DNA from: Bacteriovoracaceae bacterium
Lineage (GTDB): Bacteria; Bdellovibrionota; Bacteriovoracia; Bacteriovoracales; Bacteriovoracaceae
Direction of reading: 5' to 3'
DNA: 64,000 nucleotides
Assembly: GCA_003245675.1 (NCBI GenBank)
Contig: QKCN01000008.1
Span: 1-64,000, forward strand
In this document: positions 1 to 64,000 of the stretch, piece by piece
Layout: each line of letters starts with the position of its first letter
Position numbering within the stretch: the stretch's first letter is position 1
Translations under genes and position numbers: made by a program
The notes under the pieces: generated by a model
What the model was told of the DNA's origin: nothing
What the model saw: only the letters and a program-made list of their open reading frames with translations
Database searches by the model: none

Positions 1-1
1 T

Positions 2-1555
2 GGGGGAAAATTAAGAGGACAAGAGTTTATCTTAGAAAAAGGAGATAATGTTTTTGGTCGCTCTGATGAATGTGCTCATGTTTTAGAGCTTGCGGGTGTT
101 TCTAAAAAACATATGAATATTGTCGTTAATAGCGATGAAACTGTTTTTGTTGAAGATCTTGGTAGTTCCAATGGTACTTTTGTTGAAGGCAAAATGGTCA
201 AACGGACAAGTTTAAAGAAAAACTCTAAGATTGCGATTCCCAATGCTATTTTTCAGCTGGTCTATGTGGCTGAGAAAAAAGTTGTTATTAAGAAAAAAGT
301 TATTCAAGCAGAAGAAGAGGAGGTTGATTTTGATGCTGCCCCTCCAATGCCTCCCAGTCCAGTCAAAAAAATTCTTCATCTTTTCCGCTATAAGTTGATG
401 CCCTTAGTGTATGGCTTCAATCAGCAGTATGAATGGAGAGTGATTTTTGCAATATTGCTATTTGCCTTTATTGCTACGACTATTGGTCTAGTTATTGGTC
501 CCGTTCTTCAATCGAGTAAGAACTTATTGCAGTATGAGGTCTCTAAGCGTGCTCAACATTATGCTCAAATGATTTCTCGTCTTAATGCATCAGCATTGCA
601 GCGAAAAAATCTAGATCGTTTAGATACAGGCTTTTTAGCGAATGCAGATGGGGTTGTTTCCTATGAGCTGTTTGACTTGGATGGGCGAATTGTTAGTCCC
701 GTGGAAAAACTAAATAAATACATCAATGATTCTTTTTCTATTTATGCTCAAAAGCTTATTCTCGCGGCAGTGCAGTCTCGTCAGGGATATTCCGGTTCCG
801 TTGTCATGAAGAGTTTGGGGGGCGGTGAAATTGGGGTTGCTCAAGGTGTTGCAGCTTATGACTTGACCTCTGGGATTGAAAAAGTTGTGGGGATTATTGC
901 CATTCGTTTTAAACCTGCTTCTTTGGCCGTTGAGGCAGCTAAATCAACACAAGCCTATTTGGAATCTTTGGTAACGGCCTGTCTTGTAGGGATCATCTTT
1001 TTTGGCGTAATCTATTTTTTAACCATTCGATTTTTTGATGAAATGAAATTTCAAATTGAAGAATGTTTGCGCGGTAAGCGCAAAGGTTTGGAAAGCTCTC
1101 AGCTGATGACTGAAGCAAATCCTTTACGCAATTCGATTAATTCATTAATTCAAAGAGTTCGAGAATTGCAAAATGACGATAGCGGTGGGTTCGATGAAGT
1201 CGAGGAGGAAGGCCCTTACATCCGAGTTTTAGAAGAGGTATTCAGAGGATCTTCGGGACCAACCGTGGTGCTAAATGCCGAAAAAAATATTGTGCGCATG
1301 AACACAATGGCTGAGGATCTTTTAGGTATTCGTGAGACCGCTTCAATTGATGCGAGCTTGTTAGACACTTTTAGAGATCAAGGCTTAGCCGCTACTTTAA
1401 TTGATTTGTGTGATAATTCCGCCAATAGTGAAGGACAAGATCAGGTTGGCACTTATGAAATTACGGGCGATCAGTATGAGTTGCATGTAATGGCGATGAT
1501 TGGACGAGATAGTTTTGCAAAAGCATTTCTCCTCAACTTTATGAAGGCAGAGTAA
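2..1555 (+). CDS. FHA-domain membrane sensor protein (5' end outside window)
   Basis: The reading frame is open from base 2, so the true start lies upstream; 517 residues are visible. Residues 1-80 form most of an FHA phosphothreonine-binding domain, with G19-R20-S21, a serine/histidine pair at S34 and H37, and the SSNG turn near 55-58. A transmembrane helix lies at about 146-167. A roughly 155-residue segment resembling a periplasmic sensor domain follows, then a second helix at about 323-345, a HAMP-like linker, and a PAS-like domain from about 410 to the end. This looks like a cytoplasmic phosphopeptide reader joined to a membrane sensor; no kinase domain is visible. It ends two bases before the next FHA gene and is probably co-transcribed with it. 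The sensor and PAS calls are by overall pattern only. Confidence 0.8.
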   Translation, partial: GGKLRGQEFILEKGDNVFGRSDECAHVLELAGVSKKHMNIVVNSDETVFVEDLGSSNGTFVEGKMVKRTSLKKNSKIAIPNAIFQLVYVAEKKVVIKKKVIQAEEEEVDFDAAPPMPPSPVKKILHLFRYKLMPLVYGFNQQYEWRVIFAILLFAFIATTIGLVIGPVLQSSKNLLQYEVSKRAQHYAQMISRLNASALQRKNLDRLDTGFLANADGVVSYELFDLDGRIVSPVEKLNKYINDSFSIYAQKLILAAVQSRQGYSGSVVMKSLGGGEIGVAQGVAAYDLTSGIEKVVGIIAIRFKPASLAVEAAKSTQAYLESLVTACLVGIIFFGVIYFLTIRFFDEMKFQIEECLRGKRKGLESSQLMTEANPLRNSINSLIQRVRELQNDDSGGFDEVEEEGPYIRVLEEVFRGSSGPTVVLNAEKNIVRMNTMAEDLLGIRETASIDASLLDTFRDQGLAATLIDLCDNSANSEGQDQVGTYEITGDQYELHVMAMIGRDSFAKAFLLNFMKAE

Positions 1556-1557
1556 AA

Positions 1558-2529
1558 ATGAGTGGTAATGTTCAAATTTTAAAAAATTTCGAATTGCCCA
1601 AGGCGCCAGGGGTTCATTATCGCTTGGTGTGCATGACTGGAGCGAAAAAAGGTGAAACGTATTATTTAAAGGGTAATCGTGTCGTTATGGGGCGTTCGGA
1701 TACCTGTGATATTACAATCCATGATGCAAAGTCCTCCCGAGAACATGCTGAATTAGTAAGAATGGGGCCAAGCTTTGTTTTAACTGATTTGAAATCACAA
1801 AATGGGGTTATCGTAAACGACCTCAAGATTTCTCAACACACTTTAGTTGAGGGAGATCGCGTGATTATTGGTCAAACAATTTATCGCTATGGAAAAGTTC
1901 GTGTTGAGGATGGGTCTGCCGATATTAAAGTAACTGATTCAAAGGAAGAGGCGGAAGAGGACGAAGAGAAAGCTCCTGCGGAAAAAGTCGGCAAGAAAAA
2001 AATAATGTTGGCATTGGTTGGCGCCTTACTTATTTATGTTTTTATTGGTGATGGTGGGGATAGTTCAAATCAGCCTGCGAAAGTTCGTTCCGGTAAAATT
2101 GGTGTTAGTGATGTGAGTGCTGATTTTACACGAGGAATAAAGAAGGCAGAGGAAAAAAAAGATAAAGAACTAGAGCGAAAATTACGTTCTATTTTTATTA
2201 CTGGAATTAGAGAGATGAGGGAGAAAAATTATTATCGTGCTATTACTGAGTTTAGTTTGGCATTAATTCTTGATCCCGGAAATGGCAGGGCCCAAAATTA
2301 TTTAAGTCAAGCGAAGCAATTTTTAGATAAGGATGTGCAATCTCTATTTATTGCAGGTACAAGATCAATGAAGGCTTTGCGCTATCGGGCAGCCAGTGTT
2401 CATTATTGCAATATTATGCGCTTATTGCAGACAAATCCAGAAGACGAACGATACAAAACGGCAGAGAAAAATATCAGAGAGATAGAAAAATTATTAGGAT
2501 TGGACGACGGTGAAATTAGCTGTATATAG
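1558..2529 (+). CDS. FHA-domain protein with one TM helix and TPR-like tail
   Basis: A 323-aa protein with an N-terminal FHA domain at about residues 20-115. It carries the core G45-R46-S47, S60/H63 and N82-G83 residues used for phosphothreonine recognition. An acidic/lysine-rich linker is followed by a single transmembrane helix at about 149-164. The distal part (about 205-310) is helical and TPR-like. The topology suggests a cytoplasmic phospho-reader anchored to a periplasmic helical scaffold. The ATG follows the preceding stop by two bases, and the stop overlaps the next gene by 20 bp, so translational coupling is likely. No enzymatic motif is visible. Confidence 0.85.
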   Translation: MSGNVQILKNFELPKAPGVHYRLVCMTGAKKGETYYLKGNRVVMGRSDTCDITIHDAKSSREHAELVRMGPSFVLTDLKSQNGVIVNDLKISQHTLVEGDRVIIGQTIYRYGKVRVEDGSADIKVTDSKEEAEEDEEKAPAEKVGKKKIMLALVGALLIYVFIGDGGDSSNQPAKVRSGKIGVSDVSADFTRGIKKAEEKKDKELERKLRSIFITGIREMREKNYYRAITEFSLALILDPGNGRAQNYLSQAKQFLDKDVQSLFIAGTRSMKALRYRAASVHYCNIMRLLQTNPEDERYKTAEKNIREIEKLLGLDDGEISCI

Positions 2530-4804
2530 AGAGGGACAACTTATCGGAGAACATGATTTACTTTCCATTTTGGGAGGAAATCTTGAATCTGAATCTTTCG
2601 AAATCTCCATCGGGAGAGCGGAAGATTGTCATATTCGCATTGAGGATCCTCAAATTTCTAGATTGCATGCCATTATCAAAAAAACAGGAGCGGCTTGGGA
2701 GATCATAAAGAAAACCAGTAATGGTACTTTTGTGGTAAATGGCTCACCCATTGAAAATAAAGTCTTGATGAATGGGGATATGATACTGTTGGGTCCCTTT
2801 CAAATGAATATTATTATGACAGAAGCAATTGCCGTTGCTCCTGCTGCTGTAACCGAAATTGTCAAGGAACCAGAGGCGCCACAAGAAGAATCATTAGAGC
2901 AAGCTCAACCAGAAAGCAATACTGATATTCTTAATATGATGGTTGAGGAACAAGAGGCGCAGCTTGATGTATTAGACGAAAGCGAGGCAGAGTTTTCTGA
3001 TGCAACGGTTTCTCCCGAGGAAGAGTCGACAGAGGCTTTTATTGATACAAATGAAGACGCTGGCGAAGGTGAGTTTTCTTCTGAAGAAGAAGGGTTTGGA
3101 GAAGAGGGCTTCTCGGAAGGGGAAGAAGGGTTTGCTGAAGGAGAGGACGGTTTTTCCGAAGATGGATTTGGCGAAGAGGGATTCGGTGAAGATGGTGTTG
3201 AGATGGAAGAAGTTGAAGATAAAACTTCTTTCATTCAGTCATTTGCTTCCTTTGAACTTTTCCTTTTCGGTGAGCACGCCCCCTATGACCGATATAAGTT
3301 AGATGAAAAAGAAGTCTTTATTGGGCGTGATCTTAAAAAATGCCAGATCATTCTTTCTGACCCCGAGGTCTCAGGTACACATGCCGTTATTCGCAGAGGA
3401 GTATTGGGATACACCTTAGAAGATTTGAATTCATCTAATGGAACAATTTATCAGGGCGCTCGCATTAATCAAATTCAGCTAGAAGAGGGTGCTGAATTCA
3501 TGATTGGCAGCACGACCTTTACTGTGAAAGTTAGCTCGGAGATGTTGGATGTTGAGGCGCACAACCTCATGCCGGTCGCAGATAATCAAGAAATAGAAAT
3601 CGAAGAGGTTGTTGAGGAAGAGGTTGATCTTGGAGATCTTACAGAAGAAGAGGCGCTTGCTCTCACTGGTGGAGGGGCGACAGAGGAGAAACCTAAAAGT
3701 CTTATCGGAAAATTTAAAGCGCTTCCCCCTCGGAAGAGGTTGATTTATGGTCTAGTTGTTCTTGCTGGTCTTTATATGTTGATGGATGGAGGAGATGAAC
3801 AGCCCAAAAAACAGGCACCCGCTAATGCGAAGACAGAAGTTTCTAAAGATAAAAAAGATGATTCTAAGCAAGATGCAACTAAAAAAACAAAGAAGATATT
3901 AACACCAGAGGAGCAAAAACAGCTTGATGAACTTTATCTTCTTGCAAAATCTCTTGTTGATTCAGGGAAATATGAAGAAGCTCTTTTTGAGTTTGATAAG
4001 ATTGTTAAAATAGATGATGAATATAAGCAGACTCAATTATTGAAATCGCTTGCGGAAGAGGGTTTAAAAAAGTTAGAGGACTTGGCTCGCAAGGAGCAGG
4101 AAAGAAAAGAGGCTGAAGAACGTCGTAAGCAGGTTAAGGAACTTGTTGATCGGGCCAAGGCGGCAACAGATAAGCGACAAGTCTCTGTTGCTGAAACTTT
4201 GTTTACTCAGATTTATGCTCTTGATCCAGAGAATCTTGATGTTTCTCAGATGAAGCTAGAGTTAGAGGCTTGGAAGAGAGAAGAAGAAAAGAAAAAAATG
4301 GAAAAAGAGCGAGAGGCAGCAGAGAAGAAGAGGCAGATTGAACTGCTCGCTCCAGGGAAAAATCATTACTTAAAAGAAGAGTGGTTTAAGGCAATTAACC
4401 GTTTAGAAGAATATTTGCAACGAACAGATTTACAAGAAGATTACATTAAAGAAGCAACGAAGATGCTACAAGAATCAAAAGAAAAACTTAAGCGAAAAGT
4501 ATCTCCTCTGTTGGGCAAGGCTCGTTCGGCTAAGGAGGCTCAAGATTTAAAGGCATCCTATGAAATTTATAAATTGATTTTGAAAATTGATCCAACGAGT
4601 AGTGAGGCACTCAATGAAATGAGTGAAATTCAAGATATTCTTTATCGTCGTTCCATGAAAAAGTATCGGGAGGCTTTAATTTCTGAATCTCTAAGTTTAT
4701 TTGAAGAAGCAAAGGAAAAATTTCAGGAAGTTCAGCAAATCTCTCCCTCTGATAGTGAGTATTACAAGAAAGCTAGTGAAAAGCTTAAAAATTATTGGGA
4801 TTAA
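2510..4804 (+). CDS. Double-FHA, TPR membrane protein with acidic Gly/Phe repeats
   Basis: A 764-aa protein starting at a GTG preceded by AGGA and overlapping the upstream FHA gene by 20 bp. FHA domain 1 has G35-R36 and S50/H53; FHA domain 2 has G272-R273, a following S/H pair and SSNG. Between them (about 190-232) is a low-complexity array of short acidic units of the type E-E/D-G-F. A transmembrane helix lies at about 410-427. The C-terminal 300 residues are lysine/glutamate-rich with TPR-like helical pairs and coiled-coil potential. Two phospho-reader domains on one chain suggest a scaffold bridging phosphorylated partners. The acidic segment makes long open frames on other strands; these are not separate genes. 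Confidence 0.85.
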   Translation: MKLAVYREGQLIGEHDLLSILGGNLESESFEISIGRAEDCHIRIEDPQISRLHAIIKKTGAAWEIIKKTSNGTFVVNGSPIENKVLMNGDMILLGPFQMNIIMTEAIAVAPAAVTEIVKEPEAPQEESLEQAQPESNTDILNMMVEEQEAQLDVLDESEAEFSDATVSPEEESTEAFIDTNEDAGEGEFSSEEEGFGEEGFSEGEEGFAEGEDGFSEDGFGEEGFGEDGVEMEEVEDKTSFIQSFASFELFLFGEHAPYDRYKLDEKEVFIGRDLKKCQIILSDPEVSGTHAVIRRGVLGYTLEDLNSSNGTIYQGARINQIQLEEGAEFMIGSTTFTVKVSSEMLDVEAHNLMPVADNQEIEIEEVVEEEVDLGDLTEEEALALTGGGATEEKPKSLIGKFKALPPRKRLIYGLVVLAGLYMLMDGGDEQPKKQAPANAKTEVSKDKKDDSKQDATKKTKKILTPEEQKQLDELYLLAKSLVDSGKYEEALFEFDKIVKIDDEYKQTQLLKSLAEEGLKKLEDLARKEQERKEAEERRKQVKELVDRAKAATDKRQVSVAETLFTQIYALDPENLDVSQMKLELEAWKREEEKKKMEKEREAAEKKRQIELLAPGKNHYLKEEWFKAINRLEEYLQRTDLQEDYIKEATKMLQESKEKLKRKVSPLLGKARSAKEAQDLKASYEIYKLILKIDPTSSEALNEMSEIQDILYRRSMKKYREALISESLSLFEEAKEKFQEVQQISPSDSEYYKKASEKLKNYWD

Positions 4805-4806
4805 CT

Positions 4807-5547
4807 ATGTTAGATCTAAAGGCTTATGCCCTATCTTCACACCAAGGACCTTATTTAGAGATAAATGAGGATGCTTGTGATTTTGATTTGGAAAATGGCC
4901 TTTTCCTTTTGCTCGATGGTTTTGGGGGGGCAGGAATTGGAGATCAACTTGTTGGACAACTCAAAGAATACATAAAGACTTTCTATGTGAAAATTGCAGC
5001 AGATATTGATGCGACAATGCCTTTCTTTTATAGTTCGCGCTATTTGCTGGAGGCGAATGCTCTTATTAATGCAATGATGTACGCACATAAGCTCGTGCTC
5101 AAGGATAATTCTGCCAAGAAAATGTCAGAACGTGCGGGGGCTTCAGGTATTTTTGCTGCATTGTCAGAAAATCTTGTGACGGTTATTTCTGTTGGCAATA
5201 CCGCTGGATATATCATGCGCAATGGATTTTTAGAGCGTCTTTTTATTCCGGACAATTATAAGTTTTTGGGAAGTGATGATCATGATTTACACTTAAGGAC
5301 TATGCCCTTATCTGCATTTGGTCTGTTTGATCAACTCAATTACACCGTCAAAGAGGTTAAGCCGACTAAAGACGATATGATTGTTCTTATTTCGGATGGA
5401 GTCTATTCTCGTTTGAAAGAGAATGAGATGGGGCATATTTTGAGGGAGCCAGGCTTTGATCTTTCGCAAAAAATAGAGCGGCTCTTTGAGAAAGCAAATG
5501 AAAGAGGTAATTTTGATAATCAAAGTGCTCTAATTTTACAATTTTAG
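4807..5547 (+). CDS. PP2C-family (PPM) protein phosphatase-like protein
   Basis: A 246-aa protein starting at the ATG two bases after the preceding stop; a TTG 12 bases upstream would also be open but is less likely. It shows the PPM metal-site signatures: N20-E21-D22, D37-G38 in a GFGG context, S-D197-G and D237-N238. The family dephosphorylates Ser/Thr residues using two Mn/Mg ions. The usual GDS motif reads GNT here, away from the main metal ligands. Its place straight after three FHA genes suggests that it reverses the phosphorylation read by those domains. No Ser/Thr kinase is in the window, so the partner kinase must be elsewhere. Confidence 0.8.
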   Translation: MLDLKAYALSSHQGPYLEINEDACDFDLENGLFLLLDGFGGAGIGDQLVGQLKEYIKTFYVKIAADIDATMPFFYSSRYLLEANALINAMMYAHKLVLKDNSAKKMSERAGASGIFAALSENLVTVISVGNTAGYIMRNGFLERLFIPDNYKFLGSDDHDLHLRTMPLSAFGLFDQLNYTVKEVKPTKDDMIVLISDGVYSRLKENEMGHILREPGFDLSQKIERLFEKANERGNFDNQSALILQF

Positions 5548-5614
5548 TGCTGGAATATAGAAGCTTTTTGTTTATAATAATAGATGTAATAAAGCTTTAA
5601 AGTTGAGGTAAATA

Positions 5615-7192
5615 ATGTCGGTAAAGGTACTTTTGGCAGATGACAGTTCGACCATTCAAAAGGTTATTCGCATAACACTTGCCAATGAGCCTTATGTTTT
5701 GACAGAGGCAACCACCGAGGTGGAGCTTTTCAGTGCTCTAGAAAAAGAAACCTATAGTTTGGTTTTATTGGACGCTAATCTGTCTGAATCATTATCTGGC
5801 TATGAATTGAGTAAAAAAGTAAAAGAGATTTCTGCGCGCTCTCGAGTTCTTTTGATGTTTGGAACTTTTGATAATGTTGATGAGGCTCTTTTAAAAGAGT
5901 GTGGCGCCAGTGATAAAGTGATTAAACCTTTTGATAGCAATCGCTTTATATCGACCTGCCGTCTTTTAGTTGAAGAAGCTGGTGAAGTTGAAGAGCAGCA
6001 TAATGAAAATGTTTCTTTTGAGCCAGAACCAGATGTTATTATTGACGAAGAAATGGTTGAAAGAGCAGAAGAGGAATTTTCTGCTGCTGATGAAGATATT
6101 GTCGCAGTTGAGCTTGATCGTGACGACGATTTTATTGTCGAAGAGAAACGACCTTTGCGTCTTGTTTCAGCAGATGATCTTAATGAAGAGTGGGAAGATA
6201 TAAGTGTTCCGGGGGTGATCGGAGACGAGGCACCTGAGAATACTGTTTTAGAAGACCTGCCCCCTGTCATTGATGAAGTTAACGAAGGTGTCGTAAACGA
6301 ATTTAATGATGAAGTTTCTCCTGTCGTACAGTCTGTTATCGATTCTAGCGGAGTACTGCCGGAAGATGCAGACTTAGAATTTCCTGATGAAATCGTCGAG
6401 AATAGTACTGAGGAACTTGTTGTTGAAGAAGCTGCTGTTGGCGAACCGGAGGAGGAAGAAGTTTTTGTGGAAGAAGCGACTTCGGTACCTCAAGAGTTGC
6501 AAGAAAAAGTTTCTGATCTTTGGGACACAGATGAATTTGTCGATGAGCCAGCTCAAGATTTTGAGCAGCAGCTTGCAGAGGATGAAAATAAGATTGATTC
6601 TCGCCCTCGTCCTCAGTTTGTTTCTTTGGAAGATCTCAATGATGTAACAGAGGATATTGAAGAAATTGAAGAAGGGGTTGAGGAGCTTGAACAGCATTCA
6701 GGGGCCCTTGAAGATTTGATTGCAGATGAAGAAGACGAAGATGATTCTTGGGATGCCGATGAGGGATTTGATTCTCAATCTATTGATGCTGTTGAAGAGC
6801 CTCAAGAAACTCAGAAGCCTCGCAATGACTCTCTTAATCTTGCGGAAATGGATATCGCAGGAAGTGCGGATCTTGATTTTGATTTTGGTGATGAAGTTGA
6901 AGATGTTCAAAAACAGGCTGTCGATTTGGTTAGCGAAGAGGTCTTCGCCGCTGTTGAGCCAATGGTGCGGGAAGAGGTTGTTGAACAGATTGTAGAACAG
7001 GTCGAGGCACCTAAAACTGAAGATCTTGCACCAATGCTTGAGCGTTTAGTTGACCACTATGTACGTGAGTACTGCAAGGAATCAATTGAAAAGGTTGCTT
7101 GGAAAATCATTCCTGACTTGGCCGAGAAAATTATTAAAGAAGAATTGAGTCGTTTGGCCCAGTCGATTGTGGATGATAACGAGCATTTTTAG
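5615..7192 (+). CDS. Response regulator with long acidic linker and helical C-terminal domain
   Basis: A 525-aa protein with good SD spacing (GAGGTA before the ATG). Residues 1-120 are a receiver domain with acidic pair D9-D10, phosphoacceptor D53 and conserved K103. Residues 125-430 are a very acidic, valine/glutamate-rich, probably disordered linker. The last 70 residues form a helical module containing AWKIIPDLAEKIIKEEL, of a type I recall at the C-terminus of long receiver-domain proteins in Myxococcus-like and Geobacter-like bacteria. No DNA-binding or catalytic output domain is visible, so output is probably by protein contact. It lies 67 bp after the phosphatase gene and overlaps birA tail-to-tail by 4 bp. 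Confidence 0.8.
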   Translation: MSVKVLLADDSSTIQKVIRITLANEPYVLTEATTEVELFSALEKETYSLVLLDANLSESLSGYELSKKVKEISARSRVLLMFGTFDNVDEALLKECGASDKVIKPFDSNRFISTCRLLVEEAGEVEEQHNENVSFEPEPDVIIDEEMVERAEEEFSAADEDIVAVELDRDDDFIVEEKRPLRLVSADDLNEEWEDISVPGVIGDEAPENTVLEDLPPVIDEVNEGVVNEFNDEVSPVVQSVIDSSGVLPEDADLEFPDEIVENSTEELVVEEAAVGEPEEEEVFVEEATSVPQELQEKVSDLWDTDEFVDEPAQDFEQQLAEDENKIDSRPRPQFVSLEDLNDVTEDIEEIEEGVEELEQHSGALEDLIADEEDEDDSWDADEGFDSQSIDAVEEPQETQKPRNDSLNLAEMDIAGSADLDFDFGDEVEDVQKQAVDLVSEEVFAAVEPMVREEVVEQIVEQVEAPKTEDLAPMLERLVDHYVREYCKESIEKVAWKIIPDLAEKIIKEELSRLAQSIVDDNEHF

Positions 7193-7872
7193 TCGAGTAT
7201 AAATAGAGAACCGGCCATTATTTTTTTGATGGCACCTGAGGGAAGCTCTAAGAGGGCTTCCCCATCTTGGCAAATTCCTTTAAATATACCTGTTGTATCG
7301 TCAATGCGAACTTGGCTTTCTAAGTGAATGCAGTATTGATTCCATTTTTTGATAAGTTTTTCCGTGCATGTAATTCTATTTTCTTGGATAAAGCAAAAGA
7401 GTTCTGATGCTTTTGGTGCCATTTCTTGCTCTTTAAAAATAAAGTTGATGGGATACGGAAAATTTTCCTTATCTAAATGGGGTGGGGCAATGAGATTGAG
7501 TCCAATTCCCGCAATAACCCAGTCTTTTTGCAGGTGGCAGATGATGCCCCCAACCTTTTCTTTTTGTTGGTTGAGAAGGTCGTTGGGCCATTTTAGTTTT
7601 ATTGATTTTCCCTTGGATTCTAAAAAGCACGCAGTGAGTACACCTAGTTCGAGTGTGGTTAGGCTAAGTTGCGGGTGGGCCCTTATATTAAATGAACAGG
7701 CAAGACTTTGGGGGAAAAAGCTCCAATTGTGTCCGCTTCTTCCAATACCTTTTCTTTGATTTTGGGTAGAAATGAGGTAAGTTTTATTTTCCTTCTCTTG
7801 TGTAAGGATCTCTTTAAGGTAATTTTGTGTTGAATCACATTCGGCCAATTCAATATGTTCAAAGTCATGCAT
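7189..7872 (-). CDS. birA: Biotin--[acetyl-CoA-carboxylase] ligase, monofunctional
   Basis: A 227-aa protein of the BPL_LplA_LipB fold. It would activate biotin as biotinyl-AMP and attach it to the biotin carboxyl carrier protein. Visible motifs are the adenylate-binding loop GIGRSGHNW (residues 42-50, replacing the usual GRGRRGR type), KWPND (94-98) and KVGG (106-109). The N-terminal helix-turn-helix of bifunctional BirA is absent, so it should be a ligase and not a repressor. The start codon is only 14 bp from the divergent rph start, so promoters for each gene must lie within the other coding region or be shared. Confidence 0.87.
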   Translation of the reverse strand: MHDFEHIELAECDSTQNYLKEILTQEKENKTYLISTQNQRKGIGRSGHNWSFFPQSLACSFNIRAHPQLSLTTLELGVLTACFLESKGKSIKLKWPNDLLNQQKEKVGGIICHLQKDWVIAGIGLNLIAPPHLDKENFPYPINFIFKEQEMAPKASELFCFIQENRITCTEKLIKKWNQYCIHLESQVRIDDTTGIFKGICQDGEALLELPSGAIKKIMAGSLFILD

Positions 7873-7886
7873 AAAGGAGTTTTACC

Positions 7887-8603
7887 ATGGATTTAATCAA
7901 AAGAAATACCCCCAGAAAAATTAAAATTACTCCCAATATCAATCCCTATGCGGCGGGAAGTGTTCTTGTGGAGTTTGGTAATACTAAAGTTCATGTGACT
8001 GCGACAGTTGAAGAGACAATTCCTTCTTGGATGCGTGATCAAAAAAAAGGATGGGTGACTGGAGAGTATTCGATGCTGCCAACTTCTACCCACACTCGCT
8101 CTCGACGAGAGCGTAAAGGTCCTTCTGGACGAACTCAAGAAATTCAAAGATTGATCGGGCGCAGTATGCGTGCGGCACTCAATTTGGAAAAGCTCGGTGA
8201 GCGCACAGTCACCTTAGATTGTGATGTGTTAGTTGCTGATGGAGGAACGCGAACAGCTTCTATTTCAGGAGCCTTTGTGGCCTTAAAGATAGCCTTGGAG
8301 TCTCTTATAAAAGAAGGGAAAATTAGTGAAAATCCCATAAAAGAACAAATTGCAGCCTTGAGCGTTGGAATTGATTCTGAAGGAAAGATTATTGCTGATT
8401 TAAATTATGAAGAAGATTCTAGCTGTGAAACAGACATGAACATTGTGATGACTCGCAGTGGAAAATTTGTAGAAGTTCAAGGAACAGCTGAGGGGGAGCC
8501 TTTTTCGCGCGAATATTTGGAGCAACTGCTAAACGTTGCGAGTACGGCCTTAGAAGATGTCTTTGCAGAGCAAGACGCTGCTTGGGAGAAGGTATGCAAT
8601 TAA
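7887..8603 (+). CDS. rph: Ribonuclease PH
   Basis: A 238-aa, full-length RNase PH, the phosphorolytic 3'-5' exoribonuclease that trims tRNA 3' ends. It begins with the typical RPRKIKIT-like strand and carries the GEYSMLP and THTRSRRER segments of the active site and the GGTRTASI motif of the family. AAGGAG lies nine bases upstream of the ATG. The last 10 bp overlap rdgB, the common rph-rdgB arrangement in bacteria. Divergent from birA with only 14 bp between start codons. Confidence 0.95.
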   Translation: MDLIKRNTPRKIKITPNINPYAAGSVLVEFGNTKVHVTATVEETIPSWMRDQKKGWVTGEYSMLPTSTHTRSRRERKGPSGRTQEIQRLIGRSMRAALNLEKLGERTVTLDCDVLVADGGTRTASISGAFVALKIALESLIKEGKISENPIKEQIAALSVGIDSEGKIIADLNYEEDSSCETDMNIVMTRSGKFVEVQGTAEGEPFSREYLEQLLNVASTALEDVFAEQDAAWEKVCN

Positions 8604-9205
8604 TACTAGCATCCTCAAATGCTCATAAGGCTGAAGAATTGTCTGAACATGTAAATGGCTATGAACTCTCTATTGTCGCGGCAGATGAAAAATTAGATGT
8701 TCTTGAAGATGGCGATACTTTTGAAGCAAATGCTTTTAAAAAAGCGCAGGCATATTTTAATCGCTATGGGGAGCCTGTGATTGCTGACGATTCAGGGCTC
8801 ATTGTCGAAAAACTTCCTCATCTTTTGGGAGTTCAATCTGCACGTTTTGGTGGTGGAAAAGAGGTTACTGCTTCTGAACGCAATCAAGAGCTTTTAAAAG
8901 TTTTGCAGCAGAAGGGATTGAGGTCGGCAGAGGATCGCAGGGCCTATTTTTCTTGCACTCTTTGTGTCTATTTATCAGATGCGGAAATTTATTTTTTTAC
9001 GGGAAAAGTTGAAGGGCATATTGGAGATGAAGAAAAAGGATCTGATGGTTTTGGCTATGATCCTCTTTTTGTTCCTTCTGAAATAGAGGGGGGGGCCCAT
9101 TTGGCAGAGCTTAAGGATTGGAAATTATTAAATTCTCACCGAAGCCGAGCCGTTCAAAATATGATGAAATTTTTTGTATCAAAGGGAATTGTCAAAAAGA
9201 AATAA
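8594..9205 (+). CDS. rdgB: XTP/dITP diphosphatase (RdgB/HAM1 family)
   Basis: A 203-aa nucleotide-pool sanitising enzyme that hydrolyses dITP, dXTP and ITP to the monophosphates. It starts [14 protein letters not shown], matching the family's ASxNxxKxxEL substrate motif, and later has ADDSGL and the [10 protein letters not shown] signature. The ATG at 8594 is preferred over a TTG at 8582 because GGAG sits five bases upstream and the family N-terminus begins here. It overlaps the rph stop by 10 bp, indicating translational coupling. Confidence 0.93.
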
Positions 9206-9230
9206 AAATGTCATAACTAGTTCTCGATAT

Positions 9231-9307
9231 CGGGGCGTAGCGCAGTCTGGTAGCGCATCTGCTTTGGGAGCAGAGGGCCGTTGGTTCGAATCCAATCGCC
9301 CCGACCA
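9231..9307 (+). tRNA. tRNA-Pro (anticodon TGG)
   Basis: A 77-nt cloverleaf. Acceptor stem CGGGGCG pairs perfectly with CGCCCCG. The D-arm is closed by GCGC, the anticodon stem is TCTGC/GCAGA with loop TTTGGGA, and the T-arm has GTTGG/CCAAT (one G-T pair) with TTCGAAT. The anticodon TGG is at 9265-9267. The first pair is C1-G72, the unusual pair typical of bacterial tRNA-Pro. The CCA tail is genome-encoded. It follows rdgB by 25 bp and is followed directly by a terminator. Confidence 0.96.
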
Positions 9308-9312
9308 TCTTT

Positions 9313-9345
9313 AAAAAGCCAACTCTTCTTGAGTTGGCTTTTTTA
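9313..9345 (+). terminator. Rho-independent terminator after tRNA-Pro
   Basis: Stem AAAAAGCCAACTC / GAGTTGGCTTTTT with loop TTCTT and a T-rich end. It terminates the rph-rdgB-tRNA direction. Confidence 0.88.
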
Positions 9346-9369
9346 TTATCTCCATCTCAAAAGCAAAAA

Positions 9370-9405
9370 ACAAAAGGGCCTTCTCATGCGTAAGAAGGCC
9401 CTCTT
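9370..9405 (-). terminator. Terminator for the minus-strand secreted protein gene
   Basis: Ten-bp stem AGGGCCTTCT / AGAAGGCCCT. Read on the minus strand it is followed by TTTTG, and it lies 36 bp after the stop of the 94-aa gene. Confidence 0.7.
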
Positions 9406-9441
9406 TCTAATAATTCAAATTAATTAAATTTCTAAAAAATA

Positions 9442-9726
9442 TTATTCATTGCTTTCTTGAGAAGGTCCTTGTCCTCGACCACCTCTTCCTGGTCCACCTT
9501 GTGGAGGAGTTCCGCAAGTCAATTCAGCTTCCCCTCTTGGATTCGTTGAATTAACACAGCTATCACTTTTGGTATTGCCTTCTCTATCTTGAAAGGAACA
9601 GGCATCACCCGCAGATTTTCCTGCGCATGCTGTTACAAAAGGTGGCTTCCCGTGTCCTTGGGAATAGGCATTCACAGAGACCAATAGCATAATTGTACTA
9701 ACGGAGAGCAAAAATCTTTTTTTCAT
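9442..9726 (-). CDS. Small secreted Cys-containing protein, function unknown
   Basis: A 94-aa protein starting at the ATG at 9726, which has AGGAGG six bases upstream; a longer frame to 9768 lacks an SD. A clear Sec signal peptide (MKKR, hydrophobic core, cut near NAYSQ) is followed by an ACAGKSAGDACSF block, two further cysteines, and a Gly/Pro/Arg-rich tail. Four cysteines in the mature part suggest two disulfides in the periplasm or outside the cell. I recall similar small exported proteins with the ACxGKxxGDxC motif in Gram-negative bacteria, without an assigned function. It stands alone between two terminators. Confidence 0.8.
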   Translation of the reverse strand: MKKRFLLSVSTIMLLVSVNAYSQGHGKPPFVTACAGKSAGDACSFQDREGNTKSDSCVNSTNPRGEAELTCGTPPQGGPGRGGRGQGPSQESNE

Positions 9727-9888
9727 TCGAACCTCCTGATAAGTGACTCGTTCCAAAAATATTATCAAGAAAGTATGACAAGAATGTGGAAAAATTTTTA
9801 TTTAAGAAAAATTTACGACAATGTTTTTGGCGCGTATTGCTGAACTGTTTTCCATCGCTTAGATTGTGAACAAATAGGGAGGCTTAGC

Positions 9889-10113
9889 ATGAATGCGGAA
9901 TTGAAAAGAGCGCTAAAGTCATTGCAGTCTGTTTCTCAAGGGGAAGTTATTTCGTCCATAAAGCTTCTGAATGGAGAGATTGTGCGCGGAAAAATACATA
10001 AGATAGATGAAGAAACAATAACCATCCAAAAAGAGCCTCAAGGGGGAGTTGGAACTATCCTTGTGATACCCTATGCTTCTATTTTGTATGTTGCCGATAC
10101 TGACTTGGAGTAA
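9889..10113 (+). CDS. 74-aa protein with LSm/Hfq-like sequence pattern
   Basis: A small basic/acidic protein preceded by GGGAGG at good spacing. Its order is an N-terminal helix (about 1-18), a strand IKLLNGEIVRGKI, then a strand DEETITIQ and a final segment IPYASILYV. That resembles the Sm fold: the G-x-V-x-G-x-I strand pair of Sm1 and the I-x-x-x-x-I-x-x-V pattern near Hfq's Sm2. It lacks Hfq's YKHA motif. Function is unknown; RNA or ligand binding is a structural inference. It is monocistronic, with a terminator three bases past the stop. Confidence 0.7.
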   Translation: MNAELKRALKSLQSVSQGEVISSIKLLNGEIVRGKIHKIDEETITIQKEPQGGVGTILVIPYASILYVADTDLE

Positions 10114-10115
10114 GA

Positions 10116-10146
10116 AAGCCTTCTCACAAAGAGAAGGCTTCTATTT
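10116..10146. terminator. Bidirectional terminator
   Basis: Stem AAGCCTTCTC / GAGAAGGCTT with loop ACAAA, followed by TCTATTTT on the plus strand. It sits between the convergent 74-aa and 178-aa genes. Confidence 0.75.
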
Positions 10147-10161
10147 TAGAGTCCTATATTA

Positions 10162-10698
10162 TTATTGGCAGCTGTGTTGGTAGATTAATTCTTTTTCAAC
10201 AAGTGATTCTTCAATTTTTTCGATTTCTGTTTTAACGGTTGCAACATTGCTTTCAACTTGATTAAGCGCCTCAATAACAGCATCTAATTGTTTTTTAGAC
10301 ACGGAAATAGGGCGAGTTGCGAAGTATGTTCCCGTTCCTAATACTGTCGCAACAATTGCACCAAGAGTTCCAAGTCCATGTCCAAGTGAGCTACCTGAAG
10401 TTAAGCCTCTAATCGCTTGAACTGCAGTGTATATCGTTACAATACCTCCAACTGCAGAAACTGGAATCCAAATTTTTTTGCGTAGACTATATTTAGCTTG
10501 GATCTCTGATAGTTCATTGAGTGTCGTTGCCAATTCTTCTTCAAGAGGAGGTAGTTGTTCTTCGAGTTTTGCAAGTTGCTCTGTTTTTTGCTCAATTTGT
10601 TTTTTGAAATAAGCACAAATATCTTCAGTTTGAGCAAAAGCAGAAGTGGCAAGGGTAGACATAAGAGAAAGCAATAGAATTGATTTAAAAAATTTCAT
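10162..10698 (-). CDS. Exported coiled-coil membrane protein, function unknown
   Basis: A 178-aa protein with AAAGGAA upstream of the ATG. The signal peptide is followed by a cut after SAFAQ. The mature part has a coiled-coil helix (about 30-70, heptad Leu/Glu/Lys), a hydrophobic stretch (about 78-125, glycine-rich, probably one or two membrane passes) and a second coiled coil (about 130-170). Two cysteines, near each end of the mature chain, could form a disulfide. I recognise no family. It converges on the 74-aa gene and shares its terminator. Confidence 0.72.
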   Translation of the reverse strand: MKFFKSILLLSLMSTLATSAFAQTEDICAYFKKQIEQKTEQLAKLEEQLPPLEEELATTLNELSEIQAKYSLRKKIWIPVSAVGGIVTIYTAVQAIRGLTSGSSLGHGLGTLGAIVATVLGTGTYFATRPISVSKKQLDAVIEALNQVESNVATVKTEIEKIEESLVEKELIYQHSCQ

Positions 10699-10857
10699 AC
10701 TAATTTCCTTTAAGTATCTGTTTTATCAATATTTGTAGGGCAAAAGTTAATGAGGATGGATTGTTATAACGCATCTCGTTGTGGGATTCAAGTTATTGGA
10801 TTGAACGTGTAATAAATATATATTTTTGCTTTTTTGAGAAAAGATGAGGCAAAGAGA

Positions 10858-10880
10858 GCCTCCCTTCATCAGGGAGGCAT
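10858..10880 (-). terminator. Probable terminator after the aminotransferase gene
   Basis: Eight-bp GC-rich stem GCCTCCCT / AGGGAGGC with loop TCATC, 20 bp past the stop on the minus strand. The downstream tract is only moderately T-rich (TCTCTTT). Confidence 0.55.
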
Positions 10881-10897
10881 TATTTGATCGTTTTGAA

Positions 10898-12259
10898 TTA
10901 AGTAAAAAGTTCTTCGATGGTTTCATCGATGAGTTTAAAAATCTCATCCAAGTGTTGTTCTTCTAGAACAATAGGGAGCAGCATACGCACGCGTGTTGGA
11001 TTGTCTCCGGCCATGTAAGTGATAACACCTTTTTTCATTAGGAGCATACTAAATTTTTTAGTGATATCGGCTGAAGCATCACCAACTTCAAATGCTTGCA
11101 TGGTTCCAATTCCGTGGAAAAGTGGGATGCGCTCTTTTCCTTGTTTATTGGCCAGTGCGGCCATGCGTTTTAAAAAGCTTTTTTCGAGCTGAGCAATTTT
11201 TCCATTTTCACCATAGAATCCTTCTTCAGTAAGGTGACGGACAAATTTATTTCCAGCTTTAAGTGCGGGAATTGCTGCATGAAAGGTTCCTGCAATAAGT
11301 CCTGGTTTGGGATTGAGCTCTTCTGTATAGAAAAGGCCACAGCATTGGAGCGCTTTTCCAACTGTCACTATGTCTACATACTTTTCTAGACCAAAGTGTT
11401 GGAAGGCAAAGAGTCTGCGGGTGCGAGCAAAGGTCTGTACTTCATCAACCCAAATGTATAAGCCTTTTGCTTTAGCCCACTCAAAAATTCCTTCATAATA
11501 TTCTTTAGTACCAAAGGTAAGACCGCCCTCTCCTTGAACTAATTCCAAGGTTATGGCCGCATATTGGCCAGGAGCTTTGTTCCAAACTTCTTCTAAGGCA
11601 TTTAAAGTTATCTGAAGTGATCCTTCGGGGTTTCTAGGATCAAAGTGAGGAACGTGTTCCACATCAACCGCCTTGGGCATTCCTTGGCGATAAGCAGCTT
11701 TATCTGTAATGTCTTGTGTTGCTACAGAGCGCCCAGTGAAGCACTTTTTAAAGGCAATGATTTTATATGCAGGGTCTTTTTTTTGCCAAAGAAGCTTGAG
11801 TGCCGTGTCGTTAGCATATGTCCCGCTTCCCGTGAACCAAAAGTGCTCGAGTCGACTTTCTTTAATTTGTCCGAGTAATGTATCCATGAGAAGGCGAATA
11901 TCGTCATAGGGCATAAGGTTGCCGGAGTAGAGACAGTCTACCGTTGCTGCCTCCAAATTGGCTTCGACCAGTAGTGGGTGAGAGTGTCCCATCAGTTGAA
12001 CGCCAATTCCTCCAATGAGATCATATTTAACTGAGCCATCGATAAGCTTGGTAAAGGGGCCAAAACCTTCTCCATCAGAAAGATAAGGGTAAGCCATGGC
12101 CCGTCCTCTTTGTTGAGCAATTTGCTCTAGTCTTTCTTCGAGTCGCTTTTCTTTTCCTTGTTCCGGGGGGCAAATTTTGTTGATCTTTTGCTGCTCGGCG
12201 ATAATTTGATTTTTTAATTCAGAAATGCTTTTTTTTACTTTTTCAGAAGTATTTAACAT
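10898..12259 (-). CDS. Class-III PLP-dependent aminotransferase, substrate unknown
   Basis: A 453-aa fold-type-I aminotransferase. The PLP lysine lies in VGKALQCCG, preceded by the WVDEVQTF segment whose Asp contacts the pyridine nitrogen. LVQGEGG and the GSGTYANDTALKL phosphate-binding region also match class III (ornithine, 4-aminobutyrate and lysine aminotransferases). The N-terminal 50 residues are a charged helical extension. The sequence does not settle the amino donor; lysine or omega-amino acids are possible. It is monocistronic and divergent from the BatE-like gene, with 77 bp between the starts. Confidence 0.82.
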   Translation of the reverse strand: MLNTSEKVKKSISELKNQIIAEQQKINKICPPEQGKEKRLEERLEQIAQQRGRAMAYPYLSDGEGFGPFTKLIDGSVKYDLIGGIGVQLMGHSHPLLVEANLEAATVDCLYSGNLMPYDDIRLLMDTLLGQIKESRLEHFWFTGSGTYANDTALKLLWQKKDPAYKIIAFKKCFTGRSVATQDITDKAAYRQGMPKAVDVEHVPHFDPRNPEGSLQITLNALEEVWNKAPGQYAAITLELVQGEGGLTFGTKEYYEGIFEWAKAKGLYIWVDEVQTFARTRRLFAFQHFGLEKYVDIVTVGKALQCCGLFYTEELNPKPGLIAGTFHAAIPALKAGNKFVRHLTEEGFYGENGKIAQLEKSFLKRMAALANKQGKERIPLFHGIGTMQAFEVGDASADITKKFSMLLMKKGVITYMAGDNPTRVRMLLPIVLEEQHLDEIFKLIDETIEELFT

Positions 12260-12336
12260 GTGAGTATCCTTTTGTGTTTCAGGGGGAGCTAAATGCTTAC
12301 TTGATTTAAATTAGTATTACCGAGGATAATTAAGCC

Positions 12337-12999
12337 ATGAACAAAATTAATAATCAAGATGTCATAAAAAGCTTTGAGCAGCATTATTTAAAGGAAGATT
12401 TTGCTAAGGCATTGGAACTTTTGCAAAAGCATCAAACGAATTTTGCGCCAGAAGTTTGGCATTACAATTTAGGGACTTTATATCTCAAATTAAATGATCC
12501 TGCTTTGGGGCGTTTTCATTTAGAAAAAGCTTTGCAGTTGGGAAAATCGGATGCCGCTCTCTATAAGAATTTGCAAACGGCAAAGACTTTAGTGCGAGCG
12601 GAACTTTATGAGAAGTCAGGCTGGGATTGGGATGGCGTTCTTTATAAAGTGCAGGCTTTGCCTACTGAATTGTGTGTCACCTTCGTTTTGGTCTTCGCTT
12701 TAATTTTTCTGTGGCTGAATCGCAAATTTCAAAATTGGTTTTCACCAAAAAACTTTATTTTAATCATTTGCTTGCTATTTGCCGCATTTCCTCTTTTCTA
12801 CAAAGGAGCGCAGGATGTTGCGATAACAAAGTCCGATGTTTCTAACAGAGAAGGTCCTTCTGAGGTCTTTGCAGAAACAAGTCTTGTTCCTGGTGGAATT
12901 AAAGTTATTTTAGGCAAAAGGGATGGTGAGTGGCTTTATATCAAAATGCCAAGGCGTTATGCAGGTTGGGTTAAGGCTGAACAACTCGGTTTTTTATAG
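12337..12999 (+). CDS. BatE-like TPR / SH3 membrane protein
   Basis: A 220-aa protein with an N-terminal TPR-like region (about 5-90), two transmembrane helices (about 108-126 and 138-153), and a C-terminal SH3-like domain (about 165-220) ending RRYAGWVKAEQLGFL. This domain order matches BatE of the Bacteroides aerotolerance (bat) operons. No BatA/B/D or MoxR gene is next to it, so the name describes only the architecture. The SH3-like domain would face the periplasm. It is probably co-transcribed with the next three genes. Confidence 0.65.
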   Translation: MNKINNQDVIKSFEQHYLKEDFAKALELLQKHQTNFAPEVWHYNLGTLYLKLNDPALGRFHLEKALQLGKSDAALYKNLQTAKTLVRAELYEKSGWDWDGVLYKVQALPTELCVTFVLVFALIFLWLNRKFQNWFSPKNFILIICLLFAAFPLFYKGAQDVAITKSDVSNREGPSEVFAETSLVPGGIKVILGKRDGEWLYIKMPRRYAGWVKAEQLGFL

Positions 13000-13007
13000 G
13001 ATGATTT

Positions 13008-13700
13008 ATGATCGAAGAAGAAGTTGAGACTTACGAAAAAGAAGTTCGCAAAACATATGAAGAAACGGGGGAGACTCCCGAGCGCATAAGAATGTCTGTT
13101 CTTAAGTTTTATTGGAAACGCAGTTTGCTGGCGATGAATCGGCAAGATGCTATACCTAATTATTTGCGTAAAATTAAAGTTCTTGAAAATTTTGATGAAT
13201 CAGAACTGAGAATTTTATGTAATTTTTTGCATAAGAGAAGTTTTATGCCAGGAGAAGTTATTTTTAAGCAAGGTGATTCTGGTTTTGGAATGTACTTCAT
13301 CTTGAATGGAACAGTTGATATTTTGGCGCAACGTTATATTGATGACGAGCAAGAATCTCCTCAGGTTGTGACGATGGCCGATTTGGATAATTGGCGGGCC
13401 GGAGGTGAGGAACGTTTAGTTGTTGTTGCTCAGCTTGATAAGTATGATTATTTTGGGGAATTGGCCCTTTTGCAAAGTGATGGCACTAGGACGGCCATGG
13501 GAGTTGCGCGCAAAAGTGCATTACTTTTGGGTATTTTTAAGCCTGACTTAGAAGAGCTAATTAACCTTTATCCTACGGTTGGTGCAAAGCTAGTACAGTC
13601 CATTGCCGTTATTGTGGCCAATCGCTTTACATCAGTTACAAATGAAATTCGAAATTTAAAATATCGCATTTATCAATTGGAGAAAGGCCTTGCCAAATAA
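13008..13700 (+). CDS. Cyclic-nucleotide-binding domain protein
   Basis: A 230-aa protein with an N-terminal helical segment (about 1-50) and a CNMP-binding beta-roll (about 55-195). The phosphate-binding cassette reads FGELALLQSDGTRTA, keeping the Gly-Glu and Arg-Thr-Ala residues that contact cAMP or cGMP. There is no Crp-type helix-turn-helix after it, only a C-terminal coiled coil, so it is more likely a regulatory or scaffold protein than a transcription factor. It overlaps the following transporter gene by 11 bp. Confidence 0.82.
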   Translation: MIEEEVETYEKEVRKTYEETGETPERIRMSVLKFYWKRSLLAMNRQDAIPNYLRKIKVLENFDESELRILCNFLHKRSFMPGEVIFKQGDSGFGMYFILNGTVDILAQRYIDDEQESPQVVTMADLDNWRAGGEERLVVVAQLDKYDYFGELALLQSDGTRTAMGVARKSALLLGIFKPDLEELINLYPTVGAKLVQSIAVIVANRFTSVTNEIRNLKYRIYQLEKGLAK

Positions 13701-14742
13701 GAAAGTCACCAACATTGGAAGATATGCTTTTTTCTTCACTATAGTATTTGTATTGATACTTGTCTCCTTTGAGATGTCGCGAGTCATTGTGCCGTTTATG
13801 TTAGCCTATGTGATATCTTTGGTGTTTAAGCCTTTTATAAACAAGCTCTATAAAATGGGAATTTCTAGGGTTTGGGCGACAATCCTTCTCATTGTTTTGT
13901 TGGGGGGCTTTGTTGCTGTTCCCATTATTAAGGCGATTCCTGTTTTGACAGATGAGGCGAAAAATATTCAACACTATATTCCTCGCGCGGAGAGTCTTTT
14001 GCGTGAAAAGTATAATTATTATCGAAAAAAAGTTGAGGCTAAAACAGGCTTTGCTATTCCCACGAAAATTTTCGATGATGCCATCGTCTATGCCCAAAGC
14101 TTATCTAAGGGATTGCTTGTGGGAACGACTAACTTTTTGCGTTCTTTTTTGGAGTGGACTTTTTTGGTGCCACTACTACTCTTTTTTATCGTGGTCGATG
14201 GGCGGCATTTTAGGAACAATTTTATTCGCATTGTGCCCAATCCTTTTTTCGAGCGTTTCTATTTCATTCTCTATAATTTCAATAAGCAGTTAGGTGATTA
14301 CATTTTTGCTAAGGCCATTGAAGCTTCTATTATTGGAGTGATTATTACAACTGGTCTTCTGATAATGAACTTTCCATTTGCTTGGCCACTGGGGCTACTC
14401 GCAGCATTGACCAATGTAGTTCCTTATCTTGGTCCTTTTTTGGGGGCACTGCCCGCTCTAATCATTTCTTTTACCGAATTGGGTGCCGATTCTAGTTTGA
14501 TGGCCCTGTCTTTGCTGTATATCATTGCAAACATTTTAGATTTAGCGATCGTTTTTCCCATCTTGGTCTCCAAAATTGTCAATTTGCATCCCGTTCTCGT
14601 CGTTATTAGCGTAATTTTGGGATCGCAATATTGGGGAGTTATTGGAATGATCATTAGTATTCCCATTGCTGCGGTTGGACAATTGGTTTTCGAAGAGTTC
14701 TACCGGGAATTTTATATGAGTGGGCACTTAGATCGCAGTTAA
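13690..14742 (+). CDS. AI-2E-family (PerM-like) membrane protein
   Basis: A 350-aa polytopic inner-membrane protein with about eight hydrophobic segments: the first near 11-45, several central ones, and the family region LTNVVPYLGPFLGALPALI near 235-255. It belongs to the AI-2E/PerM transporter family, whose members export small molecules or ions; substrate is not predictable. The start is a TTG 11 bp inside the preceding gene, with GGAG about seven bases upstream. Confidence 0.85.
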   Translation: MPNKKVTNIGRYAFFFTIVFVLILVSFEMSRVIVPFMLAYVISLVFKPFINKLYKMGISRVWATILLIVLLGGFVAVPIIKAIPVLTDEAKNIQHYIPRAESLLREKYNYYRKKVEAKTGFAIPTKIFDDAIVYAQSLSKGLLVGTTNFLRSFLEWTFLVPLLLFFIVVDGRHFRNNFIRIVPNPFFERFYFILYNFNKQLGDYIFAKAIEASIIGVIITTGLLIMNFPFAWPLGLLAALTNVVPYLGPFLGALPALIISFTELGADSSLMALSLLYIIANILDLAIVFPILVSKIVNLHPVLVVISVILGSQYWGVIGMIISIPIAAVGQLVFEEFYREFYMSGHLDRS

Positions 14743-14781
14743 TTCTTTGACTGAATTTTCCAAAAATTGTAAATTAGAGGA

Positions 14782-15531
14782 ATGAAGAATCTATGTTTTT
14801 TCCTAGGGTTATCCCTATTGTTTATTTCGTGTGCAACTGAAGCTCCTCAGGGGAAGACCCCGGCCGAAAATCTCTATCGAGAAGCGGTAGAATTGATGGA
14901 CGCTGGACGCTATATCATGGCCACAGAGAAGCTCAATACCATTAAGAGTCAGTATCCTTATAGCTACTATACAACGGCTTCAGAGCTTCTTTTGTCTGAT
15001 ATTTTATTTTTGCAAGAGACTTATGTAGAAGCAGCTGCTTCTTATCTTTTATTTAAAGACTTCCATCCTAAACACAAAAAAATAGACTATGTGACTTGGA
15101 AAATTGCTGAATCTTATTTTGAGCAAATGCCGCAAGAATATGACCGTGATTTGTCGACAGGGAGAGAGGCAATTAAATATTATCGAGAACTTATTGCTAA
15201 CTATCCCCAAAATGAACATGTCAAGCAAGCTCGAGAAAAAATTAAAATTTGCCAAGATTTATTTGAAAAGAAGGAAAAATATATAGCCGATTTCTATTTT
15301 AAAACGGAAAAATTTCAAGCCGCTTCAATTCGTTACCAAAATATATTAAATAGTTTCAAGACTAAGGATTTGTTAGAGCATTCTAAATTGCGTGTTGTTG
15401 ACAGTGAAAGACGTCAAGGAAAGTTTAAGGAATGCATTGCTTTTGCAAATCAATTTTTATCCACGATGGATAAACAAAAGAGCGCTTTACAGGAGGTAAA
15501 GAAACTTTGTGAGAGACGGGACGACACATAA
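14782..15531 (+). CDS. bamD: Outer membrane assembly lipoprotein BamD
   Basis: A 249-aa lipoprotein: signal peptide with lipobox LLFISC, Cys at about residue 17, then TPR-like repeats. The first repeat (AENLYREAVELMDAGRYIMA), the QYPYSYYTTAS segment and the NYPQNEHVKQA segment are typical of BamD/ComL, the essential TPR partner of BamA in inserting beta-barrel proteins into the outer membrane. The ATG follows AGAGGA closely. The next TPR gene starts 14 bp after its stop. Confidence 0.87.
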   Translation: MKNLCFFLGLSLLFISCATEAPQGKTPAENLYREAVELMDAGRYIMATEKLNTIKSQYPYSYYTTASELLLSDILFLQETYVEAAASYLLFKDFHPKHKKIDYVTWKIAESYFEQMPQEYDRDLSTGREAIKYYRELIANYPQNEHVKQAREKIKICQDLFEKKEKYIADFYFKTEKFQAASIRYQNILNSFKTKDLLEHSKLRVVDSERRQGKFKECIAFANQFLSTMDKQKSALQEVKKLCERRDDT

Positions 15532-15545
15532 TAAAGGGAGACAGA

Positions 15546-16283
15546 ATGAAGCAAAAGAGGGAACACGATCTTTTGGAAGAAGCAAAGAGGTTTTCACGGG
15601 AAGGAAATGCTCAGGCTGCGTTGGATGTCTATAACAAATTAATTGCGGAAGACTACAAAAATACAGAAGCGCATTTTCAAAGAGGTGTTTTGTTCAATCT
15701 TAAAGGTGATTTTGGTAAAGCAATGAAATGCTACCAAACAGTCTTGGAATTAGAACCTGCCCATGCTGAATCGTCCATTGCTCTTTCTGTATTATTGAAT
15801 GATGTCGGACGTTATGAAGATGCCAAATTAATTTTTGATAGGGCCAATAAGCGCGTCCGCAATGATTCAGAAAATGGAATTATTGACCCACATATCAATC
15901 GTCGTTTTTCAGCGAAGCATTATGAATTAGCAGAAATGTATTATTCATATAATCGCTATGAAGAGGCTTTGTTCGAGTACAATAAGGCCGTCGCTCTTGA
16001 TCCAGCTAATTTTGAAATTAGAATAAAAATTGCAAAGGTTTATGCAAAAAAAGGCTTTAAAACCAAGTCTTTTGAAGAATTGCGTAAAATCAAAAGCGAA
16101 GCACCAGATTATGTTCCGGCCCGAATGGCCCTTGGGCTTTTGTTCTTTGAAAATGCCAATGTTTTGGAGGCGCGAACTGAATGGAAATCTGTTTTGAGAA
16201 AAGATCCTTCTAATGAAGAAGCAAAGATGTATTTGTCTCTTTCTGAAACGGCCAACGAAGTTAGCTTAACTTCTCTAGCATAA
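15546..16283 (+). CDS. TPR-repeat protein
   Basis: A 245-aa cytoplasmic protein made almost wholly of tetratricopeptide repeats (about six). Clear units lie near 20-50, 53-87, 88-115, 125-155 and 190-225, with the canonical G-x-x-x-x-A spacing. No signal peptide or other domain is visible. AAGGGAG precedes the ATG and the gene follows bamD by 14 bp, so it is probably in the same operon. A scaffold role is inferred from the repeats alone. Confidence 0.8.
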   Translation: MKQKREHDLLEEAKRFSREGNAQAALDVYNKLIAEDYKNTEAHFQRGVLFNLKGDFGKAMKCYQTVLELEPAHAESSIALSVLLNDVGRYEDAKLIFDRANKRVRNDSENGIIDPHINRRFSAKHYELAEMYYSYNRYEEALFEYNKAVALDPANFEIRIKIAKVYAKKGFKTKSFEELRKIKSEAPDYVPARMALGLLFFENANVLEARTEWKSVLRKDPSNEEAKMYLSLSETANEVSLTSLA

Positions 16284-16311
16284 AATAAGTTAGCAGCAAA
16301 TTTTGAATAAT

Positions 16312-16343
16312 AAAAAAGCCTCTCGTTTGAGAGGCTTTTTTAT
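16312..16343. terminator. Bidirectional terminator between TPR gene and fliW
   Basis: Perfect 13-bp stem AAAAAAGCCTCTC / GAGAGGCTTTTTT with loop GTTT. T-tracts in both directions serve the convergent genes. Confidence 0.9.
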
Positions 16344-16370
16344 TATTGGAAAGCTAAATTATTCTTTGTC

Positions 16371-16937
16371 TTAAAGAGTGACTTCAATTTCTCTGTATTC
16401 AGTATTTGTTTGCTCTTTAAGGTCTTCTTGAACAACACCTTCATTAACTCTAGGATCTTTGATTGTTGTTCTTACGCTATCATCAGATGTGAAATTGACG
16501 ATGTATTTTTTAAGTTCTTTGTACATGGCAAATTGTACGGGAAGCTTGCTGTCTTGTAATACGATTTGCTTGCCAATTTTAGCATCACTGTTAATTACGA
16601 TCGGTGCTTTGAGGTTTGCAGTCATGTCCACCACGTTTTTAGGAATTGTGATGATGCTGTAGACTCTTGCTGAACTCATGTTTTCAAGGCTAAGCGAAGT
16701 AATATCAATAGGCATAAGCTTAGCGACATAGTCTGGTTTGAAAATGCGAGGCTCAATCACAGGGAATGCAATTTTGGCATCATCTAGCGATTGGAGCCAA
16801 AGAATTAGTGTTGAATCTCCTGGATCAACGATAAAGAAACGTTTTAGGCTTTCAAAACCTAAAATTCCTTCAGAGAAATTGAGAATATCTTCTTTATTGA
16901 CATCTAGTTCACCGAATCTTGTGGTTTGTATTTTCAC
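16371..16937 (-). CDS. fliW: Flagellar assembly factor FliW
   Basis: A 188-aa FliW with a C-terminal extension of about 45 residues. FliW binds flagellin and, when freed, binds CsrA to relieve repression of flagellin translation. The start is set at the GTG at 16937: GGAGG lies five bases upstream, and the resulting MKIQTTRFGELDV is the typical family N-terminus. A TTG at 16949 is the longer alternative. The SEGILGFESLKRF and IVDP segments are conserved. It is downstream of csrA on the same strand, with its own candidate promoter between them. Confidence 0.92.
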   Translation of the reverse strand: MKIQTTRFGELDVNKEDILNFSEGILGFESLKRFFIVDPGDSTLILWLQSLDDAKIAFPVIEPRIFKPDYVAKLMPIDITSLSLENMSSARVYSIITIPKNVVDMTANLKAPIVINSDAKIGKQIVLQDSKLPVQFAMYKELKKYIVNFTSDDSVRTTIKDPRVNEGVVQEDLKEQTNTEYREIEVTL

Positions 16938-17014
16938 CCATGCCTCCAATGCTTATATCGGACTAAGTGACTCAATTAATTTAGTTGAGTACTCAGTTCA
17001 AATATCACGTTATG

Positions 17015-17043
17015 ATGTTAGCAATGTCTATGACATAGTGCAA
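17015..17043 (-). promoter_or_regulatory. Candidate sigma-70 promoter for fliW
   Basis: On the minus strand TTGCAC, a 17-base spacer and TAACAT, about 78 bp before the fliW GTG. A motif match only. Confidence 0.35.
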
Positions 17044-17063
17044 GTAGGAATTTTTTTTCACTG

Positions 17064-17093
17064 CAAAAAAAAGAATTATTTTTTCAATTCTTT
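17064..17093 (-). terminator. Weak AT-rich hairpin overlapping the csrA stop
   Basis: AAAGAATT / AATTCTTT on the minus strand followed by a run of T. The stem begins in the last csrA codons and is AT-only apart from one pair, so it may be partial. Confidence 0.4.
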
Positions 17094-17303
17094 AGTGAGG
17101 TCTTGTATAGACCCTAAATCGGCCGATGCTGCTTGAGTATTTTCGTCTTGAATCGCCTGGTAAACTTCTTCTCGATGGATTTTGGTCTCTTTAGGTGCAC
17201 GAATACCCAGTCTTACTTGTTTGCCCTTGATTTGAACAACAGTAATCTTGATATTGTCGTCGATGGCTATACTCTCGCCCAGCTTCCTTGTTAAAACGAG
17301 CAT
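17076..17303 (-). CDS. csrA: Carbon storage regulator CsrA
   Basis: A 75-aa CsrA, slightly longer than the usual 60-70. It has [12 protein letters not shown], the [12 protein letters not shown] strands and the [10 protein letters not shown] region. The dimer binds A(N)GGA motifs, usually at hairpin loops or ribosome-binding sites, and here most likely controls flagellin synthesis, since FliW is encoded next to it. L4, R6 and the VRLGI strand that form the RNA-binding edge are present. The C-terminal 15 residues are unlike the core and variable in the family. Confidence 0.95.
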
Positions 17304-17480
17304 GGTTCTTCCTCTAAACTCTATTCGCCTTCGAGAAAATTTATTGAAAATTTTCCCCCACTAGATTCACCGCCTCTTAATATTACCGGGTGTCTAAAAA
17401 AGCAAGCAAAAAACTATACTATATAGATTAATTTACACGGCGCTTTATGCAAGAGAGAATTTTTTGCCTAGCGGCAAAGG

Positions 17481-18509
17481 CTATTTGAGAAAATCCAAGA
17501 GGGACTTGTTGAGAACAGTTGTTCCTGCTTTGTAAGATGCCTGCAAGATGTTTTGCTGTTTGGTGATATCTGAGAATAATTCTGCAATGTCAGCATCTTC
17601 TACTTGGCTCTTTTTGGCCTCATTGCTGATTTTGGTGCGTTCACCATGATCTTCGGAAAAGGCAACTGTATTCATGACGGCACCTACGCGAGTGCGTAGC
17701 GTGATGATGCGATTGAGAGAATCATCAAATTCATTGAGCAGCTCTTTAATACTGGAAGAGTTATTGGTCATGAGTGCAGTTTCAAGGCGCTCTAGCTGCT
17801 TAAAAATATTTTGGGAGCTACTTCCCGTATCTTCCTCTTCTTCTATGGAGGCGGGGGCGCGCAAGCTAACGCCAGAGTCTGCTTCCGAAAAATCTCCTTC
17901 TATTACTTTTTGGTCTTTTTCTTGTCGAGAAAAGGGGTTGCTAATAGAGGTTGATGCTTCTTTGTCTCCTAAAAAGACTGTGCGGCCATTGAGATTAATG
18001 GGTACAAAATTGCCTTGGGAGACTTCAAGAAAGATATCTTTATCATTTCCAAAATAATTCCCTTCAGTATCAAAAGGCGAGCTATTGGTTTTATGTCCTG
18101 CAAAGATGTATTTGTTGCCCAAACGTCTATTGGCCACTGCCAATAATTGGTGTCTCATTTCTCTTACTTCTGCTGCAACATTCTGGCGCACATCAGCAGG
18201 GTAGGTGTCTGATGCTTGACCAATGGCGATTTCTTTTGCTTTGTTAACGACATCGGAAATGTCATTGAGTGCAGCTTCGGTAAACTCTAGTTGCGTCTTG
18301 GCAACGAGGGAATTGCGGCGAAACTGAGAAATATCAGCGTTCTCTGAACGAATTTTAAGCACATCTATATTTCCAGATGGATCATCTGATGGCTTTACGA
18401 TGCGTTTGAGTGTGCTCCCTTTCAGGTGTAAATCTTCCAACTTTGCTTTTGTGCGGTTAACGGCATAATTAAGGGCATTGGATGTGCTGTTTTGCGATAC
18501 TCTCGTCAT
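17481..18509 (-). CDS. flgL: Flagellar hook-associated protein 3 FlgL
   Basis: A 342-aa hook-filament junction protein, related to flagellin at both ends. The N-terminus (MTRVSQNSTSNALNYAVNRT) and the conserved KPSDDPSG and VADVNKAKEIAI-like segments identify it, as does the C-terminal helix with QQNILQASYKAGTTVLN. The middle (about 180-220) is a charged, variable insert. GGGAGG precedes the ATG. It is 12 bp after flgK and the last gene of the minus-strand flagellar block before a 177-bp gap to csrA. Confidence 0.93.
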   Translation of the reverse strand: MTRVSQNSTSNALNYAVNRTKAKLEDLHLKGSTLKRIVKPSDDPSGNIDVLKIRSENADISQFRRNSLVAKTQLEFTEAALNDISDVVNKAKEIAIGQASDTYPADVRQNVAAEVREMRHQLLAVANRRLGNKYIFAGHKTNSSPFDTEGNYFGNDKDIFLEVSQGNFVPINLNGRTVFLGDKEASTSISNPFSRQEKDQKVIEGDFSEADSGVSLRAPASIEEEEDTGSSSQNIFKQLERLETALMTNNSSSIKELLNEFDDSLNRIITLRTRVGAVMNTVAFSEDHGERTKISNEAKKSQVEDADIAELFSDITKQQNILQASYKAGTTVLNKSLLDFLK

Positions 18510-18521
18510 TCACGTCCTCCC

Positions 18522-19988
18522 TTACACCAAATCCAGAACGGATTTAAAAGTTTGATTAGCTGCGTTCATAACGCGAGCAGAGGCATCATAAGCCTGTTGG
18601 TACTTAACTATATTGGTTGCTTCCTCATCAAGGGAAACCCCCGAAATTCTTTCTTTTAATGATTTTGTTTGCGCCAAAACACCTTCGGAATGAGTCGCAT
18701 CCAAAGTGCTTTTTCCTGCTTGAACAGAAAGATCTCCCACTGCAGATAAGTAGTGTTCCTCAAGAGTTGCAGTTCCTCCAGCTAGTAATTTCGCATGTTG
18801 AATTTTAGAAATCGCGATAGCTATGCGGTTATCTCCAGGAGAGTTTGCATCATAGGCAGTTACGATATTACGTAAGTCGCTTTTGACGTCATCACTGAGA
18901 TCGAAATATTCTGCCGCTCTGTACTTATCCTTCGGGATTTTGAAAAAGTCGAGTCCTGTCACTTTCTCGGCCGTCAAATCAGGTCGAGAGTTTCCATTTT
19001 CATCAACTGGAACACTTTTATTGGCAAAGCCTCTGCGGTGAATTGCATTGGTCATATTGGCCAATTCAAAAGCGATTTCATCAACATGATTTTGCAGATT
19101 ATTGACATTTTCATCTCTTGTTTTAAAGAGTGCTCCAATCTGTCCACCGCGTAAAGAACGGCTTAGAATATGACCGGGCTTACTCGCAAAAGCAATGTCA
19201 AGAGATGGTTCGTAATCTTTATTGGACATTCCTTCTTCCGGTGGACGAACAACTGTTGCTAGCTCTAAAACTTGAGCACCAGTGAGAAGAGTTCCCACTC
19301 CTTTGGCATTAACTGTAAAATTATTTTTTTCATCTGCGTATGTTGTAATCTCAAAGTATTCGGAAAGTGTTCGCAAAGCTAAATCTCTTTGATCGCGCAA
19401 GTCCCCTGTTTCCAAGGCACTATTTTCAACTTCTGAGATTTGTACATTGAGCTTGGCAATATTTTGCAAAAGATTATTTACATCCTCTACAGAGGAGCGC
19501 AATTTTGAATCAATATCGTTGCTCGCCTTGTTCAAGTTTGCTCTGATGCTTTTAATATCTTCGATGACAACTCTTGCATTTTCGCGAACTACAGAGCGAA
19601 CTGTTTCATCTTCAGGTGTATTGGCCAATTCTCGAAATGAATTGAAAAATTTATTGATAACATTAGAAAGTCCATCTGAATTGACTTCATTATAAATTTC
19701 TTCAACCACACCAAGTTGAAAAGATCGCTCTTCATTAAATTGGTGATCTGCAATATTTTTTTGCATTTTATTTTCAACAAGCTGATCATGAACTCTTTTG
19801 ATTGAACGAACAGTAACACCTGTTCCAATCGCAATATTTCCCTTGGTTACAGGAGGAAGTGTGCGTTGCTCTACACGCTGGCGACTGTAGCCTTCGGTGT
19901 TGGCATTAGCAATATTATGACTGGTCGTTGTCAAGCCCTGCTTGGCAGTCGAAAGTGCTGAATGGCCAATTGACATTAAGTCGCTCGT
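18522..19988 (-). CDS. flgK: Flagellar hook-associated protein 1 FlgK (apparent ACG start)
   Basis: A 488-residue reading from 19988. It has the HNIANANTEGYSRQRVE motif and a C-terminal helix with VKYQQAYDASARVMNAA, both typical of FlgK, which links hook to filament. The first in-frame ATG is at 19976, but the only SD (AGGAGGG, 19993-19999) is 16 nt from it. The ACG codon at 19986-19988 lies four nt from that SD, and reading from it gives a T/M-S-D-L start that aligns residue for residue with the usual M-S-S-L start of FlgK. The true start is therefore probably ACG, unless this is a point mutation or base error from ATG. The product itself is certain. Confidence 0.9.
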   Translation of the reverse strand, partial: TSDLMSIGHSALSTAKQGLTTTSHNIANANTEGYSRQRVEQRTLPPVTKGNIAIGTGVTVRSIKRVHDQLVENKMQKNIADHQFNEERSFQLGVVEEIYNEVNSDGLSNVINKFFNSFRELANTPEDETVRSVVRENARVVIEDIKSIRANLNKASNDIDSKLRSSVEDVNNLLQNIAKLNVQISEVENSALETGDLRDQRDLALRTLSEYFEITTYADEKNNFTVNAKGVGTLLTGAQVLELATVVRPPEEGMSNKDYEPSLDIAFASKPGHILSRSLRGGQIGALFKTRDENVNNLQNHVDEIAFELANMTNAIHRRGFANKSVPVDENGNSRPDLTAEKVTGLDFFKIPKDKYRAAEYFDLSDDVKSDLRNIVTAYDANSPGDNRIAIAISKIQHAKLLAGGTATLEEHYLSAVGDLSVQAGKSTLDATHSEGVLAQTKSLKERISGVSLDEEATNIVKYQQAYDASARVMNAANQTFKSVLDLV

Positions 19989-19992
19989 AAAA

Positions 19993-19999
19993 CCCTCCT
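19993..19999 (-). promoter_or_regulatory. Shine-Dalgarno of flgK that points to an ACG start
   Basis: AGGAGGG on the minus strand. The distance is four nt to ACG (19988) and 16 nt to the first ATG (19976). Usual spacing is 5-9 nt measured from AGGAGG. Confidence 0.75.
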
Positions 20000-20011
20000 G
20001 GTTAAACTTCG

Positions 20012-20521
20012 CTAAATTCGAGCGCGGCTTTGTGCTGCACCCATTGAGTTATAAGTCGTATACGTTTTATTGCCATTAAAACTCTCGCGTATTTCCTTGA
20101 GAGATAGAATAGCTTTATTTAAAAACATCTGGTTTTTTTTATTTTGTTCTTGAATGCGCTCGATAATATCAATAAGTAATAAGTTGTAGCGCGCTAAAAA
20201 TTTCTTTTCTTTTTCCTCGGGCAGAGATTGCATTGCGGAGAGTAGTTCTGATGCACGAGTGATACTCAAGCCGTTGTGCCTCAGATCATCAATCAATTCT
20301 CTGCGTTCCGCTTCAATTGTTTTGATATCTTGAATAATATTCTCTTTAGTCGCTAAAATTAATTCCAGTTTGTCGATATCACTGGCGAGCAAAGTCACAT
20401 ACTCATCACATGCTTTTTCGAATAAGTCAGAATGTAGGCGACAAAAATTTTCCCAAATCCCAACGCATTGATGGTATTTCATTTTGAGAATGAATGTAGA
20501 ACGTTCATTCAAGTTCATCAT
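20012..20521 (-). CDS. flgN: FlgN-like flagellar export chaperone
   Basis: A 169-aa all-helical protein between flgM and flgK, the usual place of FlgN, the export chaperone for FlgK and FlgL. The N-terminal helix contains a WENFCRLHSDLFEKACDEY segment, followed by long charged helices. Similarity is more by length, position and helical pattern than by motif. The start is the ATG at 20521 (AGGA nine bases upstream); a TTG at 20527 or ATG at 20518 is also possible. The C-terminal 25 residues resemble those of other FlgN tails that hold cargo. Confidence 0.7.
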   Translation of the reverse strand: MMNLNERSTFILKMKYHQCVGIWENFCRLHSDLFEKACDEYVTLLASDIDKLELILATKENIIQDIKTIEAERRELIDDLRHNGLSITRASELLSAMQSLPEEKEKKFLARYNLLLIDIIERIQEQNKKNQMFLNKAILSLKEIRESFNGNKTYTTYNSMGAAQSRARI

Positions 20522-20532
20522 GATCAATTATC

Positions 20533-20865
20533 CTAGAATTCCTCGCTCAAGATTTTGTTGGCAAGTCCATCATAGTCAATTTCATAATTTCCGCTTTGAA
20601 TGCGAGCTTTGAGGTCGGCAATCTTCTGGGAATTATCAACTTGAGGAGCTGCATCTACCGCTTTTTTGATTTTAGAAAAATCTTTTACGGCAGTAGGGAT
20701 GTCAACATTGGCATCTTTCGCTGTCCTATCTTTGATTTCTTGAAAGCGCTCAACGCTGTTTCTTGCAATTTTTTGAGCCTCTCCTGATTTTCCCGCTTGA
20801 TCAGCCTTTCCTGATTTGCTGTTGGGGAAAAAGGGAGTTCTGTTGTTAACATGATTAGTTTTCAT
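20533..20865 (-). CDS. flgM: Anti-sigma-28 factor FlgM
   Basis: A 110-aa FlgM. The C-terminal half, with KIADLKARIQSGNYEIDYDGLANKIL-type sequence, is the conserved sigma-28-binding helix region; the N-terminal half is polar and disordered, as usual. Export of FlgM through the completed hook frees FliA and turns on late genes. The ATG overlaps the end of the flgJ-like gene by 11 bp. A FliA-type promoter in front of flagellin 1 (32768-32794) is its expected indirect target. Confidence 0.88.
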   Translation of the reverse strand: MKTNHVNNRTPFFPNSKSGKADQAGKSGEAQKIARNSVERFQEIKDRTAKDANVDIPTAVKDFSKIKKAVDAAPQVDNSQKIADLKARIQSGNYEIDYDGLANKILSEEF

Positions 20866-21283
20866 GTGATATCTCCTTTAAAGATACTTTTCCAAAGAAA
20901 CCGGCTTTTTTGATTTCATTATCATCATTTTTTTGGAAAAGTTGAATAGCATTTTCTCTGTTTAGACGAGCTGCTCGACTTCTTTCTTGGGACCTTTCCT
21001 GTGCCCAGCGTGGATCGAGTTGCTCAATAATCATTTCCTTGATTCCAAGACCTTGCTTGCTCATTGCTTCACTACGCTCGGTATCCATAACTGTATTATA
21101 AAAATCCGAAGCGGCTGATTCATCCTGACTTCCAATGGATTTTCGCATTTCTTTAAGCATATGTTGAACAAACTGAGATTCAAAACTCTCTGCAACTTTT
21201 TCAATTGCAGCACGATGTTTCTTGCGCAAATGCGCAAGCTTGTCCGCTGAATTTAGATGAGAATTTTGAATTGATTTTACCAA
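20855..21283 (-). CDS. flgJ: FlgJ-like rod-binding protein (no muramidase domain)
   Basis: A 142-aa protein consisting of the N-terminal rod-binding domain only. Conserved FESQFVQHMLKEMRKS and FYNTVMDTERSEAMSKQGLGIKEMI segments match the rod-cap part of FlgJ. The C-terminal peptidoglycan hydrolase domain found in enteric FlgJ is missing, so wall cutting during rod assembly must use another enzyme. A 134-bp gap separates it from flgI; its SD AGGAAGG precedes the start. Confidence 0.85.
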   Translation of the reverse strand: MVKSIQNSHLNSADKLAHLRKKHRAAIEKVAESFESQFVQHMLKEMRKSIGSQDESAASDFYNTVMDTERSEAMSKQGLGIKEMIIEQLDPRWAQERSQERSRAARLNRENAIQLFQKNDDNEIKKAGFFGKVSLKEISHEN

Positions 21284-21417
21284 ATTATAACCTTCCTGGT
21301 TCCTTAAAAGCGCGGATCAATCCTATGATCCACTTCTTAGTCTATCATACTTTTACTACTTGATGCCACTCTAATTTCTTACTTCGTTTGTCTCCTTAAA
21401 ACCAAATACCTGAGTAT

Positions 21418-22431
21418 TTAGATAAACTTTAGGGTCCCGATTAGAGAACCATTCTCTTTAAGTGCTTGAAATATCGATATTAAGTCCTCGGGGCCAGCAC
21501 CAATGGCATTAAGTGCTTTAACCAGATCATTGAGGGTGGTATTTCCGGGGACAAAGTGCACAGCTTGTCCGGCTTTTTTAGATGCGGCACCAGCACCATT
21601 TCCGCCGATTTCAACGACTAGATCTCCGTGGCTGATGGCCACAGGTTTTAGCACAACCTCTCCACCTGCAACAATTGTTCCGGTCCGTTCGTTGATTACA
21701 ATTTGTGCTGCTTGATCAGCATTAACTTGAAAATTTTCAATGAGAGCAATCAACTCAACGACCTGCCTTTGATATTGAGTTGGAATAATCAGATCAATAG
21801 TTGTTGCATCATTGGCAATGGCAAATTTTCCCCCAAGCTCTCTATTGATAACTTTTTCTATACGAGCTGCCGTCGTAAAATCAGGAGTGTTGAGGCTAAG
21901 ACGGATTGATTTTTTCTTGTTAAATTCGAGTTCAATTTCCCTTTCAACAATTCCACCATCAGGAATTCTTCCCGTTGTTGCAAATTTGGCACCTTTAGTT
22001 AGGCCGCCAATTGACACGGAACCATTGGCCACAACATAGACATTCCCGTCTCCCGCTTTAAGGGGGGTCATGAGCAATGTTCCTCCTCCAAGGGATGAGG
22101 CATCACCAATTGAGGAAACTTTAACATCCAATTTTTGCCCTAGGCGAGCAAAAGGAGGAAGTTCTGCAGTTACAATTACCGCGGCAACATTTTTGGAAGA
22201 AATTTCTTTTTGCGGATTGAGACCCAATTTTTGAAACATTCTTTTAAGTGAGGTATTTGTTATTTCTCCCCCGCCATCACCTGTTCCATTAAGGCCAATG
22301 ACAAGACCATATCCAATAAGGGAATTTGTTCTAACCCCTTTGATGCTGACAAGATCTTTGATGCGAGAGCTGGCGTACACATTGCTCAAGCAGCAGAGAG
22401 TTAAAATAATCAATAACTTCTTTACATTCAT
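21418..22431 (-). CDS. flgI: Flagellar P-ring protein FlgI
   Basis: A 337-aa periplasmic P-ring subunit that forms the bushing in the peptidoglycan layer. The Sec signal peptide ends near NVYAS. It is followed by the family opening RIKDLVSIKGVRTNSLIGYGLV and GLNGTGDGG, and later LGGGTLLMTPLKAGDGNVY and the C-terminal LVKALNAIGAGPEDLISIFQALK. SD GAGG lies inside the flgH end, two bases before the start region. It is full-length compared with the usual 340-370 residues. Confidence 0.95.
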   Translation of the reverse strand: MNVKKLLIILTLCCLSNVYASSRIKDLVSIKGVRTNSLIGYGLVIGLNGTGDGGGEITNTSLKRMFQKLGLNPQKEISSKNVAAVIVTAELPPFARLGQKLDVKVSSIGDASSLGGGTLLMTPLKAGDGNVYVVANGSVSIGGLTKGAKFATTGRIPDGGIVEREIELEFNKKKSIRLSLNTPDFTTAARIEKVINRELGGKFAIANDATTIDLIIPTQYQRQVVELIALIENFQVNADQAAQIVINERTGTIVAGGEVVLKPVAISHGDLVVEIGGNGAGAASKKAGQAVHFVPGNTTLNDLVKALNAIGAGPEDLISIFQALKENGSLIGTLKFI

Positions 22432-22433
22432 AT

Positions 22434-23243
22434 TTACCTCAAAACATTAACACTCGATTCGATTGCTTTGCTGGAATAAACCGAATCTTGGTCATCTATT
22501 TCATTTCTATTTACTAAAACCTGAACTTCTACAAGATGCTTTTTCTGTTTGAAGAGAACTTCTTTCTGCCCACGTAACAGTAGGTGATCGACTCTAATTT
22601 CCTCAACGACGACAGTGGAGATATTATCGTAAACTTTATCAACATCGGTGGCTTCTAATTCATCATCTTCTTTGTTCACTTGAGTCGGCGACTTCTTTGT
22701 ATCTTTTGGCTTATCTTGATTTTCGGAATCTGACTCTGAAGAATCTTTTTCTTTCTCTTTTTGTCGCAAGAGAAAGCGTGGTGTAATGCGAGCAAGTTCT
22801 CTGGCAATTTCTGTTTTAAGGGAACCTTGAACCTTTAGTACAATAATATCGCCACTGCGTTTTTTCTTGTTTTTGGCAAAAAGAAAATTTTGTTGACCAG
22901 AGGAAGACCATAAACTTCCAGAATTGTCATTGTCGTAGAGATCCTGTGTTGTATGGCGACGAGCTTCAACTTGTTGGTACTGTCGTTGTTGAGAAGGGCG
23001 GGGAGCATTGTCAAAGGAGCTAAGTGTCTGAGGAGTCCCTTTTAGATAGCGATTATTCCCCTGTTGAGCATTATTTTGGCGATAGCGATAAAAGGGGTCA
23101 TTAGGATTAATTTGTCGCATTCTTTTTTCATCATTCTCGCGATCCATTTGGCTATGCATCTTATTAATATAAGCGGCACACCCCATTTGAGAGAGGAGGA
23201 TAAAGAAAAGAATTATTTTTGACCATAGGAAATCTTTTTTCAT
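22434..23243 (-). CDS. flgH: Flagellar L-ring protein FlgH, divergent
   Basis: A 269-aa lipoprotein: signal peptide with lipobox SQMGC (Cys at about 22). The SLWSSSGQQNFLFAKNKKKRSGDIIVLKV segment matches FlgH's SLW...D..A...GDI core. The C-terminal half ends with an EVLFKQKKHLVEVQVLVN block corresponding to the GxVRPxDI region, but the usual RP-x-DI reads RNEID. It carries a highly charged 35-residue insert (about 165-200, Asp/Ser/Lys-rich) and a Gln/Asn-rich N-terminal part. It overlaps flgA by 4 bp (ATGA). Confidence 0.87.
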   Translation of the reverse strand: MKKDFLWSKIILFFILLSQMGCAAYINKMHSQMDRENDEKRMRQINPNDPFYRYRQNNAQQGNNRYLKGTPQTLSSFDNAPRPSQQRQYQQVEARRHTTQDLYDNDNSGSLWSSSGQQNFLFAKNKKKRSGDIIVLKVQGSLKTEIARELARITPRFLLRQKEKEKDSSESDSENQDKPKDTKKSPTQVNKEDDELEATDVDKVYDNISTVVVEEIRVDHLLLRGQKEVLFKQKKHLVEVQVLVNRNEIDDQDSVYSSKAIESSVNVLR

Positions 23244-24130
23244 AGCTTAACTCTAACTTGATGTTCTCCGGTAACTGTCCCATAAATCCGTTTGTTGTTT
23301 TTGGGATTATATAGTTCAACTGTTTGATTAATGCTTCCTGATTGACGTGCAATTCCCATTGCTTCAATTTTTAGCCCACCAGACTGAAATAATATTTTTA
23401 CCGGTTTTCCTGGTGCAACTAGTTGGCGCGAAATAATTGCATTATTGGAAAGGACTGTGCCTTTGGAAATATTCCTCGTCGGACGATAAAAATGGATATT
23501 ATTCATATCGGTAAGAATATCTTGTGGGGTATCTGTCCATATCGTTGTTTCTTGAAAATCATTTCTAGAGATTTTGTCTTGAAAGGTCAGTGTATTTTTT
23601 GCAATAAATCCTTTGATATTTTTCTTTAGAGTTCCTGAGAACCATAAAGTGTCTTTTCCTTTGTTGTTTGGGGAGTAGATTGAGATCGCGAGCTGCTTAT
23701 TTCCCATCCTCTGTGGGTCCAAAGGAGAAAGTTCAATAACACTATCGGAAGAAAGCACCGCAAAGGATTTTGAATTTAATGATTTCAAATTGAAGAGATG
23801 GAAGTTGTCTTCCATATTCATCTTTTCATGAACAAATTTTTCGAGTTGCAGGATGTTCATTTGTGGAGATTTAAGTTGTACTTGAGCATGGAATCTTTGG
23901 GCCATTGCGCGAAGATCGAGTTTGCCTTCTCCTGTTTTTACAATTTCTAAAAGATTTAACTTAAAATCAGAGGAGCAGTTTCCTGAGAACCAACTGAAAA
24001 AATGTTCAGCTTTAGCTTGAGGGAAAACTAAAATTTGAGATGGATTATTGAGCGAACAAACACTCGTCACTTCAGCTTTTACCTGAAGGGTGATAATAAG
24101 GAAAAAAATGAGTAAGATGAATTTTCTCAT
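23240..24130 (-). CDS. flgA: Flagellar basal body P-ring formation protein FlgA
   Basis: A 296-aa periplasmic chaperone for FlgI. A signal peptide (cut near QVKAE) is followed by an N-terminal region of low conservation. The C-terminal SAF-like domain has the pattern ISKGTVLSNNAIISRQLVAPGKPVKILFQSGGLKI and ends with the VYNPKNNKRIYGTV-like block typical of FlgA. At 296 residues it is longer than the enteric protein (about 220). It sits between flgG and flgH with overlaps or gaps of only a few bases. Confidence 0.88.
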   Translation of the reverse strand: MRKFILLIFFLIITLQVKAEVTSVCSLNNPSQILVFPQAKAEHFFSWFSGNCSSDFKLNLLEIVKTGEGKLDLRAMAQRFHAQVQLKSPQMNILQLEKFVHEKMNMEDNFHLFNLKSLNSKSFAVLSSDSVIELSPLDPQRMGNKQLAISIYSPNNKGKDTLWFSGTLKKNIKGFIAKNTLTFQDKISRNDFQETTIWTDTPQDILTDMNNIHFYRPTRNISKGTVLSNNAIISRQLVAPGKPVKILFQSGGLKIEAMGIARQSGSINQTVELYNPKNNKRIYGTVTGEHQVRVKL

Positions 24131-24133
24131 AGT

Positions 24134-24919
24134 CTATCTAATTTTCCCTACGGTTCCTAGCATTTGATCGGCCACTCCCATGACTTTTGAATTCATCTCA
24201 TAGGCTCTTTGCGCTTTGATCAGATCTGTCATTTCATTCATGATGGTTACATTGCTTGACTCGAGCATTCCTTGTTGGATTGCCCCAGCGGTATTTTCTC
24301 CTGCTGCTTGTTGTTGAGGTTCTCCACTTCCATTGGTTATGGCGTAGAGGTTGCCTCCTTGCGATTTTAAGGCAACGGGATTAACAAAGGTAAACACTGG
24401 AATTTTTCCAATTTCAGTTGGTGTTGTTTGTCCTTTGAGGTAAGCCTCTACTGTTCCGTCTTGGGCAACATTGACGCTCACTGTGCCTGGAGGCAAGCTG
24501 ATTCCTGGGAAGACGCGATTCCCACTTTTGGTTACAAGATTTCCTTGGGCGTCAACATTGAAGGAACCATCCCTCGTATATTGCACTTCATTTTGAGGAG
24601 TTATTACTCCAAAAAAGCCATCCCCACTGATCATTAAATCAAAGGGATTGTCTGTTATTTGAGGATTGCCTTGGGTATGGATACGACGATTGGCCGCGGC
24701 TTTGGCGCCCGAACCAATTTGTAATCCAACATTGTATTGAGAATTGGCAGCACTTCGAGAACCTGCTTCTTGTATTGTCTCGTAGAGGAGGTCTTCAAAT
24801 TCAGTACGACTTTTTTTAAAGCCGGTGGTATTCACATTGGCAATGTTGTTAGAAATGGTATTTACGTGTGATTCTTGAGCCGCCATTCCTGTTGCAGATG
24901 TGTTTAGTGCTTTTAGCAT
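24134..24919 (-). CDS. flgG: Flagellar distal rod protein FlgG
   Basis: A 261-aa rod protein of full length. The N-terminal motif ESHVNTISNNIANVNTTGFK and C-terminal LESSNVTIMNEMTDLIKAQRAYEMNSKVM are hallmark helices of axial rod/hook proteins. The central GDGFFGV segment matches FlgG. AGGAGG lies five bases upstream of the ATG. Second gene of the minus-strand operon after flgF. Confidence 0.95.
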   Translation of the reverse strand: MLKALNTSATGMAAQESHVNTISNNIANVNTTGFKKSRTEFEDLLYETIQEAGSRSAANSQYNVGLQIGSGAKAAANRRIHTQGNPQITDNPFDLMISGDGFFGVITPQNEVQYTRDGSFNVDAQGNLVTKSGNRVFPGISLPPGTVSVNVAQDGTVEAYLKGQTTPTEIGKIPVFTFVNPVALKSQGGNLYAITNGSGEPQQQAAGENTAGAIQQGMLESSNVTIMNEMTDLIKAQRAYEMNSKVMGVADQMLGTVGKIR

Positions 24920-24976
24920 CGCTCCTCCTAAGCCTCAGGCAATTTTCCTAATTGCCCAGCATTATTAAACAGGTCG

Positions 24977-25786
24977 TTAAAAACGACCAAGGTCATTGGC
25001 CCCTTTGCCGGCCATTGAATCGTAATTTTTAATTACATTCTGAATGGTCTCAAAGTGGCGATGAGCCTTTATTAGTTCTGACATTTCCAGCATTGCATTA
25101 ACATTAGATTGTTCTACAAAGCCTTGATGAACAGAACTTTGGACATTTTCACGTTTTATGTTGTTAATGTCCGAGTTGATAAAAAGAGTTTCTCCTTCTT
25201 TGCGAAGGGTATTTATGTCGTGAAATTCCACGACTGAAATTTTTTCCAAAGGTGCATTATTGGCAAAAATTTGTCCATCCATTGAAACGCTGATGCGCCC
25301 TGTTTGAGGCATTCTTATTCCGCGCTCTTCTGCGGGAGTTGTCTCTCCTGGATTTAGTGATTTAAGGACTCTGTGCCCTCGATTGTTGACGAGAAACCCA
25401 TCTGCCGAAATAGAGAAAACGCCATTGCGAGAGAAGCGAATACCATTCGGAGTAAGAATCTCAAAAAGTCCGTTCCCGCGAAGCCCCATATCGAGAGGGT
25501 TTTCTGTTGGGCTAAGATCTCCCTGCTTAAAGTCCGTGAAAGAGCCATCAACTTTTACATATGCATTTTCTGCACCCTGCGAATGGTAAAAATCATCAGG
25601 AGAAAACTCTTTATTGGGAACATCGATATCTTCAAGTCCTTTTTCTAGGGCGGTTAAGTGTTCTTTAAAAACCAGATCATCTTTCTTAAAGCCAATAGTA
25701 TTGGCGTTCGCCACGTTGTTGGCGATAACTTCAACCTTTCTTTGTTGAGCAATTCCTGCAGAAACGGGGACCCAAAGATTTTTCAA
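24977..25786 (-). CDS. flgF: Flagellar proximal rod protein FlgF
   Basis: A 269-aa FlgF. The N-terminus MKNLWVPVSAGIAQQRKVE and the NNVANANTIGFKK motif are typical of the delta-proteobacterial FlgF type; the C-terminal EQSNVNAMLEMSELIKAHRHFE is the second axial helix. The start is a TTG with AAGGAG five bases upstream. It is the promoter-proximal gene of the flgF-G-A-H-I-J-M-N-K-L block; a 17-bp hairpin (25808-25824) lies in its 5' untranslated region. Confidence 0.92.
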   Translation of the reverse strand: MKNLWVPVSAGIAQQRKVEVIANNVANANTIGFKKDDLVFKEHLTALEKGLEDIDVPNKEFSPDDFYHSQGAENAYVKVDGSFTDFKQGDLSPTENPLDMGLRGNGLFEILTPNGIRFSRNGVFSISADGFLVNNRGHRVLKSLNPGETTPAEERGIRMPQTGRISVSMDGQIFANNAPLEKISVVEFHDINTLRKEGETLFINSDINNIKRENVQSSVHQGFVEQSNVNAMLEMSELIKAHRHFETIQNVIKNYDSMAGKGANDLGRF

Positions 25787-25807
25787 TATAGCTCCTTAAA
25801 CACTTGG

Positions 25808-25824
25808 TGGGCATTTTATGCCCA
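25808..25824. promoter_or_regulatory. Hairpin in the flgF leader
   Basis: Perfect 7-bp inverted repeat TGGGCAT TTT ATGCCCA, about 22 bp upstream of the flgF start. It would fold in the flg transcript just before the SD. Function unknown. Confidence 0.45.
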
Positions 25825-25865
25825 TCCTTTCTCAATTTTATCAATGAAACGTCATAAAATACTAT

Positions 25866-25887
25866 GGGGGGAAAAATTTTACCCCCC
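25866..25887. promoter_or_regulatory. 22-bp G6...C6 palindrome between flgF and xseB
   Basis: GGGGGG, AAAAATTTTA, CCCCCC: a palindrome with a single mismatched pair, in the 271-bp divergent gap (25787-26057). It could be an operator for either operon or an early terminator in the flg transcript. Apart from the flgF leader hairpin (25808-25824), nothing else clear is seen in this gap. Confidence 0.4.
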
Positions 25888-26057
25888 TGCTTTGATACAA
25901 TTTTAAGTGTTTAAATATAGGGACGAGAAGGACAAATCAAGATGCGTGTCAAATTAATGACAGACTGATAAGCTCTTGTATTCTTTTGTTTTTTGTCTGC
26001 TAATAATGAGTATTATAAGGTAGTGAACATAAAGATAGTAATTTAGGGAGTATGTTA

Positions 26058-26282
26058 ATGGGAAACGAATTAGATGTTTCTAATTTAGATAAGTCTTTGC
26101 AGGAGCTGGAAAAGATTATTAATGAGTTGGAGTCTTCAGATTTGGGTTTTGGAGAAACTCTTGCTCGTTTTGAAAGAGGAGCAACTCTTTATCAGGATTG
26201 CCAAAAGTTACTTCATCTTGTGGAAAAAAAGATTAAGCTGATTGGCGATAAGCTAGAAGAAAGAGATTTTATTGAAGAGTGA
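26058..26282 (+). CDS. xseB: Exodeoxyribonuclease VII small subunit
   Basis: A 74-aa XseB, the small helical subunit that assembles on XseA to degrade single-stranded DNA. It shows SLQELEKIINELESSDLGFGETLARFERGATLYQDC-type sequence, the family's core helices (quoted in part; the LExG-like turn and FERG are the key points). The ATG at 26058 is chosen over that at 26052: GGGAG is seven bases from the former and one from the latter. xseA is not in the window. It precedes mrcA by 8 bp. Confidence 0.85.
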   Translation: MGNELDVSNLDKSLQELEKIINELESSDLGFGETLARFERGATLYQDCQKLLHLVEKKIKLIGDKLEERDFIEE

Positions 26283-26290
26283 GTTGAGTA

Positions 26291-29098
26291 ATGAAAAATA
26301 TTTTTAACTATGTATTTGCTAGCGTTGGGAGATTCCTTTTTATTTGCTTTTTGCTTGGTGCTTTTATGGGCACGGGGATTTTGGTCATCTTTTTTTATGT
26401 GTCCTTAAGTCTTCCGCCTATCAACAATCTCGAAGATTATGCTCCTCCTGTAACATCTGAAATTTTGACAAAAGACGGTCATCTTTTATTAGAAGCCTAT
26501 AAAGAGAGGCGTTATATTGCCAAATATGAGGAAATGCCTCGCGTGATGGTGGATGCTCTGCTGGCCGCAGAAGATGACAAGTTTTTTGAGCACGATGGTG
26601 TGGATTACTTGGGTGTGATGCGCGCTATGGCGGCAAACTTAAAAGCCGGAAAAATTACTCAAGGCGGAAGTACACTAACTCAGCAGGTGGCAAAGTCCTT
26701 ACTGCTAAGCCGTGAAAAATCATATATTCGAAAAATGAAAGATTTTATGCTGGCGCGAAAAATAGAGGAGAAGTTTTCGAAGGAAGAAATTCTCTATCTT
26801 TATTTGAATCAAATGTATTTCGGCGGTGGTAATTATGGAATCAAGGCTGCAGTGAGAGGATATTTTGGTAAAGATCTTCATGAATTAAGTATTGCAGAAG
26901 CAGCTCTATTGGCCGGTCTCCTCGCTGCACCAGGAAAGTATTCTCCTTATGTTAATCCAGAATATGCCAAGGCAAGACAAAAATATGTTCTGAGACGTAT
27001 GTTTGAAATTGGAAAAATTTCTTCAAGTGAGTATGAAGAAGCACTACAGGAAGAGATAAAAATGCAAGTTAATCCGAGAAATCGTATGGCCGGAGGGCAT
27101 TTCACGGATTGGATTAGACAATTAATCGTCAACAAAGTGGGGGAAGATCGTTTCTATACTGAAGGATTTCGAATTATTACGACCTTGGACTGGGAATTGC
27201 AGAAAAAGGCAGAGGAAGCTGTTGAAAAAGGTGTCCGCGACTTGGATAAAAGACAAGGCTTTAAGGGACCTTTACGCAAGATTGATTTAGGGCAAGGACT
27301 AGAGGAATTTGAAATTAAATTTCGAAAAAATATTTACAAGGAAGCATCTTCTTTTTTCCTTTTCAAAGTTGATGGACAGACCGACTACGAATTTCGTTAT
27401 CGTGATCAGCAATTGTCTGGCGAAGATGTTGTCGCAGAAGATGAGTATCATTTTGTAAAAAATCTTCAAAGTGTGGAAGATGAAAAACTTACTGCTGATC
27501 GATTTGAAAGCGGAAATGTTAAAGAAGACCCCCTCTGGAATTTCTTAGATGAAGAAAAAACATTTGAAGCGATTGTGACAAAAGTCAATAATGCGCAGAG
27601 GCTCATTTATGTATCTTTAGGAGGTGTTAGGGGAATTATTCCGTACGAACATTTTCGTTGGGCCCATGAGCGAATTATTTCAGATGAGCGCCATTATAAT
27701 CCATATGTCACTCGCCCTTCACAAATTGTTTCTCCCGGTGATGTTGTTTTAGTGAGAGTCAAAAAGAAAAAAAGTTCTCTTTGGTTCAATCTCTACAGTG
27801 ATTTTCGTCAGAAAGTGACGAAAGAATCTTTAATTGCAGATCTCAAAAAACAGCAGTTTGTAGAATGTGCTTTGGAGCAAGAACCAGAAGTTCAAGGAGC
27901 TTTATTTTCAATGTCTCCTTTTAACGGGCATATTTTAGCTTTGGTCGGAGGTTATGATTTTTATAAATCTCAGTTTAATAGAGTGTTGCAAGCTCATCGA
28001 CAACCAGGGTCTTCTTTTAAACCCTTCATTTATGCCGTTGCATTAGAAAATGGTTTTACTCCTGCAAGTATTTTAAATGATTCACCATCCGCATTAGCAG
28101 GATTTGATGAATCGCTTAATTGGAAGCCTCGTAATTATGATGGTGAATTCTTGGGGCCTGTGACTTTTCGCTATTCTTTGGAAAAGAGTCGTAACGTTCC
28201 GACGATTAAACTTGCAGAAGAAGTTGGGGTACAGAAAATTTTAGATTTTGCAAAAAGAGTTGGAATGAACGCTCAGCTAGCTCCTGACTTGAGTTTATCA
28301 TTGGGGTCATTTGGAATTACGCTTAAAGATTTAGTGACAACATATAGTATTTTTCCAAACGGCGGGAAAAGAGTAAAACCGATGGCGCTTTTATCTGTGC
28401 GCAATCGATTGGGCCAAGAATTTAATGTTGCTGATTTTGAGTATGAGGAAGAAGTTACGACTTCTCCTGAAAATGTAGAAGAAGCACAGGTTGAGGTTGC
28501 TCAAAAAATCAAAGAATTGAACATGTCCGAAGAAGAAAAGAAAATTGCAGAGGCAGAAAAACCTGTAAATGAATTTCATGCCAATTTAAATGATAAATAT
28601 GTCTACGATGAACGCTTGGCATATTTGATGAGTAATATTTTAAGAGGCGTGATGATTCGTGGTACAGGAAAAAATGCTAATCTAGGAACTTATGTTGCAG
28701 GTAAAACGGGAACAACGAATAACTATGTTGATGCTTGGTTTGTCGGGTTTTCTGCTCATGTCGTTACGGGAGTTTGGACAGGGTTTGATGACAATAAAAC
28801 GCTCGGTTGGCCAGAATCAGGAGCATTGGCAGCATTACCTATCTGGAAAGAATACATGGAATTTGGATTGAAAAAATTTCCAGAAGAAGATTTTTCAATT
28901 CCAGAGGGCATTGTAAATGTCCGTATTGAGCGAGATACAGGAAAGCTTGCTGGTCGTTCTTCTAAAGATACGATTATGGAGGCATTTGTCGTTGGAACAG
29001 AACCTGGAGCGGCCAAGGAAGAGCAAGAAGCAAAGGAAGTAGAGGCGGAGCAAACAACTCCGTCATGGGTTGAGGATGATTACTATCTTAATCAATAA
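26291..29098 (+). CDS. mrcA: Penicillin-binding protein 1A (bifunctional)
   Basis: A 935-aa class-A PBP that polymerises and crosslinks peptidoglycan. An N-terminal membrane anchor (about 12-37) is followed by the GT51 glycosyltransferase domain with catalytic E94 in EDDKFFEHDG, QGGSTLTQQ and the LNQMYFGGGNYGI segment. A large OB-like insertion (about 320-520) comes before the transpeptidase: S574-S-F-K577 active site, SRN in the EKSRNVP motif, and KTGTTNNYVDAWFVGF. The length and the OB insertion are typical of PBP1A. It overlaps dacB by 23 bp. Confidence 0.95.
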   Translation: MKNIFNYVFASVGRFLFICFLLGAFMGTGILVIFFYVSLSLPPINNLEDYAPPVTSEILTKDGHLLLEAYKERRYIAKYEEMPRVMVDALLAAEDDKFFEHDGVDYLGVMRAMAANLKAGKITQGGSTLTQQVAKSLLLSREKSYIRKMKDFMLARKIEEKFSKEEILYLYLNQMYFGGGNYGIKAAVRGYFGKDLHELSIAEAALLAGLLAAPGKYSPYVNPEYAKARQKYVLRRMFEIGKISSSEYEEALQEEIKMQVNPRNRMAGGHFTDWIRQLIVNKVGEDRFYTEGFRIITTLDWELQKKAEEAVEKGVRDLDKRQGFKGPLRKIDLGQGLEEFEIKFRKNIYKEASSFFLFKVDGQTDYEFRYRDQQLSGEDVVAEDEYHFVKNLQSVEDEKLTADRFESGNVKEDPLWNFLDEEKTFEAIVTKVNNAQRLIYVSLGGVRGIIPYEHFRWAHERIISDERHYNPYVTRPSQIVSPGDVVLVRVKKKKSSLWFNLYSDFRQKVTKESLIADLKKQQFVECALEQEPEVQGALFSMSPFNGHILALVGGYDFYKSQFNRVLQAHRQPGSSFKPFIYAVALENGFTPASILNDSPSALAGFDESLNWKPRNYDGEFLGPVTFRYSLEKSRNVPTIKLAEEVGVQKILDFAKRVGMNAQLAPDLSLSLGSFGITLKDLVTTYSIFPNGGKRVKPMALLSVRNRLGQEFNVADFEYEEEVTTSPENVEEAQVEVAQKIKELNMSEEEKKIAEAEKPVNEFHANLNDKYVYDERLAYLMSNILRGVMIRGTGKNANLGTYVAGKTGTTNNYVDAWFVGFSAHVVTGVWTGFDDNKTLGWPESGALAALPIWKEYMEFGLKKFPEEDFSIPEGIVNVRIERDTGKLAGRSSKDTIMEAFVVGTEPGAAKEEQEAKEVEAEQTTPSWVEDDYYLNQ

Positions 29099-30617
29099 TC
29101 TGTTTCTTGGCGTACTATTGGTAGCAGTTTCGGCGTGTCAATTACTCGCGCCTTCTGCTCCGCCCAAGTTAGAGCCTGAAATCAAAGAAGTGAACAACCT
29201 AAATGATCTGTTGACGAAATTTGATTTTGGCAAAGATGAAGTCTCTTTTCAGTTTAAAGAGCTTAAAGGGGAAACCATTGCATCTTTAAATGAAAAAGAA
29301 GAGCGAATTCCGGCTTCTTTGAATAAAGTGTTTACTTTCTTTTTTACTTTGAGTCAGCTTCCTTTGAATTATCGCTTTAAAACTTTTTTAAAGTATCGCG
29401 GAAATTTTTCTCGATCACGTTATGTTTTACAAGGGGATCTATGCCTTGTTGGACAAGGTGATCCTGATCTTGAATATGATGATCTCTTTGATTTGGCCTT
29501 GCGACTAAAGGAGTATGGGGTTAGGAAAGTTGAGGGAAATCTTTATTTTGATGATAGCTATTTTGAGCGGCATAAAAATATTTTTGATTTTCCTGAGACA
29601 TCTGAAAGTTACAACCAATCTTTTTCCGGTCTCAATTTGGAGCGAAATCGCTTTCATTATGTTTGGGATTTTTCTACAGAAAACAAGGAACTTTCATTTT
29701 TTGCCTCGCCTTCTGTCGTTTCTTCTCCTCTTATGGGCACAGTTGAAGAGCTTGAGGATTTTAGTTTTGGCGATGGCGGTTGGGTTTATGACCGAAGTTC
29801 TGGTGCATTTCGCGGAAGGGGGCAAGAGCGTTTGCCATTGAAGGAAAGTGGTGAAGCCGCAGGGCAAATTTGGCAAAAAATATTGAAAGATGTGGGAATT
29901 GATTTTTCTCTAGAGAATATTTCTCGCAAACATTGTCCCTATAAAAATGATTTTCGAGTGCTATTTTCTCATGAAGGGCGAGAGCTTGAGGATTTATTAC
30001 ATGAGTCTTTTTTGAATAGTGATAATTTGGTGTTAGAGCTATTAAGCATGCATGCTGCCAAAAAAAGAAATAAAGCAATTCGCACGCGTGATGAAGCTTT
30101 GGAAAATATGAGGTCCTATCTGAGCAAGCGTTATGGTATTTCGCTAGAAGATTTGAAGATAGATAGAGCTTCAGGCTTGACCGATAAGTCGCGAATTGCA
30201 CCTTGGGTATTTGTAAAAGTTTTAGAAAAATCTTTTCGGAGTTATGGCAAGCGTCATGTTTTATCTTTTTTTCCATTACTGGGATTTAAGGGGACTTTGC
30301 GCAAGCGCTTGAAATCTCCCTTTACCGATCTGCGGATTTGGGCCAAAACTGGGACAGTTAATTACGCTTCTAATCTGGCTGGTTATATTGTGTATCAGGG
30401 CAGAACCTTTGCTTTTTCTATTATGCTTAATAACTTGTCCAAGAGGTTTGCCTTGCAGGCTGAAAAAGAGAAGGGGAAGAAAAAATTCTTAGATGATCAA
30501 GCTTCTTTGTGGATTCAGAGAGCGCGTGATTTTCAAGATGAGCTCGTCTTGCTGTTTACAAAAAGTTTGGATTCAGATCCTTCCAATCATATTTCGCTAA
30601 AATTTAATGGGATTTAG
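29076..30617 (+). CDS. dacB: D-alanyl-D-alanine carboxypeptidase/endopeptidase (S13, PBP4-type)
   Basis: A 513-aa S13-family enzyme that cleaves D-Ala-D-Ala ends or crosslinks in the periplasm. It begins with a lipoprotein-type signal (VSAC, Cys at about 21), unusual for DacB, which suggests outer- or inner-membrane anchoring. Active-site motifs are SLNK (SxxK, in RIPASLNKVF), SDN (SxN) and KTGTVNYASNLAGY. The ATG at 29076 is inside the end of mrcA; a TTG six bases upstream is less likely. Coupling to mrcA pairs a wall synthase with a hydrolase. Confidence 0.88.
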   Translation: MITILINNLFLGVLLVAVSACQLLAPSAPPKLEPEIKEVNNLNDLLTKFDFGKDEVSFQFKELKGETIASLNEKEERIPASLNKVFTFFFTLSQLPLNYRFKTFLKYRGNFSRSRYVLQGDLCLVGQGDPDLEYDDLFDLALRLKEYGVRKVEGNLYFDDSYFERHKNIFDFPETSESYNQSFSGLNLERNRFHYVWDFSTENKELSFFASPSVVSSPLMGTVEELEDFSFGDGGWVYDRSSGAFRGRGQERLPLKESGEAAGQIWQKILKDVGIDFSLENISRKHCPYKNDFRVLFSHEGRELEDLLHESFLNSDNLVLELLSMHAAKKRNKAIRTRDEALENMRSYLSKRYGISLEDLKIDRASGLTDKSRIAPWVFVKVLEKSFRSYGKRHVLSFFPLLGFKGTLRKRLKSPFTDLRIWAKTGTVNYASNLAGYIVYQGRTFAFSIMLNNLSKRFALQAEKEKGKKKFLDDQASLWIQRARDFQDELVLLFTKSLDSDPSNHISLKFNGI

Positions 30618-30803
30618 TTAAAAATCATCAGTATTTCTTCTCTTGTTTTGGGAATAAAAAGTTTTTCAAAGGAAAATAAGTAATTTCAGTTAGATATCAT
30701 TCTTGTCCTTTATCATTATAGCTTAATCAAAACCTACATTTCCGTCCTTTTTGCTCAAGTTTTCAAAAGAATGGACGATAAGCTTTTATCTAAAAGGAAG
30801 AAT

Positions 30804-31643
30804 ATGAAAGTTTCTAAGAAAATTTTTGCTTCGGTCCCCATCATGCTCTCATTCTTATTGCATGTTGGTGCTTTTGTTTCTTTCTTTTTTGCCTCTCAAT
30901 ATCAAAGCACGGAGACTGTAAATAAACCAATGGAAGTGGTTCTTCTACAAAAAGAGTTTGTTGAGAAAATAAAAGCGGCACATCTTGTGAAGAGGCAAGT
31001 TGTCGAGTCTGAACAAATTGGCCGACAAGAGAAAGATTTGAACTCTCGCTTTCTAGGAAAGGCTGATCAGGTTCACGATAGACAAACTGTTGCTCAGCAT
31101 ATTGATAAGTTTAATGTCGGTGGAAAGCAGCAGGCAAAAGAAGTCGCCAAATCTAAAAATAAAATTAAGCTCAAGCAGTTAGCTTTAAGCCCTAGCCTTG
31201 AGTTGGCAAAATTTGTCCCCCCTACGGAAACGGGAGATAAGGGCAAAGGTATTTCAAGCAGTAATGATTTTGTAGAAGATGTTCAGTTGGGAGACTTTAC
31301 TCGTCTTAATACCCAGGAATTCAAGTTCTATGGCTTCTATAATCGCATCAAGCAGCGCCTCGAAGAATTTTGGGGTGATACTTTGCGACAAAAGGCAGAA
31401 GCGCTTTATCGTTCTGGAAGGCGTATGCCCGCAAGCGAGAATGCTGTGACTGGCTTACGCATTTACCTTGATAGCAAAGGAAATATTGTTCGCATAAAAG
31501 TTAATGCCCCAAGTGGTGTGCGAGAATTTGATGACGCCGCAGTTGAGGCTTTCAACAGAGCGGGACCTTTTCCTAATCCACCTCGCGGAATGATAAAAAA
31601 TGGTCATGCCGTTTTGGAGTGGGGATTTGTCGTTAAGGGCTAG
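30804..31643 (+). CDS. TonB-like periplasm-spanning protein
   Basis: A 279-aa protein with a single N-terminal membrane anchor (about 6-28), a long charged linker, and a C-terminal TonB-type domain (about 200-279). This contains TGLRIYLDSKGNIVRIKVNAPSG (key pattern G-x-I-x-x-I-x-x-x-SG), F-D-D-A-A-V and the closing hydrophobic strand. Such proteins carry proton-motive energy to outer-membrane machines. ExbB/ExbD are not in the window. The ATG at 30804 has AAGGAAG seven bases upstream; a longer frame from 30771 lacks an SD. It overlaps the GNAT gene tail-to-tail by 4 bp. Confidence 0.8.
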   Translation: MKVSKKIFASVPIMLSFLLHVGAFVSFFFASQYQSTETVNKPMEVVLLQKEFVEKIKAAHLVKRQVVESEQIGRQEKDLNSRFLGKADQVHDRQTVAQHIDKFNVGGKQQAKEVAKSKNKIKLKQLALSPSLELAKFVPPTETGDKGKGISSSNDFVEDVQLGDFTRLNTQEFKFYGFYNRIKQRLEEFWGDTLRQKAEALYRSGRRMPASENAVTGLRIYLDSKGNIVRIKVNAPSGVREFDDAAVEAFNRAGPFPNPPRGMIKNGHAVLEWGFVVKG

Positions 31644-32722
31644 ATGCTATCTAATCCGGGTATATAAATCGTTTTCAAAAATTCTTTAAATTCTTGAGCT
31701 GGATTAGGGCCAAAGAGCATGGTTATGAAATCACTTTGTGCAAGATGGTATTCTTGCTCGTTAAAGAAAAAATGTATTTGATTTTCGTCAGTGCTTAATA
31801 CTTGGAGTCGTCCCCGGCTCCACTTGCGGATGAAATGAGAGAACAGAGTGAAGCTACCGACGGCCCATGATGCCGCAAATTGTATATTACAGTCATTCGA
31901 AATCTTTATTGGCATCCAGCATGGATGGTCAAATTGTTGTAGCATCTCTGCTGCGCCAATTGTATTGGGGTTAAAAGCTAACTCGTGGATAATTCCAGTG
32001 AGATCTTGTCCTTTGTCTTTCACGCAATAAAAAAGAGCTTCATTGTTTTCATTATAGTGAATGTAGAAAGACGCAGACTTGATATTCCAAGTATGCTGCC
32101 AATCTTTTGTTTCTCTTGTGGGCATCAACCAATAATGTGATTGAATTTTAAATAATGATTTGATCGATTGTATGTCGAGTTCTGTTAGCTCTTTTGCTTT
32201 TTTCCAAGGGAGGGCAGTACCGCTAGCAGCGGGATATTGAAATTGTTCTCCAGCCAAGTGGAAGCCATATTTTTCATAGAGATTAGCTAGATTGCTCCAC
32301 AAAACCATAAAAGCAACGCGCTCTTTTACGCGAGTGAGAACTGTTTTAAAAAAGGGTGAGAATAGTTTGTTTCCTTGATATGCTTTAGCAATGCAGATGC
32401 CGCCAATAAAGGCTACTGCAGTATCTCCTAGCTTTCTGTAGCATATACCAATGTGGCCAATGATTGTGTCACTATTATAGTCAATAAGCAGATAAAGATT
32501 TTCGCTGTTTTTTTCATTGAGAAGTGGTGCAAAGTCAATGTGGAAGCTGTTTTCAGCGTCATAGGCGAATTCTTTTTCAATAAACTCACTTATCAATTTA
32601 ATAGACACTTTTCTTTCTTTTACAGTTGTAATGTAAAAATTTTGATCGATCTTTAATTGCAAACTATTCTCCGGCAAAAATTTCCTACCTATATTGTCTT
32701 TTAAATTCGCACACTTAGGCAA
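31640..32722 (-). CDS. GNAT-like N-acetyltransferase, substrate unknown
   Basis: A 360-aa protein. Residues about 30-180 show a GNAT pattern: the beta-4/P-loop-like stretch AFIGGICIAKAYQGNKLFSPFFKTV (A-x-x-x-Q-G-N-K replaces the usual Q/R-G-x-G/A), then VLWSNLANLYEKYGFHLAG, the typical final N-x-x-x-x-x-Y-x-x-x-G-F motif. The second half (about 190-360) may be another, degenerate acetyltransferase-like or binding domain. No substrate can be named. The N-terminus is uncertain. Confidence 0.65.
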   Translation of the reverse strand: MPKCANLKDNIGRKFLPENSLQLKIDQNFYITTVKERKVSIKLISEFIEKEFAYDAENSFHIDFAPLLNEKNSENLYLLIDYNSDTIIGHIGICYRKLGDTAVAFIGGICIAKAYQGNKLFSPFFKTVLTRVKERVAFMVLWSNLANLYEKYGFHLAGEQFQYPAASGTALPWKKAKELTELDIQSIKSLFKIQSHYWLMPTRETKDWQHTWNIKSASFYIHYNENNEALFYCVKDKGQDLTGIIHELAFNPNTIGAAEMLQQFDHPCWMPIKISNDCNIQFAASWAVGSFTLFSHFIRKWSRGRLQVLSTDENQIHFFFNEQEYHLAQSDFITMLFGPNPAQEFKEFLKTIYIPGLDSI

Positions 32723-32767
32723 GAAAAAAGCACTGTCTAAAAAAAATACAGTTTCGCGAGTTTTTTC

Positions 32768-32794
32768 TAAAGATTTTCCATTTCGGGACGAAAA
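32768..32794 (+). promoter_or_regulatory. Sigma-28 (FliA) promoter of flagellin 1
   Basis: TAAAGATT, an 11-base spacer, then GACGAAAA. Compared with the enteric consensus TAAAGTTT-N11-GCCGATAA this matches 7/8 in the -35 and 6/8 in the -10 with exact spacing. It is 90 bp before the flagellin ATG. Confidence 0.72.
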
Positions 32795-32808
32795 GTTAGT
32801 TAGAAGTA

Positions 32809-32833
32809 AGCTTACAACAGCATGTTGTTAGCT
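32809..32833 (+). promoter_or_regulatory. Hairpin in the flagellin 1 leader
   Basis: AGCT-T-ACAACA, loop GCA, TGTTGT-T-AGCT: a 25-nt stem-loop with one T-T mismatch, near the 5' end of the predicted transcript. It may protect the 5' end or present the downstream CsrA-like sites. Confidence 0.5.
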
Positions 32834-32844
32834 GGTAGACCTCT

Positions 32845-32880
32845 CAAGGATGAGACGGTCGCCCACAAGATCAAGGAGGA
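32845..32880 (+). promoter_or_regulatory. Two CsrA-like sites in the flagellin 1 leader
   Basis: CAAGGATG at 32845-32852 closely matches the CsrA consensus ACARGGAUG. A second AAGGAGGA (32873-32880) is the ribosome-binding site itself. Two sites 26-28 nt apart, the second on the SD, is the layout known for Bacillus hag. csrA and fliW are in the window. Confidence 0.5.
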
Positions 32881-32884
32881 TATT

Positions 32885-33730
32885 ATGGGCATGAGAATTA
32901 ACACAAATGTATCGTCACTAAATGCGCAGAGAAATCTGCGTGGAACTCGCCTTAACTTAAACAGAAGTTTAGAGCAATTGTCTTCTGGTCAGCGCATCAA
33001 TCGCGCTGGAGATGATGCTGCTGGCTTGGCAATTTCTGAAAACCTTAAAGCGCAAGTAAGAGGTTTAGAGCAAGCCATGAGAAATACCGAAGATGGTGTC
33101 TCCTTGGTGCAAATTGCTGAAGGCGGTCTTTCCGAAGTTTCTAATATTCTTATTCGTCTTAGAGAGCTTGCAGTTCAAGCAGCTTCAGACACTATCGGTT
33201 CAACAGAAAGAAAATTTCTTAATGTGGAATTTGAGCAATTGATCTCTGAGGTTGATCGTATCGCAAGTTCAACAGAGTTCAACCAAGTTCCTCTTCTTAA
33301 TGGAACAGGTGCCGTTCTTGATATCCAAATCGGAACAAGAAACGATCCTTTGACTGATAGACTGACTTTTGATGCTTCTAGTGCAGACGTTAATGTTGCC
33401 GCTCTCGGACTTAACCTCGCAAGTGTTGCTGATAAAATTTCAGCTCAAAACTCCCTATCTGCAATCGATCAAGCGATTGTGAGTGTTTCTGGTATTCGTG
33501 CAGACTTTGGTGCTCTTCAAAACCGTCTGCAATCAACCATTAACAACACGGCAATTAGTATTGAGAACTTGTCTGCCGCGAATTCACGTATTCGTGATAC
33601 AGACATCGCTTCTGCAACTGCTGACTTGACCAAAAACAACATCTTGTTGAATGCTGGCACATCGGTCTTAGCACAAGCTAACCAATCAACACAAAGTGCC
33701 TTGAGCTTGATCCAAGCGGCAGCCCAATAA
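32885..33730 (+). CDS. fliC: Flagellin 1
   Basis: A 281-aa flagellin with conserved D0/D1 ends (N-terminal MRINTNVSSLNAQRNL and DDAAGLAISENLKAQVRGL; C-terminal SAANSRIRDTDIASATADLTK and NILLNAGTSVLAQANQ) and almost no central D2/D3 domain. The start at 32885 has AAGGAGG at good spacing and gives the usual M-G-M-R-I-N-T-N; the frame extends further upstream, but that part is leader. Driven by a sigma-28 promoter, with a 90-nt leader holding CsrA-like motifs. Confidence 0.95.
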   Translation: MGMRINTNVSSLNAQRNLRGTRLNLNRSLEQLSSGQRINRAGDDAAGLAISENLKAQVRGLEQAMRNTEDGVSLVQIAEGGLSEVSNILIRLRELAVQAASDTIGSTERKFLNVEFEQLISEVDRIASSTEFNQVPLLNGTGAVLDIQIGTRNDPLTDRLTFDASSADVNVAALGLNLASVADKISAQNSLSAIDQAIVSVSGIRADFGALQNRLQSTINNTAISIENLSAANSRIRDTDIASATADLTKNNILLNAGTSVLAQANQSTQSALSLIQAAAQ

Positions 33731-33811
33731 TAGGGTAGCCGCTTAGAAACTATGTAACGAATTTTCCTGCAAAGATCGGCGTAAAAACTGATCAAAAGAT
33801 ATGGTGTATAT

Positions 33812-33836
33812 GATTGTTATCCTGTGAGGAACAATC
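33812..33836 (+). promoter_or_regulatory. Stem-loops in the flagellin 2 leader
   Basis: GATTGTT / AACAATC (8 bp counting the flanking T-A) encloses ATCCTGTGAGG, so that GAGGA lies at the loop edge, as in many CsrA targets. A second small hairpin GGACA-GAA-TGTCC follows at 33872-33884. They lie in the 199-bp gap between the flagellin genes. Confidence 0.45.
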
Positions 33837-33905
33837 AAATGGAAAAGTGTAACTAATTATTAATGAATTAAGGACAGAATGTCCGACGCAAAACAGGAGG
33901 TTTTT

Positions 33906-33926
33906 ATGCACATACAAAAGGAATAA
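33906..33926 (+). CDS. Six-codon leader ORF before flagellin 2
   Basis: ATG CAC ATA CAA AAG GAA TAA encodes MHIQKE. It has the best ribosome-binding site nearby (CAGGAGG six to seven bases before the ATG), ends three bases before the flagellin ATG and is in the same frame as it. The flagellin's own SD (AAAGGAA) lies within its last codons, so the ribosome that finishes it would be placed to restart at flagellin 2. Inferred from sequence only. Confidence 0.5.
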   Translation: MHIQKE

Positions 33927-33929
33927 ACC

Positions 33930-34763
33930 ATGGGTTTCAGAATAAATACAAATACTCAATCTTTGTCCGCTCAAAGAGCGTTAAGTGTAACTAATAGAGG
34001 GATGGACGGTAATTATAGAAAACTGTCCTCCGGAGAAAGGATTACGAGGTCCTCAGATGATGCAGCAGGTTTGGCAATTTCCGAAAAGCTTAAAGGTCAG
34101 ATTCGTTCTTTCCGCCAAGCAAAAAGAAATGCAAACGATGGCATCTCTCTCATCCAGACTGCTGAAGGTGCTTTGTCCGAAGTGTCAAACATTGTCATCA
34201 GACTACGAGAACTCGCAATCCAGGCTGCTTCTGATACTGTTGGGCCTCAGGAGCGCTCCTTCTCAGACATCGAGTTCCAAAATCTCAAAGATGAAGTGGA
34301 ACGGATATCAAGATCGACTCAGTTCAATGGTATCCAACTTCTTGATGGGACAGGCGGAGTGCTCGATTTCCAAGTCGGTGCGAACAATGACCCAGCACTG
34401 GACCGCTTGCGTTATGATGCTTACTCAGCAGATGCAACGCTGGCATCTTTGGGAATTGTCAATGAGACAGTTGCATCCAAAGAAGGTGCTCAGAACAGTC
34501 TTAAGACTTTGGACGATGCCTTGGTTAAGATCAATGGCACCAGAGCAAACTTCGGTGCTCTACAGAACAGGCTATCATCAGTGGTTAACACCTTGTCTAT
34601 CACCGATGAGAATCTCTCTGCAGCGAACTCGAGGATTAGAGATGTTGATGTAGCCGCGGAAACTGCTGATTTGGCGAAAAACAACATCTTGATGCAGGCT
34701 GGAACTTCTGTGCTCTCACAGGCAAACCAGACATCACAGGCTGCATTGAAATTGATAGGATAA
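33930..34763 (+). CDS. fliC: Flagellin 2
   Basis: A 277-aa flagellin paralogous to flagellin 1 across its length: MGFRINTNTQSLSAQRAL, DDAAGLAISEKLKGQIRSF at the N-terminus, and SAANSRIRDVDVAAETADL and NILMQAGTSVLSQANQ at the C-terminus. It too lacks D2/D3. Its codon use (more GTC, CTC, ATC) looks richer in C-ending codons than its neighbours, as in a highly expressed gene. The 199-bp gap before it shows no convincing sigma-28 box, so it may depend on read-through from flagellin 1 plus leader control. A strong terminator follows. Confidence 0.95.
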   Translation: MGFRINTNTQSLSAQRALSVTNRGMDGNYRKLSSGERITRSSDDAAGLAISEKLKGQIRSFRQAKRNANDGISLIQTAEGALSEVSNIVIRLRELAIQAASDTVGPQERSFSDIEFQNLKDEVERISRSTQFNGIQLLDGTGGVLDFQVGANNDPALDRLRYDAYSADATLASLGIVNETVASKEGAQNSLKTLDDALVKINGTRANFGALQNRLSSVVNTLSITDENLSAANSRIRDVDVAAETADLAKNNILMQAGTSVLSQANQTSQAALKLIG

Positions 34764-34781
34764 AACATTCATACTACACCG

Positions 34782-34830
34782 CCCCTTGCTTCGAATGAAG
34801 GAAGGGGTTTTTCTTTTTTCTTTTTTCTTT
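34782..34830 (+). terminator. Terminator after flagellin 2
   Basis: CCCCTT-G-CTTC / GAAG-G-AAGGGG with loop GAAT, then a long T/C-rich tail (TTTTTCTTTTTTC). Confidence 0.88.
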
Positions 34831-34855
34831 TTTCCCATTGAGCTAGAATTATCTT

Positions 34856-35827
34856 ATGAAAAAAACAGTTTTGATTTTTGGAGCCTCTTCTTTTGTTGGC
34901 TCAAATATTGCCGAATCTTTAAGTGCTGATTACCGAGTGATTGGGACCTATCACAATCACAGAGTTGTTATACCGAATGTTCTTACTGTGCCGTGTGATG
35001 TGTTGAATCGCGATCAGGTGCAGCTTCTTATTTATGCTTTTCGTCCTGATATTGTTGTTTATGCAATTGGTGTTTCTTCAGTTATTGCTGCGCATGAATC
35101 AAGAGATATTGCTCATTCATTAAATACTGTTGGTGTCTTTAATGTTACATCATTTTCAGAGCGCTTTCGGGCCAAGTTTTGTTATATTTCTTCGGCCATG
35201 ATTTTTGCGGGAAATGATGTCGTTTACAATGAAGGCGATACGCCGCTGCCTGATACTGTCTATGGTACGACAATGGCCTCTGCCGAATTTTATATTCAAA
35301 AATCGTGTCTTAATTATTTGGTACTGCGCTCATGCAATTTGTATGGAAGGGGTATCAATCCTTTTGGTAAAACCTGGTTTGAATTGATGGAGGATAAGCT
35401 TTTTAAAAATGAAGCTTCTTCTTATGATAACAAAGTCAATACTGGCTTTTTGGATATTGCATATCTTGCAGATATTTTAAAGCTTTGTTTAAAAGCAGAT
35501 ATTACCAATCGGCTTATTCAGGTTTCTTCTTCTGATTTTTGTACGCGCTATGAATTTGCGATGAAATATGCAGAAGTTTTTGGTTTTAGCCAGGATCTTA
35601 TTTCTCCAGGAAAATGGTTCTTCCCTATTGATGAGCTTTCAGCAAAGGATTATGGTAAAAGCTCTGATGTTTTCCACTATCGCTTGAGTATTGAAAATCT
35701 AGAGCATCTTATTAGGGCCCGCATGCCAAGAGTCGAAGACTCTTTGCTGAGAACTTACAAGAGATTTGGGGGCAAGAGTAAAAAAAATCGCGGACAAAAT
35801 GCCGCGATTGGAATTAAGTATATATAG
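34856..35827 (+). CDS. RmlD-like SDR family protein with altered active site
   Basis: A 323-aa extended short-chain dehydrogenase/reductase fold, closest in pattern to dTDP-4-dehydrorhamnose reductase (RmlD). The nucleotide-binding loop is GASSFVG (residues 9-15), with the later YAIGVSS and SSAMIFAG segments. The catalytic Y-x-x-x-K motif reads Y136-G-T-T-M140: the tyrosine is kept but the lysine is methionine. A final basic tail (about 305-320) is unusual. It could be an altered-catalysis or binding-only protein. It follows the flagellin terminator; the SD is poor. Confidence 0.78.
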   Translation: MKKTVLIFGASSFVGSNIAESLSADYRVIGTYHNHRVVIPNVLTVPCDVLNRDQVQLLIYAFRPDIVVYAIGVSSVIAAHESRDIAHSLNTVGVFNVTSFSERFRAKFCYISSAMIFAGNDVVYNEGDTPLPDTVYGTTMASAEFYIQKSCLNYLVLRSCNLYGRGINPFGKTWFELMEDKLFKNEASSYDNKVNTGFLDIAYLADILKLCLKADITNRLIQVSSSDFCTRYEFAMKYAEVFGFSQDLISPGKWFFPIDELSAKDYGKSSDVFHYRLSIENLEHLIRARMPRVEDSLLRTYKRFGGKSKKNRGQNAAIGIKYI

Positions 35828-35839
35828 CGAATAAAAATT

Positions 35840-36376
35840 CTATTGGGCCGAGTGCTTAATAAACTCAGTTAAGTAGTGGCGAGCTAGAGTTTCCAAATCG
35901 ACTTTCTCTCCTTGAAATTCCCAGCTTACTTTATTGAATACACCAATTTTAGCTTTGATTTCATGGATGCCTGATTCAATGGGGGAGAAGGCATTTAGGC
36001 GAGCTGCAAAAACACCCGTATTGGAAAGAAAACCAATACTAATCGTATCTCTAGCTTTTCTTGCTACGACAAGCTTAAGAGAGTTTCTAAAAAGCATAAA
36101 ATCATTGATTGTATTGGAAATTTTAAAAATGCGGATGCGTGTTCCTGCATTTCCTCTGAATTCATTAAATTTCTCAGAATAAGATTCAAAAAGATCTCTG
36201 AGAATGGACATGAGTTTTATGGATTCTTCCTCGAGGAGGGCATTCCCATCGAGATGGTCATTAAATTGAATAATTCCAGACTCTTCCATGGATATTTCTT
36301 CCAAGGCCAAATCTTCGATCCAAGAAAATGAATTTTGTTTTACTGGGATTTGTGTTTCAAATTTAATTATTTCCAT
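35840..36376 (-). CDS. Conserved-looking protein of unknown function
   Basis: A 178-aa soluble protein with alternating strands and helices, no signal peptide and no cofactor motif I recognise. The second half (FMLFRNSLKLVVARK, GFLSNTGVFAARLNAF, IGVFNKVSWEFQGE) has a regular beta pattern. Its start codon lies at the edge of the loop of a perfect 10-bp AT inverted repeat (36361-36384). The nearest upstream gene on this strand is the 6S RNA, 75 bp away. Confidence 0.65.
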   Translation of the reverse strand: MEIIKFETQIPVKQNSFSWIEDLALEEISMEESGIIQFNDHLDGNALLEEESIKLMSILRDLFESYSEKFNEFRGNAGTRIRIFKISNTINDFMLFRNSLKLVVARKARDTISIGFLSNTGVFAARLNAFSPIESGIHEIKAKIGVFNKVSWEFQGEKVDLETLARHYLTEFIKHSAQ

Positions 36377-36384
36377 AATTAAAT
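36361..36384. promoter_or_regulatory. Inverted repeat spanning a start codon
   Basis: ATTTAATTAT TTCC ATAATTAAAT: a perfect 10-bp all-AT stem with the ATG of the 178-aa gene (36374-36376, minus) at loop and stem edge. The mRNA could hide its own start in a weak hairpin. Confidence 0.5.
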
Positions 36385-36450
36385 TCTTTAAGTTTTGAAC
36401 CGGCCTGTCAAGTATAAAAAATTAGGGAGTTTTGATGGGTTTTGAAGGAG

Positions 36451-36639
36451 GAAGTCGGGGAGATTTTCCAATCTTGTTCCGCGCCCCTTTACCAAAAGGT
36501 GGGCGCAATTAGTAGTCACTTTAGGCTTCCCGCTATCAACATGATCCATTTAGACCGTTGGCGGGCATGCTCACCATAACCAGGGATCGCTCCCGAAAAT
36601 CAAGTTGTAGGGCGAAACAGTTCGTTCCCCCCGACTTCT
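36451..36639 (-). ncRNA. ssrS: 6S RNA
   Basis: About 189 nt on the minus strand. The ends pair (GAAGTCGGGG with CCCCGACTTC), giving the closed terminal stem of 6S RNA. The interior carries GGTGAGCATGC followed later by CGGGAAGCCTAAA, which correspond to the conserved GGUGAGCAUGCUCGG and CCGAGAAGCCUUAAA strands of the E. coli molecule around the central open bubble. 6S RNA mimics an open promoter and holds sigma-70 RNA polymerase in stationary phase. This fills most of the 492-bp stretch (36377-36868) without a protein gene; the rest holds the flp promoter and leader. Ends are approximate. Confidence 0.85.
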
Positions 36640-36645
36640 TTACCT

Positions 36646-36651
36646 ATTATA
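36646..36651 (-). promoter_or_regulatory. -10 box of the 6S RNA promoter
   Basis: Perfect TATAAT seven bases before the predicted 5' end of the 6S RNA. No good -35 at 17 bp is seen. Confidence 0.6.
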
Positions 36652-36762
36652 CACTGGGGATTGATCCAAATCCATGAGTAAAAAATGCCAGAATTTTTAT
36701 AATTGGCTGAAATTTCGTATTTTTAAGGCAAAGTAAGATCTTTTCAAGATCGTAGAAAGATT

Positions 36763-36790
36763 TTGACGCAGTGCTTCGTTGTGATATAAT
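36763..36790 (+). promoter_or_regulatory. Sigma-70 promoter of the Tad pilin gene
   Basis: TTGACG, 16-base spacer, TATAAT; 78 bp upstream of the Flp pilin ATG. One mismatch in the -35. Confidence 0.75.
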
Positions 36791-36868
36791 AATTAACAGG
36801 AAAAGTTTTTCCTAAAGTTTTGGGAAAAAGTTCCGACAAGGCTTATATCAAGTCTTGAGGAGGCAGGT

Positions 36869-37066
36869 ATGAGAAAAATGATTTCAAATTTTTTCCAAGA
36901 TGAAAGTGGACAAACTTCTACCGAATATATTTTGCTAGTTGCTGTTGTGGCTCTTCTTGTTATCAAGTTTAAAAACGTTGCAGGAGACAAGCTAACAAAA
37001 TTGACAGAGGGTGTGTTCCAAAGTGGTGATCAAATTTTGAATCAAATTAATAACGAGATTAATTAG
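36869..37066 (+). CDS. flp: Flp-type (type IVb) pilin
   Basis: A 65-aa major-pilin-like protein. The leader MRKMISNFFQDESG is cut before Q15 by the usual class-III rule (G|Q-x-x-x-E-Y; here QTSTEY), followed by a hydrophobic helix ILLVAVVALLVIKF and a short amphipathic tail. GGAGGCAGGT precedes the start. It has its own strong promoter, consistent with a major subunit, and opens the Tad pilus locus. Confidence 0.9.
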   Translation: MRKMISNFFQDESGQTSTEYILLVAVVALLVIKFKNVAGDKLTKLTEGVFQSGDQILNQINNEIN

Positions 37067-37168
37067 AATTTGCTTTCATCTTTGATTTAGAGTCACCTAT
37101 CTTCAAGCGCCAGCGCTTGCCGCTTCTTTTTTGTTTCTATCACTAGAAAATCAGTATAAAATTGTCCC

Positions 37169-37378
37169 ATGAAATTTCGCAGAAAGATGGCGAAGGGACA
37201 AGCCGTTATCGAATACATATTTATTTTTGCGTTTATGGCATTGCTCGGCGTTGCCGTTCTTTCTCGTTTTGGGCCATTTCTGGGCGACCACTTTGGCAAG
37301 CTTTCATTTACAATTTCAAACACTTTATCGACCGGCGTCTGTAAAGATTATTGTTTTTTGAGTAATTATGAGAATTGA
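37169..37378 (+). CDS. Second Flp/Tad pilin-like protein
   Basis: A 69-aa prepilin with class-III motif G|QAVIEY, a hydrophobic segment IFIFAFMALLGVAVLSRFG and a tail with two cysteines. It is preceded by TATAAAATTG but a weak SD. It overlaps the prepilin peptidase gene by 11 bp. Probably a minor pilin or variant subunit. Confidence 0.78.
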   Translation: MKFRRKMAKGQAVIEYIFIFAFMALLGVAVLSRFGPFLGDHFGKLSFTISNTLSTGVCKDYCFLSNYEN

Positions 37379-37856
37379 AATTTACATTTTTTTACTCATT
37401 GAATTGATGATTGTTGCTTGGTTTGATTTTAAGCAAAGAAAAATTTTGAATCTGTGGAGCATTACAAATGTTTTGCTTGGTGTGCTGTTTTTGTTTTCTC
37501 TTGATGAATATGTTTGGAGTTGGAATTTAATTATTTTTCCTTTTTCATTTTTGTTGGCCGGTTTTCTTTTGTTTGCCATTAAAATAATGGGAGGGGGAGA
37601 CGCAAAATTTATGAGTAGTTTTTTCTTTCTTGTTCCGGCCAATGAACACTGGTCTTTTAGTGAAGCGATATTGCTTATGACAGTTGCTGTTGGAGGAATT
37701 TCGCTATTGGTTACTTATACTAGGAATTATAAAACATTTATTACTGCCTTACGGCTGCGAGATGCGCGTTTGTTTTTTTCACTTTGGGGAAAAAAATTTC
37801 CTTTTGCCCCTGTGCTTTTATTGGCCTGGGGGGTAATGGGGTATAAGTGGTTATGA
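37368..37856 (+). CDS. cpaA: Prepilin peptidase (A24, CpaA/TadV type)
   Basis: A 162-aa inner-membrane aspartyl protease that trims Flp prepilins. The two catalytic aspartates lie in AWFDFKQR (D20) and the GGGDAK motif (about D73). It has about four to five hydrophobic helices and no N-methyltransferase domain, as is usual for TadV. It overlaps both neighbours (11 bp with the pilin, ATGA with the next prepilin). Confidence 0.9.
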   Translation: MRIEIYIFLLIELMIVAWFDFKQRKILNLWSITNVLLGVLFLFSLDEYVWSWNLIIFPFSFLLAGFLLFAIKIMGGGDAKFMSSFFFLVPANEHWSFSEAILLMTVAVGGISLLVTYTRNYKTFITALRLRDARLFFSLWGKKFPFAPVLLLAWGVMGYKWL

Positions 37857-38155
37857 AATTAAAGAAGAGTTTATTTTCTCAGCGTGGTCAAAGTACTGTA
37901 GAGTATGTGTTATTGCTCGCAGTGATTGTTTCTTTGGCATATGCCGTTTTGAGGCATGAAGCTTTTCGGCGCTTTTTTGGACCTGGTAGTGAAGGTTTTT
38001 TGGCGATAACTAAATATATAGAGCATAGTTACAGACATGGTGGACCAGAAAAAGAATATACTTATTCTTCTGATTCCTATCGCACTTCTGGTCGGCATTG
38101 GTCTTATACTAAAGAGTCCCATTTTTTTGGGCCAAAAAAGAAATATCCAGATTAG
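37853..38155 (+). CDS. Third class-III prepilin-like protein
   Basis: A 100-aa protein with G|QSTVEY then VLLLAVIVSLAYAVL and a long polar, Tyr/Ser/His-rich tail ending in KKKYPD. Start ATG at 37853 forms an ATGA overlap with the peptidase stop; a GTG six bases upstream is possible. The extended polar tail distinguishes it from the major pilin. Confidence 0.8.
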   Translation: MKLKKSLFSQRGQSTVEYVLLLAVIVSLAYAVLRHEAFRRFFGPGSEGFLAITKYIEHSYRHGGPEKEYTYSSDSYRTSGRHWSYTKESHFFGPKKKYPD

Positions 38156-38156
38156 T

Positions 38157-38765
38157 ATGATGAAGAGAAGAGGACAGGCTACTATTGAGTTTCTTTTAAC
38201 TGCCATATTTGCTTTTGGTATTCTTTTTCTATTTGTCAAAATGGGACTTAATTTTGTGAAGGGCTATGTGGCTCACTATGCCACTTTTATCGCTAGTCGA
38301 GCTTTTCTTGTGGGAGATGATTATTTACCAAGTGCCAACTTTGCAGAGAAAAGAGCCTTAGAAAAGGGTGTTGATAAGTTTGAGTCATTCCCTCTTGCGG
38401 ATTGGCGTTTAAATTCTTGCCCTTCGGGAGAGAATGGACTTTCATTTAATTTTCCTCCAGGAGAAGGGGGGCACTCTGCGGGAGATGTCTCCGGTCATGA
38501 AGTTACCTACACTCCTTATATTGGAGCGAGCTATACATTCTGCGAATATACTTCAGCCTATGCGATTGTTGGAGGAGGGCATGTTGCTCGTTTTACTTCG
38601 GAGTCTTTTTTGGGCAGAACAATTCCACGCGGTGAAACTTTTGCTTCTATTTGTGAGCGTTTTCAGAAACTCGCAGATGGAAGTGGTATTTCATTTTCAG
38701 ATCAGTGTGTAATGAGTGTTAGTGGAAGTTACAGTTTTGTCACAATCTATGACAATGGGGGCTGA
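38157..38765 (+). CDS. TadE-like pseudopilin
   Basis: A 202-aa protein starting right after the preceding stop (MMKRRGQATIEF; a second ATG follows). G|QATIEF and a hydrophobic segment LLTAIFAFGILFLFVKMGL make the N-terminal helix; the remaining 150 residues form a soluble domain with several cysteines. Frames starting at 38037 add 40 residues that do not belong to the family. TadE/TadF pseudopilins are processed by TadV and are needed for pilus assembly. Confidence 0.8.
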   Translation: MMKRRGQATIEFLLTAIFAFGILFLFVKMGLNFVKGYVAHYATFIASRAFLVGDDYLPSANFAEKRALEKGVDKFESFPLADWRLNSCPSGENGLSFNFPPGEGGHSAGDVSGHEVTYTPYIGASYTFCEYTSAYAIVGGGHVARFTSESFLGRTIPRGETFASICERFQKLADGSGISFSDQCVMSVSGSYSFVTIYDNGG

Positions 38766-38767
38766 TT

Positions 38768-39250
38768 GTGAGAGTGGCTTTTTTGAAAAAGAAAAATAGA
38801 GAAAAAGGGCAATCTTTATTTGAGTTTCTTGTTTTTCTTCCTATCATGTTAGTTTGTCTGACTTCACTAATTAGTTTTGGAAGCGCGATCAATGCTTCAA
38901 TTAATCAGCAGAAAATAGCGAGGGGCTATTTTTTTGCACTACTGCGGGGAAATGCTTTTGCCAATAGACATCAAGAGCTTGTGGAACTTGAAGGTGGTGG
39001 CGTTAATAACGCATCAATGTTTTTCATTGGGTGGGCCGACAAAATGTCTGGAGAATCTCCCTATGCACCTTGTTATAAAATAACCAATGTCCTCAGCTCT
39101 AGTGCACCTAATGAAGAATGTAAGGGGAAAACGACAGGAGATACTTCGCAGTTTGTAAAAGTAAAAACTGTTTTTGGCCTTTGCACAACAACTTATGAAA
39201 ACCATGGCTATTGGCTTTATCGACCCTTTTCAGATTGCTCTCTTCACTAA
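38768..39250 (+). CDS. TadE/TadF-like pseudopilin
   Basis: A 160-aa protein from a GTG two bases past the upstream stop. It has G|QSLFEF, then FLPIMLVCLTSLISFGSAI and a soluble domain with four cysteines. It is the fifth class-III prepilin-like product in the cluster. A 104-bp gap before cpaB holds no clear terminator. Confidence 0.8.
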   Translation: MRVAFLKKKNREKGQSLFEFLVFLPIMLVCLTSLISFGSAINASINQQKIARGYFFALLRGNAFANRHQELVELEGGGVNNASMFFIGWADKMSGESPYAPCYKITNVLSSSAPNEECKGKTTGDTSQFVKVKTVFGLCTTTYENHGYWLYRPFSDCSLH

Positions 39251-39354
39251 TGCTGAATACTCAAACGCCTTTTACTAGGCAAAACTTCCCTTTCTTATAG
39301 CTTCTTTCCATCTTTGATAAAATTCTAGGTAATAAAAAGAAAAAGGATTTTTCG

Positions 39355-40164
39355 ATGAATAATCGCGCTTTTACCTTGAGTCTTATCGTTGCCGCTCTTG
39401 CCGTTTTTATGGTGTATAGTTATATCGAAGGACGAGAAAATGAATTTGTCAAAAAGTATGGCCACAAAGTCCCTGTTGTTGTTGCTTCTCGTGACATTAA
39501 TGAATTGGAAGTTCTCGATGATCGCAAGATTACAATGCAAAATATTCCCAAAAATTACGTGGCTCCAGGGGCTTATAACAAAAAAGATGATTTGTTCAAC
39601 ACTATTGCCGTTGCTCCAATTCTCAAAGGAGAACAGATTACTGCTCCTCGTGTTACTTTTCCTGGGCAAAGCACTGGTTTAAGTCGCCAGATTAGTATTG
39701 GTAAGAGAGCGATTTCTGTTCGGGTTTCTGAAGATCAAGCAGTAAGTAAATTATTAAAGCCTGGTGATCGTGTAGATGTTCTTGCCATGATTGACTATGC
39801 TGGTGGTCGAAAAGAATTTATGAAAGTAAAAACAGTGTTACAGGATGTGCTTGTTCTTTCCACTGGACTAAGTGTAACCAATACCCTGCCGATGGTTGGA
39901 ATTAAGCGAAACGATATTATCAAACAACTTAACTTAAATACTTATTCTGATTTTGGGACAATCACACTTGAACTTGATCCCTATCAAGTTCAAAAAATTA
40001 TTTTTCTAGAGCGCCTTGGGTCACGTCTAAGTCTCGCATTACGCAATAACGACGATAAGAAAATGGTGAGAATCCAAGGAACGAGGCTGTTTGATATTTT
40101 GGGTGAAGATGCTGCTGAGGCTAAAGCTTTCTTTTCCGAAAAGCAGCCTAAACAAGGACGTTAA
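39355..40164 (+). CDS. cpaB: Tad pilus assembly protein CpaB/RcpC
   Basis: A 269-aa periplasmic protein with an N-terminal membrane anchor (about 6-24). It has an SAF domain (about 43-100), in which VVVASRDINELEVLDDRKITM and GEQITAPRV are recognisable, and a C-terminal region with SIGKRAISVRVSE and LLKPGDRVDVLAMID. CpaB probably links the secretin to the periplasm. AAAAAGGA precedes the ATG. A 1-bp gap separates its stop from the next start. Confidence 0.9.
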   Translation: MNNRAFTLSLIVAALAVFMVYSYIEGRENEFVKKYGHKVPVVVASRDINELEVLDDRKITMQNIPKNYVAPGAYNKKDDLFNTIAVAPILKGEQITAPRVTFPGQSTGLSRQISIGKRAISVRVSEDQAVSKLLKPGDRVDVLAMIDYAGGRKEFMKVKTVLQDVLVLSTGLSVTNTLPMVGIKRNDIIKQLNLNTYSDFGTITLELDPYQVQKIIFLERLGSRLSLALRNNDDKKMVRIQGTRLFDILGEDAAEAKAFFSEKQPKQGR

Positions 40165-40165
40165 T

Positions 40166-41665
40166 TTGACAAAATTGATTCCATTTCTATTTTGCCTACT
40201 TTTCTTAAATAGTTTTGTCATTGCACAAGATGAGAAGAGTGATGCGGTTGAAGAAAGGGAAATTGAAGTTGTTTTGGGAATCGATCGTATTGAGAAGATT
40301 GATTTTGTTCCAGATGCGCGAGTAATGATTGGAAATGATAAATTGATTAAGTTAACACTTATTCCTGCTAAAAAAGAAATTATTTTCAAGGGAAAAAAAG
40401 CGGGGAAAACAAGTGTTACTTTACGCAATCCGATGGGGGATCCCAAGATTCGTTTCATGGTTACTGTCTCTTCTGATGATAAATCGAAAATCGTTGCTGA
40501 TTTGAATGAGTTTTTGGGCGATATTGAAGGACTAGAGATTGGGATTAAAGGGGGAACTGTTTATGTTGGTGGTTTCATCATTGTTCCCAAAGATATTGCA
40601 CGTGTTTTAACCGTTTTAGAAAAATATCCAGATGTCATGCGGTTGGTTGATCTTGCTCCTCAAACTAAATTGATTGTTGCACAGAGAATGCAAGAAGAAG
40701 TGCAAAGGGCCGGACTTAAAGATGTAACAGTACGGATTGTTAATGGAGTCTTTTGGCTTGAGGGAGTAACTGATCGTCCTAAAGGGGATGAGCTTGCGAT
40801 GGAAATTGCAAAAGCCTATTTACCTGATCGCCTAGAGCAGCAGGGGGGAGGCTATCAGCAAGTTCAGCGGGATGATATTAAATCATTTATTGTTGTTAAC
40901 ACCAAAGATAAACCACAACCTGCCCCTAAGCAGCTAAAGGTAGTTGTTCAATTTGTGGAATTATCAAAAAGTTATATTAAAAAATATGGTTTTAGTTGGA
41001 TGCCCTTTTTAACGGGAGGGGAAGGTGAATTAGGTGGGAGTATTTCTTTTCAAAATTCAAATTCCGAAGGTTTGACTACGAGTTCTTCGGGGACTTTCTC
41101 TGGTGTGATCTCTAATCTCTTTCCTCGTTTGGAGTCAGCTAAAAATGCAGGTTATGCGAGAATTGTTCAGTCGGGAATGGTCATAACTAAAAATCAGGAG
41201 CAGGCTAAAATTAGTAAAACTGAAAGTAATACGACCCAAATTGGAGGGACAGAAAATGCAACTCAGTTTACCAGTACCATCGGTTTTGATCTTCAAGTAA
41301 AGCCTACTATTTTGCAGGAGGAAAAAGTCGATTTGAGCATTGGCCTTAAAGTAAGTGTTAAGTCATCCTCTAGTGATAATTCGCAAACTGATAATAATGT
41401 TTCAACTTCGCTAATCGTAAAAAATAAAGAATCTGCTGCCGTTGGTGGTGTGGTTATCAACAAATCAACAACTGATTATGACAAAGATCCTCCTGGTGGA
41501 TCTGCCTCATCTGAAGATGCGGTTCCTCTATTCAGCTTGATTCGCTCTAAAAGTTTTGCAACGGAAAAAAGTCAATATGTTGTTTTTATTACTCCTGAGA
41601 TTATCGATTCTGCCTCGGAAGGGACTGAAGAAATTCGCAGGAAGTTTCGTAGGAGAGAAAGATAA
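40166..41665 (+). CDS. cpaC: Tad secretin CpaC/RcpA
   Basis: A 499-aa outer-membrane secretin. The TTG start directly after the cpaB stop (AAGGACG upstream) yields a proper signal peptide (MTKLIPFLFCLLFLN, cut near VIAQ); the open frame upstream lies within cpaB. An N-terminal CpaC domain and BON-like region (about 135-260) precede the secretin domain (about 275-490) with the typical VVQFVELSK and the final VVFITPEI motif. It overlaps the next gene by 1 bp (TAATG). Confidence 0.9.
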   Translation: MTKLIPFLFCLLFLNSFVIAQDEKSDAVEEREIEVVLGIDRIEKIDFVPDARVMIGNDKLIKLTLIPAKKEIIFKGKKAGKTSVTLRNPMGDPKIRFMVTVSSDDKSKIVADLNEFLGDIEGLEIGIKGGTVYVGGFIIVPKDIARVLTVLEKYPDVMRLVDLAPQTKLIVAQRMQEEVQRAGLKDVTVRIVNGVFWLEGVTDRPKGDELAMEIAKAYLPDRLEQQGGGYQQVQRDDIKSFIVVNTKDKPQPAPKQLKVVVQFVELSKSYIKKYGFSWMPFLTGGEGELGGSISFQNSNSEGLTTSSSGTFSGVISNLFPRLESAKNAGYARIVQSGMVITKNQEQAKISKTESNTTQIGGTENATQFTSTIGFDLQVKPTILQEEKVDLSIGLKVSVKSSSSDNSQTDNNVSTSLIVKNKESAAVGGVVINKSTTDYDKDPPGGSASSEDAVPLFSLIRSKSFATEKSQYVVFITPEIIDSASEGTEEIRRKFRRRER

Positions 41666-43863
41666 TGGCCGGACATATTATCAGTGTCATTGGAGGAAAA
41701 GGCGGAGTTGGCAAGTCTATGTTTGCCTGTAACTTAGCTTTTGCTTTCGCGGCAGAGAAACGAGCCAAGTGTCTCCTTTTGGATTTTGATCAAAGAGCCT
41801 GTGGAGATCAGACCATTATCTCAGGGATTAAGTCGCCCAAAAATTTAAAAGATTTAAGTGAGTTTTCTGGTTCAATTGATCCTAAGACACTCCAGATGTT
41901 TATGGGGATGCATAAATTGCAAGTTGGACATGTCAATATGCCACCAGATCCCGTTGCCGCTTCTCAAATAAAAGAAGAGGCTTTAGGGAAAGTGCTAAAA
42001 GCTGTACCTAACCTTTTTCCTGTGACGGTTATTGATGTTGGAAGTGAGTTGACGGATCTTGCGCTTAAAGCATTAGAGGCTTCGACTTTAATTTTCTTGA
42101 TCGTCTCTCCAGATGTTTTAGCAATCAATCAAAGTAAAAGATTATATTCAGATCTTATCACTCAATTGTTTCCCAAGGATATGATTCAAATTGTCGTTAA
42201 TCAGACAGTAAAAGGTCATCCCATGACTCCCGAAATCATTGGAAAGCAAATGGGCAAACCTGTGTTTCACGCTATAGCCAAAGATGATCAAAGTTGCGTG
42301 ATGGCCCTCAGTAAGTCACAGCCTGTGATGGCCGTGGCTCAGAATAGTGCTTTTGCTACGGGTGTATTAGAATGTGCACGTAAAGTTATTCAAAAAAATA
42401 TTCTTGCGATGTTGGAAAAACTGGCTAAGCCTAAAGATACATCAGCCAGTAAAGCAGCCTCGCCAGCGCAAGAAGCAAAGGTAAAGAATTCTTGGAATGA
42501 TCTTAAAGTCAGAATTCATCGCGCCCTTGTTGAAGAAATGGATTTCAATAAAGATGAGGATAAAAACGATCCTCATGCCAAAATTATTCTCAAAGAAAAA
42601 ACAAAAAAGAAAGTTGTTGAGTTATTAAATAAAGAAGAAACGGCAGGAATTCTCACTGGTCGAGATGACATGAATCGTATTGTCAAAGAGATTTTGGATG
42701 AGGCTTTGGGACTCGGCCCTTTAGAGGAACTCCTGAGTGATCGTACCGTTTCGGAAATCATGGTTATTGCTCCAGATAAAATTTACTATGAAAAAAGTGG
42801 TAAAGTGCGTTTGTCAGATGTGACTTTTACAAGTGATCGTCAAGCTCTTAACGTCATTGAGAGAATTGTTGCACCTATTGGTCGTCGTATCGATGAAAAA
42901 ACTCCTTATGTGGATGCCCGTCTTGCTGATGGATCACGTGTGCATGCTATTATTCCACCTTGTGCTTTGGAGGGCTGCACTATTACGATTCGTAAATTCC
43001 CCGAAGAAACTCTTACTTATAAAGACTTGATTAAGTTTGGTTCTATGACGGAAGGGATGGCCGACTTTTTGCGAATTTCTGTAGAAGCTCATCGTAATAT
43101 TGTTGTTTCTGGAGGTACAGGTTCTGGTAAAACGACTTTGATTAATATGCTAGGTGCTTTTATTCCTTCCAATGAGCGGATTATTACTGTGGAAGACTCT
43201 GCTGAGTTGAGCTTGCCTCAGGATCACGTTGTGCGCCTGGAAACTCGTCCTCCTTCTTTGGAAGGTGATGGTGAGATTAGTATTCGTTTGCTTGTTAAGC
43301 AAACTCTGAGAATGCGTCCCGACCGAATTGTGGTTGGGGAGTGTCGTGGTGGGGAAACGCTTGATATGTTACAAGCGATGAATACTGGGCACGATGGCTC
43401 ATTGACGACAGTTCACTCCAACTCGCCACGCGATTGCATGGGACGTTTGGAGACTCTCGTACAATATGCTGGAGCTGGTCTTAATCAGCGTTCAATTCGG
43501 GAAATGATTGCTTCAGCCGTACATATGGTTGTGCAGCAAAGTCGTCTAGATGACGGTTCTCGTAAGGTTATGAATATTACTGAATTAGGAGGTATGCAAG
43601 GTGATGTTATTACTTTGCAAGATATTTTCTTGTTTAAGCAAGAAGGCATTGGTCGAGATGGTAAAATCATAGGAAAGTTTCAGGCAAGTGGTTTTATACC
43701 AAAGTTTATTGAGGTGTTGGAGAAGAAGGGATACAAAATACCAAGAGGTCTTTTCAATAACGAGGCGCCACCGGCAGCCGCGGCACCTGAGAAAAAACCA
43801 GCAGCAGCACCAACGCCTGCCGCCAACCCGGGAGCAGCAAAAGTTCCCCCTAAGAAAAAGTAG
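41665..43863 (+). CDS. Fused CpaE/TadZ-like ParA ATPase and CpaF/TadA motor ATPase
   Basis: A 732-aa fusion. Residues 1-265 are a MinD/ParA-type ATPase with deviant Walker A KGGVGKS (12-18) and a DFDQRACGD segment (TadZ/CpaE localisation factors belong here). Residues about 275-700 are a type II/IV secretion ATPase, with CpaF's helical start, RRIDEKTPYVDARLADGSR, Walker A GGTGSGKT (483-490), the Asp/Glu box ITVEDSAEL, and RMRPDRIVVGECRGGE. A short Ala/Pro/Lys tail closes it. Normally these are two genes. Start overlaps cpaC by 1 bp with AGGAG upstream. Confidence 0.9.
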   Translation: MAGHIISVIGGKGGVGKSMFACNLAFAFAAEKRAKCLLLDFDQRACGDQTIISGIKSPKNLKDLSEFSGSIDPKTLQMFMGMHKLQVGHVNMPPDPVAASQIKEEALGKVLKAVPNLFPVTVIDVGSELTDLALKALEASTLIFLIVSPDVLAINQSKRLYSDLITQLFPKDMIQIVVNQTVKGHPMTPEIIGKQMGKPVFHAIAKDDQSCVMALSKSQPVMAVAQNSAFATGVLECARKVIQKNILAMLEKLAKPKDTSASKAASPAQEAKVKNSWNDLKVRIHRALVEEMDFNKDEDKNDPHAKIILKEKTKKKVVELLNKEETAGILTGRDDMNRIVKEILDEALGLGPLEELLSDRTVSEIMVIAPDKIYYEKSGKVRLSDVTFTSDRQALNVIERIVAPIGRRIDEKTPYVDARLADGSRVHAIIPPCALEGCTITIRKFPEETLTYKDLIKFGSMTEGMADFLRISVEAHRNIVVSGGTGSGKTTLINMLGAFIPSNERIITVEDSAELSLPQDHVVRLETRPPSLEGDGEISIRLLVKQTLRMRPDRIVVGECRGGETLDMLQAMNTGHDGSLTTVHSNSPRDCMGRLETLVQYAGAGLNQRSIREMIASAVHMVVQQSRLDDGSRKVMNITELGGMQGDVITLQDIFLFKQEGIGRDGKIIGKFQASGFIPKFIEVLEKKGYKIPRGLFNNEAPPAAAAPEKKPAAAPTPAANPGAAKVPPKKK

Positions 43864-43872
43864 GTAGAATAA

Positions 43873-44763
43873 ATGGAAGAGTTTACCCTCCTCTTAGGAA
43901 AAAATGGTGTTATTTTTGCTATTGGTTTGGTCGCATTTATCTGGTGCTATCGTAATAGTATAAAAGTTTTTAATTTTATTGAAACTCAAACTTTGGGAAA
44001 TCGCGAATACATTATGTCGCGTTTTGAATTATTGTTTTTAAAGGTTTCTGAAAAACACGTAACAATAGTTCTTCTTTCTATTTCTTTTGGTTTAGGGCTC
44101 TTGGTTATTGCTATTTTTTCAATTTTTGGACTTTATAAAACAGGCATTTTTCTCGGAGCGATCGCGGGATTTGTTGGTTGGAAGCTTCCGCGGCCAATCG
44201 TTAATTTTATGGTCGAGCAGCGGATAAAGAAATATCAGTATCAAATGGTGGATGCGCTTAACTTGCTTTCTAATGGGATTAGGGCAGGCTTATCTGTCCC
44301 ACAAAGTTTGGCGATGGTTGTAGATGAATTGCCTCCTCCTGTTTCGCAAGAATTTAATTTAATGTTGCAGCAAAATCGGATTGGGGTTCCGCTGGAAGAA
44401 TGTTTTGAGAATTTGTTGGAGAGGATTCCAACTGAAGATAATGAAATGTTTGTGACGAGTGTAAACGTCTTGAGGGAAACAGGTGGTAACCTTGCTGAAA
44501 CCTTCGATACTATTGTTGAGGTTATTAGGGAGCGAGTTCGTTTGATGCAAAAAATTGATACCTACGTTGCTCAAGGAAAATTTCAAGCTGCCGTAATTGC
44601 TTTGATGCCTTTTGTTTTGGGGGGCGTTTTTATGTCAACGGATCCACGGGCAGCTGAAAAAATTATGGGCAGCCCTATTGCTATCGCTTTACTTGTTGGA
44701 GCAGTTATCATGGATTTACTTGGTGTTTATGTGATTAGTAAGGTGATTAAAATTAAAGTGTAG
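43873..44763 (+). CDS. tadB: Tad inner-membrane platform protein TadB
   Basis: A 296-aa T2SS-F (GspF-like) domain protein. Membrane segments lie at about 12-25, 65-100, 235-255 and 265-290. The cytoplasmic loop has the family pattern YQMVDALNLLSNGIRAGLSVPQSL and later the NLAETFDTIVEVIRER helix. Nine bases from the fusion ATPase. No tadC follows; the next gene is unrelated. Confidence 0.88.
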   Translation: MEEFTLLLGKNGVIFAIGLVAFIWCYRNSIKVFNFIETQTLGNREYIMSRFELLFLKVSEKHVTIVLLSISFGLGLLVIAIFSIFGLYKTGIFLGAIAGFVGWKLPRPIVNFMVEQRIKKYQYQMVDALNLLSNGIRAGLSVPQSLAMVVDELPPPVSQEFNLMLQQNRIGVPLEECFENLLERIPTEDNEMFVTSVNVLRETGGNLAETFDTIVEVIRERVRLMQKIDTYVAQGKFQAAVIALMPFVLGGVFMSTDPRAAEKIMGSPIAIALLVGAVIMDLLGVYVISKVIKIKV

Positions 44764-44887
44764 TATTTTGGTCATATAAGATAGAACTTGTTAATTTTTT
44801 GAAAAATAAGCCGAATAGGCGTTGCAATTCAAAGGATCGTGTTAAAATAAATTGATGTTAAATAACAGTGAATTTATGAGGTTTAAA

Positions 44888-46525
44888 ATGAGCTTTAAGT
44901 TTGTCTTGTCTTTCTTGTTGTTGATTCCGGTATTAGCCTGGGGTGGAGTGAATTTAAAAAATGGAAATTTTTATATCACTTATACTGATTTGATTGTTCC
45001 AGGTGGCGGTAAAAAATTGGAGATAACAAGAACCTATAACTCAAAGGTGGCTGACGTTGGTTGGTTTGGCGTTGGTTGGGGAAGTGATTTTGAAACATTT
45101 TTATCTGTTTCGGCAGATGGTTCTGTTGTTGTTCATGAAAATGGTGCGGGCGCACAGAACCGTTTTGTACCTCGTTCTAATATTGATCCACGTGGAGCAG
45201 CTCAAAAAATTATTGCCGAAATTAGAAAGAAAAAATCTCTTACGGCATCAGTTGCAAAGGAAATGGAAGATAAGTTGAGTGCTAATGCGGAATTGAGACA
45301 TGCCTATGCTCGTCGCTATAAAGTCACTGCAACATTGGCCAAGGGAACGACTCTATATTCTATGCAGTTAGGAAGTCAAAGTATTGAGGTTACAGCACAA
45401 GGATACAAAAGGGTTTTTTCTGATGGCAGAACTGAGACTTTCAATAAAGATGGGAAGCTAACCAAGATAAGCAATAAAACTGGCTATTACATTGATTTAA
45501 GTTACAACAAGAATGGAAAGCTTGAAAATGTTAAAGACTCTCAGGCGAAGCAGATCTTTTTCGATTGGTATGCTGATGGGAGAGTTAAAGAGATTTGGTC
45601 AGTGGGAGATAAAAAGGCTTCTTACAAGTATAAAGACAATGACCTTATCGAGTCGCAAGATGTTGCAGGGAATGCTTATAAATTTGGCTATGATTCTAAT
45701 CACAATATGACGAGTGTAACTTACGCCGATAAGTCGCAAATGCAAATCAAGTATGGGCTAAAAACTCAGTTTACCTCCGCCATTACTGATCGCAATGGTG
45801 AAAAAACAGAGTATGTCTATGAATCGAATCCTAAAATGCCAGATAAGCACTATTGGACTCTAGTTAAAAAGAAAGGGTTGAGTGGCAAAGAGGTTGAAAA
45901 TCGTTATGAGTATGAAATAAAGACTCGTAAGGACGGATCGAGCTATACGTATCGCATTTTGACAATCGTCGATGGCTTAAGAACTGAAACAGTTTATAGC
46001 GACAAAGGATCATTGCCTCTAAAAATTGTTCAAGGGAAGAATGTTACCAATTTCAAATACAGTGATGATGGACTTTTATTGGAGAAGAAATCGAGCTCCG
46101 GAGAATACATCAAGATTGATTACGAAGATAAATTCAAAAAAATTTCGCGAGTTGAAAAAAATAAAATGTGGACCGAATTTCAGTACGATGGTCGTGGCAA
46201 TTTAACAAAGGCTTCCGATAGTTCAGGGAAAAGCGTTTTGCTTGTTTACGACAGCAAGGGCCGCATTACTAAGATGGTGGACAAAAATAGCAAAGATAAG
46301 AAAAACCAGCCAAGAGCGCTTTCTTTTAAATATAATGCATTAGGTAAGCCTATTGAGATAAAGATGGAAGGTGCTGGGGTAATTAGAGTTGACTATGATA
46401 ACTATGGCGAAATTAAGAGAGTTGATAGTAAATCAGGTCCTAAGATTGCTATTCAGGTCTCACAAGCCTTTAAAAATTTGCTCAAGGTGGTACAACCTGC
46501 CGGGGTGGATTTGAAAATGTTTTAA
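44888..46525 (+). CDS. Secreted YD/RHS-repeat protein
   Basis: A 545-aa protein from ATG 44888 (GAGG with usable spacing); the 12-codon upstream extension spoils the signal peptide. The signal peptide (cut near LAWGG) precedes an N-terminal domain of the RHS entry type (NGNFYITYTDLIVPGGGKKL, then TRTYNS). After this come many YD-type repeats (F-x-Y-D/N-x-x-G-x-L), spread from about 170 to 520. The conserved RHS core DPxG motif and a variable toxin tip are absent, so it looks like a repeat shell only. Two small secreted peptide genes and a further one follow. A role on the cell surface is inferred. Confidence 0.82.
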   Translation: MSFKFVLSFLLLIPVLAWGGVNLKNGNFYITYTDLIVPGGGKKLEITRTYNSKVADVGWFGVGWGSDFETFLSVSADGSVVVHENGAGAQNRFVPRSNIDPRGAAQKIIAEIRKKKSLTASVAKEMEDKLSANAELRHAYARRYKVTATLAKGTTLYSMQLGSQSIEVTAQGYKRVFSDGRTETFNKDGKLTKISNKTGYYIDLSYNKNGKLENVKDSQAKQIFFDWYADGRVKEIWSVGDKKASYKYKDNDLIESQDVAGNAYKFGYDSNHNMTSVTYADKSQMQIKYGLKTQFTSAITDRNGEKTEYVYESNPKMPDKHYWTLVKKKGLSGKEVENRYEYEIKTRKDGSSYTYRILTIVDGLRTETVYSDKGSLPLKIVQGKNVTNFKYSDDGLLLEKKSSSGEYIKIDYEDKFKKISRVEKNKMWTEFQYDGRGNLTKASDSSGKSVLLVYDSKGRITKMVDKNSKDKKNQPRALSFKYNALGKPIEIKMEGAGVIRVDYDNYGEIKRVDSKSGPKIAIQVSQAFKNLLKVVQPAGVDLKMF

Positions 46526-46577
46526 TGCTATAATGTACTCGAGGTTTTTCCTCAAGTTTTATTTAAGGAGATAATAT

Positions 46578-46793
46578 ATGAAGCTTTTATTAGTGTTGTC
46601 TTTTCTTTCTTTGATGTTCGTTTCTGTTCCTGTTTTTGCTGGTGATGATGATGGTGTTGGAGAACTAGGGCAATGTCCAACTGGTACTTGTGGAGATATT
46701 TCACAATTAGACAGAGGTGATGGAAAAGATACTAGTGATGTTGCTGTTGACGATAATGGTTCAGCAAAATCAACTCAGACAACAAAAAAATAG
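46578..46793 (+). CDS. Small secreted acidic protein
   Basis: A 71-aa protein with AAGGAG at good spacing. A signal peptide (cut near PVFAG) leaves about 50 residues, rich in Asp and Ser/Thr, with one CPTGTC pair. It lies 52 bp after the YD-repeat gene and before a strong terminator, so the two probably share a transcript. Function unknown. Confidence 0.75.
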   Translation: MKLLLVLSFLSLMFVSVPVFAGDDDGVGELGQCPTGTCGDISQLDRGDGKDTSDVAVDDNGSAKSTQTTKK

Positions 46794-46829
46794 CTTTAGA
46801 AGTTTTAAAAATATAGTCTATAGATACTG

Positions 46830-46860
46830 AAGCACGAGCTTTGGCTCGTGCTTTTTTCTT
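46830..46860 (+). terminator. Terminator of the YD-repeat operon
   Basis: AAGCACGAGC / GCTCGTGCTT with loop TTTG and TTTTTTCTTTTC tail. Confidence 0.9.
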
Positions 46861-46906
46861 TTCATCAAAGACCTTAATTTCATCATAATATTGCCAATGT
46901 TATCAA

Positions 46907-46926
46907 CAGTGATCTGTTTTTTGACA
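46907..46926 (+). promoter_or_regulatory. Shared upstream element, copy 1
   Basis: CAGTGA-NNNN-TTTTTTGACA, 60 bp upstream of the sigma-54 box, with an identical element at the same distance in copy 2. A candidate site for a sigma-54 activator, or simply retained from the duplication. Confidence 0.4.
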
Positions 46927-46966
46927 GATGTTCTTCAGCATTTCAGCATATTACGTCTATGATTTT

Positions 46967-46982
46967 TGGCACGCATTTGGCA
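46967..46982 (+). promoter_or_regulatory. Sigma-54 promoter, copy 1
   Basis: TGGCACGCATTTGGCA matches TGGCACGNNNNTTGCA with exact -24/-12 spacing and one mismatch (T to G in the -12 element). It lies 33 bp before the peptide ATG. Confidence 0.75.
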
Positions 46983-47015
46983 CTAGTAAAGAGCAAGAGA
47001 GACAAGGGAGGAATT

Positions 47016-47198
47016 ATGAAAGCTTTAGTTTTGATTTTGACCATGAGTTTTTCAATTGCAACTTTTGCCGAAGATAGCTATGGAGAAAAATCCACAGAAT
47101 GTAAGTACTCAGCACATAATTTATCCGTAAATTATAAAGATTTCTCTGATGCTCCAAGCGCTTCTGAGAATGAATCAAATTCATTTTCAGTTAAATAG
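47016..47198 (+). CDS. 60-aa secreted peptide A
   Basis: AGGGAGG precedes the ATG. A Sec signal peptide (MKALVLILTMSFSIATFA) is followed by a mature chain of about 42 residues with one Cys (STECKYS), a YKDFSDAP segment and a Ser/Asn/Glu-rich end. It is 92-93% identical to the second copy. I recognise no family. The sigma-54 promoter suggests expression under a specific activator. The ORF extends upstream to 46959, but that part covers the promoter and is not coding. Confidence 0.82.
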   Translation: MKALVLILTMSFSIATFAEDSYGEKSTECKYSAHNLSVNYKDFSDAPSASENESNSFSVK

Positions 47199-47222
47199 TT
47201 AAATTTATATAGATTATCATAA

Positions 47223-47252
47223 GGAGGGACACTGTAATGTCCCTCCGCTTTT
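47223..47252 (+). terminator. Terminator after peptide A
   Basis: GGAGGGACA / TGTCCCTCC with loop CTGTAA, then GCTTTT. Confidence 0.8.
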
Positions 47253-47327
47253 CAGTATATTCCTTCATATTTGATTATTTCCCCGTTATCAATTTATTGT
47301 GGGGAAATGTGTCGTCTAAATTTTTGT

Positions 47328-47347
47328 CAGTGACTCTTTTTTTGACA
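47328..47347 (+). promoter_or_regulatory. Shared upstream element, copy 2
   Basis: CAGTGA-NNNN-TTTTTTGACA, at the same 60 bp distance from the sigma-54 box as in copy 1, while the four central bases differ. Confidence 0.4.
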
Positions 47348-47387
47348 ATGCTTTATTATGATTTCAGTATGTTATACCTTTGGTTTT

Positions 47388-47403
47388 TGGCACGCATTTG
47401 GCA
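47388..47403 (+). promoter_or_regulatory. Sigma-54 promoter, copy 2
   Basis: TGGCACGCATTTGGCA, identical to copy 1 and preceded by a diverged segment, which suggests that the box is under selection. Confidence 0.75.
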
Positions 47404-47436
47404 ATAGTAAAGAGCAAGAGAGACAAGGGAGGATTT

Positions 47437-47619
47437 ATGAAAGCTTTAGTTTTGATTTTGGCCATGAGTTTTTCAATTGCAGCTTTTGCTGATGACAGCT
47501 ATGGAGAAAAATCCACAGAATGTAAATATTCAGCACATAATCTGTCAGTAAATTATAAAGATTTTTCTGATGCGCCAAGCTCTTCTGAGAATGAATCGAA
47601 TTCATTTTCCGTAAAATAG
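47437..47619 (+). CDS. 60-aa secreted peptide B
   Basis: Paralog of peptide A with the same length, signal peptide type and one Cys (STECKYS). Only a few residues differ (T/A and E/D near the signal cut, A/S at SAPS/APSS). SD is AGGGAGG, at the same spacing as in copy A. Function unknown; a short exported product in two copies suggests dosage or heteromeric use. Confidence 0.82.
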   Translation: MKALVLILAMSFSIAAFADDSYGEKSTECKYSAHNLSVNYKDFSDAPSSSENESNSFSVK

Positions 47620-47653
47620 TCTAAATTAATTAAACCCATCATTTTAAGCAATT

Positions 47654-47685
47654 TAGGGGCACTTTTGCTGCCCCTATCTTTTTCT
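47654..47685 (+). terminator. Terminator after peptide B
   Basis: TAGGGGCA / TGCCCCTA stem with loop CTTTTGC and TCTTTTTC tail. Confidence 0.85.
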
Positions 47686-47714
47686 CACATTCCCCAGCCT
47701 TAAATTATTTTATC

Positions 47715-47744
47715 TTGACCTTAAGGTTCTACGAAGCATATAGT
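47715..47744 (+). promoter_or_regulatory. Sigma-70 promoter of the hydrogenase operon
   Basis: TTGACC, 18-base spacer, TATAGT, about 84 bp upstream of the first start codon. Confidence 0.55.
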
Positions 47745-47776
47745 CAAACTATCTATCTATTCAATTTTACAAGGGA

Positions 47777-47803
47777 AAACAGTCTTTCGGACTTGGACTG
47801 TTT
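47777..47803 (+). promoter_or_regulatory. Hairpin in the hydrogenase leader
   Basis: Perfect 8-bp stem AAACAGTC / GACTGTTT with loop TTTCGGACTTG, 25 bp before the start codon. Possible operator or mRNA structure; no T-tract, so not a terminator. Confidence 0.5.
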
Positions 47804-47827
47804 GGAAACTAAAGTGGGGACTTTATT

Positions 47828-49894
47828 ATGGCAAAAGTAGTGTATGGCTATTGGAACAAGGAATTGTATGACAATCGGGGCAAACATTTATTTGAAATTG
47901 CTCCTCTTGAAAACTTTAAAGAATTTGACGAGTTTGATCCTGGAAATCCTCTGAGGGCCTATATTGGGCATAAGGGATTTTTTGTTTTTGAACACGGCAT
48001 TAGTATTTTGGATTCTTTTCGTCATTATTTGAGTAAAGCAGCTGATGAATCTTGCGGAAAGTGCACGCCTTGTCGTGTGGGTACTCAAATTTTAAAGCGA
48101 AAATTCGATACTCTTGTTGATGGAGAGGGGGGCATTGAAGAACTTGTTGAGATTGAAAAACTTTGTGATCACATGAAGAGAACTTCTCTATGTGGCCTTG
48201 GTCAATCTGCTCCAGTGGCCCTGCTCTATGCTCTAAAGCATTTTAGAGATGAGTTTGAAAAAGAAATTGGCAATAAGGCAGGAATTAAAAAACGTCCAGT
48301 CTATGCTTATGCAACAACTCCATGTATTGAAGCTTGTCCTGCGAAAGTAGAGGTGCCAAAGTACATTGACTATATCAAAGATGGAAAATTTGCTCACTCT
48401 GTTGGGGTGGTCCTTAAAAAATATCCATGGGCCGCGACTTGTGGCCGTGTTTGTGTTCGTTTCTGTGAGCTTGCTTGCAAGAGAACAAATGTTGATGAGG
48501 CTGTTGGTATTAAAGTGCTTAAGCGCTTTGTTGCCGATAGAGAGAGATATGTCACTGATCATTGGTTTTCTAAAGATCTTATAAAGAATCCTAAGCACAA
48601 AGATTTGAAAGTTGCCGTTATTGGAACTGGCCCTGCTGGCATTTCGGCAGCATATCATTTGCTATTGAACGGTTATCATGTTGATGTGCTAGAGGCACTA
48701 CCTGAAGGCGGGGGAATGGCAAAGGTTGGTATTCCAAACTATCGTCTTCCTTCTGAAATTTTGGATAAAGAAATCAGTATTATTGAAGAGCTTGGTGGGC
48801 GAATTCGTTATAACCAGCGTCTTGGAAAAGATTTCAATTTAAAACAATTGCTCAATGAATACGGTTACAAGGCTGTTTTTCTTGGGATTGGTGCTCATAA
48901 AGGAAAAATTATAGGGATTCCTGGAGAGCCTCAAGAGATACCGACACCTATTTTGTTAGAGCAAGGCAAAAGACCAGAATACAAATATGCTGCTCACAAA
49001 ACTCGCGAAGCAAAGAAAGAGGTTTTTGGTTATAAGCAGGGGATTAATTTTCTATTAGATGTAAATAATTTTGTAATTAATCAGGGGCAGCCTCTACAGC
49101 TCGGTGAAAAACTCGTGGTGATTGGTGGAGGTAACGTTGCTATGGATTGTGTGCGTTCGGCCCTTCGTATGGGGGTCAAAGATGTACATCTTGTTTACCG
49201 CCGCACCAAAGCCGAAATGCCTGCAGATCACGAAGAGGTAGAAGCTGCAGAAAAAGAAGGCGTTATTTTCCATGAATTGACTCATCCCACTCAGCTAAAA
49301 GTTGAAAATGGAAAAGTTGTTGGCTTAGAACTTACCAAAATGGAATTGACTGAGCCACAGGATGGAAGAAGGCGAGGAGTTCGCGCAGTGCCAAATTCTG
49401 AATTTTGCATTGAATGTGATTACGTTGTTCCTGCCGTTGGCCAAGCAGTTGATGTTGATTCTCTTGCTGAAGAAACAGTTGCTCTTAATAAATGGGGTCT
49501 AATTGATGTGCAAGAAGAAACGATGATGACCAATATGGACGGCATTTTTGCAGGTGGTGATTGTGTGACTGGACCAGCTACTTTAATTGAGGCAATGGCC
49601 CAAGGTGAGAAAGCTGCTCGCTGTATGGATGATTATTTGCAGCACGGGCGGGTTCTATTTTCTCCAGAAGATCGTATGAGCAAAATTATCGATGGATTAA
49701 CGAAGAAAGATGATGAGCAGTTGTATGTTCCTGTAAAAGCACGACGTCGTACGCGTGTTGCAGAACTGGATCCAGAGTATCGTAAGCGAAAATTTGATGA
49801 GGTTGAAAAATCAATTTCTGTCGAAGAGGCTTATGGCGAAGCGGATCGTTGTTTGCGCTGTTATCGTATTTCCCTTGTCGTTACTGATCGATAA
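47828..49894 (+). CDS. GltD-type NAD(P)H flavoprotein with NuoF-like [4Fe-4S] domain, hydrogenase partner
   Basis: A 688-aa protein. Residues about 55-150 resemble the C-terminal NuoF iron-sulfur domain, with C76-GKC79-TPC82 and C122, but the NuoF FMN/NADH fold is missing. Next comes a GltD-like module: two cysteine clusters (CIEACPAKVEVP; CGRVCVRFCELAC), an FAD loop GTGPAGISAAYHL (about 264-276), and a second nucleotide loop GGGNVAMDCVRSALRMG. This is the layout of the small subunit of glutamate synthase. With hydA 21 bp downstream it probably passes electrons between NAD(P)H and the hydrogenase. ACTAAAGTGGGGA precedes the ATG. Confidence 0.85.
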   Translation: MAKVVYGYWNKELYDNRGKHLFEIAPLENFKEFDEFDPGNPLRAYIGHKGFFVFEHGISILDSFRHYLSKAADESCGKCTPCRVGTQILKRKFDTLVDGEGGIEELVEIEKLCDHMKRTSLCGLGQSAPVALLYALKHFRDEFEKEIGNKAGIKKRPVYAYATTPCIEACPAKVEVPKYIDYIKDGKFAHSVGVVLKKYPWAATCGRVCVRFCELACKRTNVDEAVGIKVLKRFVADRERYVTDHWFSKDLIKNPKHKDLKVAVIGTGPAGISAAYHLLLNGYHVDVLEALPEGGGMAKVGIPNYRLPSEILDKEISIIEELGGRIRYNQRLGKDFNLKQLLNEYGYKAVFLGIGAHKGKIIGIPGEPQEIPTPILLEQGKRPEYKYAAHKTREAKKEVFGYKQGINFLLDVNNFVINQGQPLQLGEKLVVIGGGNVAMDCVRSALRMGVKDVHLVYRRTKAEMPADHEEVEAAEKEGVIFHELTHPTQLKVENGKVVGLELTKMELTEPQDGRRRGVRAVPNSEFCIECDYVVPAVGQAVDVDSLAEETVALNKWGLIDVQEETMMTNMDGIFAGGDCVTGPATLIEAMAQGEKAARCMDDYLQHGRVLFSPEDRMSKIIDGLTKKDDEQLYVPVKARRRTRVAELDPEYRKRKFDEVEKSISVEEAYGEADRCLRCYRISLVVTDR

Positions 49895-49915
49895 TTTAGA
49901 GATTTGGAGATAATT

Positions 49916-51715
49916 ATGAAAGCCTTTATGAATGGTAAAGAAGTTGATTTTAAAGAAGGCGAGTCGATTTTAGAGGTGGCTCGTCGTAATAGTTTTCGTA
50001 TTCCTACTTTATGTGAAATGACTGAGATGGACCATACTCCTGCAACATGTCGTGTGTGCTTGGTTCAGATTCAGCGTCAGGGAGAAGAGCGGCCTTTTCT
50101 AGTTACTTCTTGTAATACGCCGATGGAAGCGGGGCTTGAAATTCAAACGCGCAATCAGTGGGTTCGAGAGTCACAGCGCTTGCAGGTTGAGTTATTGCTT
50201 GCTGATCATGATATGAATTGTATGACTTGCATTAGACATGGGGATTGTGAATTACAAGATGTCGCAAAATTTGTTGGACTAGAGGAAAATCGTTTTAATG
50301 ATCCGGAGCTTTTTTGCGAGCGTGAGGTCGATACCTCTTCTCCTTCGATTGTGCGCGATATGAAAAAGTGTATTCGCTGCTTACGATGTGTGAAAATTTG
50401 TCGAGAAGTTCAAGGAACAGATGCCCTTGTTATCAGTCAAGGAGGAACCGCTGCTCAGATTTCACCCAAGAATGCCTTAGAGTTGAGTGAATCAACTTGT
50501 GTTAGCTGTGGACAGTGTACACAGGTATGTCCTGTTGGTGCCCTTTCAATGAAAAACGATATTGAGAGAGTTGTTGATTTTTTAAATGATCCCGACATTA
50601 CTACTGTTTTTGAATATGCACCGGCGATTCGTGTTGCTCTTGGGGAAGAGTTTGGGCTGCCGCCGGGCAGTATTGTTACAGGCCATATGAATGCAGGTTT
50701 AAAGGCATTAGGTGCAGATGCCTATCTTGATACTAATTTTACAGCAGATCTTGTTATCATGGAGGAAGGAACAGAGTTATTACATCGCGTGCAAAATAAT
50801 GGTGTGCTTCCTCTATTTACTTCTTGCTCTCCTGGCTGGGTAAATTTTATTGAAAAGAATTATCCCGAATTTTTGCCTCACGTTTCAACCGCGAAATCGC
50901 CTCAACAGTGTTTTGGGGCTTTGGCAAAAACATATCTTGCTGATCATATGAAAGTGAAGCCTGAGAACATGAGAGTTATTTCCATCATGCCTTGTACCGC
51001 CAAAAAGGAAGAAGCAACTCGTCCTGAGTTTATCCGAAATGGTCAACCTGATGTCGATGTTGTGCTGACGACTCGTGAATTTGCAGATCTTTTAAAAAGA
51101 GAAGAGATTTACATTAATGAGCTTGAGCCCTGCGGCGTTTCTCATGAGTTAATGGGGGATCATACTGGTGCAGGTGTGATTTTTGGAACAACCGGAGGAG
51201 TGACAGAAGCAGCTGTTCGAACATTACACTATATTCTTAATGGAAAAGAACTTGAGGGGATTGATGTAAAAGAGGTTCGAGGGAAAAGTAATATCAAAGC
51301 TGCTGATGTTGAATTATCTCCGGAGCTGGGCAAGGTCAAAATTGCCGTTGTGCACGGTCTAAAAGCAGCTCGCCAAATATTGGAAGATATGAAGGAGGGA
51401 AGTTGCCCCTATACTTTTATTGAATTTATGGCCTGCCCTGGTGGATGTATTAATGGAGGAGGGCAACCTAGAACCAAGAAAAAGTATCAAAAAAATTGGG
51501 ATAAGCGTATTGAGGCAATCTATGAAGATGATCGCCAGTCAGCATTGCGCCAATCTCATAATAATCCTCAAATTCAGAAGATTTATAAGGATTTTTTAGG
51601 AGAACCTCTTTCCCATAAATCACATGAATTGCTGCATACCACTTATCGCAATCGTAAAAAAGAATACAGGCAGTCCATTGAAAAAATTTGGGCAGACATT
51701 AATGGAGATGATTGA
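49916..51715 (+). CDS. hydA: [FeFe]-hydrogenase catalytic subunit (GltD-linked type)
   Basis: A 599-aa enzyme. It has an N-terminal [2Fe-2S] domain (C33, C45, C48, C66), a His-Cys3 [4Fe-4S] motif (DHDMNCMTCIRHGDC), and two [4Fe-4S] motifs (CIRCLRCVKIC, CVSCGQCTQVC). The H-cluster domain follows: P1 T302-S-C304-S305-P-G-W, P2 M358-P-C360-TAKKEE, P3 M505-A-C507-PGGC511-INGGGQP. All cluster cysteines are kept. The P1 second cysteine, which relays protons in many enzymes, is serine, as I recall in some NAD(P)H-linked members. The ATG at 49916 is preferred (GGAG upstream). No maturation genes hydEFG are in the window. Confidence 0.92.
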   Translation: MKAFMNGKEVDFKEGESILEVARRNSFRIPTLCEMTEMDHTPATCRVCLVQIQRQGEERPFLVTSCNTPMEAGLEIQTRNQWVRESQRLQVELLLADHDMNCMTCIRHGDCELQDVAKFVGLEENRFNDPELFCEREVDTSSPSIVRDMKKCIRCLRCVKICREVQGTDALVISQGGTAAQISPKNALELSESTCVSCGQCTQVCPVGALSMKNDIERVVDFLNDPDITTVFEYAPAIRVALGEEFGLPPGSIVTGHMNAGLKALGADAYLDTNFTADLVIMEEGTELLHRVQNNGVLPLFTSCSPGWVNFIEKNYPEFLPHVSTAKSPQQCFGALAKTYLADHMKVKPENMRVISIMPCTAKKEEATRPEFIRNGQPDVDVVLTTREFADLLKREEIYINELEPCGVSHELMGDHTGAGVIFGTTGGVTEAAVRTLHYILNGKELEGIDVKEVRGKSNIKAADVELSPELGKVKIAVVHGLKAARQILEDMKEGSCPYTFIEFMACPGGCINGGGQPRTKKKYQKNWDKRIEAIYEDDRQSALRQSHNNPQIQKIYKDFLGEPLSHKSHELLHTTYRNRKKEYRQSIEKIWADINGDD

Positions 51716-51736
51716 GAAAACGTTCTTAATAAATAG

Positions 51737-51765
51737 AGGGGGAACCATTATGGTTTCCCCTTTTT
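51737..51765 (+). terminator. Terminator of the hydrogenase operon
   Basis: GGGGGAACCA / TGGTTTCCCC ten-bp stem (one G-T), loop TTA, TTTTT tail. Confidence 0.88.
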
Positions 51766-51836
51766 GTCTTAAGTAGTTGAGTTTCAGGACATTTTTGCGT
51801 ATTTTACCTTGAGATATTAATTCTTCTTGAGGATGT

Positions 51837-52691
51837 ATGAATATTCTATCAATTCAATCTCATGTCGCTTATGGGTATGTCGGGAATAAAGCGGCAACTT
51901 ATCCACTCCAATCAATGGGACATGATACTTGGGCCATCAACACTGTCCAATTTTCAAATCATACAGGTTACAAAAGTTGGACTGGGGATATTTTTTCTGC
52001 ATGTCATATCCGTGAACTATTTAATGGAATCATGGCAATTACTTCTCATACCAAATGTGATGCAGTTTTAACCGGATATATTGGAGATCAAAGTGTTGCC
52101 GCTGAAATCATTGCAATAGTGCAAAAATTGCGAGAAGAAAACCCCAAGCTAATATACCTTTGTGATCCCGTCATGGGAGATGTTGATGGAGGATTTTTTG
52201 TTTCCTCTGAGGTGAGCAATAATTTAAAAATGAATGTGGCCAAAGAGGCGTCAATCATGACTCCTAATCAATTTGAGATGGAGTTTTTGTGGGGACATCC
52301 AATTTATTCATTACAAGACGCAAAAGAGGCGTGCCGTTATTGGCATGAAAAAGGTGTTGCTCAGGTTTTGATAACGAGCTTTAGATTTAAAAATGGAGAA
52401 TCTGGAAAACAGTATGTATATTTATCTGATCAAGGAAAATCCTCTTTGGCAGAAACACCCTCTTTTCATTTTGAGAGCTCTCTTTCGGGGACAGGTGATT
52501 TATTCGCTGCTTTATTTTTGGGGCATTATTTGCGCACAAAAAATGCAAGAGAGGCTTTGTTGATTGCTTTGAATCAATTATTTACGGTTGTCGAAAAAAC
52601 TTTTTCAGAGAAAAGGAATGAGTTATTTTTGATTGGCAGAGATTACAGTCAGTTTTTTTCTGATCGTCGAGTTAAAATAATAGAGTTGTGA
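51837..52691 (+). CDS. pdxY: Pyridoxal kinase
   Basis: A 284-aa PfkB/ribokinase-type kinase that phosphorylates pyridoxal in the B6 salvage pathway. It begins NILSIQSHVAYGYVGNKAA, the PdxY-type substrate loop, and has the DPVMGD segment, the TPNQFEMEFL helix and the GTGDLFAALFLG anion-hole motif with the catalytic Asp. SD GAGG is eight bases upstream. The last base of its stop is eight bases before the ABC-F ATG. Confidence 0.92.
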   Translation: MNILSIQSHVAYGYVGNKAATYPLQSMGHDTWAINTVQFSNHTGYKSWTGDIFSACHIRELFNGIMAITSHTKCDAVLTGYIGDQSVAAEIIAIVQKLREENPKLIYLCDPVMGDVDGGFFVSSEVSNNLKMNVAKEASIMTPNQFEMEFLWGHPIYSLQDAKEACRYWHEKGVAQVLITSFRFKNGESGKQYVYLSDQGKSSLAETPSFHFESSLSGTGDLFAALFLGHYLRTKNAREALLIALNQLFTVVEKTFSEKRNELFLIGRDYSQFFSDRRVKIIEL

Positions 52692-52698
52692 GTTGTCT

Positions 52699-54525
52699 AT
52701 GCTACAAATTTTTAATTTATCGAAATCATTTGGAGAAAGAGTTTTGCTAAAAGACGCAAGCTTTTCCCTGGTGGAGGGGGATAAGCTTGGCCTTGTTGGG
52801 CGCAATGGAACTGGCAAATCCACTTTATTTAAGATGATTTTAGGGGAAGAATCTTATGACGGAGGGGAAATTCGAACTCCTCGTAATTATAGGATTGGTT
52901 ATCTGAGCCAGCATTTAGAATTTTCTAAAGATAATATCATCGCCGAATGCGCGCAGGCGTTGCCTCGAGAAGAAAAAGACGATGTTTATAAAGTAGAGAA
53001 AATTCTCATGGGGTTGGGATTTGTGCGAGAGGATTTTTCTAAGAGTCCTCTTGATTTTTCAGGAGGGCAGCAAATTCGTTTCAATCTTTGCAAAGTTTTG
53101 TTACAAATGCCAGAGCTGTTACTGTTGGATGAGCCCACTAACTATTTAGATATTGTTGGCCTTCGCTGGTTGGCCGATTTTCTGAAAAACTATCCGCGCG
53201 AAATGATTATTATTACTCATGATCGAAGTTTTATGGATCAGGTTTGCAATAGGGTTATGGGTATTTATCGGCAGAGTATTCGCAGCGCCAAGGGGGGAGT
53301 TGATTCTTATTATGCGGCCCTTGAGGAAGAAGATCTCATTCACGAAAAGACGCGAATTAATCAAGAAAAGAAAATTCAAGAGGCTGAAGACTTTATTAAT
53401 CGATTTCGGGCCAAAGCTAGAAAGGCTTCTGTTGTTCAGTCTCGCCAGAAAATGATTGATAAAATAGAGCGCATTGAAGAATTGCAGGAAGATCAAGTTA
53501 TCAATTTTCGATTTCCTTATAAAGAGTGTCCTGGAAAAATATTGCTGGAGGCACGGGGAATTGAGTTTTTTTATGAAAAAGATAAAGTTCTTTTCTCTAA
53601 TTTGAATTTTCATATCAGACCAGGGGATCGGCTGGCCGTTATTGGAAAAAATGGAAAAGGAAAATCAACTTTGTTATCTGTTCTTGCGCAAGAACTCGCC
53701 TCTCGGCGAGGTGAAATTTGGCAGCATCCTTCATTGGCCGTTGGATATTTTGGTCAAACAAATATTAATCGTCTCTTTCCAGATAACTCTATTTTGCAGG
53801 AAATCCAAAATGAAAATATGGAAAATACTGCACAGCAAGTAAGAAATATTGCGGGTACTATGCTTTTTCCTGGAGATGATGCTTTGAAAAAAATTAAAGT
53901 TCTTTCTGGTGGAGAGAGATCAAGGGTTCTTTTAGGGAAAATTTTGAGTATAGAAAATAATTTATTACTTTTAGATGAGCCAACCAATCATCTCGATTTG
54001 GAATCTATCGATGCGATGCTTGAGGGACTTCGGTCTTTTGCAGGAGGAATTGCAATTGTAACTCATGACGAAGGCATTATCAGAAAGTTTGCCAATAAAC
54101 TTGTGATTTTTCATCGAGATCATGCAGAGCTTTATGATGGAAGTTATGATGAGTTTTTAGAAAAATTTGGATGGGATGATGGATTGGAAAATTCTTCGCT
54201 TGTGGACAAGTCAAAAAAATCAGGCGGCCGCAAAAAGGAAAGGGCATTACTTGTTCAAGAAATGAACAAAGCCACTCATTCTTTAAGGAAAAAGATAGAA
54301 ACACTAGAACAAGGAATTATTGCCGCGGAAGAGCTTTTAGAGCAGAAGAGGGGCAATTTGCTGACTCTTTCTCAGCAAGGTGGAGGGCAAGAGATCAATA
54401 ATCTTGCAATAGAGTTGCGTGCGCTAGAAAATTCCATTGAGACTCATTTTTCGGAATTAGAAAAACTTGTCGAGCAAAAAGACGAGTTAGAAGAAGACTA
54501 TAAAAAGAAAATGGATGATCTATAA
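52699..54525 (+). CDS. ABC-F family ATPase
   Basis: A 608-aa soluble protein with two ABC cassettes and no membrane domain. Walker A sites are GRNGTGKST and GKNGKGKST; signature motifs are FSGGQQ and LSGGERSR; Walker B sites are LLLDEPTNYLD and LLLDEPTNHLD. The helical linker between cassettes (about 205-270) is the ABC-F hallmark that reaches into the ribosome exit site. A C-terminal coiled coil follows residue 520. Member type (Uup/YheS/YbiT-like) is not settled. The ATG at 52699 has a weak SD; TTG 52693 is an alternative. Confidence 0.9.
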   Translation: MLQIFNLSKSFGERVLLKDASFSLVEGDKLGLVGRNGTGKSTLFKMILGEESYDGGEIRTPRNYRIGYLSQHLEFSKDNIIAECAQALPREEKDDVYKVEKILMGLGFVREDFSKSPLDFSGGQQIRFNLCKVLLQMPELLLLDEPTNYLDIVGLRWLADFLKNYPREMIIITHDRSFMDQVCNRVMGIYRQSIRSAKGGVDSYYAALEEEDLIHEKTRINQEKKIQEAEDFINRFRAKARKASVVQSRQKMIDKIERIEELQEDQVINFRFPYKECPGKILLEARGIEFFYEKDKVLFSNLNFHIRPGDRLAVIGKNGKGKSTLLSVLAQELASRRGEIWQHPSLAVGYFGQTNINRLFPDNSILQEIQNENMENTAQQVRNIAGTMLFPGDDALKKIKVLSGGERSRVLLGKILSIENNLLLLDEPTNHLDLESIDAMLEGLRSFAGGIAIVTHDEGIIRKFANKLVIFHRDHAELYDGSYDEFLEKFGWDDGLENSSLVDKSKKSGGRKKERALLVQEMNKATHSLRKKIETLEQGIIAAEELLEQKRGNLLTLSQQGGGQEINNLAIELRALENSIETHFSELEKLVEQKDELEEDYKKKMDDL

Positions 54526-54885
54526 ATCATTATTTAATATTTGCTTAAGACTTTCAATTTCTTCGCTTGTGTATTCCCCAATTGGTTCCTCTTTTTCTTC
54601 GCTATTTTCATCGACATTGCGAACTGGAGCCGCTTGTTGTGATCTTACCGAGTCTTGGATTTTTATCGGGCGCGGCGGAGTCGAGTTTGAAAATATTTTG
54701 CGAGAGAAAGAGCTTGTTTTTTGAGTCACATCTTTACCAAAAGAATGAACAACTGCAAAAATTTGGTTTGTGTAGGGTGCTGTATAACTGTAGCTATGTT
54801 CGAATATCGTACGATCATTAATTGGAATAGATAGTACAAAATAAATCCCAATAAAAAGAAAAATTGTTTTTATTGTACTGATCAT
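54520..54885 (-). CDS. Small exported or membrane-anchored protein, unknown
   Basis: A 121-aa protein with an N-terminal hydrophobic segment (about 5-20; signal anchor), then a polar Ser/Thr/Pro-rich region and an acidic end (ENSEEKEEP, then EEIESLKQIL). No family recognised. The start lies 12 bp after the regulator gene, and the two are probably one operon. Its tail overlaps the ABC-F gene by 6 bp. Confidence 0.6.
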   Translation of the reverse strand: MISTIKTIFLFIGIYFVLSIPINDRTIFEHSYSYTAPYTNQIFAVVHSFGKDVTQKTSSFSRKIFSNSTPPRPIKIQDSVRSQQAAPVRNVDENSEEKEEPIGEYTSEEIESLKQILNNDL

Positions 54886-54897
54886 GAGTTATTTCCT

Positions 54898-55320
54898 CTA
54901 TTTGTCTTTAATGATGATATCGACGTGTTTGTTTACTATTTCCAATAAGTGATCTTTTTTGAAAGGCTTCAATATGAAATCAACTGCACCGGCAGAGATG
55001 GAATCAACAATAATATGTTCTTCATTTAGAGAAGACATCATAATCACTGTAATCCCTTTACTTTTGGACTTTAACTCTTGAGTCACTTCGATTCCGTTCA
55101 TTTCTGGCATAACGACATCGCAAATGACGAGATCAATTTTGCGAGAGTTTATGAAGATGATTCCTTCTTGAGGGTTCTTAAAGTCTGCGACAACAGAAAA
55201 TCCTTCTTTGGATAAGATATCGCGAATACTTAAGCGACTCATATCGGAATCGTCAATAATGACAATATTAACAATGCTTTTATCGATTGCTTTATTTTCT
55301 CTTCTTCTACGAGTGCCCAT
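54898..55320 (-). CDS. CheY-like single-domain response regulator
   Basis: A 140-aa receiver domain with an N-terminal basic tail (GTRRRRENK). Key residues are the acidic pair DD at about 23-24, the phosphoacceptor Asp in VICDVVMPEMNG, the conserved Ser in MMSS and the lysine in LKPFKKDH. No output domain. It precedes the small exported protein gene and may regulate or partner it. Kinase not in the window. Confidence 0.88.
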   Translation of the reverse strand: MGTRRRRENKAIDKSIVNIVIIDDSDMSRLSIRDILSKEGFSVVADFKNPQEGIIFINSRKIDLVICDVVMPEMNGIEVTQELKSKSKGITVIMMSSLNEEHIIVDSISAGAVDFILKPFKKDHLLEIVNKHVDIIIKDK

Positions 55321-55464
55321 AATTAATTCCCATGTTTTTGCGACATCTTATAATATGGTACTCTTAAATATCTAGATACGTCTAGCGAAGATTGGGTTGA
55401 TTTTTTTGTTGAGATTTTTTGAGACTTCTTGATTTAAAATAATATTCTTTCTTTTTGGGCAAAA

Positions 55465-55495
55465 AAAAAGCTCCCTTTTCGAGGGAGCTTTTTGT
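55465..55495 (-). terminator. Terminator of lon
   Basis: AGCTCCCT / AGGGAGCT with loop TTTCG; on the minus strand it is followed by nine T. Confidence 0.88.
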
Positions 55496-57925
55496 TTATG
55501 CCGCAATTGGCTTGGGGGGAATTTTTTCTTTTTTGTGTTTTGACACCATTTTGGGGATTTTACTCATGTGCTTGTGCCAATCAATGAGCGCAACTTCGAG
55601 CACATCTGAAATTGTTTTAACAGGTACGAAGTTGATTTTGCGCCGGTATTCTTCTGGAATATCAACGAGGTCTTTTTTGTTCTTCTCTGGAATGATGACC
55701 GTTGAGATTCCTGCCCTCATCGCAGCAAGAGCTTTTTCTTTTAATCCACCAATTGGAAGAACTTTTCCCGTAAGGGTCATTTCTCCAGTCATCGCGACAT
55801 CACGACTAACCAAAGAATCTGTTAGTAATGAAATGATCGCAGTGGCAAGAGTTACCCCAGCACTTGGTCCATCTTTCGGAATAGCGCCTGCAGGGATATG
55901 AATATGAATTTCTGATTCTTCAAAAATATTTTCATCAATTCCCAGTTCTGCGGCATGGCTGCGAATATAACCTAGTGCTGCATGGGCCGATTCTTTCATG
56001 ACATCCCCCAACTGGCCGGTAAGGGTCAGCCCACGACCTTTCATTTTTGTCGTTTCGATGTGTAGAATTTCTCCGCCGACGGCCGTCCAAGCTAAACCGG
56101 TAACAACTCCGACTTCATCTTCACCTTTCTCATCGCCTCTTTGGAACATCGCTGGTCCTAGAAGCTCTTCAACAGTTTCGCCAAGGATATGTGTCTTTCC
56201 ACTTTCTCCCTCTGCAATCTTTCGAGCAACTTTACGGCAAAGTGAGCCAATCTGTCTTTCAAGGGTTCTAAGACCAGCTTCTCTAGTAAAGCCTTGAATA
56301 ACAGATGAGATACTGTCATCAGTAAACTCAATATGATCATCACTAATACCATTCTCTTCCATTTGTTTTGGAATAAGGTATTTCTTAGAAATTAAAAGTT
56401 TCTCTTCTTGCGTATAGCCAGAGAGTTGAATAACTTCCATACGATCGCGTAGTGGACCAGGGACATTTTCCAAGACGTTGGCATTGGCAATGAACATTAC
56501 TTTGGAAAGATCAAAAGGAACATTTAAATAATGATCGCGAAAACTCCAGTTTTGCTCAGGATCTAAAACCTCGAGCAATGCAGAAGATGGATCACCTTTA
56601 AAATCTGATCCCAGTTTATCAATCTCATCCAGCATAATGACTGGATTATTTGTTTTTGCTTGCTTGAGTGCTTGGATAAAGCGGCCGGGCATTGAACCGA
56701 CATAAGTTCTACGATGTCCTCTTATCTCAGCCTCATCTTTAACACCGCCTAAACTGATTCTAACAAATTCACGCCCTGTTGCTTTGGCAATTGATTTTCC
56801 AAGAGATGTTTTACCAACACCTGGAGGACCAGAAAAGCAAAGAATTGGACCCTTCATTGCGCCATCATTTTTAAGCTTGAGGACGGCAAGATATTCAATG
56901 ATGCGTTCTTTTACTTTGTCGAGATCAAAATGATCTTCATCCAAAGTGTTACGTGCAAATTCTAAATCAAGGATATCCTGACTAGAAGTTGACCAAGGAA
57001 GATCGGTTAACCATTCAAGGTAACTTCTAATGATACCTGATTCACTTGAATCTGGATGCATCTTTTCAAGACGAGCAAGTTGTTTGAGTGCTTCTTTCTC
57101 GACTTCATCAGGCATTTTGCAAACAAAGATTTTATCTTTGAGTTCTTGGAACTCATCTTGCTTTTCTTCTTCGTCACCAAGTTCTGATTTTATTGCACGA
57201 ATTTGTTCGCGTAGAAAAAATTCTTTTTGATTTTTATTAATCTCTTCTTTCGCCGCACTTCTAATTTTAGCCTGCATGCCAAGGATATCGAGTTCACGAG
57301 TTAGAATGTCTGAAATTTTGTGAAGACGATCAATAGGGTCAAACGTTTCTAAAATATTTTGAGCTTCAGCCACTTTTAGATTTAAATTTGAAGCGACGAG
57401 ATCCGCGAGTCGGCCGGGATCTTGAATGTCTTCAAGCACCATCAAAATATCGGGAGAAAGTACTTTGCCTAGAGAAATAACTTTTTCAAGTTGTTCTCTT
57501 ACTGTTCTCATTAAAGCTTCATCCGCAACATTGCTGTTAGCCTCTGTTGGGAGTTCAATCTTTTCAGCTTTTACCTGATAGAATGGTTTGGTTTGCAAAA
57601 AGTCGGTAATTCGAGCTTTTGATAAACCTTGGATTAAGATTTTAATTCGACCATCTGGCAGTTTACGCATGCGCATAATCATGGCAACTGTTCCGATTTC
57701 ATAAATCTCTGATGGTTCTGGACTTTCTGCCTGTATGTCTTTCTGGCTAGCCAATAAGATAAGTCGATCAGTTTTGCTGATTGACTCTTCGACTGCAAGA
57801 ATTGAAGACTCCCTTCCGACAAACAAAGGCAGGATCATGAAAGGGTAAACGACGATATCTCTAATGGGTAGGAGAGGCAAAGTCTCCTTAAACTCAATGC
57901 TATCGCCTTCGTAGTTTGTAACCAT
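55496..57925 (-). CDS. lon: ATP-dependent protease Lon
   Basis: An 809-aa LonA. An N-terminal substrate-binding domain opens LPLLPIRDIVVYPFMILPLFVGRE (typical), followed by coiled coil, AAA+ with GPPGVGKTS and the MLDEIDK Walker B, and the Ser/Lys protease with GPSAGVTLA (Ser) and the later KEKALAA (Lys). Start set at ATG 57925, where GGAGGAA sits five bases upstream and the family N-terminus begins. An open frame extends 39 codons further to an ATG at 58042 with a poor SD; this is more likely leader. Confidence 0.92.
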   Translation of the reverse strand: MVTNYEGDSIEFKETLPLLPIRDIVVYPFMILPLFVGRESSILAVEESISKTDRLILLASQKDIQAESPEPSEIYEIGTVAMIMRMRKLPDGRIKILIQGLSKARITDFLQTKPFYQVKAEKIELPTEANSNVADEALMRTVREQLEKVISLGKVLSPDILMVLEDIQDPGRLADLVASNLNLKVAEAQNILETFDPIDRLHKISDILTRELDILGMQAKIRSAAKEEINKNQKEFFLREQIRAIKSELGDEEEKQDEFQELKDKIFVCKMPDEVEKEALKQLARLEKMHPDSSESGIIRSYLEWLTDLPWSTSSQDILDLEFARNTLDEDHFDLDKVKERIIEYLAVLKLKNDGAMKGPILCFSGPPGVGKTSLGKSIAKATGREFVRISLGGVKDEAEIRGHRRTYVGSMPGRFIQALKQAKTNNPVIMLDEIDKLGSDFKGDPSSALLEVLDPEQNWSFRDHYLNVPFDLSKVMFIANANVLENVPGPLRDRMEVIQLSGYTQEEKLLISKKYLIPKQMEENGISDDHIEFTDDSISSVIQGFTREAGLRTLERQIGSLCRKVARKIAEGESGKTHILGETVEELLGPAMFQRGDEKGEDEVGVVTGLAWTAVGGEILHIETTKMKGRGLTLTGQLGDVMKESAHAALGYIRSHAAELGIDENIFEESEIHIHIPAGAIPKDGPSAGVTLATAIISLLTDSLVSRDVAMTGEMTLTGKVLPIGGLKEKALAAMRAGISTVIIPEKNKKDLVDIPEEYRRKINFVPVKTISDVLEVALIDWHKHMSKIPKMVSKHKKEKIPPKPIAA

Positions 57926-58135
57926 TCTACTTCCTCCGACTAATTTGATGCTATCCATAGCAACACGTACAAATATCTTGTCGGAATTGAGGAGTGAGTC
58001 TTTAATCTTTTTCCATATTTCTTTTAAATTTTTTTTATTCATCGGGGTAATCTTGTCAGGTTTTATGCATTGTACTATGCTTAGGCACTAATAAATAACA
58101 GCGTTTTTAACGACTTAGAATACTGGAGTTTTTTG

Positions 58136-59536
58136 ATGAGTTTTTCAGTGGGGGTGGCTGTTTTAGCTGCCGGAAAAAGTAAAAGATTAAATTTAGATAT
58201 ATCTAAAATTCTTGCCCCAATTCAGGGCAAAAAGTTAATTGAATTTGTAATTGAATCAGTGAAATCAGTAGATGATTTTTCCCAAATGAAAACGCAAATA
58301 ACCCTTGTGGTAGGGCATTTGCGTGAAGCTGTTGAAGCACATGTCAGTGCATTATATCCCGAAATTAAGTATGCAATTCAGCATGAGCAGAAAGGAACCG
58401 CTGATGCCATGCGTGCATATTTTAATGGACATGATTCTAATAAAAATTTTGATTATACTTTGGTGCTTTGTGGAGACACTCCATTACTGAGGGGAGAAGA
58501 CTTGAATCAGCTCTTTTTGGCAGTGAAGAATGACTCTGCGCTAGAAGCTGTTGTGGCTAGCTTTTGTCTCGATAATCCTTTTGGATATGGGCGAATTGTT
58601 GCAGGCAAAAAACAGGGGCTGCGCATTGTTGAAGAGAAAGATGCTGATAGTGTGTTAAAGAAAATTAACGAGGTTAATTCTGGCATCTATTTAATCAAAA
58701 CCAGTTATTTGCTCAAAATGCTTGAATCTGTAAATTCAAATAATGCAGCGCAAGAATACTATCTGACTGATGTTTTCCAAGAAGATCATCCTGTGAAATC
58801 CATTTGTTTTTCAGAGGCAGATTCCTTTTTGGGAATTAATACTTTGCGTGAATTAGAAGCAGCCACTCGCATTTTGCGTTGCAGAAAAGTAGAGCAAGAA
58901 AGGGCCAAGGGGGTTATTTTTGTTGATTCTCAAAGGGTTCTTATTGACGAAGATGTACAGCTTTCGCGCGGGTGCATTATTGGGCCCAACGTGTGTCTTC
59001 ATGGCAAGACCCAAATTGGGGCCAATGTTTCTATTGAAATGGGGGTTGTGGTTAAAGATTCAATTGTCGATGAACAAGTCAATTTATTGGCCAATAGCTA
59101 TTTAGAAGGTGCACATGTTCGCGCTGGAGCGAGTATTGGACCATTTGCTCGTTTGCGTCCTGCAGCAGATATTGGAGAAAAATGCAAAATTGGAAATTTT
59201 GTTGAGATTAAAAAATCTACTTTGGAAGAGGGCGTCAAGGTCAGCCATTTAAGTTACGTGGGAGATGCCCAAATTGGGGCAGAAAGCAATATCGGTTGTG
59301 GCTTTATTACCTGCAATTACGATGGTATCAATAAACACAAAACGGAAATCGGGAAAAATTCGTTTATTGGTTCTGATTGTCAAATGGTTGCACCTGTGAA
59401 ATTAGGCAATAATACTTTTGTTGCTGCAGGCTCAACAATTACACATGATCTCAATGAGGGAGATTTTGCGATTGCGCGCAGTAAACAAGTTAATAAGGCA
59501 GAACTGGCTTACCGTTTTTTAAAGAAAAGAATTTAA
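58136..59536 (+). CDS. glmU: Bifunctional GlmU (UDP-GlcNAc pyrophosphorylase / acetyltransferase)
   Basis: A 466-aa enzyme that acetylates glucosamine-1-P and uridylylates it to UDP-GlcNAc, the wall and LPS precursor. The N-terminal domain has LAAGKSKRL in place of the usual LAAGxGTRM, KGTADAM and CGDTPLL. The C-terminal left-handed beta-helix carries hexapeptide repeats with GPFARLRP, VEIKKS and GCGFITCNYDG. The ATG at 58136 has TGGAG seven bases upstream; a TTG directly before it is not needed. Divergent from lon and 17 bp before glmS. Confidence 0.93.
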   Translation: MSFSVGVAVLAAGKSKRLNLDISKILAPIQGKKLIEFVIESVKSVDDFSQMKTQITLVVGHLREAVEAHVSALYPEIKYAIQHEQKGTADAMRAYFNGHDSNKNFDYTLVLCGDTPLLRGEDLNQLFLAVKNDSALEAVVASFCLDNPFGYGRIVAGKKQGLRIVEEKDADSVLKKINEVNSGIYLIKTSYLLKMLESVNSNNAAQEYYLTDVFQEDHPVKSICFSEADSFLGINTLRELEAATRILRCRKVEQERAKGVIFVDSQRVLIDEDVQLSRGCIIGPNVCLHGKTQIGANVSIEMGVVVKDSIVDEQVNLLANSYLEGAHVRAGASIGPFARLRPAADIGEKCKIGNFVEIKKSTLEEGVKVSHLSYVGDAQIGAESNIGCGFITCNYDGINKHKTEIGKNSFIGSDCQMVAPVKLGNNTFVAAGSTITHDLNEGDFAIARSKQVNKAELAYRFLKKRI

Positions 59537-59553
59537 AAACTAAAGAGGGTCCT

Positions 59554-61389
59554 ATGTGTGGAATAGTTGGTTACTTAGGTGAAAATAACTCTATTGATGT
59601 GATTCTTGAAGGTCTATCCCGCTTAGAATATCGAGGTTATGATTCTGCTGGTATCTGTATTATTGATCCTCAAACTGCGGGTTTGAGTAGTTTTCGTGAG
59701 ACAGGAAAGCTTAATAATCTGAAGAAGGTGTTGGCCGGGAAAAATCTTTTTTCTCGAATTGGTATCGGGCACACCCGTTGGGCCACGCATGGTGCGGTAA
59801 CGGCCGATAATGCTCATCCTCATAGCAATGAATTGCTGGCCATTGTTCACAATGGAATTATTGAAAATGCAGGACAATTGCGTGAAGAATTAATAGCTCA
59901 AGGTGAAAAATTTTATTCACAAACGGATACTGAAACATTTTTGGTTTTGGCAACTCGCTATTACAAGCAAAAAATGGATCTACGCTGGTCTGTTCAGCAG
60001 GCATTTTCTCATATTCGAGGGAACTCTGCTTTTGTCGTTATGACTGCCAAAGGGGATGAAATTGTTGCGATCAAAAGAGCGGCACCCCTTGTTTGTGGGC
60101 AAAATAATGTCAATGGAGATTTCTTTGTTTCTTCCGACCCCTATGCTTTAGTGGGATTTGCTGAAGATATTTATTTCCCAGAAGATGAAGTTATTTGTCA
60201 TATTCAAAAAATGACTTCTGGTAGCATGATTAGTTTTCATGATTTAGAGGGGAAAGAGTCCTCTTCCTTTCAAAAGAAAAAATCAGAACTCAATGCCGAT
60301 GTTGTAGAGAAGGGGGAGTTTGAGCATTTCATGCTTAAAGAAATTTTTGAACAGCCTCGTCTTATTGCTCAATGGTTGGATTTCTATGTGAATGGTCCTG
60401 GAAAAGAAGATGTTTTGAAATTCCAGGAGTACAAATCAAGAACGATTCATATTGTTGGATGTGGAACTGCTTGGCATGCCGGACTCGTTATCCGTGATTT
60501 TGTAGAGCACTTTAATCGCATTCACACCCATGTTGAATTAGCTTCTGAATTTCGTTATCGCGATCCTCTTTTGAAGGAAGAAGAGATTGGCCTATTTATA
60601 AGTCAATCGGGAGAGACGGCAGATACTCTGGCGGCAGAAGAACTTTGCCGAGAAAATGGTCTGCAGACCTTTTCGATTGTAAATACTGTTGGTTCAACCC
60701 TCTACCGCAATTGCGTAGGGAATTTTTTAATCAGAGCAGGCCAAGAGATTGGCGTTGCCAGCACTAAAGCTTTTACCTTACAAGTTTTAACAGGTTATTT
60801 ATGTTCTAGAGTTTTGAGTAAAGACTTTGAGGGACACAATGATCTTGTTCGCGATGAAATAAAAAGAGAAGTTGAATTGTTGGCCGAAAGAATTGATCTC
60901 TTCTTAAAAGATAGTGAAGGAGTTAAAAATATTGCCCAAAAAATACAAAAACATAAGGGCTTTATTTTTACAGGACGTCGTCGTTACTATCCAATTGCAC
61001 TAGAAGGCGCCTTGAAACTTAAAGAAATTGCTTATGTTCATGCCGAGGGATTTGCCGCTGGGGAACTGAAACATGGCCCGATTGCACTTATCGATGAAGA
61101 TATTGTGAATATTGCAATTGTTTCACCTGAACTTTATGAAAAGACGGTTTCTAATGTTGAAGAAGTAAAAGCTCGCAATGGCGTTATTGTCACAATTGGT
61201 CCTAAAAATGATGCCCCTCTAAAAGAAATCAGTGATTTCTATATTCCTGTAGATTTTGAGGGACTGCCTAATCTTGGTCCACTGCTTGTGAATGTCGTCA
61301 ATCAAGTACTTGCTTATTATATTGCCCTTTTCAAAGGGACTGATATTGATAAACCTCGGAATTTGGCAAAATCTGTTACGGTAGAGTAA
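59554..61389 (+). CDS. glmS: Glucosamine-6-phosphate synthase (GlmS)
   Basis: A 611-aa enzyme making glucosamine-6-P from fructose-6-P and glutamine. The N-terminal Cys2 (MCGIVGY) is the glutaminase nucleophile; HTRWATHG, HNG and GNSAF lie in the same domain. The two SIS domains have GCGTAWHAG and the SQSGETADT sugar-binding loop; the end LAKSVTVE is typical. The 17-bp gap to glmU leaves no space for a glmS ribozyme. It overlaps the next gene by one base (TAATG). Confidence 0.96.
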   Translation: MCGIVGYLGENNSIDVILEGLSRLEYRGYDSAGICIIDPQTAGLSSFRETGKLNNLKKVLAGKNLFSRIGIGHTRWATHGAVTADNAHPHSNELLAIVHNGIIENAGQLREELIAQGEKFYSQTDTETFLVLATRYYKQKMDLRWSVQQAFSHIRGNSAFVVMTAKGDEIVAIKRAAPLVCGQNNVNGDFFVSSDPYALVGFAEDIYFPEDEVICHIQKMTSGSMISFHDLEGKESSSFQKKKSELNADVVEKGEFEHFMLKEIFEQPRLIAQWLDFYVNGPGKEDVLKFQEYKSRTIHIVGCGTAWHAGLVIRDFVEHFNRIHTHVELASEFRYRDPLLKEEEIGLFISQSGETADTLAAEELCRENGLQTFSIVNTVGSTLYRNCVGNFLIRAGQEIGVASTKAFTLQVLTGYLCSRVLSKDFEGHNDLVRDEIKREVELLAERIDLFLKDSEGVKNIAQKIQKHKGFIFTGRRRYYPIALEGALKLKEIAYVHAEGFAAGELKHGPIALIDEDIVNIAIVSPELYEKTVSNVEEVKARNGVIVTIGPKNDAPLKEISDFYIPVDFEGLPNLGPLLVNVVNQVLAYYIALFKGTDIDKPRNLAKSVTVE

Positions 61390-63656
61390 TGCAATCTCTT
61401 GAAGGGCTAAACGAAAAGCAACAAGAAGCTGTACTTAAGACAGATGGTCCAGTCATGATTTTGGCCGGTGCTGGCTCGGGAAAGACGAGAACCTTGGTGA
61501 CACGTATCTCGCATCTGTTGTCGGAAAAGCAAATTCCGCCTTATCGTATTTTAGCTTTAACATTTTCTAATAAAGCTGCGCGAGAAATGCGTGAACGAAT
61601 TTCTGTTGCAACAGGGGCAGATCTTCAAGCGTTGCAAGTGACAACCTTTCATAGCTTTTGTGCCAGACTTTTGCGGTTGGAGGCTAATTACTTAGGGCTT
61701 AGTAAAAATTTTACTATCTATGATGATGGTGAATCTAAGTCGGTGGCGAAAACTATTTTAGGACAGTTCGCCGCCAATAGTTTTCGCGATATTAAAGTCA
61801 ATGAGCTTCTCTCTTTTGTCGATCAATTAAAAAATAATGGCTTTTACATGGGTCATCCTCAGCAAAATGAAGAGGTGTGGGCCGAGGATATGGACGAGTT
61901 ATTGCCGTATTTTCAAGCCTATGAGGCAGAGCTTGTTCGCTCTAATGCTGTTGATTTTGGAGGATTGATCACAGGAGTTTTGCGGTTGTTTGCAGAATTC
62001 CCTGACGTTTTGGCCCGCTATCAAAAGCGCTATCACTATATTTTAGTGGATGAGTATCAGGATACGAATAGAGCACAATTTTATCTTGTCCAACATTTGG
62101 TGGGAGCAAGAGGAAATGTCTGTGTGGTTGGGGATGAAGACCAATCGATTTATTCTTGGAGAGGTGCTGATATTAGAAATATTTTGGACTTTGAAAAAGT
62201 ATTTCCAGCTTACGAGCTAATTAAATTAGAGCAAAATTATCGTTCCACTCAAAACATAATAGATGCTGCCAAATGTGTGATTTCTCACAATCAAATGAGA
62301 AAGGGGAAAGATATTTGGACTGGAAATGAAAGTGGAGACAAAATCGAGCTGGTGGAATGCCAAAATGATAAAGTTGAAGCGAATTGGATTGCTTCAGAGA
62401 TTTATTCCCTTATTGACCGCGGTGTTTCTCCTTTAGATATTTCTGTTTTTTATCGCAACAATTTTCAGTCACGTATTATTGAAGATGCTTTTCGTTTGCG
62501 CAATATAGCCTATCGAATAGTTGGAGGCATTCGCTTTTATGACAGAAAAGAAATCAAAGATATGCTTTCTTATATGCGGCTTGTGGTCAACCCTAAGGAC
62601 TCCTTGGCGTTGGTGAGAATTATTAATACTCCTGCCCGAGGAATTGGGGTAACAACGATTCGCAAATTGGAAGAAGAAGCAGTTCGAAAAAATCAATCAT
62701 TATGGGAAACCTTGTTGGAGTTGGTGCGAATCCCCGAGCAATTTAAGCATATTCGTATTACCGGAAAGGCTAAAAAAGCGATAGATAGTTTCATTGAGCT
62801 TTTTGAAACTTGCATGCGCATGGAGGAAGAAAATCTTAGTTCAGAACATGAGTTTTTGCCTTCTGCTATTTTTAGTAAGTTATTAAATGAATCGAGTTAT
62901 ATGTTTTCACTACAGGAAGAACGTACCCATGAAGCTCGTGCGCGTTTGGAAAATTTGGAAGAGTTTGAGCGTGCTATTGCGCAATATGAAGATGATATAC
63001 AAAAATTGGGAGAGCGTCCTTCTCTTGCAGGCTTTTTGGAGGTTGTTGTTTTAGATAATGACCAAATTGATCCCGAAGATGAATCTGGTAAACGGGATGA
63101 AGTTGCTTTGATGACGATTCATGGAGCTAAAGGCTTGGAATATCCTTACGTTTTTTTAACAGGAGCGGAAGAAAACCTATTCCCTTCCTATCTCAATATC
63201 GAAGAGGGAGATATGGGGATAGAGGAGGAGCGTCGTCTTTTTTATGTCGGAATGACTCGGGCCATGAAAAAACTTTGGATTAGTTTTGCGGCTGGTCGTT
63301 TACAGTGGGGCAATGTTCAATTCAATCCTCCAAGCCGCTTTATTGATGAAATACCAATGGAGTTTTGTCGTAAAAGTCGTGAATCGGAAAATGAAATTGT
63401 TTACCAAATTAATCGGAAATCTAATTCTTATGGGGCTTCTCATACTAAAATGGTCGAAAAATCTTTTATTAAGGATGATTCTTTAGAGAAGCGACGCAAG
63501 TATCCCAAAGGATCACGAGTTGAGCATTCTCTTTATGGAAAGGGTAAAGTTCTTGATAGTGAGGGGCTTGGTGACGATGAAAAGGTTTTGATTGAATTTC
63601 CTGGTGGAGTAAAGAAGAGATTTATGGTGCGCTTTGCGCCATTGAAAATGCTGTAA
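61389..63656 (+). CDS. pcrA: UvrD/PcrA-type superfamily 1 DNA helicase
   Basis: A 755-aa 3'-5' helicase. Motifs: I AGAGSGKT; Ia TFHSFCARLL; II VDEYQDTN; III VGDEDQSIYSWRGAD; IV QNYRST; V MTIHGAKGLEYPYVF; VI VGMTRA. The C-terminal region from about 710 (YPKGSRVEHSLYGKGKV then the FPGGVKK strand) is the Tudor-like module that binds RNA polymerase in PcrA/UvrD, so a role in transcription-coupled repair is probable. It overlaps glmS by one base, giving a glmU-glmS-pcrA operon. Confidence 0.93.
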   Translation: MQSLEGLNEKQQEAVLKTDGPVMILAGAGSGKTRTLVTRISHLLSEKQIPPYRILALTFSNKAAREMRERISVATGADLQALQVTTFHSFCARLLRLEANYLGLSKNFTIYDDGESKSVAKTILGQFAANSFRDIKVNELLSFVDQLKNNGFYMGHPQQNEEVWAEDMDELLPYFQAYEAELVRSNAVDFGGLITGVLRLFAEFPDVLARYQKRYHYILVDEYQDTNRAQFYLVQHLVGARGNVCVVGDEDQSIYSWRGADIRNILDFEKVFPAYELIKLEQNYRSTQNIIDAAKCVISHNQMRKGKDIWTGNESGDKIELVECQNDKVEANWIASEIYSLIDRGVSPLDISVFYRNNFQSRIIEDAFRLRNIAYRIVGGIRFYDRKEIKDMLSYMRLVVNPKDSLALVRIINTPARGIGVTTIRKLEEEAVRKNQSLWETLLELVRIPEQFKHIRITGKAKKAIDSFIELFETCMRMEEENLSSEHEFLPSAIFSKLLNESSYMFSLQEERTHEARARLENLEEFERAIAQYEDDIQKLGERPSLAGFLEVVVLDNDQIDPEDESGKRDEVALMTIHGAKGLEYPYVFLTGAEENLFPSYLNIEEGDMGIEEERRLFYVGMTRAMKKLWISFAAGRLQWGNVQFNPPSRFIDEIPMEFCRKSRESENEIVYQINRKSNSYGASHTKMVEKSFIKDDSLEKRRKYPKGSRVEHSLYGKGKVLDSEGLGDDEKVLIEFPGGVKKRFMVRFAPLKML

Positions 63657-63757
63657 TTTACTCATTGCATCGGGAGAAAATGTCCTCCTAGTCCCCACTT
63701 ATTCTTTTTCTGCTATGATACAGCTACTACAGTTGACTTTAAAATTACGGAGTAAAA

Positions 63758-64000
63758 ATGAAATCCTTTTTAAAATCCAAAATGGGGATTGCTTTATCGC
63801 TTTTAATTCTTGTTTTAATTCTTTTTGGAGGAGCAATTTTTTATGCATCACAAAAGATTAATCCTCAGGAAGTTCGCAAAATTAGTTTGAAGATTTTAAA
63901 GGAACAATTTCCGGGAGCAGATGTTCAACTGGGGGAAATTGATTATTCTTTAGGCACCTCAATTCGACTAACAATAGCTGATTTGAGCTTGAAAACTCTT
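63758..64000 (+). CDS. Membrane-anchored protein, truncated by the window end (AsmA-like?)
   Basis: 81 codons are visible, cut at the window edge. ATG with ACGGAG seven to eight bases upstream, then a basic start (KSFLKSK), a transmembrane helix (about 10-30) and a periplasmic part beginning SQKINPQEVRKISL and GADVQLGEIDYSLG. This helix-then-short-beta pattern resembles the start of AsmA-family proteins, but too little is seen to be sure. 101 bp separate it from pcrA, with no clear terminator. Confidence 0.6.
   Translation, partial: MKSFLKSKMGIALSLLILVLILFGGAIFYASQKINPQEVRKISLKILKEQFPGADVQLGEIDYSLGTSIRLTIADLSLKTL

Follow-up and report, generated by a model that had tools for sequence, protein, structure and literature searches.

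Two neighbouring genes occupy positions 47,828-51,715 on the + strand of the window (the whole analysed stretch of 64,000 nucleotides): a flavoprotein (beta) gene comes first and a hydrogenase (HydA) gene second, with an intergenic gap of 21 bases. Both ORFs were intact and were recovered where the original prediction had placed them. An alternative HydA start, a TTG codon 12 bases further upstream, would give a protein of 603 aa. The following features were identified.

47715..47744, +: promoter-like site TTGACC-18-TATAGT (10/12 matches; weak evidence)
47828..49894, +: beta subunit, predicted SfrB/FdhB-type NADP(H)-Fe-S flavoprotein, 688 aa (ORF, domain profiles; orthologues in the same order at L050-L053)
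48017..48262, +: NuoF C-terminal [4Fe-4S] domain of beta, residues 64-145, ligands C76, C79, C82 and C122 (PF10589, 90.5 bits)
48314..48547, +: Fer4_20 domain of beta, residues 163-240, with C166, C170, C205, C209, C213 and C217 (PF14691; conservation)
48608..49606, +: GltD-type FAD/NADP(H) domain of beta, residues 261-593, with GGGNVA and YRR motifs (PF07992)
49742..49864, +: GltD N-terminal element relocated to the C-terminus of beta, residues 639-679, EADRCLRC, with C675 and C678 (aligns to 4ylf_B residues 3-42)
49916..51715, +: HydA, 599 aa, catalytic subunit of a group A [FeFe]-hydrogenase (ORF, profile matches)
49916..50554, +: NuoG-like N-terminus of HydA, residues 1-213, with [2Fe-2S], His-Cys3 [4Fe-4S] and two [4Fe-4S] clusters (PF13510, PF10588, PF22117)
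50819..50833, +: H-cluster loop 1, TSCSP, ligand C304 followed by Ser in place of the proton-relay Cys (alignment)
50987..51013, +: H-cluster loop 2, MPCTAKKEE, ligand C360 (alignment)
51428..51463, +: H-cluster loop 3, MACPGGCINGGG, ligands C507 and C511 (alignment)
51735..51763, +: intrinsic terminator 3' of HydA, ending the two-gene unit (13-pair stem, -21.8 kcal/mol, z -4.4)

The terminator is a strong one, and the gene beyond it encodes pyridoxal kinase. Promoter-like sites of the quality listed above are as numerous in the region as chance would give. The surroundings are a 70-kb contig with chromosomal housekeeping, flagellar and Tad genes. The GC contents of the two genes are 0.415 and 0.417 (window, 0.393) and their codon usage is ordinary, so that neither measure gives a sign of recent transfer.

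Domains and ligands of the two subunits

Pfam search of beta revealed NADH_4Fe-4S, Fer4_20 and Pyr_redox_2 domains and no Complex1_51K FMN domain (PF01512), which is in agreement with the earlier proposal that a GltD-type NAD(P)H partner replaces the FMN module of NuoF. The FMN loop is found in none of 42 short betas and in all 19 NuoF-GltD fusions. Conversely, Cys441 and Cys579 are kept in 42/42 and 41/42 short betas, respectively, and in 0/19 fusions. The four ligands of the NuoF-type cluster are invariant across 61 homologues, and the GltD-type domain matches StnC-, NfnA- and NfnL-type PDB chains with E values of 1e-72 to 1e-97.

Within about 650 aa, beta combines the NuoF 4Fe-4S domain, Fer4_20 and the FAD/NADP(H) domain with every Fe-S ligand, and directly downstream stands a partner with NuoG-like N-terminal Fe-S domains; this is the composition of an SfrB/FdhB-type module. 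Such flavoproteins are common in Desulfobacterota. Beta-type proteins also adjoin FdhA, and several of these FdhA carry an in-frame TGA at HCARL-U-H. From the domain layout, the FdhA partnership and the papers cited below, we assign beta to the SfrB/FdhB type, which serves NADP-dependent formate dehydrogenases as their NADPH module. In Stn, the GxGxxA motif has been interpreted as specific for NADP(H) (PMC7483475), and judging from this motif together with the kinship, beta would prefer NADPH over NADH.

HydA matched PF02906 (294 bits) and PF02256 (89 bits) besides the NuoG-like Fe-S domains, and it scored 497 bits against TIGR02512 (curated subfamily cut-off 406), in line with a group A [FeFe]-hydrogenase. 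Against the NADH-dependent NCBIfam model FeFe_hydrog_A6 it reached 745.7 bits, under the curated cut-off of 765; members of its clade scored 699-749 and one NuoF-GltD-linked HydA 906. Its best PDB relative is HydA1 of A. woodii (543 bits). Such matches to solved structures were enough to fix the folds.

An alignment of 48 HydAs shows no variation at the four H-cluster ligands or at any other Fe-S ligand of HydA. It means that every H-cluster cysteine is kept, as had been predicted, while the non-ligand proton-relay Cys is Ser. TSCCP, with the proton-relay Cys beside the first ligand as in CpI, is common and does not define group A. The window HydA has TSCSP at this place, against TSCCP in the six other members of its clade (6/6). 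TSCSP also occurs in 17/18 NuoF-linked and 18/18 NuoF-GltD HydAs, and HydA1 of the bifurcating A. woodii HydABC has the identical TSCSPGW; thus the relay Cys is not needed by all group A enzymes.

Relatives and trees

Relatives were scanned with six 8-residue patterns, which detect close relatives only, in Desulfobacterota and in the phylum of the window. Pairs of identical order were present in four Desulfobacula/Desulfobacterium MAGs, with 51-57% identity in both subunits, and one of the four pairs is followed by hydG-hydE-hydF. Within its own phylum the beta-HydA pair was found in 1 of 369 genomes and a HydA of any kind in 11, which bears out the rarity in this lineage that had been expected. 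No plasmid-borne relatives were found at E 1e-80.

The HydAs with a short-beta partner form a single clade (support 100/99), separate from the NuoF-linked and the NuoF-GltD-linked HydAs, and the topologies of the HydA and beta trees match. This separate clade suggests that the gene pair was acquired horizontally. Vertical descent with the other HydAs of the phylum was rejected for the rows sampled (p-AU 2e-56). We also rejected an origin as truncated offspring of the NuoF-GltD fusion of two genomes in the same family (G024/G104), with p-AU of 3.6e-5 for a clade of HydA with G024/G104 and 2.8e-5 for the betas of both HydA-linked types as one clade; the signature Cys441/Cys579, which groups beta with SfrB-type proteins, also counters it. 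The GltD-associated hydrogenases had been described as a separate, poorly studied group. The description as poorly studied still holds; a single group they are not, since at least two architectures exist (short beta; NuoE plus full NuoF-GltD) and their HydAs stand apart in the tree.

Maturases and oxygen relations of the host genome

The host assembly is 87.9% complete with a contamination estimate of 0.48%. Neither NuoE, NuoF nor HydEFG genes lie in the window, as the original prediction said, though hydE, hydF, nuoE and nuoF are present elsewhere in the genome. We identified hydE (345 bits, curated cut-off 254.6) and hydF (486 bits, curated cut-off 325.6), and profile search gave no match to hydG in this assembly. 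The genome-wide lack of hydEFG that was to count against an active H-cluster is therefore not what we observed, with hydG alone of the three not found. As hydG exceeded the cut-off in all four HydA-bearing genomes of the same family that were tested and the assembly is about 88% complete, an assembly gap is the simpler reading. The genome has a second, canonical HydABC, in which nuoE and full nuoF lie beside a HydA of their own at another locus, and the ligands of both HydAs are intact.

Judging from its gene content, the host belongs to Bdellovibrionota, a phylum known for aerobic predators, and a hydrogenase had been regarded as a surprise there. No heme-copper oxidase was detected in the 88%-complete genome, and cytochrome bd and the second HydABC are present, so the premise of an aerobic predator is unsupported for this organism. 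The pair fits an oxygen-poor, fermenting lifestyle, and, if this placement is right, the phylum gains a genome with two [FeFe]-hydrogenases. The host genome gave no match to the TIGR02176-type pyruvate:ferredoxin oxidoreductase, which five same-family HydA genomes have.

Proposed function and comparison with known systems

The pair is quite probably a soluble [FeFe]-hydrogenase that depends on NADP(H) and does not bifurcate, in keeping with the earlier reading of a flavin-dependent NADP(H)/H2 exchange. Cofactor specificity, direction, complex formation and activity are all predicted here from sequence. NADPH would pass a hydride to the FAD bound by beta's GltD-type domain, and single electrons would move via the pair of [4Fe-4S] clusters in the GltD module to the NuoF-type [4Fe-4S] cluster. 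From beta they would enter the NuoG-like [2Fe-2S]/[4Fe-4S] chain of HydA and reach the H-cluster, where protons would be reduced to H2; in the reverse direction H2 would yield NADPH. No branch to FMN, NADH or ferredoxin would exist. The most likely cellular role of the pair would be to release electrons of NADPH as H2 at low H2, with the separate HydABC serving NADH and ferredoxin alongside it. Beta would then be a module that NADP-dependent formate dehydrogenases also use, and the data suggest that HydA took this module over.

That HydA is inactive or repurposed in this host, with no H-cluster formed without hydG, another NADPH-dependent reduction or decay, is unlikely. The missing hydG and the relay Ser, which no other member of the clade has, speak for it, but hydE and hydF are retained, both HydAs keep their ligands, the ORFs are unbroken with ordinary composition and codon usage, and hydG is present in the related genomes as described above. 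Should the genome truly be without hydG while having hydE, hydF and two HydAs, HydG-free maturation of the H-cluster or a non-H2 NADPH-dependent chemistry would follow, which we hold to be very improbable. Contamination by a Desulfobacterota member, of the contig or of the pair, would account for the closest relatives and for the single occurrence in the phylum. It is extremely unlikely, as the pair sits inside the 70-kb contig amid chromosomal genes, its GC and codon usage are ordinary, the identity to relatives is just 51-57% and the contamination estimate is low.

A bifurcating HydA-GltD variant, coupling H2 and NADPH to another carrier, would either borrow NuoE/NuoF (HydC/HydB) from the second locus or use an NfnB-like FAD in beta. 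Such NuoE and full NuoF do exist in the genome, many related HydAs use NuoE with NuoF-GltD, and R201 of NfnL (GIPxxRLP) is found in beta as GIPNYRLP. However, the second-locus NuoE/NuoF adjoin their own HydA, beta is without FMN, NuoE and ferredoxin-type C-terminal clusters, and the HydA clade is separate from both NuoF classes. The Arg does not discriminate, because StnC has it too (GIPQYRL) yet is reported to be non-bifurcating; Arg201 of NfnB was discarded as a marker here. We regard bifurcation as decidedly unlikely and retain the non-bifurcating NADP(H)-dependent hydrogenase.

To our knowledge, no member of exactly such a HydA and short-beta pairing has been purified. The pair resembles HydDB [FeFe] group A2, "glutamate synthase-linked (putative)", in having a group A subunit beside a GltD-type protein without the NuoF FMN domain. 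The A2 rule asks for a GltA/GltD-type protein immediately downstream, without NuoF; here the GltD-type gene is upstream of HydA and pyridoxal kinase downstream, so the pair departs from the letter of the rule. Neighbour-based subtyping of such hydrogenases thus hinges on gene order. The HydDB entry gives the role of A2 as undetermined. The vague label of a GltD-linked hydrogenase would give way to an NADPH:H2 enzyme of two subunits, open to test and with a HydA clade of its own.

Electron-bifurcating HydABC (group A3/FeFe-Bfu, as in A. woodii) likewise has a NuoF-type 4Fe-4S cluster feeding HydA, but the pair lacks NuoE, the FMN/NADH domain and ferredoxin-binding clusters; of the A3/Bfu core, neither PF01512 in beta nor an adjoining nuoE was found. 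Operons of NuoE, NuoF-GltD fusion and HydA, in Desulfobacterota and in the two same-family genomes, also join GltD to the NuoF 4Fe-4S domain with HydA downstream, yet they keep NuoE and the whole FMN module, and their HydA and beta clades are separate. The Stn/Nfn-Bfu transhydrogenase of Sporomusa and Thermococcus shares the GltD-type FAD/NADP(H) domain leading to a NuoG-like Fe-S chain without FAD bifurcation, but has a bifurcating NuoEF core and no H-cluster.

In the NADP-dependent formate dehydrogenase of Moorella the beta subunit is named SfrB2 (PMC13040438). The enzymes of M. thermoacetica (SfrB2 with SfrA2/FdhF3) and Geobacter (SfrAB) have a molybdo/tungsto-enzyme or SfrA as their alpha subunit, in contrast with the H-cluster hydrogenase here, and homology of beta to these subunits is seen only via Desulfobacterota relatives. 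In Pelobacter carbinolicus, HndD1 (Pcar_2502) and its SfrB-like NADPH partner Pcar_2503 were proposed to form H2 from NADPH (PMC3543383). By that description it is also an [FeFe]-hydrogenase beside a single SfrB-like subunit with no NuoE/NuoF partner, in another phylum and genomic setting, and likewise a prediction. This kind of pairing was therefore already proposed, in a few relatives of sulfur bacteria, and the pair in the window would be a further example of it.

Structure of the gene pair

The flavoprotein gene (beta, SfrB/FdhB type) and the gene of the group A [FeFe]-hydrogenase (HydA) form a two-gene unit in the window, with 21 bases between them, and pyridoxal kinase is the next gene past the terminator.

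47828-49894, + strand: beta, 688 aa
49916-51715, + strand: HydA, 599 aa
51735-51763, + strand: terminator closing the unit; its hairpin stem has 13 pairs, and a T tail follows

A promoter-like site at 47715-47744 was no better than the chance expectation for the region. Two near-identical small ORFs of about 60 aa (47017-47198 and 47437-47619) have signal-peptide-like starts and matching upstream sequences, with terminator-like hairpins beside them at 47223 and 47654; they are a putative duplicated small secreted peptide.

Beta contains PF10589 (NuoF C-terminal 4Fe-4S), PF14691 (Fer4_20) and PF07992 (GltD-type pyridine nucleotide/FAD), and the domain search found no FMN domain in it, as originally predicted. 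The NuoF FMN-loop pattern occurred in 0/42 proteins of this short form, versus 19/19 of the longer NuoF-GltD fusions. Residues 639-679 are the counterpart of the NfnL/GltD N-terminal element, relocated to the C-terminus, and the best matching solved structures are StnC-type, NfnA-type and NfnL-type chains. The Fe-S ligands were invariant across 61 betas, except C675/C678 (a gap in one row) and C205, which was kept in all HydA-linked short betas and not in most FdhA-linked ones.

HydA has a NuoG-like [2Fe-2S] domain, a His-ligated [4Fe-4S], two [4Fe-4S] domains and then the H domain, with HydA1 of the A. woodii enzyme (7q4v_A, 543 bits) as best PDB match. The prediction that every H-cluster cysteine is kept was borne out, the Fe-S and H-cluster ligands being invariant in 48 aligned HydAs. 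Loop 1 is TSCSP in the window and TSCCP in the six other members of its clade; TSCSP alone does not imply an inactive enzyme, because A. woodii HydA1 carries the same Ser. A His at residue 108 (50237-50239), in a CxRHGxC motif beside the His-ligated cluster, was present in 7/7 short-beta HydAs and 0/41 others, and is a possible clade marker.

Relatives and history of the pair

HydA was found in 11 of 369 genomes of the phylum (E 1e-60), and short beta only in G000, the window's own genome. Two genomes of the family, G024 and G104, carry NuoE, a NuoF-GltD fusion (1071/1060 aa) and HydA. Upstream of the G024 fusion is a 757-aa ORF (L031, 447-2720) with a NuoE domain at its C-terminus, after ~560 N-terminal aa. 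The closest pairs in a scan of 84,980 species were in Desulfobacterium and Desulfobacula MAGs (L050-L053), with the same gene order, HydA of exactly 599 aa and 51-57% identity in both subunits, and hydG-hydE-hydF follow the pair in L052. The Desulfobacula MAG L053 has its beta gene (7977-9979) broken up over two frames that overlap (461 and 383 aa), through either a frameshift or an assembly error. Two further pairs of this kind lie in another genome of the Desulfobacterota, G725.

A NuoF4Fe4S-GltD protein was present in 193/395 Desulfobacterota genomes. In the subset of loci examined, the short form mostly adjoins FdhA; the long form with NuoE lies beside HydA in every examined case except one. 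Seven "short" partners are FdhA with an in-frame TGA at HCARL-U-H, which is typical of selenocysteine formate dehydrogenases; annotation readily truncates ORFs of this kind.

FdhA genes with in-frame TGA beside SfrB-type betas: L089, L090, L091, L094, L104, L107, L116

In the HydA tree the seven short-beta HydAs form one clade (100/99), apart from NuoF-linked and NuoF-GltD-linked HydAs. HydA-linked short betas are also one clade (SH-aLRT 99), which selenoprotein-FdhA-linked betas adjoin (93, not strong). In both trees the window's protein groups with Desulfobacula/Desulfobacterium, with G725 outside, at weak support (HydA 82/49, beta 82). Forced grouping of the window HydA with the other HydAs of the phylum (p-AU 2e-56) or with G024/G104 (p-AU 3.6e-5) was rejected. 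In the simplest history, HydA would have recruited a NADPH subunit of the FDH type through the NuoG-like interface common to both, and the two genes would afterwards have crossed from one phylum to another; we infer the direction of transfer from sparse sampling. GC and codon usage of the pair already resemble those of the host.

Maturation and metabolism of the host

The G000 assembly is 2.59 Mb in 124 contigs, with 0.48% contamination. Of the three maturases on which an active H cluster was originally said to depend, HydF (contig C23) and HydE (C87) both exceed curated cut-offs, and HydG was not found in this 87.9% complete genome, its sole match being HydE itself. HydG was over cut-off in 4/4 same-family HydA genomes tested. 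Two genes near hydE (C87, 3013-10473) suggest purine or selenium-related anaerobic metabolism: one encodes an amidohydrolase, the other a selenate reductase-like protein of the YgfK type, which scores above its cut-off at 910 bits.

G000 also has canonical HydABC, on contig C76.

NuoE, 183 aa
NuoF, 630 aa, PF01512 plus two extra clusters
HydA, 662 aa, C-terminal thioredoxin-like [2Fe-2S] domain

Downstream, at 9395-12294, are a 567-aa HydA-like protein with a divergent H domain and an Fe-S domain and, next to it, a SpoIIE-type phosphatase. Several genomes of the phylum have comparable HydS-like genes after HydA, and the 567-aa protein is possibly an H2-sensing regulator.

Heme-copper oxidase subunit I was not detected in the 87.9% complete G000; each of four same-family genomes without HydA has two or three copies. 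Cytochrome bd is present. The NuoF-domain search gave only beta, C76 NuoF and the YgfK-like protein, and so revealed no NuoF of complex I. Therefore the host, presumed aerobic in the original prediction, looks from its gene content like a fermenter that tolerates at most microaerobic conditions, and not like an aerobe. The gene content agrees with a presumed Bdellovibrionota host, as in the original prediction.

Proposed function and known systems

By analogy with HydABC and StnC, electrons would pass from the FAD of the GltD-type domain through the 4Fe-4S clusters and NuoG-like chain to the H-cluster. In HydABC the NuoF-type cluster connects to the NuoG-like chain (PMC9304861), and in StnC the GltD FAD is the site of NADPH oxidation (PMC10482914). 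Because cellular NADPH is near -380 mV and H2 has a standard potential of -414 mV (PMC9304861), H2 release from NADPH would require low H2; it would not require ferredoxin. The reverse, H2 uptake to form NADPH, would be equally possible. That hydG was not found, together with TSCSP, is the main reason why our confidence in this soluble, non-bifurcating NADP(H)-dependent hydrogenase is not higher.

In HydDB, group A2 carries the label "glutamate synthase-linked (putative), undetermined role", and membership depends on which gene comes next downstream (PMC5037454), so the window HydA, followed by pyridoxal kinase and not a GltD gene, would fall into default class A1. The Bdellovibrionota hydrogenase on record is the NiFe-type hoxFUYH (PMC13200544), and the literature searched gave no paper with FeFe enzymes of this phylum as subject. 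The beta type is that of the Moorella NADP-dependent formate dehydrogenase, named SfrB2 (PMC13040438), and SfrB-HydA is reported as a single fused protein in Desulfitobacterium hafniense (PMC9888536). The closest precedent in the literature comes from Pelobacter carbinolicus, where HndD1 is paired with the SfrB-like Pcar_2503 and H2 production from NADPH was proposed (PMC3543383).
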